Assembly (NCBI RefSeq): GCF_900110215.1
Contig: NZ_FOCX01000032.1
Location: 1-36,446, forward strand
From: Halorientalis persicus
Lineage (GTDB): Archaea > Halobacteriota > Halobacteria > Halobacteriales > Haloarculaceae
Length of the DNA stretch: 36,446 nt
Direction of reading: 5' to 3'
Shown here: one piece after another, positions 1 through 36,446 of the stretch
How positions within the stretch are numbered: position 1 is the first letter of the stretch
Layout of the letters: every line of letters begins with the position of its first letter
Notes under the pieces: generated by a model
The model's database searches: none
What the model was told of the DNA's origin: nothing
Seen by the model: the letters and a program-made list of their open reading frames with translations, nothing else
Position numbers and translations under genes: made by a program

Positions 1-292
1 ACAGCCAGTAGCGCTCGTCATTGAGTTGGATCACAGTTTCGTCAACCGCAACGTGATCCGGTTGGCGTCCGTCTTGGGGCTGTAGATCGGCCTTGTGAAC
101 CCAGTTATGAACGGTGGATCGTGCGCGGTGGACACCGAATACCTCAAGAAACGAAACAGTATTCGATAGCGATAGACCAGCCAGATGTAACTGAATACTG
201 AGTTTCATCAGCAGTCGCGGTGTCGCTTCTCGCTCCACAAACTCTAACTCGATCTGGTCTAAACAGCCGTTGAGGCGGTCGGTTTTTGGCAT
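1..292 (-). CDS. IS6-family transposase, N-terminal part (partial)
   Basis: The protein starts with ATG at 292 and runs off the left edge after about 97 residues, less than half of a usual haloarchaeal IS6 transposase. The visible part begins MPKTDRLNGCLDQIELEFVE. It contains a helix-turn-helix-like stretch (LAGLSLSNTVSFLEVFGVHR) that would bind the element ends, then HVAVDETVIQLNDERYW, which holds the first aspartate of the DDE catalytic triad. IS6 transposases move by replicative cointegrate formation. The rest of the active site lies outside the window, so it is unknown whether the copy is intact. Confidence 0.85.
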   Translation of the reverse strand, partial: MPKTDRLNGCLDQIELEFVEREATPRLLMKLSIQLHLAGLSLSNTVSFLEVFGVHRARSTVHNWVHKADLQPQDGRQPDHVAVDETVIQLNDERYWL

Positions 293-342
293 AGAGCACT
301 AAAAACCGCTCCCGCCTCACTTTTCAATCTTATCTGAACACC
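1..342 (-). mobile_element. Partial IS6-family insertion sequence
   Basis: This is the right-hand end of an insertion sequence cut by the window edge. It contains the start of an IS6-type transposase read leftward and a short non-coding end. I place the outer boundary near 342 because the reverse strand reads GGTGTTCAGATAAG from there, which looks like a terminal inverted repeat. The next eight bases (343-350) would be one copy of the target duplication. The opposite end is outside the window, so neither the repeat nor the duplication can be confirmed. Confidence 0.6.
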
Positions 343-478
343 GCCGTCTAGGGACCCATAGGATTTATCTACTCCGGTCAGAACGACGGCCGAAACAGCA
401 GGACGGAACTGCCTCGAGTGGCCGGTCCCGGGCGACAGCCGCAATAGAATTATCCGTTGGCCGCGCGAGGAGAGGGGT

Positions 479-1273
479 ATGCCAACATACAGCACGGTCG
501 AGTACGAACGCGACGGAGCGGCGGCCCACGTCCGCCTCGACCGGCCCGACGCTATGAACGCGCTGAACGAGACGCTACTCGGGGAGTTCGCGGACGCGCT
601 CGACAGGGCCGGCGCCGACGAGGACGTGCGAGTCGTCGTGGTCGCGGGCTACGGCGAGGCGTTCTCGGCGGGCTACGACATCGGCGCGAACGAGCCCGAA
701 CGGTCGGTGGACGACCGCATCCGCGACCAGCGAACCCACCTGGAGGCGATCTTCTCCGCGCGACTGCCCGTGATCGGGGCCGTCGACGGCCCGGCGCTGG
801 CCGGCGGGTGCAACCTCGCGCTGGCCTGTGACCTGACCTTCGCGACCGAGCGCTCGGAGTTCGGCTATCCGGATATGCACTTCGGCGAACCGCCGCCGAA
901 GTTCGTCCTGCCGTTCGTCGTCGACTCGCTGAAACACGCCCGGGAGTTGCTCTACACCGGCAAGACCGTCGACGCCGAGGAGGCCCAGCGGATGGGGCTG
1001 GTCAACCGCGTCGTCCCCGACGGCGACCTGGGCGCGGCCGTCGACGAGGAGATCGACCACATCCGCAAGACGCCCAGCGCCGCGGTCGCGCTGGTCAAAG
1101 ACATGGTCAACGACGTCCAGGAGACCCAGGGCTATCGGCGGTACGGTCGCCTCGACGAAGCGCTGGGGACGCTCACGATGGAGAGCGAGACGGCGACCCG
1201 GTTCCGCGAGATCCGGGACGAGGAGGGGCTGCAGGCCGCCCTGGAGTGGGTCCACGGGACCGACAAGCCGTGA
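479..1273 (+). CDS. Crotonase-fold (enoyl-CoA hydratase/isomerase family) protein with atypical active site
   Basis: This 264-residue protein has the length and motifs of the enoyl-CoA hydratase/isomerase family, which bind acyl-CoA thioesters. The CoA/oxyanion-hole elements are present: SAGYDI (63-68) and GPALAGGCN (104-112). In crotonase two glutamates do hydration (rat Glu144 and Glu164, twenty residues apart). Here the equivalent positions are Asn112 in AGGCNLA and Asp132 in FGYPDMHFG, also twenty apart. The fold is therefore sure, but classical hydratase activity is doubtful. Another crotonase reaction such as isomerisation, decarboxylation or thioester hydrolysis is possible. A purine-rich ribosome site (GGAGAGGGG) lies just before the ATG. 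No other fatty-acid gene is adjacent. Confidence 0.85.
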   Translation: MPTYSTVEYERDGAAAHVRLDRPDAMNALNETLLGEFADALDRAGADEDVRVVVVAGYGEAFSAGYDIGANEPERSVDDRIRDQRTHLEAIFSARLPVIGAVDGPALAGGCNLALACDLTFATERSEFGYPDMHFGEPPPKFVLPFVVDSLKHARELLYTGKTVDAEEAQRMGLVNRVVPDGDLGAAVDEEIDHIRKTPSAAVALVKDMVNDVQETQGYRRYGRLDEALGTLTMESETATRFREIRDEEGLQAALEWVHGTDKP

Positions 1274-1371
1274 TCGGCCACGCCGGACCGGACGCGGAGC
1301 CGGGACGGCACGGTCCAGCCAGCCGAACCGACCACCAATCTAATTATGACCACGATTGTCAGCATACAACC

Positions 1372-1554
1372 ATGCAGGATTTCGCTGGCTTCCAGCGGGA
1401 CTGTCTCGCGGCCATCGCTGGCCCGGACGGCCCGACGGGGCTGGAAGTCGAACGTGACCGCGATGGCTCCGACGAGGGGGAGATCGACCACGGCTGCCGG
1501 ACCCGCCGGGCTCGCGCCGGGTGGGACAGCGAACACGTCGAACACAACGGGTAG
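1372..1554 (+). pseudogene. Remnant of a PadR-like winged-helix regulator
   Basis: The 60-codon frame begins MQDFAGFQRDCLAAIAGPDG, close to the first helix of haloarchaeal PadR-type regulators (typically DLTGFQRDLLYVIAG). A little later it has GEIDHG, matching the EINHGRLYPNLD region just before the recognition wing. After that the resemblance ends and the sequence becomes arginine-rich and unlike the family, stopping at 1554 where a full PadR domain would continue for tens of residues. A TATA-like TAATTATG lies at 1341. I read it as a truncated, decayed regulator. A short genuine protein cannot be excluded. Confidence 0.4.
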
Positions 1555-1559
1555 TTCAC

Positions 1560-1709
1560 ATGGAATACGTCCAGTCATCGAGCGGAAAGTGGCACAAGAC
1601 CGACTGTCAGTACTCGCCGGACGACGGAGACCGGGAGGACGAGACCGAACACTTGCCGATCGACGCCGACCGGTGTCAACACTGCATCGAGTCCTTCGAG
1701 TTCTCGTAG
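1560..1709 (+). CDS. Small zinc-finger-like protein
   Basis: This is a 49-residue protein starting MEYVQSSSGKWHKTDCQYSP and ending RCQHCIESFEFS. One His (in WHKTDC), one Cys a few residues later and a C-terminal CQHC pair form a plausible single zinc site (H-x3-C ... C-x2-C). The middle is acidic, as expected for a halophile. Such one-domain zinc microproteins are common in haloarchaea and mostly uncharacterised. Some bind nucleic acid or a partner protein, but nothing here says which. The ATG at 1560 is preferred over an upstream in-frame start because similarity to the zinc motif begins there. It follows the PadR remnant by 5 bases. Confidence 0.6.
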   Translation: MEYVQSSSGKWHKTDCQYSPDDGDREDETEHLPIDADRCQHCIESFEFS

Positions 1710-1782
1710 CCCGGTCGGAGAACCGACAGTCGGCTGTCTCGTAGGGCTGTCATACTGATACCTTCAGCCCCCCAGCAGTGTC

Positions 1783-2022
1783 ATGGACACCATCCAACTG
1801 TTCGTGGGGGTCCCCGGTTGACCGGAACCACTCGTCATCCTCGGCATCGCCGTGTTGCTGTTCGGTGCGAACAAACTGCCCGCCCTGGCGCGGTCTTCGG
1901 GACAGGCACTCGGCGAGTTCAAGAAGGGACGCCAGGAAATCGAAGACGAACTCCGCGACGCCGCAAAGGCCGAGGAGACAACCGACGACGTGTCCGAGAC
2001 GACGGCGGACGGGACGGAGTGA
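1783..2022 (+). pseudogene. tatA: tatA (Sec-independent translocase subunit) with in-frame TGA
   Basis: Read through one stop, this frame encodes a complete 79-residue TatA/E protein: a short outer segment (MDTIQLFVGVPG), one membrane helix (PLVILGIAVLLFG), the hinge and amphipathic helix (ANKLPALARSSGQALGEFKK) and an acidic charged tail. TatA forms the pore of the twin-arginine pathway that exports folded proteins. Codon 13 (1819-1821) is TGA where relatives usually have a second glycine (PGGPE); one G-to-T change from GGA explains it. The rest of the frame is undamaged. Either this is a very young pseudogene or there is a base error. No alternative start would keep the membrane helix. No tatC is nearby. 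Confidence 0.8.
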
Positions 2023-2159
2023 TGTGTCCGGATGCCGGGATTGCAGGGCGTCGACCGCCGGGGATGGCTCCTGGCGCGCCGCGACGCAACGCGGTCGTGT
2101 TGCTCGTCTACCTGCTCGTCCTCTCGTTGGCGGTGAGCGTTCTTTTGCAGTTGCTCTGA
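2022..2159 (+). CDS. Small single-span membrane protein
   Basis: The ATG overlaps the tatA stop by one base (TGATG), suggesting translational coupling. From that start the product has 45 residues. A second in-frame ATG at 2064 would give 31. The C-terminal two thirds, AVVLLVYLLVLSLAVSVLL, is one membrane helix, preceded by arginines that would keep the N terminus in the cytoplasm. I do not recognise a family. Position directly behind tatA hints at a role in, or chance co-transcription with, the Tat system; that is inference only. Confidence 0.45.
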   Translation: MCPDAGIAGRRPPGMAPGAPRRNAVVLLVYLLVLSLAVSVLLQLL

Positions 2160-2165
2160 GAGCGG

Positions 2166-3134
2166 CTACCGCAGGCGTCGACGCAGTCTCTCGTACAGTT
2201 CGGCCAGTCCGACAGTGCTGACCGCGGAGACGAAGGCGACGGTGCCGAGTTTGCCGCCGGCACCGACGAAGGCCGGCGAGACGAACACGAACACCAGGCC
2301 ACAGAGAACGCCGGCGACCGCGACCTGTCGCTCGTCGGCAAGTCGCTCCGTCGAGGACATCCCGACGAAGGAAGCACAGAACGCGACGGTCGCGAGCGTC
2401 GCTCCCGCGGCGGGCAGGAGCGCGGGGAACGCGAGCCCAGCGACCAGTCCGACCGCCGCGGAGCCGACGACGGCCCCGAGACCGAGCCGGACGCTCAGGA
2501 GGACGGTGACGACCGCACCGACGACCGCGACGGCGACGATTTCCGGGGCCATCGTCCACGGGAGCGCGGTCCCGCTGGCGTACTCGAAGCCGGTCAGCGC
2601 GACCGTCGTGGCACAGCCAAAGAGTGCGAGCGTGCCGAGTTTGCCGCCGACGCCGCCGAAGGCGTCGCGGGCCGCGACGAACGCGAGGCCGGAGACACCC
2701 GCCGCGAGCGCGAGGGGGGCGACGCCCGGGAACACCGCCGGGGAGGCCATTCCCACGAAGGAACCGCAGTAGGCCGCAACGTCACCGTCCGTGGGGGCGA
2801 GGCCAGCAGCGAGGCCGACCGCCGCCGAGCCGACGACCGGTCCGAGACCGGCGTGGACGCTCAGGAGGTAGGCGGCGATCGCGCCGGCGACCACGGCGGC
2901 GGCGTCGCGAGCGTCACGGCGGTCGAACCCCGAGGCCGTCGAGGCGTCGAGGGCCCGCTCGCGTTCGGTGACGGCGGCTAACCCGCCGACGAGGACGACC
3001 CCGCCACCCAGCGTGGCACGCCCGGTCGTGAGCGCGGGCGGCGCGACGAACGCGCCGGCCAGCAGGGCCAGCGGCGTCACGACGAGCGCGACGTAGCCAG
3101 CGTACTGCGCCGTCCGGGACACACCACCGCTCAC
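2166..3134 (-). CDS. Internally duplicated integral membrane protein downstream of ECF transporter genes
   Basis: This is a 322-residue, very hydrophobic Ala/Gly/Val-rich protein with about nine or ten membrane segments. The start is GTG at 3134. Two halves are homologous: GLGPVVGSAAVGLAAGL (97-112) matches GLGAVVGSAAVGLVAGL (219-234), SFVGM recurs at 125 and 255, and GGKLGT recurs at 163 and 293. This indicates a direct duplication of a unit of roughly 125 residues. Each unit carries the paired signatures SFVGM and (V/A)GGKLGT, which may line a substrate path. It lies 36 bases after ecfT on the same strand and is probably the last gene of that operon. I do not recognise the family. It could be an added transport component or an unrelated permease. 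Confidence 0.65.
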   Translation of the reverse strand: MSGGVSRTAQYAGYVALVVTPLALLAGAFVAPPALTTGRATLGGGVVLVGGLAAVTERERALDASTASGFDRRDARDAAAVVAGAIAAYLLSVHAGLGPVVGSAAVGLAAGLAPTDGDVAAYCGSFVGMASPAVFPGVAPLALAAGVSGLAFVAARDAFGGVGGKLGTLALFGCATTVALTGFEYASGTALPWTMAPEIVAVAVVGAVVTVLLSVRLGLGAVVGSAAVGLVAGLAFPALLPAAGATLATVAFCASFVGMSSTERLADERQVAVAGVLCGLVFVFVSPAFVGAGGKLGTVAFVSAVSTVGLAELYERLRRRLR

Positions 3135-3170
3135 CGGTGAACGCTCCTGAACATTGCGATTTGACCGCAG

Positions 3171-3875
3171 TCACAGCAACGGCGACACCGCGAGCGCCAG
3201 CGCCAGCACGAGGACGGGCGCGTCCCGGCGGGAGAGTGCGAGTCGCGGCAGTGTCGGGTTCCAGGCGACACAGCGGGCCTGGAGGGCGAGGGCGAGGGCG
3301 TCGGCACGGGCGTCGACCCGGCGGAGGCCCGCGGTAGTGACGATGCGGATGCGCTCGGCGAGCGACCGGTCTGTCCCGAGGCGAGCCTGCATCGCCGCCC
3401 GCGCACGTCGCAGGTCCGCGACCAGCACCGGCAGGAACCGGAAGACGACGGCGACGCCGAGGCCGAGAAAGCGGCCCGGCCGGCCGGGGACGAGCCACTG
3501 GATCGCCGCCCGCGAGTCCCGGGCGGACGTGGTGTAGACGTACGCGGCGCTGACCAGCAGGAGGAGGACGACGCGATAGCTCGCCAGCGCCGGGAACCGC
3601 GCCTGCGCGAGCGAGAACCAGGGCGGCCCCAGCACCAGTCCCTCGAGGAGTGGCGCCGCCAGCAGGATGGGAGCGGCAAAGCGAAAGTCGTACGCCGCCG
3701 CGAGCGGGGAGCGCCGGGCCGCCGCGAGTGCGGCCAGCGCCAGGGCCGACAGGATCGCGAGGCCTCGGGGCGTCGTGTACGCGAACGCGGCAACGGCAAA
3801 GCCCGCCTGGAAGGCGAGTTTCGTCCGCGGGTCCAGCGCGTGGGCGAACGTCGTCCCCGGCTCGTAGCTCAGCAT
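3171..3875 (-). CDS. ECF transporter transmembrane component (EcfT/BioN)
   Basis: This 234-residue membrane protein is the scaffold that couples the ATPase to the substrate-binding subunit in energy-coupling-factor importers. It begins with the family's typical N terminus (PGTTFAHALDPRTKL). Its cytoplasmic part holds two Ala-Arg coupling motifs, MQARLG and LQARCV, which dock on the ATPase in known EcfT proteins. In most relatives the motif is Ala-Arg-Gly; here Leu and Cys replace the third residue. The start overlaps the end of the ATPase gene by 7 bases, so the two are translationally coupled. With the BioY-like gene upstream, biotin is the likely cargo. Confidence 0.85.
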   Translation of the reverse strand: MLSYEPGTTFAHALDPRTKLAFQAGFAVAAFAYTTPRGLAILSALALAALAAARRSPLAAAYDFRFAAPILLAAPLLEGLVLGPPWFSLAQARFPALASYRVVLLLLVSAAYVYTTSARDSRAAIQWLVPGRPGRFLGLGVAVVFRFLPVLVADLRRARAAMQARLGTDRSLAERIRIVTTAGLRRVDARADALALALQARCVAWNPTLPRLALSRRDAPVLVLALALAVSPLL

Positions 3876-4567
3876 GGGCGCACGTCGAACGCTTCGAGCC
3901 GGTCCCGGACAGCGTCGGGGTCGCCGTCGAGAGCCACCCGACCGTCCGAGATGACGACGATTCGGTCGGCCAGTTCGGCCACGTCCCGCAGGTCGTGGGT
4001 GACGAGGACGATACCGGTGCCGTCCTCGTGGAGCGCTTCGAGGCGGTCACAGACGGCCCGACGGGCCGGCAGGTCGAGACTGGCGAGCGGTTCGTCCAGC
4101 ACCAGATGTGCGGGGGCCATCGCGAGCGCGCCGGCGATAGCGACCCGGGCCTGCTCGCCCCCCGAGAGTCGGTCGATCCGTTCCTCGCCCCGGCCGGCCA
4201 TCCCGACCGTCTCCAGGGCGGCCTCGACCCGGCGGTCGATCTCGTCGTGGGCGAGCCCGAGGTTCTCGGGGCCGAACGCCACGTCCGCGCGGACGGTCGC
4301 CGCGACGAACTGGTCGCGGGGGTCTTGGAACACCATCCCGACGGCGGTGCGGGCGGCGACGAGATCCTCCTGCACCGGCTGACCGTCGACCAGCACCGCG
4401 CCGCTGTCGGGGTCTTCGAGGCCGTTGAACTGCCGGACCAGCGTGGTCTTGCCGGCTCCGTTCGGCCCGACCAGCAGGACGAACTCGCCGTCCGCGATGG
4501 TGAGGTCGAGGCCGTCGAGGACACGGGTTTCGCCTCGGCTGGCGACCAGATCGCGGGTCTCGATCAT
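3869..4567 (-). CDS. ECF transporter ATPase (EcfA/BioM)
   Basis: This 232-residue ABC ATPase powers vitamin uptake. All motifs are visible: Walker A GPNGAGKTT (34-42), Q-loop with the ECF-type FQDPRDQFVAATV, signature LSGGEQARVAIAGAL, Walker B HLVLDEPLASLD and the switch histidine in VTHD. A single ATPase with one T and one S component is the arrangement of dedicated (group I) biotin systems, where the ATPase works as a homodimer. The start shares ATGA with the upstream gene's stop. The similar CbiO proteins for cobalt or nickel are the main alternative, but the partner gene argues for biotin. Confidence 0.9.
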   Translation of the reverse strand: MIETRDLVASRGETRVLDGLDLTIADGEFVLLVGPNGAGKTTLVRQFNGLEDPDSGAVLVDGQPVQEDLVAARTAVGMVFQDPRDQFVAATVRADVAFGPENLGLAHDEIDRRVEAALETVGMAGRGEERIDRLSGGEQARVAIAGALAMAPAHLVLDEPLASLDLPARRAVCDRLEALHEDGTGIVLVTHDLRDVAELADRIVVISDGRVALDGDPDAVRDRLEAFDVRPC

Positions 4568-5145
4568 TCGGCGACGAACGCGTCGCTGCGAACGATGCCG
4601 ACGGCGGCGGCGATCTTGAACGCCTCGGCGGGGATGAACGCGGCCGCGCCGGCCACGAACGCCGCGACCGGCCCGAGACCGAGGACGAGCATCAGGCCCA
4701 CGACACCCATGGCGTAGACGACGGCCGTGCCGGCGACCATCGACCCGACGAGCCGGACGAGGCCGGCATCGCGGGGGTCACCGACCGAGAGCCCGCCGTG
4801 GACGAGCGCGCCGACGACGAACGCGGCGACGGGGTACGACCAGAGGTAGCCCGCCGTCCGGCCGAAGAGCGGGCCCAGGCCGGCACTCACACCGCTGAAC
4901 ACGGGCGCACCGAGTGCGCCGGCGGTGAGGTACAGCACCATGGACACGCCGCCCCAGACCGGGCCGAGGAAGATGCCAGCGAGGAAGACCGCGAGTACCT
5001 GCAGTGTGACCGGTGCGGGCGAGATCGGGTTCGGGAAGCTGACGTAGGCGAACGCGCCCATCAGCGCCGCGAACAGGGCGACCCGCCCGAGGTTCTCGAC
5101 GACCGCCGCGTCGACCAGCTCGACGTCCTCCGTATCGGCGCTCAT
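4564..5145 (-). CDS. bioY: Biotin transporter substrate-binding protein BioY
   Basis: This 193-residue membrane protein is the S component that binds biotin. The region FPNPISPAPVTLQVLAVFLA followed by GPVWGGVSMVLYLTAGALG is typical of BioY: the P-V-P/T-L-Q element and the first helices form the vitamin pocket. Five to six membrane helices are seen. I choose the ATG at 5145 over an upstream in-frame start because the upstream part is basic and unlike the family. It is the first gene of an operon read leftward (bioY, ATPase, EcfT, then the duplicated membrane protein), with 4- and 7-base overlaps. Haloarchaea often import biotin rather than make it. Confidence 0.9.
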   Translation of the reverse strand: MSADTEDVELVDAAVVENLGRVALFAALMGAFAYVSFPNPISPAPVTLQVLAVFLAGIFLGPVWGGVSMVLYLTAGALGAPVFSGVSAGLGPLFGRTAGYLWSYPVAAFVVGALVHGGLSVGDPRDAGLVRLVGSMVAGTAVVYAMGVVGLMLVLGLGPVAAFVAGAAAFIPAEAFKIAAAVGIVRSDAFVAE

Positions 5146-5354
5146 AGCCGCCCCTCCGTGCGTGACCGGTTCCGTGTCATTTCGTCTCTTTCGCCAGTCT
5201 ACCACATTGAACACTTCGGTTGACGGGTCGGGGAGTGTCGGTTGGCCGTCGGGCCGTCCACGGACCCCTCTCACCGTTCGTCAACGTCTCTCGTTGTACG
5301 GGTCATAGCAGTCGTTTTTCGCGTTCGGCACCCCGCGTCGAGTACCCCCACACC

Positions 5355-6188
5355 ATGGTTTCAGGAAGGTCGCGGCGAGACGACGGCCGGGGAGACGACT
5401 CGGCGGGGGCCGCCCCCACGCGCCGGCGACTGCTCGGCGCAGTCGGGTCCGGGGCGCTCGCCGGGCTGGGTGGCTGTGTCGATCGCGTCCTCGGCCAGTC
5501 GTCGACCGACACCGACCGCACGATCCGGGAGTCGGTCACCGTTCGGATCGACGGCGAATCGGCGACCGTCCGGTACGGGATTCCGGCGGCGGCCTACCGG
5601 ACGGCGCGTGACCGGGACGCCGCGGTGCCCACCGCCACCGCCGCGGCGCGGACGGCCGAGTTCCTCGACGATCTCGCGGCCCGTCTGCTGGATCGGGCCG
5701 GCTCGCGGGCCGCCGGCGTCCGCGCGGCCCAGTCGCTGACCGCGTCGCTGCCCTACGCCACCGACGCGGCCTCGACTGGACACCAGGAGTACATCCGCCA
5801 CCCCGCCGAGACGCTGGTCGACGGGGAGGGCGACTGCGATGACAAGGCGGTCCTCCTGTCGGCACTGCTCTCGCGCCCGGCGTTGGACTGTCGGACGGGG
5901 CTGGTGATGCCCCGGGGCCACTGCGCGACGCTCGTGGCGCGGGACGATCTGCCGGCCGGGCTGGTCGCGTCCGCACCGCTTTCGATCACGCTCGACGGGA
6001 CCGAGTTCGTCTACCTCGAAGCCGTCGGGCGCGTGTGGCCCGGAGACTGGGCGAAAGACTACGGCGAGCGGCCGCTGCTGGCCGCCTACCGCGACCGATG
6101 GCACGTCCTCGACGGCGGCGCGATGCTGGACGCGGCCGCGGCGGCGCTGGACCGCGGGACACCCGGGATCGTGACCCGCTATCTCTGA
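5355..6188 (+). CDS. Tat-exported lipoprotein with transglutaminase-like domain
   Basis: This is a 277-residue protein. The N terminus has a twin-arginine signal (PTRRRLLGAVGSGALAGLGG) ending in a lipobox with Cys41, so it should leave the cell folded and be lipid-anchored. The mature part holds a transglutaminase/cysteine-protease-like core: GEGDCDDKAVLLSALL with Cys161 as nucleophile, and PRGHCATLV with His189. The acidic third member may lie in the FVYLEAVG strand. Such domains cleave or crosslink amide bonds, or serve as non-catalytic folds. The natural substrate is unknown. The ATG at 5355 places the twin arginines about 22 residues in; the frame is open further upstream but without similarity. 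Confidence 0.75.
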   Translation: MVSGRSRRDDGRGDDSAGAAPTRRRLLGAVGSGALAGLGGCVDRVLGQSSTDTDRTIRESVTVRIDGESATVRYGIPAAAYRTARDRDAAVPTATAAARTAEFLDDLAARLLDRAGSRAAGVRAAQSLTASLPYATDAASTGHQEYIRHPAETLVDGEGDCDDKAVLLSALLSRPALDCRTGLVMPRGHCATLVARDDLPAGLVASAPLSITLDGTEFVYLEAVGRVWPGDWAKDYGERPLLAAYRDRWHVLDGGAMLDAAAAALDRGTPGIVTRYL

Positions 6189-6200
6189 ACCACAGCCCCC

Positions 6201-7148
6201 ATGTCCCTCGGGCCCGCAACGCGGACAGTGACGGCGGACCACGAGAACGCCGGGTATCGGCGGCTGTTCGACGGCGACGGGCTGACCTTCGGGACCGGCT
6301 TTCCCCTCACGGACAACCGGGAGTCCCGCCCGCCGGTCGATCGGGAACTCGAACTGGCGGCCCACGCCGAATCGGTCGGCTTCGACGGGCTGTGGGCGCG
6401 GGACGTGCCGCTGTACTGGCCCCGCTTTGGCGACGCAGGCCAGACCTTCGACGTGTGGCCGTGGCTGAGTCAGGTCGCCGCCCGGACCGACGACATCGCG
6501 CTCGGCACCGCCAGCGTCGTCCTCCCGCTTCGGCACCCGCTGAACGTCGCGAAAAGCGCCGCCACGGTCGACCGGCTCTCCGAGGGGCGGCTCGTCCTCG
6601 GGATCGCCACCGGCGACCGCGACCCCGAGTTCGACGCCTTCGGCGTGGACCGCGAGGACCGGGGCGCACGCTTCCGGGAGGCCGTCGACCTCATGCGGAC
6701 CGTCTGGCGCGAGGACTTTCCGGAGGCCGAGGGTCGCTGGGGCGAACTCGACGGCGGCCTCGATCTCGTGCCGGAGCCGACCACGGGAACCGTGCCACTC
6801 CTGCCGACGGGGCACGCCCGCCAGGAGGTCGAGTGGATCGCCGAGCACGGCGACGGCTGGCTGTTCTACCACCTGCCCGAATCGACGCTGGAGACCTACC
6901 TCGACGACTGGCGGGCCGCCGCTGGCGAGAAACCGTACGCGATGGCGGTCCAGACGGAACTGGCCGACGATCCCGAGGCGGGCCCCGAACACGTCCACCA
7001 GGGGTACCGTGCGGGGACGGCGTGGTTCCGGGAGTACTTCCGGCGGCTGGAGGAACTGGGCGTGGATCACGTGCTCGTGTCGCCGGCGGGTGAGAACCCG
7101 GAGGCCGACCTCCGGCGGTTCGCCGAGGACGTGATCGACCGACTCTGA
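6201..7148 (+). CDS. Luciferase-like (LLM class) flavin-dependent oxidoreductase
   Basis: This 315-residue protein has the bacterial-luciferase TIM-barrel pattern: an early GLTFGTGFPL strand, AESVGFDGLWARDV, then LGTASVVLPLRHPLNVAKSA and RLVLGIATGDRDPEF. The family uses FMN or F420 to oxidise or reduce small molecules, and haloarchaea have both cofactors. The order and lengths fit a subgroup of uncharacterised LLM oxidoreductases rather than alkanal monooxygenase itself. It starts 12 bases after the lipoprotein gene and is probably co-transcribed with it. No neighbour reveals a substrate. Confidence 0.85.
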   Translation: MSLGPATRTVTADHENAGYRRLFDGDGLTFGTGFPLTDNRESRPPVDRELELAAHAESVGFDGLWARDVPLYWPRFGDAGQTFDVWPWLSQVAARTDDIALGTASVVLPLRHPLNVAKSAATVDRLSEGRLVLGIATGDRDPEFDAFGVDREDRGARFREAVDLMRTVWREDFPEAEGRWGELDGGLDLVPEPTTGTVPLLPTGHARQEVEWIAEHGDGWLFYHLPESTLETYLDDWRAAAGEKPYAMAVQTELADDPEAGPEHVHQGYRAGTAWFREYFRRLEELGVDHVLVSPAGENPEADLRRFAEDVIDRL

Positions 7149-7451
7149 CTACTCGCGCTCAGTCTCGATCTCGGTCACGTCGTAGACGCCGGCGGTGTCG
7201 GTCTTCTCGACGGTCGCCGTGATGATCTGGCCTTCTTCGACCCCGTCGTCGGCGATCAACGTCACGGGTTCGAGCGTCGAGCGCGCGAGGATCAGCTTCA
7301 GGCGCTGGAAGATGGAGGGCGACCCGCCCTTCCAACAGACCAGCAGGTAGCGCGACTCGGCCAGGCCCCGAACGTCGTCGTCGAGGTCGTAGTCGTCCAG
7401 TTCGGCGGGACTGACGACGTGGAGGACCTCCCCCCGGAGGCGTTCGCCCAT
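7149..7451 (-). CDS. Conserved haloarchaeal hypothetical protein
   Basis: This is a 100-residue soluble protein starting MGERLRGEVLHVVSPAELDD. It is rich in beta-strand pattern: RGEVLHVV, YLLVCWKG, LEPVTLIADD, GQIITATVEKT and GVYDVTEIETE. I do not recognise a named family. The alternation suggests a small beta-barrel, but this is a guess. It converges on the luciferase-like gene (7 bases or fewer from its stop) and is divergent from the coiled-coil protein at 7534, leaving 82 bases for two promoters. The ATG at 7451 is preferred because the upstream in-frame extension is basic and antisense to the neighbouring gene. Confidence 0.6.
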   Translation of the reverse strand: MGERLRGEVLHVVSPAELDDYDLDDDVRGLAESRYLLVCWKGGSPSIFQRLKLILARSTLEPVTLIADDGVEEGQIITATVEKTDTAGVYDVTEIETERE

Positions 7452-7533
7452 ACCGGGCGGAGGAACTCGACGGAAATGGACCTTCCCCTCCGGCGTGGGA
7501 AACTGACTTCGGCCGGGAGGCGAATGGGTGGAC

Positions 7534-8034
7534 ATGGCCGAGGGTGACGCGGAGTTGACGGTCGCGGAGTTCGTCGAGTACTGCGAGACCCAGGCGCGCC
7601 TGCTGTGGGGGCAGGTCGAGACCATGGAGGACGAGATCGACGACTTGCTCTCGGACCTCGACGCGGAGATGGCCGACCTCCGGGAGCGCCTCGGCGAACA
7701 CACGGAGACCGTGGAGGGGCCCGTCACGCCCGGGTCGGGCGAGGGGGCCGACCTCGACGCCATCGAGGACATCGAGGCCGACCTCGAAGAGCGCCAGACC
7801 GTCGCCGCGGCCAAGCAGGCCCGTATGTCGGCCTTCCAGGACCTCGCGGTCGGCTACACGGAACTGGCGGCCGACCTCGCCGACGCCGACGGCGGTCGAG
7901 CCGCGCTGAAACGCGTCCTCGATTTCGAGAAAGAGCACGACGCCCCGGCGTACTTCCCCGAGCGCCAGACCGTGCTGGAGGCCGCCGCCGAGTCCGGCGG
8001 CGACGAGAGCGACGGCGGCGACACGGCGGGCTAG
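7534..8034 (+). CDS. Acidic coiled-coil protein of unknown function
   Basis: This 166-residue protein is mostly helical and very acidic. Residues about 20-60 (QVETMEDEIDDLLSDLDAEM...) and 80-120 show heptad spacing of hydrophobic residues, as in a coiled coil, separated by a flexible PGSGEG linker. The C terminus is a Gly/Asp tail. An in-frame GTG two codons upstream (7528) is an alternative start. I do not recognise a family. Its stop shares the palindrome CTAG (8031-8034) with the stop of the convergent transporter gene, so the two coding regions overlap by four bases. Confidence 0.6.
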   Translation: MAEGDAELTVAEFVEYCETQARLLWGQVETMEDEIDDLLSDLDAEMADLRERLGEHTETVEGPVTPGSGEGADLDAIEDIEADLEERQTVAAAKQARMSAFQDLAVGYTELAADLADADGGRAALKRVLDFEKEHDAPAYFPERQTVLEAAAESGGDESDGGDTAG

Positions 8035-8924
8035 GCCAGCAACTGCCGGATCGCCGACCGCTTCAACAGGAGGAAGCCGACGAAGATCACGGCGAAGCCG
8101 ACCAGCGAGGCGACGGTGATCCGTTCGTCCAGCAAGACGACGCCCGCCAGCGTCGCGACCACCGGGACGACGTACCCGACCAGGCTCGTCTCCGTCGCGC
8201 CGTAGCGGGCCAGCAACCGGAAGTACAGGAAGAAGGCGATAGCGGTCGCGAACACGCCCAGGTAGGCGACGGCCGCCAGTGCGAGGCCGACGGGGACGGT
8301 GAGCGGTTCACCGAGGCCCAGACTGGCGGTGTGGAGGACGACACCACCGACGGCCATCGACCAGCCGGCCAGCGTGGTCCCGCCGATGTCGGCGTCGGCC
8401 CGCTGGACGACGACGCCGCCCAGCGCGACGAAGGTGACCTGCACACAGATCAGGAGTTTGCCGACGAGGTCGGCCGTCAGCAGGTTCGCCGGATCCGGGC
8501 GGATCACCAGCGCCACGCCGAGAAAGCCGACGACGATCCCGACCGCCCCGACGGCGGAGACGCGCTCTTCGGGGAGCAGGACCAGCGCCCACAGCACCGT
8601 GGCGATGGGGACGAGTCCCTGGATGATCGCCGCGACGCCGCTGGGGACGGTCTGTTGGCCGAGAAAGAGAAAGCCGTTGCCCGCGATCAAAAACAGGCCG
8701 CCGCCGGCGACCGCCACGGAGTCGGCACGGGTCGACGGAAGCCAGGACCAGCCCGTGGCACGGACTGCCACCGCACTCAGGAGGATGACGGCGGCCACGT
8801 CGTAGCGAAAGGCCGCGAACAGCACCGGCGGCAGCGCGTCGAGGCCGACGGAAATGGCCGGAAAGGAGAGACCCCACAGCGTCGCCAGCAGGAGGAACGG
8901 CGCGACGGAACGAAGGGTAGACAC
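8031..8924 (-). CDS. EamA/DMT-superfamily transporter
   Basis: This is a ten-helix membrane protein of about 297 residues made of two EamA repeats, the form of drug/metabolite transporters that export amino acids, nucleosides or other small compounds. Family features include SVAPFLLLATLWGLSFPAIS at the start, GVAAIIQGLVPIATVLWAL in the first repeat, and LLDERITVASLVGFAVIFVG at the end of the second. I choose GTG at 8924 because it starts directly before the first helix. An ATG at 8990 would add a 22-residue hydrophilic leader that relatives lack. The substrate cannot be read from the sequence. Confidence 0.8.
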   Translation of the reverse strand: MSTLRSVAPFLLLATLWGLSFPAISVGLDALPPVLFAAFRYDVAAVILLSAVAVRATGWSWLPSTRADSVAVAGGGLFLIAGNGFLFLGQQTVPSGVAAIIQGLVPIATVLWALVLLPEERVSAVGAVGIVVGFLGVALVIRPDPANLLTADLVGKLLICVQVTFVALGGVVVQRADADIGGTTLAGWSMAVGGVVLHTASLGLGEPLTVPVGLALAAVAYLGVFATAIAFFLYFRLLARYGATETSLVGYVVPVVATLAGVVLLDERITVASLVGFAVIFVGFLLLKRSAIRQLLA

Positions 8925-9030
8925 AGCCGTCGTAGCCCCGTGACCGCGAAAAGCGCACGGATTCGCGGGCACCGTGTTAGGAGTTGGCACGACCGAAACG
9001 GGGAACCGACAGTAGCCCTACCAGTTCCCC

Positions 9031-9690
9031 ATGACCGACCAGTACCCGGCGGTCGACGCGGCCGCGCTGGAGCGCGGCCCGTGGGAGTTGCGGAGTCGAA
9101 GCGAGGACGCCGTCTTCCGGACCCCGACGGCGACCGTCAGGGGCCACACGCTGGTGTACGACGACGCCGACCTCCGGGCGGCACTGGACCGGGCGGGCGT
9201 CGCGGACCACCTCGACCCCGGCGGCGAGGGGACACTCGTCGACGTGGCCGCCGACGACACGGGCGGCTTCTGGCGGTTTTTCTTCGCCACCGCGCTCTCC
9301 TTTCGCCCGCCGCTGGCCCCCGGGATCGGCCCGGCGTCGATGCGCGGCCCGGTCGTCCGGGAGTCCCGCGAATCGTTCCTGGAGGATCTCCGGACCCGCG
9401 GGTTCGAGAACGTCGACAGCGGGCGTCGACAACGCGTCCGGACCGACACCGGCGACCGGGCGACGCTGACGAAAGTCACCGCGTCCTACCCGCTGGACGG
9501 GACACGACTGGACGTTGAGGGCTGGATCGCCGTCTGGTCCCGGGGCGGGTCGTTCCGCATCGCCGGCGGTGTCTACCCCACGCGCGGCCTGGCCGACCTG
9601 CTCGACTCGCTTTCCGATGCCGAGCGACCCGAAATCGACCCCGGTCGGTACCGGGACGACCTCCTGGGCCTGATTCGATCCGTCGAGTAG
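9031..9690 (+). CDS. Hypothetical protein
   Basis: This is a 219-residue soluble protein with good haloarchaeal composition and no signal or membrane segment. The visible pattern is alpha/beta: TVRGHTLVYDDADLRAALDR, then a Trp/Phe-rich stretch (GGFWRFFFATALSF), then strands RATLTKVTASY and LDVEGWIAVWSR. I do not recognise the family and suggest no function. It is divergent from the DMT transporter. Its ATG is 40 bases downstream of the alternative upstream start of that gene, which supports the shorter start of the transporter. Confidence 0.6.
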   Translation: MTDQYPAVDAAALERGPWELRSRSEDAVFRTPTATVRGHTLVYDDADLRAALDRAGVADHLDPGGEGTLVDVAADDTGGFWRFFFATALSFRPPLAPGIGPASMRGPVVRESRESFLEDLRTRGFENVDSGRRQRVRTDTGDRATLTKVTASYPLDGTRLDVEGWIAVWSRGGSFRIAGGVYPTRGLADLLDSLSDAERPEIDPGRYRDDLLGLIRSVE

Positions 9691-9742
9691 GTGACGTGCC
9701 GGGGCAAGGAATATGTCGGGTCCGTCCGTGTCTTCCCCCGCG

Positions 9743-10195
9743 ATGGACCACGTTTCACTGGAGGACATGGAGAACCACCCGCGAGTCGCCGACGTGCAGA
9801 AACACGCCACCGAGCCGCTGAACCTGGCGGATATGGCGCTGAACTACTACGAACTGGCACCCGGTGACTCGTTCTCGGGCGGCCTGCACACCCACATGAA
9901 CCAGGAAGAGGTGTTCCTGGTGATGGAGGGAACGGCGACCTTCCAGACGAAAGACGACGAGATCGAGGTCGGCGCAAACGAGATCGTCCGTTTCGCCCCC
10001 GGCGAGTATCAGGAGGGACGCAACGACGGCGACGAGCGAGTCCGTGCGGTCGCGATGGGCGCACCGCAGGACGCGGGCGAGACGCGCTCGGCACTCCCCT
10101 GCCAGGAGTGTGGCGCGGAGTACCACATCGTGGAGATCACGGCCGACGGCGTGGAGTTGACCTGTCCGGAGTGTGGGAACGAAGTCGAAATGTAA
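9743..10195 (+). CDS. Cupin-domain protein with C-terminal zinc ribbon
   Basis: This is a 150-residue protein. Residues 35-105 form one cupin barrel with the metal motif GGLHTHMNQEEVFLVMEG (His49, His51, a Glu at 55/56) and the second-motif region FAPGEYQEG, where the usual histidine is replaced. Residues 120-144 form a zinc ribbon with CQEC and CPEC pairs. Cupins bind metals and small ligands as enzymes or sensors. A zinc ribbon behind one suggests contact with nucleic acid or a protein. I choose the ATG at 9743; an in-frame ATG at 9713 would add ten residues that do not look like cupin. Confidence 0.75.
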   Translation: MDHVSLEDMENHPRVADVQKHATEPLNLADMALNYYELAPGDSFSGGLHTHMNQEEVFLVMEGTATFQTKDDEIEVGANEIVRFAPGEYQEGRNDGDERVRAVAMGAPQDAGETRSALPCQECGAEYHIVEITADGVELTCPECGNEVEM

Positions 10196-10220
10196 CGAGG
10201 CCGACCGCAGGGAGGCCTCG
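10196..10220 (+). terminator. Stem-loop after the cupin gene
   Basis: CGAGGCC (10196-10202) pairs with GGCCTCG (10214-10220), giving a perfect 7-bp stem with an 11-base loop directly after the stop codon. There is no T-run behind it, and archaeal termination relies mainly on T-rich tracts, so it may stabilise the 3' end rather than terminate. Confidence 0.35.
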
Positions 10221-10273
10221 GACAGGCGCATGGAACCGAAAAGAACCAACAGGAACCCGCCACACACTCCGGT

Positions 10274-10804
10274 ATGGACCTGACGGCGCTCGTCGAGGAG
10301 TATCTGGACTACTACGAACAGACACAGGGGGTCCTGCCGGAGCGACTGGCGGCGTTCGGCGACAGCTACCGCGCACAGGGCTATCTCACCCGCGACCAGC
10401 TGTACGACATCGCCTACGAGTCCTCGACCCGGAGCGCCTACCACGTCGAAACGAACCCGACGGATCGGTGCCAGGAAGTGACCGCCAACGTCCTCTCGGT
10501 CGAGGGCGACTTCTCGAAGATCCACCTGTTGACTGGACTGTCGGGGTTCAAAGCACCGACGGCCTCCTGCGTGCTGGCCGCGCTCGACCCGGAGCGACAC
10601 GCGGTCGTCGACACGCGCGTCTGGGCGACGCTGTCTCGGCTGGACTACCTCGAGGGCCGCAAGGAGTCCTTCGACGCCGGCGACTACGTGACGATGATCG
10701 GGCCGATCCGGGAGATCGCCGCCGAGACCGGCCACACCGCCGCCGAGGTCGGGTACGCGCTGTTCGCCTACGACGACGACGTGCGCGAGGGAACGCTGCA
10801 CTGA
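10274..10804 (+). CDS. HhH-GPD-like protein (possible base-excision glycosylase relative)
   Basis: This 176-residue protein is mainly helical. LLTGLSGFKAPTASCVLAAL (85-104), followed by DPERHAVVDTRVWATL, resembles the core of HhH-GPD DNA glycosylases: a hairpin of the type L-P-G-V-G-x-x-T-A and then V-D-T-H-V with the catalytic aspartate. Here the hairpin reads LSGFKAPTA (89-97) and the aspartate would be Asp113. There is no catalytic lysine of the endonuclease III kind before it, and no iron-sulfur cluster cysteines. The protein is shorter than full glycosylases. It may be a divergent repair enzyme or a non-catalytic relative. It has no obvious repair neighbour. Confidence 0.5.
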   Translation: MDLTALVEEYLDYYEQTQGVLPERLAAFGDSYRAQGYLTRDQLYDIAYESSTRSAYHVETNPTDRCQEVTANVLSVEGDFSKIHLLTGLSGFKAPTASCVLAALDPERHAVVDTRVWATLSRLDYLEGRKESFDAGDYVTMIGPIREIAAETGHTAAEVGYALFAYDDDVREGTLH

Positions 10805-10822
10805 TCGACCGGCCGGTCTCGA

Positions 10823-11092
10823 TCAGGAGGAGATCGTGTCACGAGTCCAGCCGGGATCGTGCCCGGTGGTCTCGATCAGGTCGGATCGGCAGGCCGGACA
10901 GTAGTCGGGGGTGCCCGACTCACCGCGGGGAACGTACACCGCGCCGCCGCACTTCACGCACGCATCCGTGACGATGGTGACGCAGTCCGCACAGACGTTG
11001 AAGTCGTCGACTGTGAGCTCTCGCAGGCCGTCGAGTTGTTTATCCAGAATGTACTCGTCGATGACCGTCTGACAGCGTTGGCACGGTTTCAT
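10823..11092 (-). CDS. Zinc-finger protein with four CxxC pairs
   Basis: This 89-residue protein has four knuckles: CQRC (4-7), CADC, CVKC and CPAC, enough for two zinc ribbons. The first pair is separated from the others by an acidic stretch, VDDFNVCADCVTIVTDACV. No other domain is present. The ATG at 11092 is supported by a TATA-like TATTTAC about 30 bases upstream on this strand. I recognise the overall type as a conserved haloarchaeal zinc protein but cannot give a function. RNA or protein binding is the usual guess for such ribbons. Confidence 0.7.
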   Translation of the reverse strand: MKPCQRCQTVIDEYILDKQLDGLRELTVDDFNVCADCVTIVTDACVKCGGAVYVPRGESGTPDYCPACRSDLIETTGHDPGWTRDTISS

Positions 11093-11280
11093 AGCGATGC
11101 GTCCACCACCACGTGATCACTCCGTAAATACCTGCCTCCGGTATCGACAGACCTCCGACACTCCTCGGACACCAATCGTTCACCGACCGGCAGGTCCGGC
11201 TCCGTCCGAGCGACAGCGAGGCGCGTGTTACCTCGACCCTCGGAAGGGTTATCCCCCGGTCGGTCCTACGTATGTTCGTA

Positions 11281-11487
11281 ATGGCAAACGGTACGGTTGA
11301 TTTCTTCAACGACACAGGCGGTTACGGTTTCATTTCGACTGACGACGACGCGGTGGACGACGACGAGGACGTGTTCTTCCACATGGAAGACGTCGGCGGC
11401 CCCGACCTCGAGGAAGGGCAGGACGTCGAGTTCGACATCGAACAGGCCGACAAGGGCCCCCGCGCGACGAACCTCGTCCGGCAGTAA
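11281..11487 (+). CDS. cspA: Cold-shock domain protein
   Basis: This 68-residue single-domain protein has both RNA-binding motifs of the cold-shock fold: RNP1 as GGYGFIST (residues 13-20) and RNP2 as DVFFHMEDV. It should bind single-stranded RNA or DNA and act as an RNA chaperone. Relatives in haloarchaea are about 64 residues; the extra residues here are an acidic loop before DVFFH. I choose the ATG at 11281 rather than the one at 11272 because relatives start with MANGTVDFF. A TATA-like GGGTTATCC at 11246 would place transcription start almost exactly at that ATG. Confidence 0.9.
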   Translation: MANGTVDFFNDTGGYGFISTDDDAVDDDEDVFFHMEDVGGPDLEEGQDVEFDIEQADKGPRATNLVRQ

Positions 11488-11499
11488 GACGGGTTTCCC

Positions 11500-11530
11500 C
11501 GCCGCTCCCCGCGAGCGGCGATTTCGTTTT
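11500..11530 (+). terminator. Probable terminator of the cold-shock gene
   Basis: CGCCGCTC (11500-11507) pairs with GAGCGGCG (11513-11520), an 8-bp perfect GC stem with a 5-base loop, followed by ATTTCGTTTT. Stem plus T-rich tail, about 13 bases after the stop codon, fits a transcription end. Confidence 0.6.
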
Positions 11531-11642
11531 CACACGCTCACACACGTAGCGAACGCTGTCCGTCCTTACGCTTCCACGGACCGATAGCTCGCGCGACGGC
11601 GGCGGAGCGAATCGTCGGTCGGCCGGGATCACCCGGTCCGAC

Positions 11643-11984
11643 TCACGTCGACAGTTTCGCTTCGAGTTCGCCGCGCTCGTGGAGTTGTTCGAGGATGTCG
11701 CTCCCGCCGACGAACTCGCCGTCGACGAAGGTCTGGGGGATCGTCTCGCGGTCGCTGTGCCGTTCCAGTGCCTCGCGGTGTTCGTCCAGCGCGTCCAGCA
11801 CGTTCACCGTCTCCACGTCCTCGCGGTGTTGCTGGAGCAGGTTCAACGCCTTCCGGGAGTAGCCACACTGGGGCATCAGCTCGGTGCCCTTCATGAACAG
11901 CGCGACCTCGTTGTCTTCGATAGTCTCGTCGACGCGCTCCTGTACTTCCTCGGGCGACAGGTCCGGTTCCGGATCGAAGCTCAT
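11643..11984 (-). CDS. Monothiol glutaredoxin (Grx4/GrxD-like)
   Basis: This is a 113-residue protein. The active site is QCGYS with Cys40, a variant of the CGFS signature of monothiol glutaredoxins. The other glutathione-contact motifs, ALFMKGT and ETIPQTFVDGEFVGGSD, are present. CGFS-type proteins hold a [2Fe-2S] cluster between two subunits with two thiols as ligands and pass clusters or iron signals to targets. Haloarchaea use gamma-glutamylcysteine rather than glutathione, so that may be the ligand. It lies 68 bases downstream of a bolA-like gene on the same strand, its classical partner. Confidence 0.9.
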   Translation of the reverse strand: MSFDPEPDLSPEEVQERVDETIEDNEVALFMKGTELMPQCGYSRKALNLLQQHREDVETVNVLDALDEHREALERHSDRETIPQTFVDGEFVGGSDILEQLHERGELEAKLST

Positions 11985-12052
11985 GGGCGAACGCAGGTCG
12001 GCGAGGAGTAAATGGGTTGTGCTAGTGATAGCCAGGGAGTAAACAGATTCTC

Positions 12053-12298
12053 CTAGCCCTCGTACTCGTCGGGGATGTACGTCTCCAGTTCGATGGCGTG
12101 GATGTCCCGCGTGAGGTGGTCCCCGAGCGCGTCGTGGACCAGTTGGTGCTGGTCGACCAGGGTCTCGCCCTCGAAGGCGGGCGAGACCACGGTGACGGCG
12201 TAGTGTTTGTCGTCGTCGGGGTCACGGGGTGTCGTGACCTCGGCGGTCGCATCCGGGAGTTCCGATTCGATGAGGTCGGCGACGGCGGCTTCGTCCAT
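12053..12298 (-). CDS. BolA-family protein
   Basis: This 81-residue protein begins MDEAAVADLIESELPDATAE and carries the BolA core: VVSPAFEGETLVDQHQLVHD with the conserved histidine in the helix, where H-R/Q-x-V-H/Y is the family signature. BolA proteins form heterodimers with monothiol glutaredoxins around a [2Fe-2S] cluster. The next gene on this strand is such a glutaredoxin, making the functional pair likely. The ATG at 12298 matches the usual BolA start; the upstream open frame is low-complexity antisense sequence. Confidence 0.85.
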   Translation of the reverse strand: MDEAAVADLIESELPDATAEVTTPRDPDDDKHYAVTVVSPAFEGETLVDQHQLVHDALGDHLTRDIHAIELETYIPDEYEG

Positions 12299-12379
12299 GG
12301 CCGGATGAAGCGTCGCCGCGGGGAAAACCGCTTCGTCCGGAGTCCCGGGGTTTTCCGTGACCGGTCCCAAGGGTGGGAT

Positions 12380-12799
12380 ATGTCGCCTCCCGTCACCGAC
12401 CGACTCCAGTCGCGCCTCGCGGCCCTGCTCCCGCCGGCCCCGACGCTGGCCCGCGCGGGGCTGGGCGCGATGCTCGTGGTCGCCGGCGTCCACAAACTCC
12501 TCGCGCCCGAGGCGTGGGCGGTCTACGTCGTCGACTGGCTCGCGCCGTGGCTCGTCGTCTCGCCGCGGCTGTTCATGCTGTTGAACGGGCCACCAGAGAT
12601 CGCCGTCGGACTGGGACTGCTGGCCGATCGGTTCGTCGCCGTCGGAGCGACCATCGCTGCCGTCTCGCTGACGGTCACGACGGGGTACCTCGCGATCGTC
12701 GCGCTCACGCGTGGCGGCCTGTTCGCGGACGTGATGATCCGCGACATCGCGCTCACCGGACTGGCGTGGGCGGTGCTGGCGGATGCGGTACGGCCCTGA
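12380..12799 (+). CDS. DoxX-family membrane protein
   Basis: This 139-residue protein has four membrane helices and the DoxX start RAGLGAMLVVAGVHKLLAPE, in which the R...G...F/V-x-x-G-x-x-K pattern is conserved. DoxX-like proteins are linked to quinone or thiosulfate oxidation in some archaea and to membrane redox stress systems in bacteria. Most members have no known activity. The ATG at 12380 lies 82 bases from the divergent bolA start, leaving room for two promoters. No oxidase partner gene is near. Confidence 0.8.
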   Translation: MSPPVTDRLQSRLAALLPPAPTLARAGLGAMLVVAGVHKLLAPEAWAVYVVDWLAPWLVVSPRLFMLLNGPPEIAVGLGLLADRFVAVGATIAAVSLTVTTGYLAIVALTRGGLFADVMIRDIALTGLAWAVLADAVRP

Positions 12800-12859
12800 A
12801 ACAGCGGTGGGACGGGCCGCTACGGCGGTGTGCGGAACGGGAGAGCGGGACAGCAGCGC

Positions 12860-13513
12860 TCAGTAGCCGAGCTGGTCGCGGATCAGGACGACCGTCGTGC
12901 GACCGTCTTCGAGTTCCTGCCGGAAGATCAGCTGTTTGGCGATGGCGCTCTCGACGCCGTAGGCCTCCTTGGCGCGTTCGTTCTCCAGGGGGTAGGCGAC
13001 CGACTCCAGCCGGTCGAGGGCGGCGTCCAGATCCTCGACGATCTTGTTGACACCGCTGACGATGGTGACGTTGGCGGCGGCGAAGGGGTAGGCACCGATG
13101 CGGCTGCCCGAGCGGTCGGCGGCGACGAGTTCGCCCGTCTTCGCGATGGCGTTGACACTTCCGAGGAAGTGGTCGGCGGTCTGGGCCTCGCGGCGGGCGG
13201 CCTGCCGTTCCGCGTCGTCGTCGATACTCCAGATCTCGTTGGGCAGGGCCTCCCACTCGTGATCGCCCTCGGTCAGGTACTCGTCGAAGCCGATCTCTTC
13301 GAGTGTCGTGGAGTGGCCGTTCATCACCGACGCGCCGTCGGGGATGTGGCCCTTGAGCGTCGCCAGTGCCGCCTCGGCCGAGTCGACCACGACCACCTCG
13401 AACCCGTTGGCTTCGAGGTTCTGGACGGCTTCCTCGACGGTCTCGTCGTCGGGGAGCTGGTCGAGCGATTCGTCGATCTCGGTGTCGGCGGCGTAGTCTG
13501 CCTTTTCGGACAT
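12860..13513 (-). CDS. LUD-domain protein (LutC/YkgG-like)
   Basis: This is a 217-residue single LUD domain. The motifs EVVVVDSAEAALATL, SVMNGHSTTLEEIGFDEYL and RSGSRIGAYPFAAANVTIV match LutC-like proteins. In bacteria LutC works with LutA and LutB in lactate oxidation, but those partners are not present here, so the role is open. Many haloarchaea have such solitary LUD proteins. The start at 13513 is chosen since the family begins shortly after; ATG at 13528 would add five residues. A TATA-like TTCTTTATC about 35 bases upstream and a palindromic block further up suggest regulated transcription. Confidence 0.8.
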   Translation of the reverse strand: MSEKADYAADTEIDESLDQLPDDETVEEAVQNLEANGFEVVVVDSAEAALATLKGHIPDGASVMNGHSTTLEEIGFDEYLTEGDHEWEALPNEIWSIDDDAERQAARREAQTADHFLGSVNAIAKTGELVAADRSGSRIGAYPFAAANVTIVSGVNKIVEDLDAALDRLESVAYPLENERAKEAYGVESAIAKQLIFRQELEDGRTTVVLIRDQLGY

Positions 13514-13564
13514 TGGGATCTCGATCAATCCTACCCGCGCCAGGCAGATAAAGAATCGCGGACG

Positions 13565-13592
13565 CCGGTGTTAGCGGGTGACACCGGTGTTA
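13565..13592 (-). promoter_or_regulatory. Operator-like repeat upstream of the LUD gene
   Basis: CCGGTGTTA occurs twice (13565-13573 and 13584-13592), and between them ACACCGGTGT (13581-13590) is a perfect 10-bp palindrome. The block is just upstream of the TATA-like element of the LUD gene, where an activator or repressor dimer could sit. Confidence 0.4.
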
Positions 13593-13606
13593 CCGGATTT
13601 TTCAGG

Positions 13607-14056
13607 TCAGTCGTTCCGTCGGGGATCGGGGCCGGTCGCGTCCGGTGGCTGGCCGGTCACCCAGTTGTTCTCGTCGAGGACGATGGTCGAGATCACCGCG
13701 GCGACCTCGCGAGCGCTGTCCTCGCGGCCGAAAAAGGAGACGTTGCCCAGCGAGTCCCCGACCGTGCGGCTCACTTCCGTCGTCGGCCGGTCGGCGTCGC
13801 CGACGATCCCCTCGACGGCGCGGGTGAGCCGTTCGTCCAGTTCCTGCCGGGCCGGTTCGGCGAGTTGAAAGCCCGCCGGGAGGAGGTCGTAGGTCACGGC
13901 GTAGCCCTCCTCGTACTGCTCGACCGCGAAGAACGGTTCGGCACTGTCCTGTGCCCGCTCGTACTGCTCGTCTCGGGTGTCAAGGTCCCGATAGAGCGGG
14001 ACTTCCTCCGGCGCGTATCCCTCTGACACGTCCGGACGTAGGGCATCGAGCGTCAT
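13607..14056 (-). CDS. Hypothetical protein
   Basis: This is a 149-residue soluble, acidic protein (MTLDALRPDVSEGYAPEEVP...). It has a central alternating stretch, PFFAVEQYEEGYAVTYDLLP, followed by helices (RQELDERLTRAVEGIVGDAD) and a C-terminal REVAAVISTIVLDENNWV. I do not recognise the family. The ATG at 14056 is chosen because the frame further upstream is antisense to the next membrane-protein gene. It reads toward the LUD gene, 93 bases apart, and may be co-transcribed with it or not, since the LUD gene seems to have its own promoter. Confidence 0.6.
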   Translation of the reverse strand: MTLDALRPDVSEGYAPEEVPLYRDLDTRDEQYERAQDSAEPFFAVEQYEEGYAVTYDLLPAGFQLAEPARQELDERLTRAVEGIVGDADRPTTEVSRTVGDSLGNVSFFGREDSAREVAAVISTIVLDENNWVTGQPPDATGPDPRRND

Positions 14057-14178
14057 GTACTTTGTCCGGCGGCCACCGAGTAGGCCACAGTTACGCGGAA
14101 CGTGACTGCCGGGTCCGCCCGTTCCACGCCGCTTTCCGCTCTGGCGCGCGCCGCGCACGTGTGGATGGCTCACCTTAC

Positions 14179-14196
14179 CACAACTCCACAGTTGTG
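14179..14196 (+). promoter_or_regulatory. Perfect inverted repeat, probable operator
   Basis: CACAACT and AGTTGTG form perfect 7-bp arms around CCAC, 45 bases before the ATG of the membrane protein at 14241. The size and position are those of a dimeric repressor site at the promoter. Confidence 0.5.
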
Positions 14197-14240
14197 AACG
14201 ATCAGCGGGTGATAAGCGGGCCGTCGTGGCAGGAAGCCAC

Positions 14241-14714
14241 ATGGCACAGGAAGCCAAGACGACAGTAGAGCGCGGTCGTGTGTACAGAAAGCGGCGGGAG
14301 TGGGTGTCCGGAGCCGCCGCGGGCCTCGCCGGTGGTGCCGTGATGGGGGTCCTGTTCTCGGTGTTGGTGCCGCCGGTGATCGAGGCAGGGATCCCGGCGC
14401 TGTTCGGACTGAGCGGTGGCCTCGCGGGCTGGGTCGTCCATATGTCGCTCAGCGCCGTCTTCGGCGTGGGCTTTGCCGCGCTGGTGACGCTGACGCCGCT
14501 GTCGAAAGACACGGACGCACCGCTCCAGCTGGTCGGTGCGGGGCTCCTCTACGGGGCCGTCCTCTGGATCGTCGCGGCGGCCATCGTGATGCCGCTCTGG
14601 TTGACCGCCGTCGGGTTCCCGATGGCCCCGCCGCTACCCAACCTCGACGCGATGAGCCTCGTCGGCCACCTGGCGTTCGGGACCGTCGTGGGCCTCTTTT
14701 ATTCCTACGTCTGA
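14241..14714 (+). CDS. Four-helix membrane protein of unknown function
   Basis: This 157-residue protein has a basic N terminus (ERGRVYRKRREWVSG) and four membrane segments: AGLAGGAVMGVLFSVLVPP, SLSAVFGVGFAALVTL, GAGLLYGAVLWIVAAAIVMP and LVGHLAFGTVVGLFYSYV. Glycine-rich first and last helices give a loose resemblance to the YagU-like group. In databases similar haloarchaeal proteins are sometimes called histidine kinase, but no kinase motif is present here. The ATG at 14241 is preferred over a GTG five codons upstream. A palindromic operator-like site lies just upstream. Confidence 0.65.
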   Translation: MAQEAKTTVERGRVYRKRREWVSGAAAGLAGGAVMGVLFSVLVPPVIEAGIPALFGLSGGLAGWVVHMSLSAVFGVGFAALVTLTPLSKDTDAPLQLVGAGLLYGAVLWIVAAAIVMPLWLTAVGFPMAPPLPNLDAMSLVGHLAFGTVVGLFYSYV

Positions 14715-14765
14715 GTCCCGTCGGGGATCGACACCTACTTTCCGGCGAGCGCGGGAGAACGGAGT

Positions 14766-15344
14766 ATGTACGTCGGTAGATTCGTCGTCGTCGCACCGGA
14801 CCGGGCGGCGTATCGGGTCTCCTCCCGATCGTTCCCGAACCGCCGGATCGTCGCCCGCGAGGGCGGGGCCACCCTGACCGTCGGCCCGACCGAGGACGCC
14901 CCCGAGACGGACAATCCCTACATCTCGTACAACTGCGTCCGCGAGGTCGACGGCGCTGTCGTCGTCGGGAACGGCAGCCACGTCGATCCCATCACCGAGA
15001 AGATCGACCTGGGCTACCCCGCCCGGGACGCGCTGGCCGAGTCCCTGCTCGCGCTGGACTACGAGAAAGACGACTACGACACGCCGCGGATCGCCGGTGT
15101 CGTGGGCGAGGAGAGCTACATCGGCACCGTCCGCAAGGACGCCCTGCTGGTCGAACAGGTCGAGGAGCCCACGCTCGTAGCCACCTACGAGGAGGACAGT
15201 CCGACCGCCTTCGCCCTCGACGGCGAGACGCCCGAAGCGGTCGCCGGCGAAGTGTACGACCACGAGTTCGAACACGCCGTCTGTGCCGCGGGTGTCGTGC
15301 GGGACGACGAGGGGATCGAGACTGCGATCGAGAACGGCGAGTAG
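14766..15344 (+). CDS. purO: Archaeal-type IMP cyclohydrolase PurO
   Basis: This 192-residue protein closes the last ring of purine synthesis, turning FAICAR into IMP. It has the family's hallmark opening, [20 protein letters not shown], then [20 protein letters not shown] and [11 protein letters not shown]. Archaeal PurO is unrelated to the cyclohydrolase half of bacterial PurH; its length here is normal. No other purine gene is adjacent, as is common in haloarchaea. A metallophosphoesterase gene follows after 43 bases on the same strand. Confidence 0.95.
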
Positions 15345-15387
15345 CGGCGGACGAACACTTACCACCCTCGAACCGCTCCACCCGATC

Positions 15388-16047
15388 ATGCGACTCGCCG
15401 TCGTCTCCGACATTCACGCGAATCTCGTGGCCTTCGAGGCGGTGCTTGCCGATCTGCCGCCGGTCGACGGGTACCTCTGTGCCGGCGATGTCGTCGGCTA
15501 CGGCCCCTGGCCCGCCGAGTGCGTCGACCGCGTCCGAGAGCTTGGGGCCCCCACAGTCATGGGCAACCACGACCGCGCGGTGGCCACGGAGACCGGCTTC
15601 GGGTTCAACAGCATGGCCGACGCCGGCGTCAGGTACGCCAGCGAGCACCTCTCCCAGCAACAGATCGAGTGGCTCCGGAGCCTCCCCGACGAACGCCACG
15701 AACACGACGCCCGCGTGAAGGTCGTCCACGGCCACCCCGACGACCCCGACCGCTACACCTACCCCGGCCTGTTCGAACCCGCGCTCCTCGACGAGGAGGA
15801 CGTGCTGATCATGGGCCACACGCACGTCCAAGCCCACGAGGTCTACGAGGAGGGAATCGTCATGAACCCCGGCAGCGTCGGCCAGCCCCGCGACGAGGAC
15901 CCACGAGCGGCCTACGCGATCCTCGACCTCGATTCGATGACCGTCGAGGAACGCCGCGTCGAGTACGACATCGACGCCGTCGTGGAGGCCGTCGACGAAG
16001 CCGACCTGCCCGCGAAGATCGGCAAGCGACTGCGGAAGGGCCGCTGA
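15388..16047 (+). CDS. Calcineurin-like metallophosphoesterase (YfcE/MJ0936 type)
   Basis: This 219-residue protein has the full set of two-metal phosphoesterase motifs: SDIHAN (D-x-H), CAGDVVGYG (G-D), MGNHD (G-N-H-D), VVHGHP (H) and MGHTHVQA (G-H-x-H). It is of the small prokaryotic type that hydrolyses phosphodiesters such as cyclic nucleotides or model substrates. The physiological substrate is not evident. The ATG at 15388 starts directly at the first beta strand (MRLAVVSDIH), as in relatives; the upstream frame overlaps purO and is ignored. Confidence 0.9.
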   Translation: MRLAVVSDIHANLVAFEAVLADLPPVDGYLCAGDVVGYGPWPAECVDRVRELGAPTVMGNHDRAVATETGFGFNSMADAGVRYASEHLSQQQIEWLRSLPDERHEHDARVKVVHGHPDDPDRYTYPGLFEPALLDEEDVLIMGHTHVQAHEVYEEGIVMNPGSVGQPRDEDPRAAYAILDLDSMTVEERRVEYDIDAVVEAVDEADLPAKIGKRLRKGR

Positions 16048-16061
16048 GTTCGGACAGTCGA

Positions 16062-17738
16062 TCAATCGCGGTTCCGGCCCGCCGCGAGCCCGGACAGCGC
16101 CAGCACGGCGAAGAGGACGCCAGCGACGCCGAAGCCGGGACCGGTCACCGCCGTGGTCGCGTCGGGTGATTCTCCGGTCGAGTCGACAGTGGCCGAGGTG
16201 GGTGTCTCGACCGTGGCTCCACCGACCGTGGTCGAACCCGGTGTGTCGGGGGTCGGGGCCCGGTCCCGCTCGGTGGCCGTGTCGTCCGGTGTCGGTGCAA
16301 CCGGCGTCTGTGGCGTCGACGGGAGAGCGAGCGTCGCGTTCACGCCGCGGAACGTCACCGGTTGCCGGCTGATCTCGCCGTTGATGGTGAGGTTCGCCTC
16401 GAACTCCTGTCCGCTCCCGACGGCCGTCCCGTTCCGAACGGTAAGTCGATCAGTCCGGAGGCCGACGTAGAGCGTTCGATTGTCGCGGTCCGGGGCGAAC
16501 ACCAGTCCGTCGTTCCGATAGGTCTCCCGCAGGTCGATCCGTGCCCCCGAATCGGCGGCGATGTCGAACGTGACCGGATTCCCGGGGACAGTCGAGAGTT
16601 CCCGGTCGGCGGCGATGTCGAAGAACGCCTGTGCGTACCGATCAGACCCATCGTACTGACTCACGGCGGCTTCGAGCGGACCGAAGACGCTGGCACTCTG
16701 GATCTCGTAGACCAGCGCCGAGCCGTTCGAGACGCTCTCGTTGTCGACGAGCGTGCCGTTCGCGATGGCCCGGCGGAGGTCACCTGCCGTCGCGTTCGCG
16801 AGCGTGTCCGCCGGCCCCATCCAGGACTCGAAGTCCGCGGCGGCAGTGTCGGTTATCGACAGCGGAGCCGTGGCGAGCGTGTAGTCGATCCGCTCACGGT
16901 CGACGGCCAGTTCGTACTCGCCGGTCGGGAGCGGGTCGTCGCCGCCCGGTACGTCGTCGAGCGCGATATCGCCGATCGAGTCCGCCGAGTCACGGACGGT
17001 CAGCCCCTGCCGAGTCCAGTACGAACGTCCGTGCCCGTCGTCGGGCGCGTCGCGACCGACGAGGTGGGTGTTCAGATCCAGAGTGACGATCCCGTCGTCG
17101 TTCCCGTCTACGATATCGGCCGAGAGGGAGAGATCGCTCCCGGTGATCGAGACTCGGGCCTCGTCGGTTTCGTCGAGCCAGATCGGGACCGTGACGACGC
17201 CCGATCGGCCGGACTCGTAGGACCCACCCCGGAGGAACTCCGCGCGGACGCACGAGACCTCGGCCTTAGTCACAGTGGCTGTCGCAGTCGCGTTCTCGCC
17301 GGCCTCGAAGACGAACTCGTAATCGCCGGTGTCGACGTTCGAGAAGTTCGCCGGGAGGGTAGCGTTGCGACTCCGGACCCGCAGCCGAACGGTCTCGTCG
17401 TCCACGCGCTCGACGGCCGAAATGTCTGGTTCCGCCGCGTCCAGCCCATCGTCGAAGATGTTGACGAGTTCTTCGGCGTCGAGTCCGTCGGCATGGAACG
17501 TCACGGCGTAGGCCTCGGCGTTCGCGGTCAGCGTGAGCGAGTTCCACTCGCCCTCGACATGGGGGTTGCACCCGTCTACGCTATCGTACTCGAAAGAAGC
17601 GTCCAGTTCGGTCACGTTCGATGCTCCATCGTCGTTGCCCGCCGTCTGGCCCGCGGCCGGTGCGATGGCGACCGTCACGCTCGCCAGCGCAAGCAGACAG
17701 AGGGTCAGGGCGGCAAGTCGCTGTCGTGTCGTCTTCAT
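16062..17738 (-). CDS. Secreted surface protein with PGF-CTERM anchor (paralog 1)
   Basis: This is a 558-residue protein. It has a Sec-type signal peptide (MKTTRQRLAALTLCLLALAS..., cleavage near AAGQTAG), a long beta-rich outer region with many N-glycosylation sequons (NAT, NFS, NGT, NES, NGS), a Thr/Pro/Ser-rich stalk from about residue 465, and at the end GPGFGVAGVLFAVLALSGLA plus basic residues. That ending is a PGF-CTERM signal, processed by archaeosortase A with lipid attachment, as in the S-layer protein of Haloferax. Conserved CNP and VSCVRAEF cysteines may form a disulfide. It is a clear tandem paralog of the next gene upstream. Its role could be envelope, adhesion or binding. Confidence 0.85.
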   Translation of the reverse strand: MKTTRQRLAALTLCLLALASVTVAIAPAAGQTAGNDDGASNVTELDASFEYDSVDGCNPHVEGEWNSLTLTANAEAYAVTFHADGLDAEELVNIFDDGLDAAEPDISAVERVDDETVRLRVRSRNATLPANFSNVDTGDYEFVFEAGENATATATVTKAEVSCVRAEFLRGGSYESGRSGVVTVPIWLDETDEARVSITGSDLSLSADIVDGNDDGIVTLDLNTHLVGRDAPDDGHGRSYWTRQGLTVRDSADSIGDIALDDVPGGDDPLPTGEYELAVDRERIDYTLATAPLSITDTAAADFESWMGPADTLANATAGDLRRAIANGTLVDNESVSNGSALVYEIQSASVFGPLEAAVSQYDGSDRYAQAFFDIAADRELSTVPGNPVTFDIAADSGARIDLRETYRNDGLVFAPDRDNRTLYVGLRTDRLTVRNGTAVGSGQEFEANLTINGEISRQPVTFRGVNATLALPSTPQTPVAPTPDDTATERDRAPTPDTPGSTTVGGATVETPTSATVDSTGESPDATTAVTGPGFGVAGVLFAVLALSGLAAGRNRD

Positions 17739-17789
17739 TCGTCTCCCCCACTTCTACTCGAAGTGAACTGACGCGAAAATATCCGTGCC

Positions 17790-17812
17790 GATACGAATGT
17801 CTTGTGGTATCA
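17790..17812 (-). promoter_or_regulatory. Shared 23-bp upstream element, copy 1
   Basis: The element lies 52 bases upstream of paralog 1 and agrees at 21 of 23 positions with the copy at 19595-19617. A TATA-like AAAATATCC (17776-17784, read on the reverse strand) lies between it and the gene. The conservation exceeds that of the surrounding non-coding sequence, so a common activator site or upstream promoter part is likely. Confidence 0.5.
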
Positions 17813-17862
17813 TTTAGACTGACAGAAAGAATGACCGTTCGGGCGGCCGGCGACGAGGGGTC

Positions 17863-19533
17863 TCAGTCCCGGCGGCGGCCGACTGCGAGCGAACTCACGG
17901 CCAGCAGGGCGGCCACGACAGCGGCGACGCCGAAGCCGGGACCGGTGGCAGTCGTCGCGTCGGGTGACTGCTCGGTCGGATCGTCGGCAGGGGGTGCCGC
18001 GGTTTCGGGCGACGGGGTGTCACCTGCGTCCGGGGACGGACTGGTCCCCCGCTCCGGCGTGGCGGGCGGTTCCGGGGACGGTGGCGCCGGGGTCCCGGAC
18101 TCGTCGTCCGCCCCGTCGGCGAACTGCACTGCCTCGCTGGCGGTCCGATCGTAGACGCCGACGCTGGCCGTGAACGTCTCGCCACTGCCCAGGGCCGTGC
18201 CGTTGGCGACGGCGAGCCGATCCGTCCGGACGCCGACGTACAGCGTGGCGTTGGCCCGGTCGGGCGCGACGACCAGCCCGCCGTCGCGGGACGTGTTCAG
18301 GAGGTCGACGCGTGCGTCCGACGGGCCGGCGATGTCGACGGTCACCACGTCACCGGGGATCGCGGAGTCGTTCCGGTCGGTGACGGTATCGAGGAAGGCT
18401 TGCGCGAAGCGGTCCTGGCTCTCGTCCCCGCTCGCCGCGGTCCAGAGCGGGCCGAACAGGCTCGCACTCTCGATTTCGTAGACCAGCGCCGAGCCGTTCG
18501 AGACGGCCTCGTCGGCGGCGAGCGTCCCGTCCGCGGCGGCGGTTCGCAGGCTGGCGGCCGTCGCGTTCGCGAGCGTGTCGGCGGGCCCGACGCGGGCATC
18601 GACGCCCGCGATCGAGGGGTCCGTGACCGTCAGCTCCGAGGTCGCGAGCGTCTCGTCGTCGGCGCTGATCGTCAGGTCGTACTCGCCGACGGGGAGGGGG
18701 TAGTCACCGCCCGGGGCTTCGTCGACGTCGACCGACTCGACGCGGTCCGCATCGTCGGTGACCCACAGGCCGCGCTCGGTCCAGTACGGGAGCGCGTGGT
18801 CGTCGAACGGCGCGTTGCGGGCCAGCAGGTGCGTGTTCGCCGCGAGCGTGACGCGGTCGTCGTCGTTCCCGTCCACGACGGTCGCGGTGATGTCCACGTC
18901 GTCGCCGTCGATGGTGACTGTCGCCGTATCGACGTGTTTGAGGCCGATGGGGAGCGTGACGACACCCGACTGCCCGGTCGTGAACGTCGCGCCCTCGCTG
19001 CCCCGATCGAGGAAGCCAGCGCCGACACACTCACAGCGGACGATCTCGGTCGTCGCGGTCGCGGTCGCGTTCCCCGCCTCGAACTCGAAGGCGTAGGGCT
19101 GGGTCACGGCGGTCGTGAAGTTCGCCAGGATCGTCGCGTTCCGGTCCAGCACGCGCATCCGAAACACGCCGCCCTCGGTCTCACCGAAGTCGGCGACGGC
19201 CGGGTCGTCGGTCGCCAGTTCGTCCGCGAACACGTCCGCGAGCGTGGAGGAATCGAGTGCTTCGCTCTGCACCGTCACGGTGTAGTTGGACCGGTTGGCG
19301 GTCAGCGTCAGTGGATTGTACGTCTCGGAGATCGTCACGTCGCTGGAGGGCCACGTCGAGGCCGCGAACGAGGCGTCCAGGGACAGTTCCCCGGTCGCGT
19401 TCGTCGCGTCGGTCGTGTTCGATACGCCGTCGTCGGTCTGTGCCGCGGCCGGTGCCGTGGCGACTACCGCGACGCTCGCGAGCGCGAGCGCACAGAGGGC
19501 CAGGGCGGCCGCGTGCTGTCGTGTCGTGGTCAT
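17863..19533 (-). CDS. Secreted surface protein with PGF-CTERM anchor (paralog 2)
   Basis: This 556-residue protein has the same plan as paralog 1: signal peptide ending near AAAQTDD, glycosylation sequons, Pro/Ser/Thr/Glu-rich stalk (from about residue 470) and GPGFGVAAVVAALLAVSSLA with a basic end, a PGF-CTERM signal. The best-matching block between the two is about residues 315-450: ADTLANATA, VSNGSALVYEI(E/Q)SAS and APDR.N.TLYVG(L/V)RTDRL. The outer parts have diverged, including the cysteine region (CECVGAGF here). Tandem duplication with divergence suggests selection for variable surface properties. It lies 125 bases downstream of paralog 1's start and reads in the same direction. Confidence 0.85.
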   Translation of the reverse strand: MTTTRQHAAALALCALALASVAVVATAPAAAQTDDGVSNTTDATNATGELSLDASFAASTWPSSDVTISETYNPLTLTANRSNYTVTVQSEALDSSTLADVFADELATDDPAVADFGETEGGVFRMRVLDRNATILANFTTAVTQPYAFEFEAGNATATATTEIVRCECVGAGFLDRGSEGATFTTGQSGVVTLPIGLKHVDTATVTIDGDDVDITATVVDGNDDDRVTLAANTHLLARNAPFDDHALPYWTERGLWVTDDADRVESVDVDEAPGGDYPLPVGEYDLTISADDETLATSELTVTDPSIAGVDARVGPADTLANATAASLRTAAADGTLAADEAVSNGSALVYEIESASLFGPLWTAASGDESQDRFAQAFLDTVTDRNDSAIPGDVVTVDIAGPSDARVDLLNTSRDGGLVVAPDRANATLYVGVRTDRLAVANGTALGSGETFTASVGVYDRTASEAVQFADGADDESGTPAPPSPEPPATPERGTSPSPDAGDTPSPETAAPPADDPTEQSPDATTATGPGFGVAAVVAALLAVSSLAVGRRRD

Positions 19534-19594
19534 CTGTTCGTCCCACCCGATTGCACGTTTCGTTCAGGGCGGATACCCGAGAAACTATCCAGCG

Positions 19595-19617
19595 GATACG
19601 AATGTCTTTTGGTGTCA
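19595..19617 (-). promoter_or_regulatory. Shared 23-bp upstream element, copy 2
   Basis: The element is 62 bases upstream of paralog 2, with a TATA-like AAACTATCC (19582-19590) between it and the start. Only two substitutions separate it from the copy before paralog 1. Confidence 0.5.
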
Positions 19618-19659
19618 ATACGAGTGACAAACGACCGGACAGGAATTGTGACGGGCCGG

Positions 19660-20850
19660 TCAGTCGTCGAAGACGGTCTGGATGTGGGACAGCGCCGCTT
19701 CACCGTTCTCCCAGTCGACGAAGACGGCGACGGAGGTGGCGCTGGTGATCACGTCCTGCACGTTGATGTGCTCGTCCGCGAGGGGGGCGACGATCCGGTT
19801 GACGATGCCGGGTTCGGTCTGGAGTTCGCCGCCGGTGACCCGGATGACGGCGTAGGGGTCGTCGACGGTGACCGACGAGAGGGTGCCGGACTCGACGACC
19901 TCGTCGTGCAGCAGCGTCTCGGCTTCCTCGGCGTGTTCCTCGTCGATGTAGAACGTGATCGAGTCCATCCCCGAGGAGACGGCGTCGATGTTGATGCCGG
20001 CGTCGGACAGCGCCGTCGACAACTTCGAGAGGATGCCCGGTTCGTTCCGGACCGCGCGGCCGGCCACGGTCAGACAGGACAGTTTGTCCTCCTGCATATC
20101 GATGAGGTTCTCGAACTGTCCCTCGATGGAGGTCCCGCCGGTCATGATGTCGCCGTGCTGGTAGTGGACGACCCGGACGCTCATGTCCTCGCCCTTGTAG
20201 GTCAGGGCGCTCGGGGCGACGACCTCGGCACCGCGGAAAGAGAGGTTACGGAGTTCGTCGACGGTGATCTCGCCGACGTTGCGTGCGCCCTCGACGACGC
20301 GGGGATCGCCGGTCATGACGCCTTCCACGTCGGTGACGATGACGACCTCGTCGGCGTCCATGTACTTCCCGAGCATGACGGCGCTGGTATCGGAGCCACC
20401 GCGGCCCAGCGTCGTCACGTTGCCGGCGTGGTCCTCGGCGAGAAAGCCCGTGATTACGGGGACGACGTCGTCGTTGTGCATCTGCTCGGCCAGGGCCTTC
20501 GCGCGGCGGGTGGTCTCGGCCACGTCGACCTCACCGTGTTCGTCGGTGATGACCGGCCAGTCGTCACTGCCCGGTTCGAGGAAGACGGCGTTGACGCCCC
20601 GCGAGGAGAGCGCGCCCTTCAGCATTCGGACGGAGGTGCGCTCACCCATGCTGACGATTTCCGCTCGGTCGGCCTCGTCGGCCTCGTACTGGATCTCGTC
20701 GAGCAGGAAGTCCGTCGTCGACCCCATCGCGCTGGCGACGACGGCGACCTCGTGGCCGGCCTCGACCGCGGCCGTGATCGAGTCCGCGGCGCGGTTGACC
20801 CGGTCACCGTTCCCCAGACTCGTCCCGCCGAACTTCGCGACTACGCGCAT
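19660..20850 (-). CDS. lysC: Aspartate kinase
   Basis: This 396-residue enzyme phosphorylates aspartate, the first step toward threonine, methionine and lysine. It has the kinase opening VVAKFGGTSLGNGDRV, the substrate and ATP region VTTLGRGGSDTSAVML and VIVTDVEGVMTGDPR, and two C-terminal ACT domains (LTVAGRAVRNEPGILSKLS and VIRVTGGELQTEPGIVNRIV) for feedback control. The length is normal for a monofunctional enzyme. The ATG at 20850 is chosen since the family starts MRVVAKFGGTS; the longer open frame upstream crosses the divergent promoter. Aspartate kinase near orc1 also occurs in other haloarchaea as I recall. Confidence 0.95.
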   Translation of the reverse strand: MRVVAKFGGTSLGNGDRVNRAADSITAAVEAGHEVAVVASAMGSTTDFLLDEIQYEADEADRAEIVSMGERTSVRMLKGALSSRGVNAVFLEPGSDDWPVITDEHGEVDVAETTRRAKALAEQMHNDDVVPVITGFLAEDHAGNVTTLGRGGSDTSAVMLGKYMDADEVVIVTDVEGVMTGDPRVVEGARNVGEITVDELRNLSFRGAEVVAPSALTYKGEDMSVRVVHYQHGDIMTGGTSIEGQFENLIDMQEDKLSCLTVAGRAVRNEPGILSKLSTALSDAGINIDAVSSGMDSITFYIDEEHAEEAETLLHDEVVESGTLSSVTVDDPYAVIRVTGGELQTEPGIVNRIVAPLADEHINVQDVITSATSVAVFVDWENGEAALSHIQTVFDD

Positions 20851-21006
20851 ACGATCACCGCCACTGGCGTGCGTGCGTTGCTCATAAGCAGGCGTTGACC
20901 AGCCCCCGGGATAACTGTGTTCATTAGCGACGAGGACGGGTCCAGCGCCCGGTTTCGACGCGCGGGGCGGAGCAACTATTTTCCCCCGAGAGCGCCATGC
21001 ACGAAC

Positions 21007-21390
21007 ATGGACGTCCGTGACGCCGTGGAGGCCGACGCCGGCCGGCTGTCGGAACTGACCGACGCCCCGAGCGACGTGATGCGCAACCTCGTCCACGACC
21101 GGACGGTCCGGGTGGCCGAACGCGACGACGATATCGTCGGCTTCGTCAGCTACGATGCCCGCGCGAAGACCATCCACGTCACACAACTGGAGGGTGAACC
21201 CGCGGTCTGTGACCGCCTGCTCGAAGAGCCCGTCCGGTTCGCTCGTGGCGAGGGAATGTCCGTCGAGTTGCTCGTCCCCGAACCCGACGAGGTGGTCCAG
21301 TCCGCCGCCGCCGACGCCGGCTTCACTCGCGTCGGATCGGGCCCCCTCTTCGAGGGCACACCGACGGTCAAGTACCGACTGGACGGGTGA
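21007..21390 (+). CDS. Small GNAT-like protein
   Basis: This 127-residue protein resembles the N-acetyltransferase fold: MDVRDAVEADAGRLSELTDA at the start, then RVAERDDDIVGFVSYDARAK, the strand IHVTQLEG, and GMSVELLVPEPDEVVQSAAADAGFTRVG at the end. The acetyl-CoA binding signature (R/Q-x-x-G-x-G/A) is not clear, so activity is uncertain. It is divergent from lysC across 156 bases and converges with the DP1 gene. It could be a compact acyltransferase or a degenerate relative. Confidence 0.65.
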   Translation: MDVRDAVEADAGRLSELTDAPSDVMRNLVHDRTVRVAERDDDIVGFVSYDARAKTIHVTQLEGEPAVCDRLLEEPVRFARGEGMSVELLVPEPDEVVQSAAADAGFTRVGSGPLFEGTPTVKYRLDG

Positions 21391-21411
21391 CTGCGACCGG
21401 ATCGGCCGTTC

Positions 21412-23157
21412 TCAGGCGAACTTCCGGATCGTCAGGTCGAGCGTATCGAGGTCGACGATGGGGGCCATCGCGGTGTCGGGGTCGATGTTGACGCTCTCCT
21501 GGAAGGCGGTCTGTTCCTGCCAGCAGCCCGAGTTGATCGTGAGGACGTTGTGGTACTTGCCGTAGCCGAACTTGTGGACGTGGCCGGCGTGGAACACGTC
21601 CGGCGTCTCCTCGATCACGAGATAATCCCGCTCCTCGGGAGCCAGCCGCGTGTGGCCGCCGAACTGGGGCGCGACGTGGCGTTTCTTCAGGAGCTGGTAC
21701 ATCGCCTTGTGCGGTTCGTCGTAGTTGGCCTTCTCGTCGGGCAACTCGGCGATCACCTCGTCCAGCGAGACGCCGTGGTACATCAGGACGGAGACGCCCT
21801 CGACGGTGACCGTCGAGGGGTTGGAGGTGATCCGGCAGTCGTGGGCCGACATGATGTCCCGGAGTTCCTCGTCGAATCCGGGTTGGGGCTCCGCGAGGCG
21901 GACGGCGTCGTGGTTGCCCGGAATCATGACGATCTCCATATCGCCCGGTACCTCCTTCAGAAACTCCGAGAACGCCCGGTACTGGTCGTAGATGTCCACG
22001 ATGTCCAGTTCCTCGTCCTGATCGGGGTAGACGCCGACGCCCTCGACCATGTCGCCCGCGATCAGCAGGTACTCGACGGCGTCGGCCTCCTCGGTGTGGA
22101 GCCAGTCGGCGAAGCGCGACCAGGCGTCGGCCATGAACTCCTGACTGCCGACGTGCACGTCGCTGACGAGGGCTGCGCTGACCTCGCGGTCGGCCGTCGA
22201 GGGCTGGTGGGTCCGGGGGATCTCCGGGAAGTAGAGGTCGTCGACGAACAGGATGCCGTCGCCGTCGCTGTTGTCGTCCGAGAGGGTCCCCTCGACGGCG
22301 ATCACCTCGTCGTGGAGCAACTCCTCGACCTGCTCGGCGGTGTCCCGGTCTTTCATCACGAGACAGGGGTAGACCCCGTTCGTGTCCTCGAGTTCGATCA
22401 GCCAGTGCCCGCTGGCCGTCGAGCGGATGTCCGAGACCATCCCCACGATGGCCGCCTCGCTTCCGCCGGCCATCGAGGAGAGCGTGTTCGTCGGACGATG
22501 GTTGATCCGACCGCGCAACTGCCGACTGAGCCGTTCGTAGCGGTCGCGAAACACGGCCACGAAGTCGCTGTACTCGCCGGTCCCCGTCGACTGGCCGGTC
22601 ATGTCCCCCTCGATCTCGACGTCGTGCAGATCGGTGTCGATTGACCGCTCGCCGGTCGCCACCGGCTCGGTCGTCGTCCGGCGGTCGGTCCCCCCTGTGG
22701 CGTCCGTTGCCACTCCCGAGCCGCCCGGCGCGTCCGTGGCAGCCGCCGCGTCCGCAGACCCCTCCGTTTCAGGTGGAACGGCATCACCGGATTCGGTGGA
22801 CGTGGTGGGGTCCGTTCCACTCGAAGCGGAGGGGTCCGTCTCCGTGGTGGCGGCGGTCGTCGCACCCGATCCGGCGGGGTTCCCGGAGCCTCCGTGGTCG
22901 GAGCCCGTCGTTTCGGTTGCGGAGTCGCCCGCGGTCGTCGCGGCGGTCGACGGCTCGGAGGGCTCGGACTCGGCCAGGGCCGATTCGACGTGGTCGGCCG
23001 AGAGCTTGATCGCGTCGTCGGGGGCGGCGTCCAGGGCGCGCTCGATCGCGCGGGCCGGGTCGTCGGCGTTCGCGAGCACGGTGACGGCCTCGCGGTCGGC
23101 GTTGTACCCGCGCTGGGCGAGTTCGTTGACGATGCGGGCGGGCGTCTCCAGCGGCAC
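21412..23157 (-). CDS. polB: DNA polymerase D small subunit DP1 (proofreading exonuclease)
   Basis: This 581-residue protein is the small subunit of the archaeal replicative polymerase PolD. From the N terminus: a helical domain (1-65), a very long low-complexity linker rich in Thr, Ser, Gly and Glu (about 66-175), an OB-fold (about 215-310, with VGMVSDIRSTASGHWLIELE), and the Mre11-like 3'-5' exonuclease domain with SDVHVGS, AGDMVEGVG, IPGNHDAV, QFGGHTRLAP and HAGHVHKFG. The motifs are intact. The start is GTG at 23157. DP1 pairs with DP2, encoded elsewhere. It is divergent from sec11, and close linkage to orc1 is common in haloarchaea. Confidence 0.95.
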   Translation of the reverse strand: MPLETPARIVNELAQRGYNADREAVTVLANADDPARAIERALDAAPDDAIKLSADHVESALAESEPSEPSTAATTAGDSATETTGSDHGGSGNPAGSGATTAATTETDPSASSGTDPTTSTESGDAVPPETEGSADAAAATDAPGGSGVATDATGGTDRRTTTEPVATGERSIDTDLHDVEIEGDMTGQSTGTGEYSDFVAVFRDRYERLSRQLRGRINHRPTNTLSSMAGGSEAAIVGMVSDIRSTASGHWLIELEDTNGVYPCLVMKDRDTAEQVEELLHDEVIAVEGTLSDDNSDGDGILFVDDLYFPEIPRTHQPSTADREVSAALVSDVHVGSQEFMADAWSRFADWLHTEEADAVEYLLIAGDMVEGVGVYPDQDEELDIVDIYDQYRAFSEFLKEVPGDMEIVMIPGNHDAVRLAEPQPGFDEELRDIMSAHDCRITSNPSTVTVEGVSVLMYHGVSLDEVIAELPDEKANYDEPHKAMYQLLKKRHVAPQFGGHTRLAPEERDYLVIEETPDVFHAGHVHKFGYGKYHNVLTINSGCWQEQTAFQESVNIDPDTAMAPIVDLDTLDLTIRKFA

Positions 23158-23188
23158 GGATCCACAGAACGGGTGGCGAAGCTAAAGC

Positions 23189-23204
23189 GTATCGGACCCG
23201 ATAC
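23189..23204 (+). promoter_or_regulatory. Perfect inverted repeat between DP1 and sec11
   Basis: GTATCGG, two bases, then CCGATAC. This 16-bp dyad sits about 32 bases upstream of the DP1 start and 60 upstream of the sec11 start, where one regulator could act on both genes. Confidence 0.5.
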
Positions 23205-23263
23205 CCGCCGGCAATCATCGAGAGGCAGAAAGTTGAAGCGTGGTTCGGCACAACCGGGTAGCA

Positions 23264-23950
23264 ATGACCGAGCGTAGCGACGAGGGGGGACAGCGGGGGC
23301 CGAATCCCCCGACCACTGACGAGCGCGCCGGGTCGTTCCTCGACGATTTCGCCACGAGCGTCCTGGCCGTCGTCGGTATCGGCGTCTTGCTGTTCGCAAT
23401 CAGTGGCGTCTGGCCGCCCATGGTCGCCATCGAGAGCGGGAGTATGCAACCGAACATCGGCGTCGGGGACCTCGTGTTCGTGATGGAAGAAGACCGCTTC
23501 CCCAGCGATCGGGCCGTCGCGAGCACCGGCGTCGCCACCGTCTACAGCAGCAACGAGAGCGACTTCCGGAAGTTCGACCGTCCCGGGGACGTGATCGTCT
23601 ACGAACCGAACGGAAACGACCGGCGGACACCAGTGATACACCGCGCCCAGTTCTACGTCGAGGAAGGCGAGAACTGGTACGACAGGGCCGACCCCGAACA
23701 CCTGCCGAAGGACGTGGACTCGTGTGCCGACCTCAAGCACTGTCCCGCGGAACACGACGCGTTCATCACCCGTGGTGACAATCCCCGGTCGAACAAGCAG
23801 TACGATCAGGTGCAGGGCGTCTCCAGACCCGTCAGGCCCGAGTGGGTGATCGGCACCGCCGAATTCCGGATGCCCGGGCTGGGCTGGCTCCGCCTCAACT
23901 TCCAGACGGGTCCGGTCGGGACCACCGACGCCGTCACCGCGGCGACCTGA
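23264..23950 (+). CDS. sec11: Archaeal signal peptidase I (S26B, Sec11-like)
   Basis: This 228-residue membrane protein removes signal peptides from secreted proteins. After a hydrophilic N terminus, one membrane helix (VLAVVGIGVLLFAISGVW) leads to AIESGSMQPNI with the nucleophile Ser60. VIHR supplies the catalytic histidine and FITRGDNPRSNKQ the aspartate, the Ser-His-Asp set of archaeal and ER-type enzymes. Between them is a haloarchaeal insertion (DPEHLPKDVDSCADLKHC). ATG 23264 is preferred over a GTG eight codons upstream. It lies tail to tail with orc1, separated by 19 bases. Confidence 0.9.
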   Translation: MTERSDEGGQRGPNPPTTDERAGSFLDDFATSVLAVVGIGVLLFAISGVWPPMVAIESGSMQPNIGVGDLVFVMEEDRFPSDRAVASTGVATVYSSNESDFRKFDRPGDVIVYEPNGNDRRTPVIHRAQFYVEEGENWYDRADPEHLPKDVDSCADLKHCPAEHDAFITRGDNPRSNKQYDQVQGVSRPVRPEWVIGTAEFRMPGLGWLRLNFQTGPVGTTDAVTAAT

Positions 23951-23969
23951 AAACTCGTTCTCTCGCCGC

Positions 23970-25613
23970 TCAGTTGTCGAAGCGGGCCTGCACGAACGGC
24001 TGGACATCCTCGATGTCGCCGAGGCGTGAGTCGCTGAGCAGGACCGCCTCGGTCTCGTCGATGGGTACCGAGAGGCTGATCTCCTTCGTGCGGCCGTAGC
24101 GGCCCTTGGAGACGACGACGGCGTTGACGATGCCCAGCATATCCAGTTCCGAAATGAGGTCGGTCACGCGGCGCTGGGTGAGCGTGTCGGCGTCGATCTC
24201 CTCACAGAGCCGCTTGTAGATGTTGTACACTTCGCCCGTGTTGATGTTGTGGACGCCGTTCTTTTCGAGCAGGATGATGGCGAACAGGACCAGTTTCGAC
24301 TGCGTGGGCAGGGTACGGACGACCTCGACCACCCGGTCGAGTTCGATCTTCTCCTGGGCGCGCCGGACGTGGTCCTCCTCGACGCGTTCGGTCTGGCCGC
24401 GCTCGGCGAGTTCGCCCGCCGTCCGCAGGAGGTCGAGCGCGCGGCGTGCGTCCCCGTGTTCCTGTGCGGCGAAGGCCGCACACAGCGGGATCACGTCGTC
24501 CGACAGCGCACCCTCCTCGAAGGCGTCGTCGGCGCGGTGCTGGAGGATGTCCCGGAGCTGGTTGGCGTCGTACGGCGGGAAGACGATCTCCTCCTCGCCG
24601 AGACTCGACTTGACGCGGGGGTCGAGGAAGTCGGTGAACTTCAGGTCGTTGCTGATCCCCATGATCGACACCCGCGAGTTGTCGAGTTCGGAGTTCATCC
24701 GCGAGAGGTTATAGAGCGTGTCGTCGCCGCTCTTCTCGACGAGTTTGTCGATCTCGTCGAGCATGATGACGACCACGCGCTCGTGGTAGTCGACGGCCTC
24801 GAAGAAGCTGTTGTACACGCGGTCGGTCGGCCACCCGGTCATGGGGACCTCCTCGAACTCCGCGCGGTCGTCGTCCAGGTCCTCGATCAGGGCGTCCAGT
24901 TCGTCGAGCGTGTCGACTGCGTCGATACCGGACCCCGACCCCACCGATACCCCGGTTTCGAGTGCGCTCCCGTCAGTCGATTCGAGCACGGAGGGGTTGT
25001 CTTCGGCCCGTTCGCGGAGCCCTTCCAGTTCGGCGATACGGTCGTCGATCACCTCGCGGTTCTTGTCGATGAACTTGTTGGCCAGCTGTGCGAGGACCCG
25101 GTACTGAGTGTCGGTGACCTCACAGTTGATGTACTGGACCTCACAGGGGACTTCGTACTTCTGTGAGGTGGTTTCGAGTTCCTCGCTGACGAACTTCGCG
25201 CTCGCGGTCTTGCCGGTCCCGGTCTTCCCGTAGATGAGGATGTTCGAGGGCGTATCGCCCCGGAGCGCGGAGACGAGGATCGTCGCCATGTTGTTGATCT
25301 GTTCCTGTCGGTGGGGAAGCTCCCGCGGCGTGTACGACGGGCGCAACACTTCCTTGTTCTCGAAGATCGGTGCGCCGCTGAGCAGGTCGTCGAACAGCCC
25401 ACGCGAGGCCTCGTCGAGGTCCTCGTCCTCGTCGACATCGTCGAGCACCACATCGTCCAGCGACGAGTCGGCGTCGGCCGCCTCGACGTCGACACTGGGT
25501 CGGCTCTCGCCGCCCGTGTCGTCGAGCGGTGCCTGCTCACCGGACGCGTCTCGCCCGTCTGGCTTCCCCGCTCCCGTGTCCGGTCCGTCGGATTCGTTCC
25601 CGCTTCCTGTCAT
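23970..25613 (-). CDS. orc1: Replication initiator Orc1/Cdc6 (oriC1 type)
   Basis: This 547-residue origin-binding protein recognises origin boxes and loads the MCM helicase. After an acidic disordered N terminus (1-75) come the AAA+ domain with Walker A YGKTGTGKTASAK (128-140), Walker B VVIMLDEIDKL, sensor 1 MGISNDLKF and the sensor 2 region EHGDARRALDLLRTAGELAE, then a C-terminal winged helix (SKLVLFAIILLEKNGVHNIN ... SKGRYGRTKEISLS). A 70-residue Asp/Glu-rich insertion before MTGWPTDRVY is usual in haloarchaeal orthologs. The ATG at 25613 is chosen; further upstream an ORB-like box overlaps its promoter, suggesting self-control. It is transcribed away from the adjacent origin. Confidence 0.97.
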   Translation of the reverse strand: MTGSGNESDGPDTGAGKPDGRDASGEQAPLDDTGGESRPSVDVEAADADSSLDDVVLDDVDEDEDLDEASRGLFDDLLSGAPIFENKEVLRPSYTPRELPHRQEQINNMATILVSALRGDTPSNILIYGKTGTGKTASAKFVSEELETTSQKYEVPCEVQYINCEVTDTQYRVLAQLANKFIDKNREVIDDRIAELEGLRERAEDNPSVLESTDGSALETGVSVGSGSGIDAVDTLDELDALIEDLDDDRAEFEEVPMTGWPTDRVYNSFFEAVDYHERVVVIMLDEIDKLVEKSGDDTLYNLSRMNSELDNSRVSIMGISNDLKFTDFLDPRVKSSLGEEEIVFPPYDANQLRDILQHRADDAFEEGALSDDVIPLCAAFAAQEHGDARRALDLLRTAGELAERGQTERVEEDHVRRAQEKIELDRVVEVVRTLPTQSKLVLFAIILLEKNGVHNINTGEVYNIYKRLCEEIDADTLTQRRVTDLISELDMLGIVNAVVVSKGRYGRTKEISLSVPIDETEAVLLSDSRLGDIEDVQPFVQARFDN

Positions 25614-25620
25614 AAACGTA

Positions 25621-25639
25621 CCCCTCTGTTTCGGGTGGA
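25621..25639 (-). repeat. Short ORB-like box in the orc1 promoter
   Basis: Read on the reverse strand it is TCCACCCGAAACAGAGGGG, which shares TCCACCCGAAAC and the GGGG end with the full boxes. It sits 8 bases upstream of the orc1 start codon, where Orc1 binding would block its own transcription. Confidence 0.6.
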
Positions 25640-25795
25640 GAGAGACACCTTGCGTCCCAGAAACAGCCCATGAGTCGACGAAGATCCGTTCTCCGCGGAA
25701 ATCGGGCGCTTCGGGGACGTCCAGTTGAACCACAAGAACCCGTGGTTGACGACCTATTAAATATTTCGATCGTTGAGGGCTCGGGCGGTCACAGT

Positions 25796-25909
25796 ATGGG
25801 TCTATTGCGGACGGTATCAGACCGGATAGTCGCCGGTCTCGACGCCTGGCGAGAGCGACACGAGTGTGACGAGTCGGGAAACACCCCGGTTTCGGGTGAA
25901 GCGGAGTGA
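25796..25909 (+). CDS. Possible 37-residue microprotein in the origin region
   Basis: The frame MGLLRTVSDRIVAGLDAWRE, then RHECDESGNTPVSGEAE, has a regular amphipathic helix followed by an acidic tail, which is more protein-like than the random frames around it. A strong AT element, TTAAATATTT (25757-25766), lies about 30-40 bases before the ATG, a distance expected for a near-leaderless haloarchaeal gene. The last codons contain an ORB-like box. I do not recognise the sequence. It could be a real small gene linked with origin activity or a chance frame behind an AT-rich site. Confidence 0.4.
   Translation: MGLLRTVSDRIVAGLDAWRERHECDESGNTPVSGEAE
25883..25899 (-). repeat. Short ORB-like box
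   Basis: On the reverse strand it reads TTCACCCGAAACCGGGG: the same core (CACCCGAAAC) and a G-run, but three bases shorter between them than in the long boxes. It overlaps the 3' end of the possible microprotein frame. Confidence 0.55.
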
Positions 25910-26042
25910 ACCAGCCCTGCCGTGGTCGGGATCGGTAGCCGAAACGTGACGGTGGCCAGGCTGAGTGAACGTCTCCGACCGATCCCGGCCCAGCCGTGGC
26001 GGCGTTATTGATTGTGGGCGCGCGTTAGGCCGATCGAGAACG

Positions 26043-26082
26043 TTCCATGCCATGTGTGTTCATTCCATGTCATGTGTGTACA
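26043..26082 (+). repeat. 20-bp tandem repeat, two copies
   Basis: Two adjacent 20-bp units (26043-26062 and 26063-26082), each of the form TTCCATG(C/T)CATGTGTGT(T/A)CA, with two differences between them. It is unrelated to the ORB motif and lies about 260 bases left of the left full box. Confidence 0.8.
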
Positions 26083-26343
26083 AACGGTAGAACACGTATG
26101 GCCGGAGCGATGGGATCGGGGGTCGACGCGGTCCGGACACGAAGGGAAGGGGTTCGGGGGCGAGGGAGTGGGACGGTTCGACGGGAAACGTCCGGGCTGG
26201 GATAGTCAAGTGAGTGATTCGCACCGGGACGCTGGTTGGAGACGAACCACGACTGGGGAGTGGACCGAACTGCATCGCGATCGAAAACCGACGGAGAAAG
26301 TGAGAGGGCAAGAGGGGTTCGACAGGAAAGGATGGGGTGGGTG

Positions 26344-26376
26344 GGAACCCCCCCACCCCTTCGTTTCGGGTGGAAC
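26344..26376 (-). repeat. Full origin recognition box (left ORB)
   Basis: On the reverse strand it begins GTTCCACCCGAAACGAAGGG and continues with a halophile-type G-string (GGGGTGGGGGGG). It matches the right box at all of the first 28 positions except one. The core faces the AT-richer segment and the G-string points away from it. Confidence 0.85.
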
Positions 26377-26407
26377 GGCGCGGGAAGGGGTGGGGGGACC
26401 CCCCTGT

Positions 26408-26545
26408 CTAGAGAGGGAAACGGTTAAGTTACCACTACAAAAACCAAACCCGTAGAACTTCGAAACACCTGTTCTTCTAGTGGAGCTAGTATGTTGTGTG
26501 GCTAGTCCTAGGGAAAACCGCTAGACTAGCGGAAACCAGGACTAG
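26408..26545. other. AT-richer core (probable unwinding element) with CTAG-rich nested hairpin
   Basis: This segment between the two full boxes is clearly lower in GC than its flanks: 35 of 60 bases are A or T in 26421-26480. It contains CTAG eight times. CCGCTAG-A-CTAGCGG (26518-26532) is a perfect dyad, enclosed by CTAGTCCT (26502-26509) and its complement AGGACTAG (26538-26545). The position is that of the duplex unwinding element. Confidence 0.75.
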
Positions 26546-26618
26546 AGGCGCGCTCCCGTGTGGTACCCTGCGTTCCCGACTGCGATCCGGTTCTCACCCC
26601 CGCCCCGTCGTTCCTGAC

Positions 26619-26651
26619 GTTCCACCTGAAACGAAGGGGTGGGGGGCTGCC
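26619..26651 (+). repeat. Full origin recognition box (right ORB)
   Basis: It begins GTTCCACCTGAAACGAAGGG and continues with GGTGGGGGG. It is in inverted orientation to the left box, with 242 bases between them. Confidence 0.85.
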
Positions 26652-26730
26652 GTTCCGGCCGGTCCCGTCCGGTTTCCCGCTCGAATCGTGGTGTCGACTA
26701 CCGTGTGGATCCCTCTCATCGACACCACCG

Positions 26731-26748
26731 CCCATCGTTTCGGGTCCA
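26731..26748 (-). repeat. Short ORB-like box
   Basis: On the reverse strand it reads TGGACCCGAAACGATGGG, keeping ACCCGAAACGA and a short G-run. It is about 80 bases right of the right full box and opposite to it in direction. Confidence 0.55.
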
Positions 26749-26972
26749 TCCAGTCGGCCCTGTCTGTGCCGCGCTTTTCGTCCCGGCTGTTCCCCGCTGC
26801 CATCCGACCGACCCGTCACTCCGGGTGTCTACTCCGATCGGTCCCTGTCCCACTCCCTCTGCTCCGTTACGGGCATCCTCCTGCGTCCATCCCGTCTTCT
26901 CTCGGCCGTCCCCGTCCCGTCTCCCTGTTTCGTCCGGATACGCTCGCACGGACCGAAAACCGTTCCACCGGA

Positions 26973-27065
26973 TACTATCGGAATATTTATGTATGTCTGA
27001 CGTACACTTAAGTAAATTCGGTCGGGAAGTACCCGCAGAAGCTCTCTCACGGAGAGAGCGGGAGG
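26973..27065 (+). promoter_or_regulatory. Promoter and 5' leader of the oap operon with hairpin
   Basis: A TATA-like AATATTTATG lies at about 26973, predicting a start near 27000 and a leader of about 70 bases, long for a haloarchaeon. In the leader GCTCTCTC (27041-27048), ACG and GAGAGAGC (27052-27059) form a perfect 8-bp stem with a 3-base loop, immediately before the ribosome-site candidate GGAGG (27061-27065). Confidence 0.55.
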
Positions 27066-27071
27066 CCCAGG

Positions 27072-27701
27072 ATGGGACTGATCACGGACATCCGAGACAG
27101 TATTTCGTCGTTGTTCTCGGCGCAGGACCCGAAGCGAATCGGTATCTACGGTCCACCAAACGCCGGGAAGACGACGCTGGCGAACCGCATCGCTCGCGAC
27201 TGGACAGGTGACGCTATCGGCCCGGAGAGTCACATTCCACACGAAACACGCCGCGCACGCAGGAAGGAGAACGTCGAGATCGAGCGCAACGGCAAGTCGG
27301 TCACCATCGACGTGGTCGACACGCCCGGTGTGACGACGAAGGTCGACTACACCGAGTTCCTCGAACACGACATGGAGAAAGACGACGCCGTCCGGCGCTC
27401 CCGAGAGGCTACCGAGGGCGTCGCCGAGGCCATGCACTGGCTCCGCGAGGACGTCGACGGCGTTCTCTACGTGCTGGACTCGACGGAAGACCCGTTCACG
27501 CAGGTGAACACCATGCTCGTTGGCATCATCGAGAGTCAGGACCTCCCCGTCCTGATCCTCGCGAACAAGACCGACCTCGAGGACTCGAACGTCCGTCGCA
27601 TCGAGAACGCCTTCCCACAGCACGAGACGCTGCCGCTGTCGGCGCTGGAGGGCGACAACATGGACGAGGTCTACGACAAGATCGCGGAGTACTTCGGGTG
27701 A
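27072..27701 (+). CDS. oapA: Era-like GTPase, origin-associated protein A
   Basis: This 209-residue GTPase has a complete G domain: G1 GPPNAGKTT (27-35), G3 VDTPG (82-86), G4 NKTD (165-168) and the G5-like SALEG. Between G1 and G3 a region HIPHETRRARRKENV probably forms switch I. There is no KH or other RNA-binding domain as in bacterial Era. Next to the haloarchaeal oriC1 this gene is conserved together with the two following ones and is known as an origin-associated gene (oapA). It is believed to affect replication from this origin, but its exact job is not settled. It reads away from the origin. Confidence 0.85.
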   Translation: MGLITDIRDSISSLFSAQDPKRIGIYGPPNAGKTTLANRIARDWTGDAIGPESHIPHETRRARRKENVEIERNGKSVTIDVVDTPGVTTKVDYTEFLEHDMEKDDAVRRSREATEGVAEAMHWLREDVDGVLYVLDSTEDPFTQVNTMLVGIIESQDLPVLILANKTDLEDSNVRRIENAFPQHETLPLSALEGDNMDEVYDKIAEYFG

Positions 27702-27707
27702 TAACGG

Positions 27708-28100
27708 ATGCCTGAAGTCAAAAAAGCCGGCGACGGCGACGACGGCGTACAGATCGACCTCATCAGCGGCGAGCGCATGGAGAACATGACCTCGATGGAG
27801 AAGATCCGGATGATCCTCGACGGCGTCCACGAGGGGAACATCGTCATCCTCGAGGAGGGACTCTCGCCCGACGAGGAGTCACGGCTCATCGAGGTCACGA
27901 TGACCGAGATCAGTCCCGACGAGTTCAACGGGATCGAGATCGAGACCTATCCCCAGTCCGGGAGCACGGACTCGGGCCTGCTCAATCGCCTGATGGGCAA
28001 CAACGAGACGAAGAAGCTGACCGTTATCGGGCCGGCCAACCAGATCGAGACGCTCCACAAGGACGAGACGCTGATCAGCGCCCTGGTCTCACGGAAATAA
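27708..28100 (+). CDS. oapB: DUF2073 protein, origin-associated protein B
   Basis: This 130-residue protein matches the DUF2073 family found only in archaea, with the typical block VQIDLISGERMENMTSMEKI, then RMILDGVHEGNIVILEEGLS and GIEIETYPQ. The end, KKLTVIGPANQIETLHKDET, is also conserved. No catalytic motif is visible. It follows oapA by 6 bases and its stop overlaps the next start (TAATG), so the three are one operon. The constant link to the GTPase suggests the two proteins work together, perhaps as a regulated switch. Confidence 0.85.
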   Translation: MPEVKKAGDGDDGVQIDLISGERMENMTSMEKIRMILDGVHEGNIVILEEGLSPDEESRLIEVTMTEISPDEFNGIEIETYPQSGSTDSGLLNRLMGNNETKKLTVIGPANQIETLHKDETLISALVSRK

Positions 28101-28849
28101 TGCCCCACCAGTGTACGAACTGTGGCCAGGTGTTCGACGACGGCTCCAAGGAGATGCTGTCGGGCTGTCCCGACTGTGGCGGGAACAAGTTCCAGTTCCA
28201 CGCCTCGACCGAGGACGTGCCCGCGGAACCGGAGCCGTCCGCCGAGCCACCGGACCCACCGACACCCGATAGCTCCGTGGCCCGCACCGTCGGGAACGCG
28301 GCCGCGACCGTCCGCGACCTGGTCGGCAGTTCGGGGTCACAGTCCGCAGGCGCGCCCGACGACGATCCGTCGAGCCGGGACCCTGCCCCGGCCGACTCCA
28401 TCCCGTCGGAGCCGGCTCCGGCGCCGGACCGAACGCCGGCCGACGCCCCTGCGTCCCGGGAGGACGCGGCACAGGCCGACGCCCGGAGCGAAGTCGTCAA
28501 CCCCGACGAGATCCCTGCGGGCAGTGACTCGCCCACGGGCACCGAGACACCTGCGACCGACGACACGACAGCGACCGAGAACGTCGAATCCGACGCGACC
28601 GGTCCGAGCGCCACGCCCGACCCGGCCGGCGATGCCGGCGGTCGCGTCGCCAGCGAACCCAGCGAGGACCGCCCGGACCTCAGCGAACTCCGGGAGGAAC
28701 TCAACGACCAGTTCGAGAGCATCAAGGTCCTCAGCCCCGGCCAGTACGAACTCAACCTGATGGAGCTGTACGACCGCGAGGAGTACATCATCGCCCTGCA
28801 GGAAGACGGGCGGTACACGATCCAGGTGCCCGAGAACTGGCACGATTGA
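28100..28849 (+). CDS. oapC: Zinc-ribbon protein, origin-associated protein C
   Basis: This 249-residue protein has three parts. Residues 1-32 form a zinc ribbon with CTNC (5-8) and CPDC (23-26). Residues about 40-185 are disordered, rich in Pro, Ala, Asp, Ser and Thr, with no fold visible. The last 60 residues, with LREELNDQFESIKVLSPGQY and ELNLMELYDREEYIIALQED, form a conserved domain ending in TIQVPENWHD. This layout is that of the third gene of the oap operon. A zinc ribbon and a long tether could join DNA or RNA to the other two proteins. The start overlaps the oapB stop by one base. Confidence 0.85.
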   Translation: MPHQCTNCGQVFDDGSKEMLSGCPDCGGNKFQFHASTEDVPAEPEPSAEPPDPPTPDSSVARTVGNAAATVRDLVGSSGSQSAGAPDDDPSSRDPAPADSIPSEPAPAPDRTPADAPASREDAAQADARSEVVNPDEIPAGSDSPTGTETPATDDTTATENVESDATGPSATPDPAGDAGGRVASEPSEDRPDLSELREELNDQFESIKVLSPGQYELNLMELYDREEYIIALQEDGRYTIQVPENWHD

Positions 28850-28953
28850 GCTCCCGCCTCTCGACGCGCTCGCCGTCTCCAGACCACCAGCCCGACCTCG
28901 CCGCCGGCCGGACCGTGGCTTTTTGACGCTTCCGACGGCAGCTCACGTCGTCG

Positions 28954-29196
28954 ATGGACAGTTCCGACGACCTCGGTCAGTTCACTACCGTCCTTCTGGG
29001 GGTCGTGATACTCTTTCTCCCGGCGCTTTTCATCGGCTTTGCCCTCGCGTTCCTCCAGTTCACCGAGGCGGTACTGCTGACCGAACTCTCCACGCTCGAA
29101 CTCGTCGAACTGTACCTCATCGAACTGGTCCTGTTCGGCGTCGCCATCTACCTGCTGTACCGACTGGCCGCGAGGCTCGGCGGTGTCGGCGAGTGA
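28954..29196 (+). CDS. Small two-helix membrane protein
   Basis: This 80-residue protein has two membrane segments: TTVLLGVVILFLPALFIGFA and LYLIELVLFGVAIYLLYRLA, joined by an acidic loop (TELSTLELVE). The short N terminus MDSSDDLG is acidic. I recognise no family. It follows oapC by about 100 bases and may or may not share its transcript. The composition and the clean start at the first helix support a real gene. Confidence 0.55.
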   Translation: MDSSDDLGQFTTVLLGVVILFLPALFIGFALAFLQFTEAVLLTELSTLELVELYLIELVLFGVAIYLLYRLAARLGGVGE

Positions 29197-29304
29197 CCGA
29201 GACACCGTAACCCGATTCGGCTCGGTCCGGTCCGAGTTCCTCGATTCGTCCGGGAGCGCCGCAACGGTTATACAAATGGCCGAGTATTGACTCCCCTGAG
29301 GACC

Positions 29305-29463
29305 ATGCCACACAGCGACCACTCCCACATCGACGAGTGGGCCGCGCTCGTGGGAGAAGATGTCGGGGACTCGGCTATCGACGAACTCGTCCGTGCGGGC
29401 GGTGACGAGGAGTCAGTGGAGATGCGGTATCGCGACGACGCGGGCGTCGGGACCGACTACTGA
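29305..29463 (+). CDS. Small acidic protein of 52 residues
   Basis: The frame MPHSDHSHIDEWAALVGEDV and on to RYRDDAGVGTDY has the acidic composition of haloarchaeal proteins. It is preceded by a GAGGA ribosome site and a TATA-like TTATAC about 30-35 bases upstream. No known domain is seen; the His-rich start might bind metal. It ends before mdh, which converges on it. Confidence 0.5.
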   Translation: MPHSDHSHIDEWAALVGEDVGDSAIDELVRAGGDEESVEMRYRDDAGVGTDY

Positions 29464-29586
29464 TCGGGAAGTAATAGACACGACGAGCGGGCAGCGGACG
29501 GTTCGTCGAAGTCACGACTGGCGACCGGAGTCGAAAGAAATCGAGTTCGAGGGAACCGGGGCCGCTGTTTCCCCGGTGCCGGCGGA

Positions 29587-30501
29587 TCAGGCGATCTTCT
29601 CGTACTGCTCGGAGAGCTTGTCGGCGGCCTCGTCGAGCAGTTCCTCCTCGTGGGCGGTCAGGTCCCAGTCGACGACCTCCTCGACGCCGTTCGCGCCGAG
29701 CTTGCAGGGCACGCCGAAGGCGGTGTCCTCGTAGCCGTACTCGCCGTCGAGCTTGATCGAGGCGGGCAGGACCTCGCCGGTGTCGTGAAGGATGGCCTCG
29801 ACCATGTGTGCGACGCCGGTGGCGGGACCCCACTCGGTCGCGCCCTTGCGCTCGATGACGTCCATGGCGCTCTCCTGGAGCTCTTCGAGGATCTGTTCCT
29901 GTTCGTCCTCGCTGAACTCGGGGTCGGTGCCGTTGACACGGACCTTCGAGAACACGGGGACCTGCGCGTCGCCGTGTTCGCCGAGGATCGTGGCCTCGAC
30001 GTTCCCGACGGGTTCGTCGAAGCGCTCCGAGAGGACGTAGCGGAACCGGGCGGAGTCGAGTCGACCGCCGAAGCCGATCACCTGATGGCGGTCGCGGTCG
30101 CCGACCTCGTACTGGTGGCGGTTCAGCAGGTCGACGGGGTTCGAGGTGGTGATCGAGACGAAGTCCTCGGAGTGGTCCTCGAGCTGGCTGATGATATCGT
30201 CCATGATCGGGGCGTTGTCGTCGGCCAGATCGATCCGGGTCTGGCCCGGCGAGCGTGGCAGGCCCGCCGTGATGACGACCACGTCGGAGCCGGCAGTGTC
30301 CTCGTAGGTCCCCTGCCGGATCGCCGTGTTGGAGTCGTAGGCCACCCCGTGGTTCGTGTCCGCTGCCTGCCCGATGGTGACGTCCTCCTGGTCCGGGATG
30401 TCGACGTAGACGAGTTCGTCCGCGATGTCGCGCAGGGCGATGTTGTACCCCGCTGCGGCACCGACCGTACCCGCCGCGCCCACTATGCTAACTTTCGTCA
30501 T
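29587..30501 (-). CDS. mdh: Malate dehydrogenase (LDH-like, haloarchaeal)
   Basis: This 304-residue enzyme interconverts malate and oxaloacetate with NAD in the citric acid cycle. It starts [20 protein letters not shown], the NAD-binding glycine loop, with the NAD-selective acid in VYVDIPD. Substrate arginines are in [10 protein letters not shown], the other in [10 protein letters not shown], and the catalytic His is in GEHGDAQVP. It belongs to the LDH-like tetrameric group. A TATA-like GAATTAAACTC at 30527-30537, about 30 bases upstream, fits a leaderless mRNA. Confidence 0.95.
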
Positions 30502-30643
30502 ATCGGCTTGAAATCCCAGCCCCGGCGAATTAAACTCTTCTTTTTGGTCCGCGCGTCACTGCCGACGTGTCGTCGCGGCGTCCGGCTCCACTTCTCAGCT
30601 ACGCCCCGCAAGCCATTTTCGGCCCGACCGTCTCTACCCGTGT

Positions 30644-31411
30644 ATGAGCGACTTCGACAAGGAAGCCGAACGCGAGAAGTTGCGCGAGAAGTACGGGCGC
30701 GACGAGGACGATCGCGAAGCGACCGAGCGCATGAGCGACCTCCTCCTGAAGGGCGCGACGATGACCAACGCCCACTGTGGCACCTGTGGCGACCCCATCT
30801 TCCGCTACGAGGGCCAGGAGTTCTGTTCGACCTGCCAGGAGGTCGTCAGCGAGGCCGACGACCAGCAGGGTGACGCCGAGCAGCCAGCCGACGCCGACCA
30901 ACCCGCGGACACCCCAGCCGCCGATACGCAGTCCGCCGACGGTGCGACCGCCGACACGGCCGGTGGCGAAACCGAGCCCGCCAGCACGCCCGAGCCAGAC
31001 ACCACGAGCGACGCCGAGACGCCCCGAGCATCCGGAAACGGGCGAGTCGACGCCGGTGGCACCGCCACTGCGGGGGCGGCCGACGGACACGCCGACGCCG
31101 GACCCGCTCCGTCGACCACGGACACCTCCCCGGCGGACTGGACCACGAGCATCGACCCGTCGGTCGCGGACGCAGTCGAAACGGAGGGCCAGTCCGCGAA
31201 CACCGCACAGGCCACTGCGCCGGACCCGACGCCGTCCGGCGGAGGTGGGTCGAGCGCGCTCGCGGGCGCACGCGACTCACTCGAAGGGACCATCGTCCGG
31301 CTGACCCGACAGGCCGAGGCCAGCGACGACCTCGAACGGACGCGCGCCTATCTCGCGGCCGTCGAGGAGGCCGCCGACGCGCTCGCGGCCGTCAAACGAG
31401 CGGATCGGTAG
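30644..31411 (+). CDS. Autoantigen p27-like zinc-ribbon protein
   Basis: This is a 255-residue protein. Its N-terminal 70 residues (MSDFDKEAEREKLREKYGRD ... MSDLLLKGATMTNAHCGTCG) match the Sjogren/scleroderma autoantigen 1 family: a short helix, LLKGATM, and a zinc ribbon with CGTC and CSTC. The middle is long, disordered and very rich in Asp, Ala, Thr and Pro; the C-terminal 50 residues form a helix (RTRAYLAAVEEAADALAAV). In archaea the family is widespread and unexplained. It is divergent from mdh and converges with hef. Confidence 0.75.
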   Translation: MSDFDKEAEREKLREKYGRDEDDREATERMSDLLLKGATMTNAHCGTCGDPIFRYEGQEFCSTCQEVVSEADDQQGDAEQPADADQPADTPAADTQSADGATADTAGGETEPASTPEPDTTSDAETPRASGNGRVDAGGTATAGAADGHADAGPAPSTTDTSPADWTTSIDPSVADAVETEGQSANTAQATAPDPTPSGGGGSSALAGARDSLEGTIVRLTRQAEASDDLERTRAYLAAVEEAADALAAVKRADR

Positions 31412-31441
31412 GCATCGTCCCCGGGCGGTCCAGGTGGCCGC

Positions 31442-34054
31442 CTACCCCTCGTAGTCGCTCCCGACGATCTCCCGGATGCGCTCGGCGGTCACCGCACCGA
31501 CGCCCTCGACTTCTTGGAGGTCGTCCTCGTTCGCGGTCATGACTGCCTCGACGGTCCCGAAGTGAGCCAGCAGCGACCGCGCGGTGACCGGGCCGACCTC
31601 CGCGATAGCGGCGACGACGTACTCCTGTTGTTCGGCCAGCGTCTTGGACTGTTTCTCGCCGTGGACGCTCACCTCCCGATCCTCCTGCTCTTGCTCCCGG
31701 GTGGCGATCACTTCCATGAGGTCGGCGGTGTCGTCCTCGTCGTCGGTCCGGAGGACGCTCGCGCCGAAGTCCACGACGAGCGAGGACAGCGCCCCGCGGA
31801 CGGCGTTGGGGTGGACGTTGCGCTCGCCGTAGAGGTCCGAACCCTCGACGATCACGACCGGACGGGCGTAGTGGCGGGTGGCGTCGCCGACCTGCTCGAA
31901 CATCGAGCGGTCCCCGCCGGTGAGCGTGTCCAGAAAGTCACCCACCGTTTTCCGCTCGACCACGACCCGATCCGAGAGAACGTAGTCGCCGACCGCCAGC
32001 GTCTCCAGGCGCGTCTCGATCCCGTCGCGGGTCGAGAGGTCCCGCGCGATGGTCGAGTCCAGTTCCCGCTGGTCGGCCACGATCTCGACCGCCTCGCCGT
32101 CGGGTTCGGCCTCGGCGACGACGCCCTCGTCGGCGTCGCCGCCACTGTCACCGCCCGCCGACCCCTCCGTTTCGTCTCCGCCGGCCGACGCTTCGGCGTC
32201 GCCACTCCCGTCGGACCCCCCCGTTTCGTCTCCGCCGGCCGACGCTTCGGCGTCGCCACTCCCGTCGGACCCCCCCGTTTCGTCTCCGCCGGCCGACCGG
32301 TTCGTCCCGTCGGCGGCGAAGGCCGAGAGCCCGGACTGGCCCGCCGTCTGTGCCGCTGTCGCCCGATCACTCCCCTCGCCGCGCTCCGTTTCAACTGCGG
32401 TGTCACCGTCTTCGTTCGACCCCTCGGTTTCGTCTCCACCGGCGGACGTGTCGGTCTCGCTACCGGCGTCGGCGTAGTCGTCGAGTTTCGTCCCGTGGAG
32501 TTCGGACTCGATCTCCCCGGCGACGGACTTGAGATCGCGCAACTCCTGTTCCATGCGCTTCTCGTCGTTCCGGGACTTCCAGAAGTAGGCCTCGTCGCGG
32601 GTGTCCTCGGCCAGCAGGACGATCACGCGCCCCTCGGTCTGGCGACCGGTCCGGCCCTTCCGCTGGATCGAGCGGATCGCGGTTGGGACGGGTTCGTAGA
32701 ACAGTACGAGGTCGACCTCGGGCACGTCCAGCCCCTCCTCGGCGACCGAGGTCGAGACCAGCACCTCGAACTCGCCGGCCCGGAACGCGTCCAGGGTCTC
32801 CTGCTGTTCGGTCTGAGTCATCCCGTCGCTGCCCTCGGTGTCGCTTTGCCCGACGAACTTTCGGGTCTCGAAGTGGTCGCCGAGGAACTCGACGAGCGTC
32901 TCGGCGGTGTCCCGCGATTCGGTGAAGACGATGACGCGCTCGCCGTCGTTGAGCCCGAGGGTCTCGGCCAGCAGGATGCGGGCCTGCCTGAACTTCGGGT
33001 GGAGGTCGTCGTAGTCCTCGGCCCGGCGCATCGCCTCGCGGACTTTCGGGTCCGAGACCAGCCGCTGGTCGGCCTTGGAGGCCCCGGAGGCGCGGGCGGC
33101 CTGTTTCAGCCGCTCGAAATATCTGCGGAGCGACTCCACGCTCTGGGTTTCGACGTAGTTGACCGCGGTGTTGAGCTTCCGGATCTCGGCGTGGAGGCTC
33201 ATCCCCTCGTACCCCTCTGACTGGTCGTTGTTCATCAGCTCCCGGAGTTTCGACTGGATGCGGACGAGTTCCTTCTCCGAGAGGTCCGGGCTGGTCTTGT
33301 TGGTCACCCCGAGCTCTTTGAGCTTCCCCAGCCGGTCCGAGATCACGTCGTTGAGCGCGTCCCGAATCTCGATCACTGCCTCGGGCAACTCGACGCGTTT
33401 CCAGGTGAGGTCGGTCTCGTGGGTGTACTCGGCCACGTCCGCGTCGTCCTCTGTCATCACCTCGACCTCCCGGAGCCCGAGGTTCTCACAGACCTGCAGG
33501 ATCGCCTCCTCGTCGCCGCCGGGGGAGGCACTCATCGCCGTCACCAGCGGGTCGTCGGCGTCGGCGTGGTAGCGCTCGGCGATGTAGTTGTAGGCGTAGT
33601 CGCCGCTGGCGCGGTGACACTCGTCGAAGGTCAGATGGGTCACGTCGGCAAGGGAGATGCGGTTGCCCACGAGGTCGTTCTCGACGACCTGCGGGGTGGC
33701 GATGACGATGCGGGCGTCGTCCCAGAGGTCGGATCGGTCGTCGGGCCTGACCTCGCCGGTGAAGACGACGATCTCCTCGTCGGGAATCTCCAGGGCTTCG
33801 CGGTAGAACTCGGCGTGCTGGGTCACGAGGGGTTTGGTCGGCGCGAGAAAGAGCGCCGTCCCGCCGACCTCGTGGAGGCGGTCGGCGGTGACCAGCAGGC
33901 TCACCGTGGTCTTGCCCAGACCCGTCGGGAGACAGACCAGGGTATGGTCCGCGACGGCGGCCTCGGCGAGTTCGACCTGGTACTGCCGGTCTTCCAGCAA
34001 CCCCTCGGTCAACAGGGGGTGCTCGACGTGTCCGACCTCGTCGGTCGCTGCCAT
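31442..34054 (-). CDS. hef: Hef helicase-nuclease (XPF/FANCM-like)
   Basis: This 870-residue fork-repair protein has an N-terminal SF2 helicase with Walker A LPTGLGKTT (42-50), DECH (144-147), TAMSASPGG (motif III), TSVAEEGLDVPEVDLV, and QRKGRTGRQ (motif VI). A disordered acidic linker (about 560-680) follows, then the XPF nuclease with the active-site region DRVVVERKTVGDFLDTL (GDx(n)ERKx3D) and a final HhH pair (EVGPVTARSLLAHFGTV, VEGVGAVTAERI). All catalytic motifs are intact. Its job is processing of stalled forks. The linker contains exact tandem repeats. Being near the origin is normal for haloarchaea. Confidence 0.97.
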   Translation of the reverse strand: MAATDEVGHVEHPLLTEGLLEDRQYQVELAEAAVADHTLVCLPTGLGKTTVSLLVTADRLHEVGGTALFLAPTKPLVTQHAEFYREALEIPDEEIVVFTGEVRPDDRSDLWDDARIVIATPQVVENDLVGNRISLADVTHLTFDECHRASGDYAYNYIAERYHADADDPLVTAMSASPGGDEEAILQVCENLGLREVEVMTEDDADVAEYTHETDLTWKRVELPEAVIEIRDALNDVISDRLGKLKELGVTNKTSPDLSEKELVRIQSKLRELMNNDQSEGYEGMSLHAEIRKLNTAVNYVETQSVESLRRYFERLKQAARASGASKADQRLVSDPKVREAMRRAEDYDDLHPKFRQARILLAETLGLNDGERVIVFTESRDTAETLVEFLGDHFETRKFVGQSDTEGSDGMTQTEQQETLDAFRAGEFEVLVSTSVAEEGLDVPEVDLVLFYEPVPTAIRSIQRKGRTGRQTEGRVIVLLAEDTRDEAYFWKSRNDEKRMEQELRDLKSVAGEIESELHGTKLDDYADAGSETDTSAGGDETEGSNEDGDTAVETERGEGSDRATAAQTAGQSGLSAFAADGTNRSAGGDETGGSDGSGDAEASAGGDETGGSDGSGDAEASAGGDETEGSAGGDSGGDADEGVVAEAEPDGEAVEIVADQRELDSTIARDLSTRDGIETRLETLAVGDYVLSDRVVVERKTVGDFLDTLTGGDRSMFEQVGDATRHYARPVVIVEGSDLYGERNVHPNAVRGALSSLVVDFGASVLRTDDEDDTADLMEVIATREQEQEDREVSVHGEKQSKTLAEQQEYVVAAIAEVGPVTARSLLAHFGTVEAVMTANEDDLQEVEGVGAVTAERIREIVGSDYEG
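32167..32298 (-). repeat. 54-bp tandem repeat in the hef linker
   Basis: The unit occurs perfectly twice (32167-32220 and 32221-32274) and then partly a third time to about 32298. It encodes 18 residues of the type GGSDGSGDAEASAGGDET. The period keeps the reading frame. Similar GGDETEGS segments on both sides are older, diverged copies. Confidence 0.9.
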
Positions 34055-34199
34055 TACCCGGGATACCCACTACCGCCGGTTAAGCGTTCGCGTACCGGGG
34101 CGGAAGTGAAGCGCACTCGGATGGCAGCGGTCGACCGTCATGCTGCCCTGTGCGCCCACGAACACACAGCTTAGCACCCCCCGGTGTGAACCGGACGAT

Positions 34200-34796
34200 A
34201 TGACGGACGAACGAGAGACGACGGTGACACTGCCTGCGGACGTGTACGAGCGACTGGGCGGCGACGAGGAGGCCGTGGCCGAGACCCTGGAGACGCTGGC
34301 GGCCGATCACGCCGAGTTACAGCGATCGATCGCGCAGTTCACCGACGAGGGCGGCGAGCCACCGAAGGGCGAGGGACAGGCCGCGACGATGGCGGCACTG
34401 GCCGACTTCGGCCCGCCGATCGGACAACTGCTGGGCTTCGAACTCGAAGATGCCGAGCCGGGACGGGCGGTGCTGAGCCTCCAGCCCGGGCCGGAACACG
34501 CCAATCCGATGGGGACGCTCCACGGCGGCGTCCTCTGTGATCTGGGTGACGCCGCGATGGGCTATGCCTACGGGAGCGCACTCGGCCCCGAGGAGTCGTT
34601 CACGACGCTGGAACTCGACGTGAAGTTCCTGCGGCCGGTGTGGGACCAGCGCCTGACCGCGGAGGCGACGATCACCCACGACGGCCGGACGGTCGGGCTG
34701 GTCGAGTGTGACGTGACCGGACCCGACGGCGAGTTGATCGCCCGCCTGGAGAGCGTTTGTATGACGCTCCGTGGCGACGACGCCGACGGCCGGTAG
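34200..34796 (+). CDS. PaaI-type hot-dog thioesterase with N-terminal extension
   Basis: This is a 198-residue protein. The C-terminal part (about 65-190) is a hot-dog domain with NPMGTLHGGVLCDLGDAAMG, the family's active-site pattern (Asn, HGG, then Asp), followed by ELDVKFLRPVWDQRLTAEAT. Such enzymes hydrolyse acyl-CoA thioesters. The first 60 residues (TVTLPADVYERLGGDEEAVA ...) form an extra helical segment that might bind a partner. The ATG at 34200 is used; a frame opening 20 codons upstream is rejected because it covers the probable promoter. The substrate is unknown. Confidence 0.85.
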   Translation: MTDERETTVTLPADVYERLGGDEEAVAETLETLAADHAELQRSIAQFTDEGGEPPKGEGQAATMAALADFGPPIGQLLGFELEDAEPGRAVLSLQPGPEHANPMGTLHGGVLCDLGDAAMGYAYGSALGPEESFTTLELDVKFLRPVWDQRLTAEATITHDGRTVGLVECDVTGPDGELIARLESVCMTLRGDDADGR

Positions 34797-34884
34797 CCTG
34801 CCGGCCCGACGGACAGTTCGGCGAATCGAATTTCGAAACACGCCGAGATATTAATGGTTGGAGCGACGAGACAATCGTACACGA

Positions 34885-35013
34885 ATGTCCGGAAATCGGG
34901 AGCGACGGTCGAATCTGTCGGGCTCTCGGCCGGCCGCGCTGTCGGTCATCGTCTCGACGCGACAGCGCCACGCCGTCGCGGCCCGTCACGGACGGTGGGG
35001 GAATCCGGAGTGA
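34885..35013 (+). CDS. Possible 42-residue basic microprotein
   Basis: The frame MSGNRERRSNLSGSRPAALS and on to HAVAARHGRWGNPE is Arg/Ser-rich and basic, unlike its acidic neighbours. Support comes from the promoter: ATATTAAT at 34848-34855, about 30-37 bases before the ATG. It ends 6 bases before the next start. It could alternatively be leader RNA of that gene, so the call is weak. Confidence 0.3.
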   Translation: MSGNRERRSNLSGSRPAALSVIVSTRQRHAVAARHGRWGNPE

Positions 35014-35019
35014 GAACCG

Positions 35020-35634
35020 ATGCGTGATCCCGAGACCCGGGACTGGACCGAGCAGGAGACGGCCCAGCACATGGCCGAACAGATCTGTCTGGGGTTTCAG
35101 GCCCACGACCGGAAACGGCGCGACGAGGCCATCGAGGCGTTCGGGACCGTCGACGCGCTCCAGTTTCAACACGTCGACCCCGAGACCGCCACACACGCGG
35201 CGACGGCCTACGTCGACGCGCTGTGGGCCAAAGACGACGTGGAGGTCGATCACATGGCCGACGGCGAGATCGACGACGACGACCTCGCGGCTGCCGACTG
35301 GGAGCCCGTCCGCGAGAAGTTCCGCGAACGGGCCTCTATCGTCGGTATGGATCCTCGCTACGCCGAACTGTCGACGACGGCCTGGCGCAATCACAAGACC
35401 GGCCGGGACTACTGGACGCCGATCCAGCGGGCCCAGGTGATCGAACTCCGCGCGGCGATGCACGACGAGGAGTACCCGCAAAAGCCCCGATACGGCCAGT
35501 CCGGGTTCGGACCGGAAGCGGCCCGGTACGCACTGGCGGTCGAACTACACGATATGCACACGGATCGGCACTGGCAGCAGGCGATGGACGTGATGGTGCC
35601 GTACTTCGAGGCGATACTGGAGGCGCATGACTGA
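35020..35634 (+). CDS. Hypothetical protein
   Basis: This 204-residue soluble protein is rich in Asp, Glu, His and Trp. It reads as helical: ETAQHMAEQICLGFQAHDRK, RRDEAIEAFGTVDALQFQHV, THAATAYVDALWAKDDVEVD, and at the end ALAVELHDMHTDRHWQQAMD. Several His/Asp pairs could bind metal, but no known motif is complete. I do not recognise the family. It overlaps the response-regulator gene's start by 8 bases, so the two are probably co-expressed. Confidence 0.6.
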   Translation: MRDPETRDWTEQETAQHMAEQICLGFQAHDRKRRDEAIEAFGTVDALQFQHVDPETATHAATAYVDALWAKDDVEVDHMADGEIDDDDLAAADWEPVREKFRERASIVGMDPRYAELSTTAWRNHKTGRDYWTPIQRAQVIELRAAMHDEEYPQKPRYGQSGFGPEAARYALAVELHDMHTDRHWQQAMDVMVPYFEAILEAHD

Positions 35635-36367
35635 GGATCCCTCGACCGGGCTCTCACCCGGGCCACTGGCCGACGCCGCGATCACCACCGACGGGACCGA
35701 CGAGGGGAGCCACGGCCAGGTCTCGATCCTCCACGTCGACGACGACCCCGATATGCTGTCGCTGTCGAAGACGATGCTCGAACGCCGGGACATCGACGTG
35801 ACCACCCGGACCAGCGCCGAGGCGGGCCTGGAGTACCTCCAGGAGGCCGACGTGAGCTGTATCGTCAGCGACTACGAGATGCCCCGGACCGACGGCCTGG
35901 AGTTTCTTGAGGCCGTCCGCAAGGAGTACCCCGATCTCCCGTTCATCCTCTTTACCGGCAAGGGCGGCGAGGAGATCGCGAGCAAGGCGATCTCGGCCGG
36001 CGTCACCGACTACCTCCAGAAGGAACCCGACGAGGGGCAGTACACGGTGCTGGCAAACCGGATCGTCAACCTCGTCGACCAGTACCGCGCGAAACAGGCC
36101 GTCGAGCAGACTCAGAAGCGGTTCAGCAAACTCATCGAACACTCGACGGACGTCATCTCGATCATCAGCCCCGACGCCCGCTTCGAGTACCTCTCGCCGT
36201 CGGCGGAACACATCCTCGGCTACGAACCGGCCGAGATGGTCGGCGAGTACATCTTCGACTACGCCCACCCCGAGGACCGCGACGAGGCCATGGAGAAGTT
36301 CTTCGAGACGGTCAAAGACCCCGACAAACAGCCGACCGTCGAGTTCCGGTTCAAACGGCTCAATTGA
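35627..36367 (+). pseudogene. Response regulator-PAS sensor gene truncated inside the PAS domain
   Basis: This 246-residue product has a CheY-like receiver with the acid pocket DDD (38-40), phospho-acceptor Asp82 in SDYEMP, Thr110 (FTGKG) and Lys132 (QKEP). A helix follows, then a PAS fold from about 163 (FSKLIEHSTDVISIISPDAR). The PAS stops at EFRFKRLN, where related proteins go on with a DG-x-W strand and usually a histidine kinase. A stop appears just as the sequence changes character, and the C-terminal codons of an apparent transposase start 20 bases further. The simplest reading is a sensor kinase cut by an insertion. Confidence 0.7.
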
Positions 36368-36387
36368 ATCCGGCGAATTTCGGCGTT

Positions 36388-36446
36388 TCAGCGTTCAATT
36401 GCCTGCTCCACGTTGTAAACGCCGGCTATGAGCGTTATTTCCCGGA
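36388..36446 (-). CDS. C-terminal end of a probable transposase (partial)
   Basis: Read leftward from the right edge, the frame ends REITLIAGVYNVEQAIER with stop at 36388. This ending resembles that of haloarchaeal IS transposases, in which an arginine-glutamate-isoleucine helix and a VYN-like motif close the protein. Only 19 codons are inside the window. CAATTGAA (36361-36368) and TTCAATTG (36394-36401) form an inverted repeat across the junction with the broken sensor gene. The family cannot be named from this piece. Confidence 0.5.
   Translation of the reverse strand, partial: REITLIAGVYNVEQAIER

Follow-up and report, generated by a model that had tools for sequence, protein, structure and literature searches.

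Organization of the oriC1 locus

The window analysed here, a 36,446-nucleotide stretch of the Halorientalis persicus genome, contains the main replication origin, oriC1, with the following features.

23970–25613, minus strand: orc1/cdc6 initiator gene beside oriC1 (Pfam Cdc6_C 1.9e-33, Cdc6_lid 1.4e-30)
26356–26376, plus strand: left ORB, CCCCTTCGTTTCGGGTGGAAC, preceded by its G-string and forming an inverted repeat with the right ORB; arrangement as in Haloarcula hispanica oriC1 (PMC3936714)
26387–26404, no strand assigned: G-rich element, GGGGTGGGGGGACCCCCC, just inside the left ORB (from its sequence and PMC3936714)
26408–26545, no strand assigned: array of eight CTAG tetramers, at 26408, 26477, 26486, 26502, 26508, 26521, 26526 and 26542
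26518–26532, no strand assigned: dyad CCGCTAG-A-CTAGCGG, formed by two neighbouring CTAGs
26596–26606, no strand assigned: element inside the right ORB (from its sequence, by comparison with PMC3936714)
26620–26640, minus strand: right inverted ORB, TTCCACCTGAAACGAAGGGG, followed by its G-string; inverted repeat with the left ORB
27072–27701, plus strand: origin-associated GTPase gene at the OapA position (Pfam MMR_HSR1 6.1e-14), adjoining oapB
27708–28100, plus strand: oapB (Pfam OapB 5.3e-43)
28100–28849, plus strand: oapC (Pfam OapC 6.3e-29)

This is the layout by which haloarchaeal oriC1 is recognized: an A/T-richer region between inverted ORBs with G-strings adjoins orc1/cdc6, here the best Cdc6_C match of the genome, and oapABC lies alongside, with OapB and OapC assigned by Pfam and the GTPase by its position. 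The GTPase is 100% identical to its Halorientalis pallida counterpart. Genes for a DNA polymerase small-subunit-like protein and a Hef-like helicase/nuclease, both of the replication/repair class, are found in the origin vicinity (21412–23157 and 31442–34054). Between orc1 and the left ORB, positions 26038–26078 hold a near-repeat, CCATG(C)CATGTGTGT ... CCATGTCATGTGTGT, with four CATG per 30 bp.

In H. hispanica oriC1 both ORBs and their G-strings are required, and enhancer activity comes from a G-rich inverted repeat located within the pair (Wu et al., PMC3936714). Judged by its sequence, the G-rich element at 26387–26404 is likely to be the counterpart of enhancer element III of that origin. 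The first CTAG starts three bases past it, and across genomes a G/C run directly precedes the tetramer in 60 of the 64 cases in which a CTAG lies 28–50 bp inside the left ORB. All eight CTAGs sit inside the inverted ORB pair.

CTAG is avoided in the chromosome and dense at oriC1

An exact pattern search confirmed the eight CTAGs that the initial annotation had placed in 26408–26545; it had also described CTAG as one of the rarest tetramers of haloarchaeal genomes. A 96-kb sample of the Halorientalis chromosome contained 20 CTAGs against 292 expected (observed/expected 0.07, ∼0.2 per kb), an approximately fourteen-fold avoidance. Outside the array the window holds only four, the expected total from dinucleotide shuffles being 41. 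CTAG density in the array is thus ∼280 times the chromosomal background, and eight sites in the 243 bp between the ORBs amount to about nine times the expectation from composition. When the comparison was extended to the entire 4.87-Mb genome, close CTAG triples occurred at 21 places, five of which are overlapping matches within the oriC1 block; no other place yields as many. The block is well beyond chance.

The genome contains eleven further orc/cdc6 genes, and four of them have at least three CTAGs within a 100-bp stretch upstream, as listed below.

Loci L164, L166, L168 and L169: CTAG clusters upstream of further orc genes, at ∼250–440 bp for C70, C84 and C22 and at ∼900 bp for C115

Several of the eleven have no upstream cluster, and A/T-richer contigs carry additional clusters remote from any orc gene.

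Site number is conserved between the ORBs

Inter-ORB sequences were compared for ORB pairs 150–400 bp apart (automatic pairing gave none for 26 loci). Among 26 genomes of the family, chosen by kinship, CTAG occurred 149 times between the ORBs against 25.0 expected, making it the most over-represented of the 256 tetramers. GTAC, GATC, TTAA and CTAA were not enriched in the same set, with observed/expected ratios of 0.72 for GTAC, 1.01 for TTAA and 0.71 for CTAA, and 0.40 for TTAG. CATG, which is mildly rare in the chromosome (0.61), was absent from these intervals (0 seen, 25 expected).

The sites persist where the surrounding sequence has changed. In alignments with close congeners, CTAG was retained at 8/8, 7/8, 5/8 and 3/8 positions, compared with retained fractions of 0.62, 0.34, 0.21 and 0.15, respectively, for other tetramers. 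Fresh CTAGs also appear at other positions in relatives, which indicates that the number of sites is held more than their exact position. Across 347 sites, the sole signal beyond the tetramer itself was a weak leaning towards A/T in the base next to it (0.20 bits), so that a longer operator around CTAG was rejected.

Regarding spacing, pairs of CTAGs 5 or 21 bp apart were over-represented in 63 genomes (24 versus 9.3 and 24 versus 9.7 expected, with shared ancestry partly removed). Helical phasing at 10–11 bp was not seen with one genome per genus, and a 5.25-bp periodicity was marginal (p = 0.04, among several periods tested), so we make no claim for it. In lineages that carry just one site or two, 20 of 32 were located 30–40 or 125–137 bp inside the left ORB, a grouping made post hoc.

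The nested hairpin is a by-product of neighbouring CTAGs

The initial annotation had pointed to the dyad at 26518–26532 and to nearly concentric arms at 26502–26509 and 26538–26545 as a possible cruciform at melting. Both are present at these coordinates. Because CTAG is self-complementary, any two copies will form arms. With the eight tetramers kept in place and the remaining bases shuffled, 58% of shuffles contained an arm of 7 bp or longer, and 12% an arm of at least 8 bp together with a second of at least 7 bp. The segment 26496–26551 did fold better than its dinucleotide shuffles (z −3.5), which would favour a conserved nested structure acting at initiation; however, this segment was picked for looking paired, and the whole block reached only z −1.4. 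The arms were also not conserved in congeners: two of the 14 arm pairs were each broken in four of the five aligned sequences (for the dyad, alignment pair 24–36), and covariation among these five was not clearly above that of shuffles. A search for known RNA elements gave sub-threshold matches only. The nested hairpin is a by-product of neighbouring CTAGs, and with the cruciform reading largely refuted by the loss of arms in congeners, we regard a role for it at initiation as barely credible.

A predicted orphan CTAG methyltransferase

The genome contains one full-length match to N6/N4 methyltransferases, a 351-residue protein with a TSPPY motif. Among annotated plasmid records, it resembles an enzyme of the Methanothermobacter plasmid pFZ1 (49% identity over 92%), which carries the MthZI CTAG system. 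On that plasmid the methyltransferase gene adjoins a gene for a restriction endonuclease of the MjaI family. MjaI cleaves CTAG. A search of the Halorientalis genome for an MjaI-type endonuclease found none. By homology, the genome encodes a conserved, putative orphan m4C-CTAG methyltransferase without a detectable MjaI-type nuclease. m4C at CTAG has been measured in Haloarcula marismortui (by SMRT sequencing) and in Haloferax mediterranei (PMC6606915), and Haloferax volcanii loses its CTAG methylation when three methyltransferase genes, HVO_0794 among them, are deleted (PMC5867850). The CTAG sites of the Halorientalis origin are presumably methylated as well.

Distribution of array and enzyme

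At least three inter-ORB CTAGs were present in 53 of 81 near-complete genomes with the enzyme and in none of 45 without it, a contrast that is confounded with phylogeny as most of the 45 are Halorubrum. The remaining 28 of the 81 possess the enzyme without a cluster; Halorussus and most Haloferacaceae keep the enzyme and have 0–2 inter-ORB sites. Halorubrum allows the comparison within one genus. Its oriC1 has a recognizable ORB pair and no array (∼0.2 CTAG per 100 bp between the ORBs), and among 49 origins the mean number of CTAGs was 0.25 with the enzyme (n=8) and 0.37 without it (n=41; p = 0.75). Halorubrum with the enzyme are no richer in origin CTAG, which argues that possession of the enzyme does not create the array. 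The published link, by which a genome with the enzyme should also have the cluster, did not hold inside this genus, and the enzyme alone is insufficient for the array. In some Halorubrum (L112, L120) no ORB pair is found near oapA, and orc1 and oriC1 are located elsewhere.

A density of at least three CTAGs per 200 bp was seen in 87 of the 88 genomes sampled from the family. The one outlier, G238, lacks CTAG throughout the 2.1 kb surrounding oriC1. It is also the one genome among 109 of the family, all at least 90% complete, in which the enzyme was undetected by a fused Orc1-plus-methyltransferase query, enzyme presence for many of the genomes being read from the match count. This within-family loss is a single genome of 90% completeness, and the enzyme may lie in its missing part. 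The compared stretch contains 7 to 12 CTAGs, partly outside the ORB pair, in the four congeners of G238 (Halosegnis group). In G238 itself the inner sites carry substitutions (CTAG to CTAC, for example), and the outer part is shorter.

In three genomes of the Halosegnis group (G235–G237, loci L269–L271) the main CTAG cluster is on the orc1 side, beyond the ORB pair. These three have 2 GATC per 2.1 kb and G238 has 27. Clustered GATC was considered as a substitute for CTAG in enzyme-less genomes and rejected: the GATCs of G238 are spread out and mostly beyond the ORB pair, and inter-ORB GATC in Halorubrum is close to the expectation from composition.

Alternative explanations of the array

A protein recognizing CTAG, TrpR-like or nucleoid-associated, could use the array as its binding sites, with methylation irrelevant or modulating. 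The conservation of the array between the ORBs, where accessory proteins act in other archaea (Sulfolobus UBP/ucm, PMC12141716), and the excess of 5- and 21-bp spacings are consistent with such a protein. Against it stand flanks nearly devoid of information, the lack of helical phasing when one genome per genus was used, and the disappearance of the sites in G238, the sole family genome with the enzyme undetected. We consider this explanation unlikely. The earlier suggestion of a site for a protein other than Orc1 therefore survives only as a protein reading CTAG itself, and fails for any longer site given the near-uninformative flanks.

The array fills the inter-ORB region where melting is expected, and its flexible TA steps might ease unwinding as part of the unwinding element, independently of methylation. 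Since other TA-containing words are not enriched between the ORBs, flexibility through TA steps was rejected; an oriC1 with a recognizable ORB pair also exists without the array in Halorubrum, and this explanation appears distinctly improbable. Alternatively, the cluster might merely reflect relaxed avoidance of CTAG in A/T-richer non-coding DNA, and within this genome CTAG density is indeed higher on the replicons richer in A/T. This is very improbable: the family-wide inter-ORB excess and the approximately ninefold excess over composition in Halorientalis refute it, and inter-ORB DNA of Halorubrum, although of lower G+C content, holds few CTAGs.

A proposed methylation-based model

We propose that the block is probably a target-site array for an orphan N4-cytosine CTAG methyltransferase, lying within the ORB pair of oriC1 and most likely with a Dam-like role. 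Of the three possibilities raised in the initial annotation, a methylation mark timing initiation is best supported, in that the enzyme appears to be encoded, the cluster is conserved through the family and it is absent from G238, in which the enzyme was undetected; its effect on initiation is what we infer, and timing by methylation is plausible. In E. coli oriC, clustered GATC sites, hemimethylated in each round of replication, mediate control by Dam and SeqA. By analogy with those sites, hemimethylation of the CTAG array would most likely report replication. CTAG is palindromic, so that every site would become hemimethylated upon passage of the fork. From the combined methylation of many adjacent sites, the initiation machinery, or a CTAG reader, could then sense whether the origin had recently fired, and hemi- or full methylation could alter Orc1 binding, melting or sequestration and thereby set the timing. 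The steps leading from sequence to enzyme are supported by the comparisons above; how methylation would in turn control Orc1, melting or a reader is conjectural. A fuller version, held tentatively and with somewhat less than even confidence, is that oriC1 firing in Haloarculaceae is timed or licensed by the m4C state of the inter-ORB array, that a reader of hemimethylated CTAG exists and that the array decays upon loss of the methyltransferase, together constituting an archaeal counterpart of Dam/SeqA.

Few orphan methyltransferases of haloarchaea are as conserved as the CTAG enzyme, and its function is described as unknown in the studies consulted here. That the origin is densely packed with a presumably methylated word avoided by the chromosome suggests a chemical mark at the origin, probably the counterpart of that set by Dam. 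The array offers a small and precise target, eight tetramers between two ORBs; it is near-universal in the family and is carried by Haloarcula, for which oriC1 plasmids and gene deletions exist. The Halorubrum and Haloferax volcanii results also suggest a reason for which a test in Haloferax could miss the function: oriC1 outside the family mostly lacks the array.

Comparison with known systems

The proposed likeness to Dam/SeqA lies in an orphan methyltransferase and in clustered palindromic sites within the origin that would be hemimethylated in every round. In contrast to the E. coli system, the modification here would be m4C rather than m6A and the origin is of the archaeal Orc1/ORB type; furthermore, GATC is common in E. 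coli, whereas CTAG is avoided elsewhere in the haloarchaeal chromosome. We know of no SeqA-like reader of CTAG.

Among archaeal origins, the G-rich inverted repeat enhancer of H. hispanica is likewise accessory to oriC1 and lies just within its ORBs, but it differs in sequence and the CTAG sites were outside the tests of that study (PMC3936714). The Sulfolobus ucm/UBP system also adds an accessory origin element to the initiator boxes; it has a known binding protein, and it is likened to the CTAG array by description and not by sequence (PMC12141716).

The closest precedent is the report that CTAG clusters occur upstream of orc1/cdc6 in haloarchaea and correlate with an orphan methyltransferase, a role in replication being proposed (Blow et al. 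2016, PMC4752239; the motif is printed as CATG in the text and as CTAG in a figure legend). The statement in the initial annotation that such a block has no described function is thus superseded. In H. volcanii only oriC2 is CTAG-dense, and a strain without methyltransferases including the CTAG enzyme had no growth defect (Ouellette et al. 2018, PMC5867850); the role of the enzyme was left open by Fullmer et al. 2019. The Halorientalis array shares with the clusters of Blow et al. (their Fig. 6D) the motif, the gene-scale place, the enzyme family and the proposed role: CTAG is dense upstream of orc1/cdc6, clusters occur at several origins, and the putative orphan methyltransferase is found in the same genome. 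Their motif density was computed over 50 kb, while the present analysis resolves the sites to the inter-ORB interval. The array is a new, well-resolved instance of an already reported phenomenon, to which we add its placement within the ORB pair, the retention and flank analyses, the rejection of the hairpin, an independent loss within the family and the Halorubrum counter-example.
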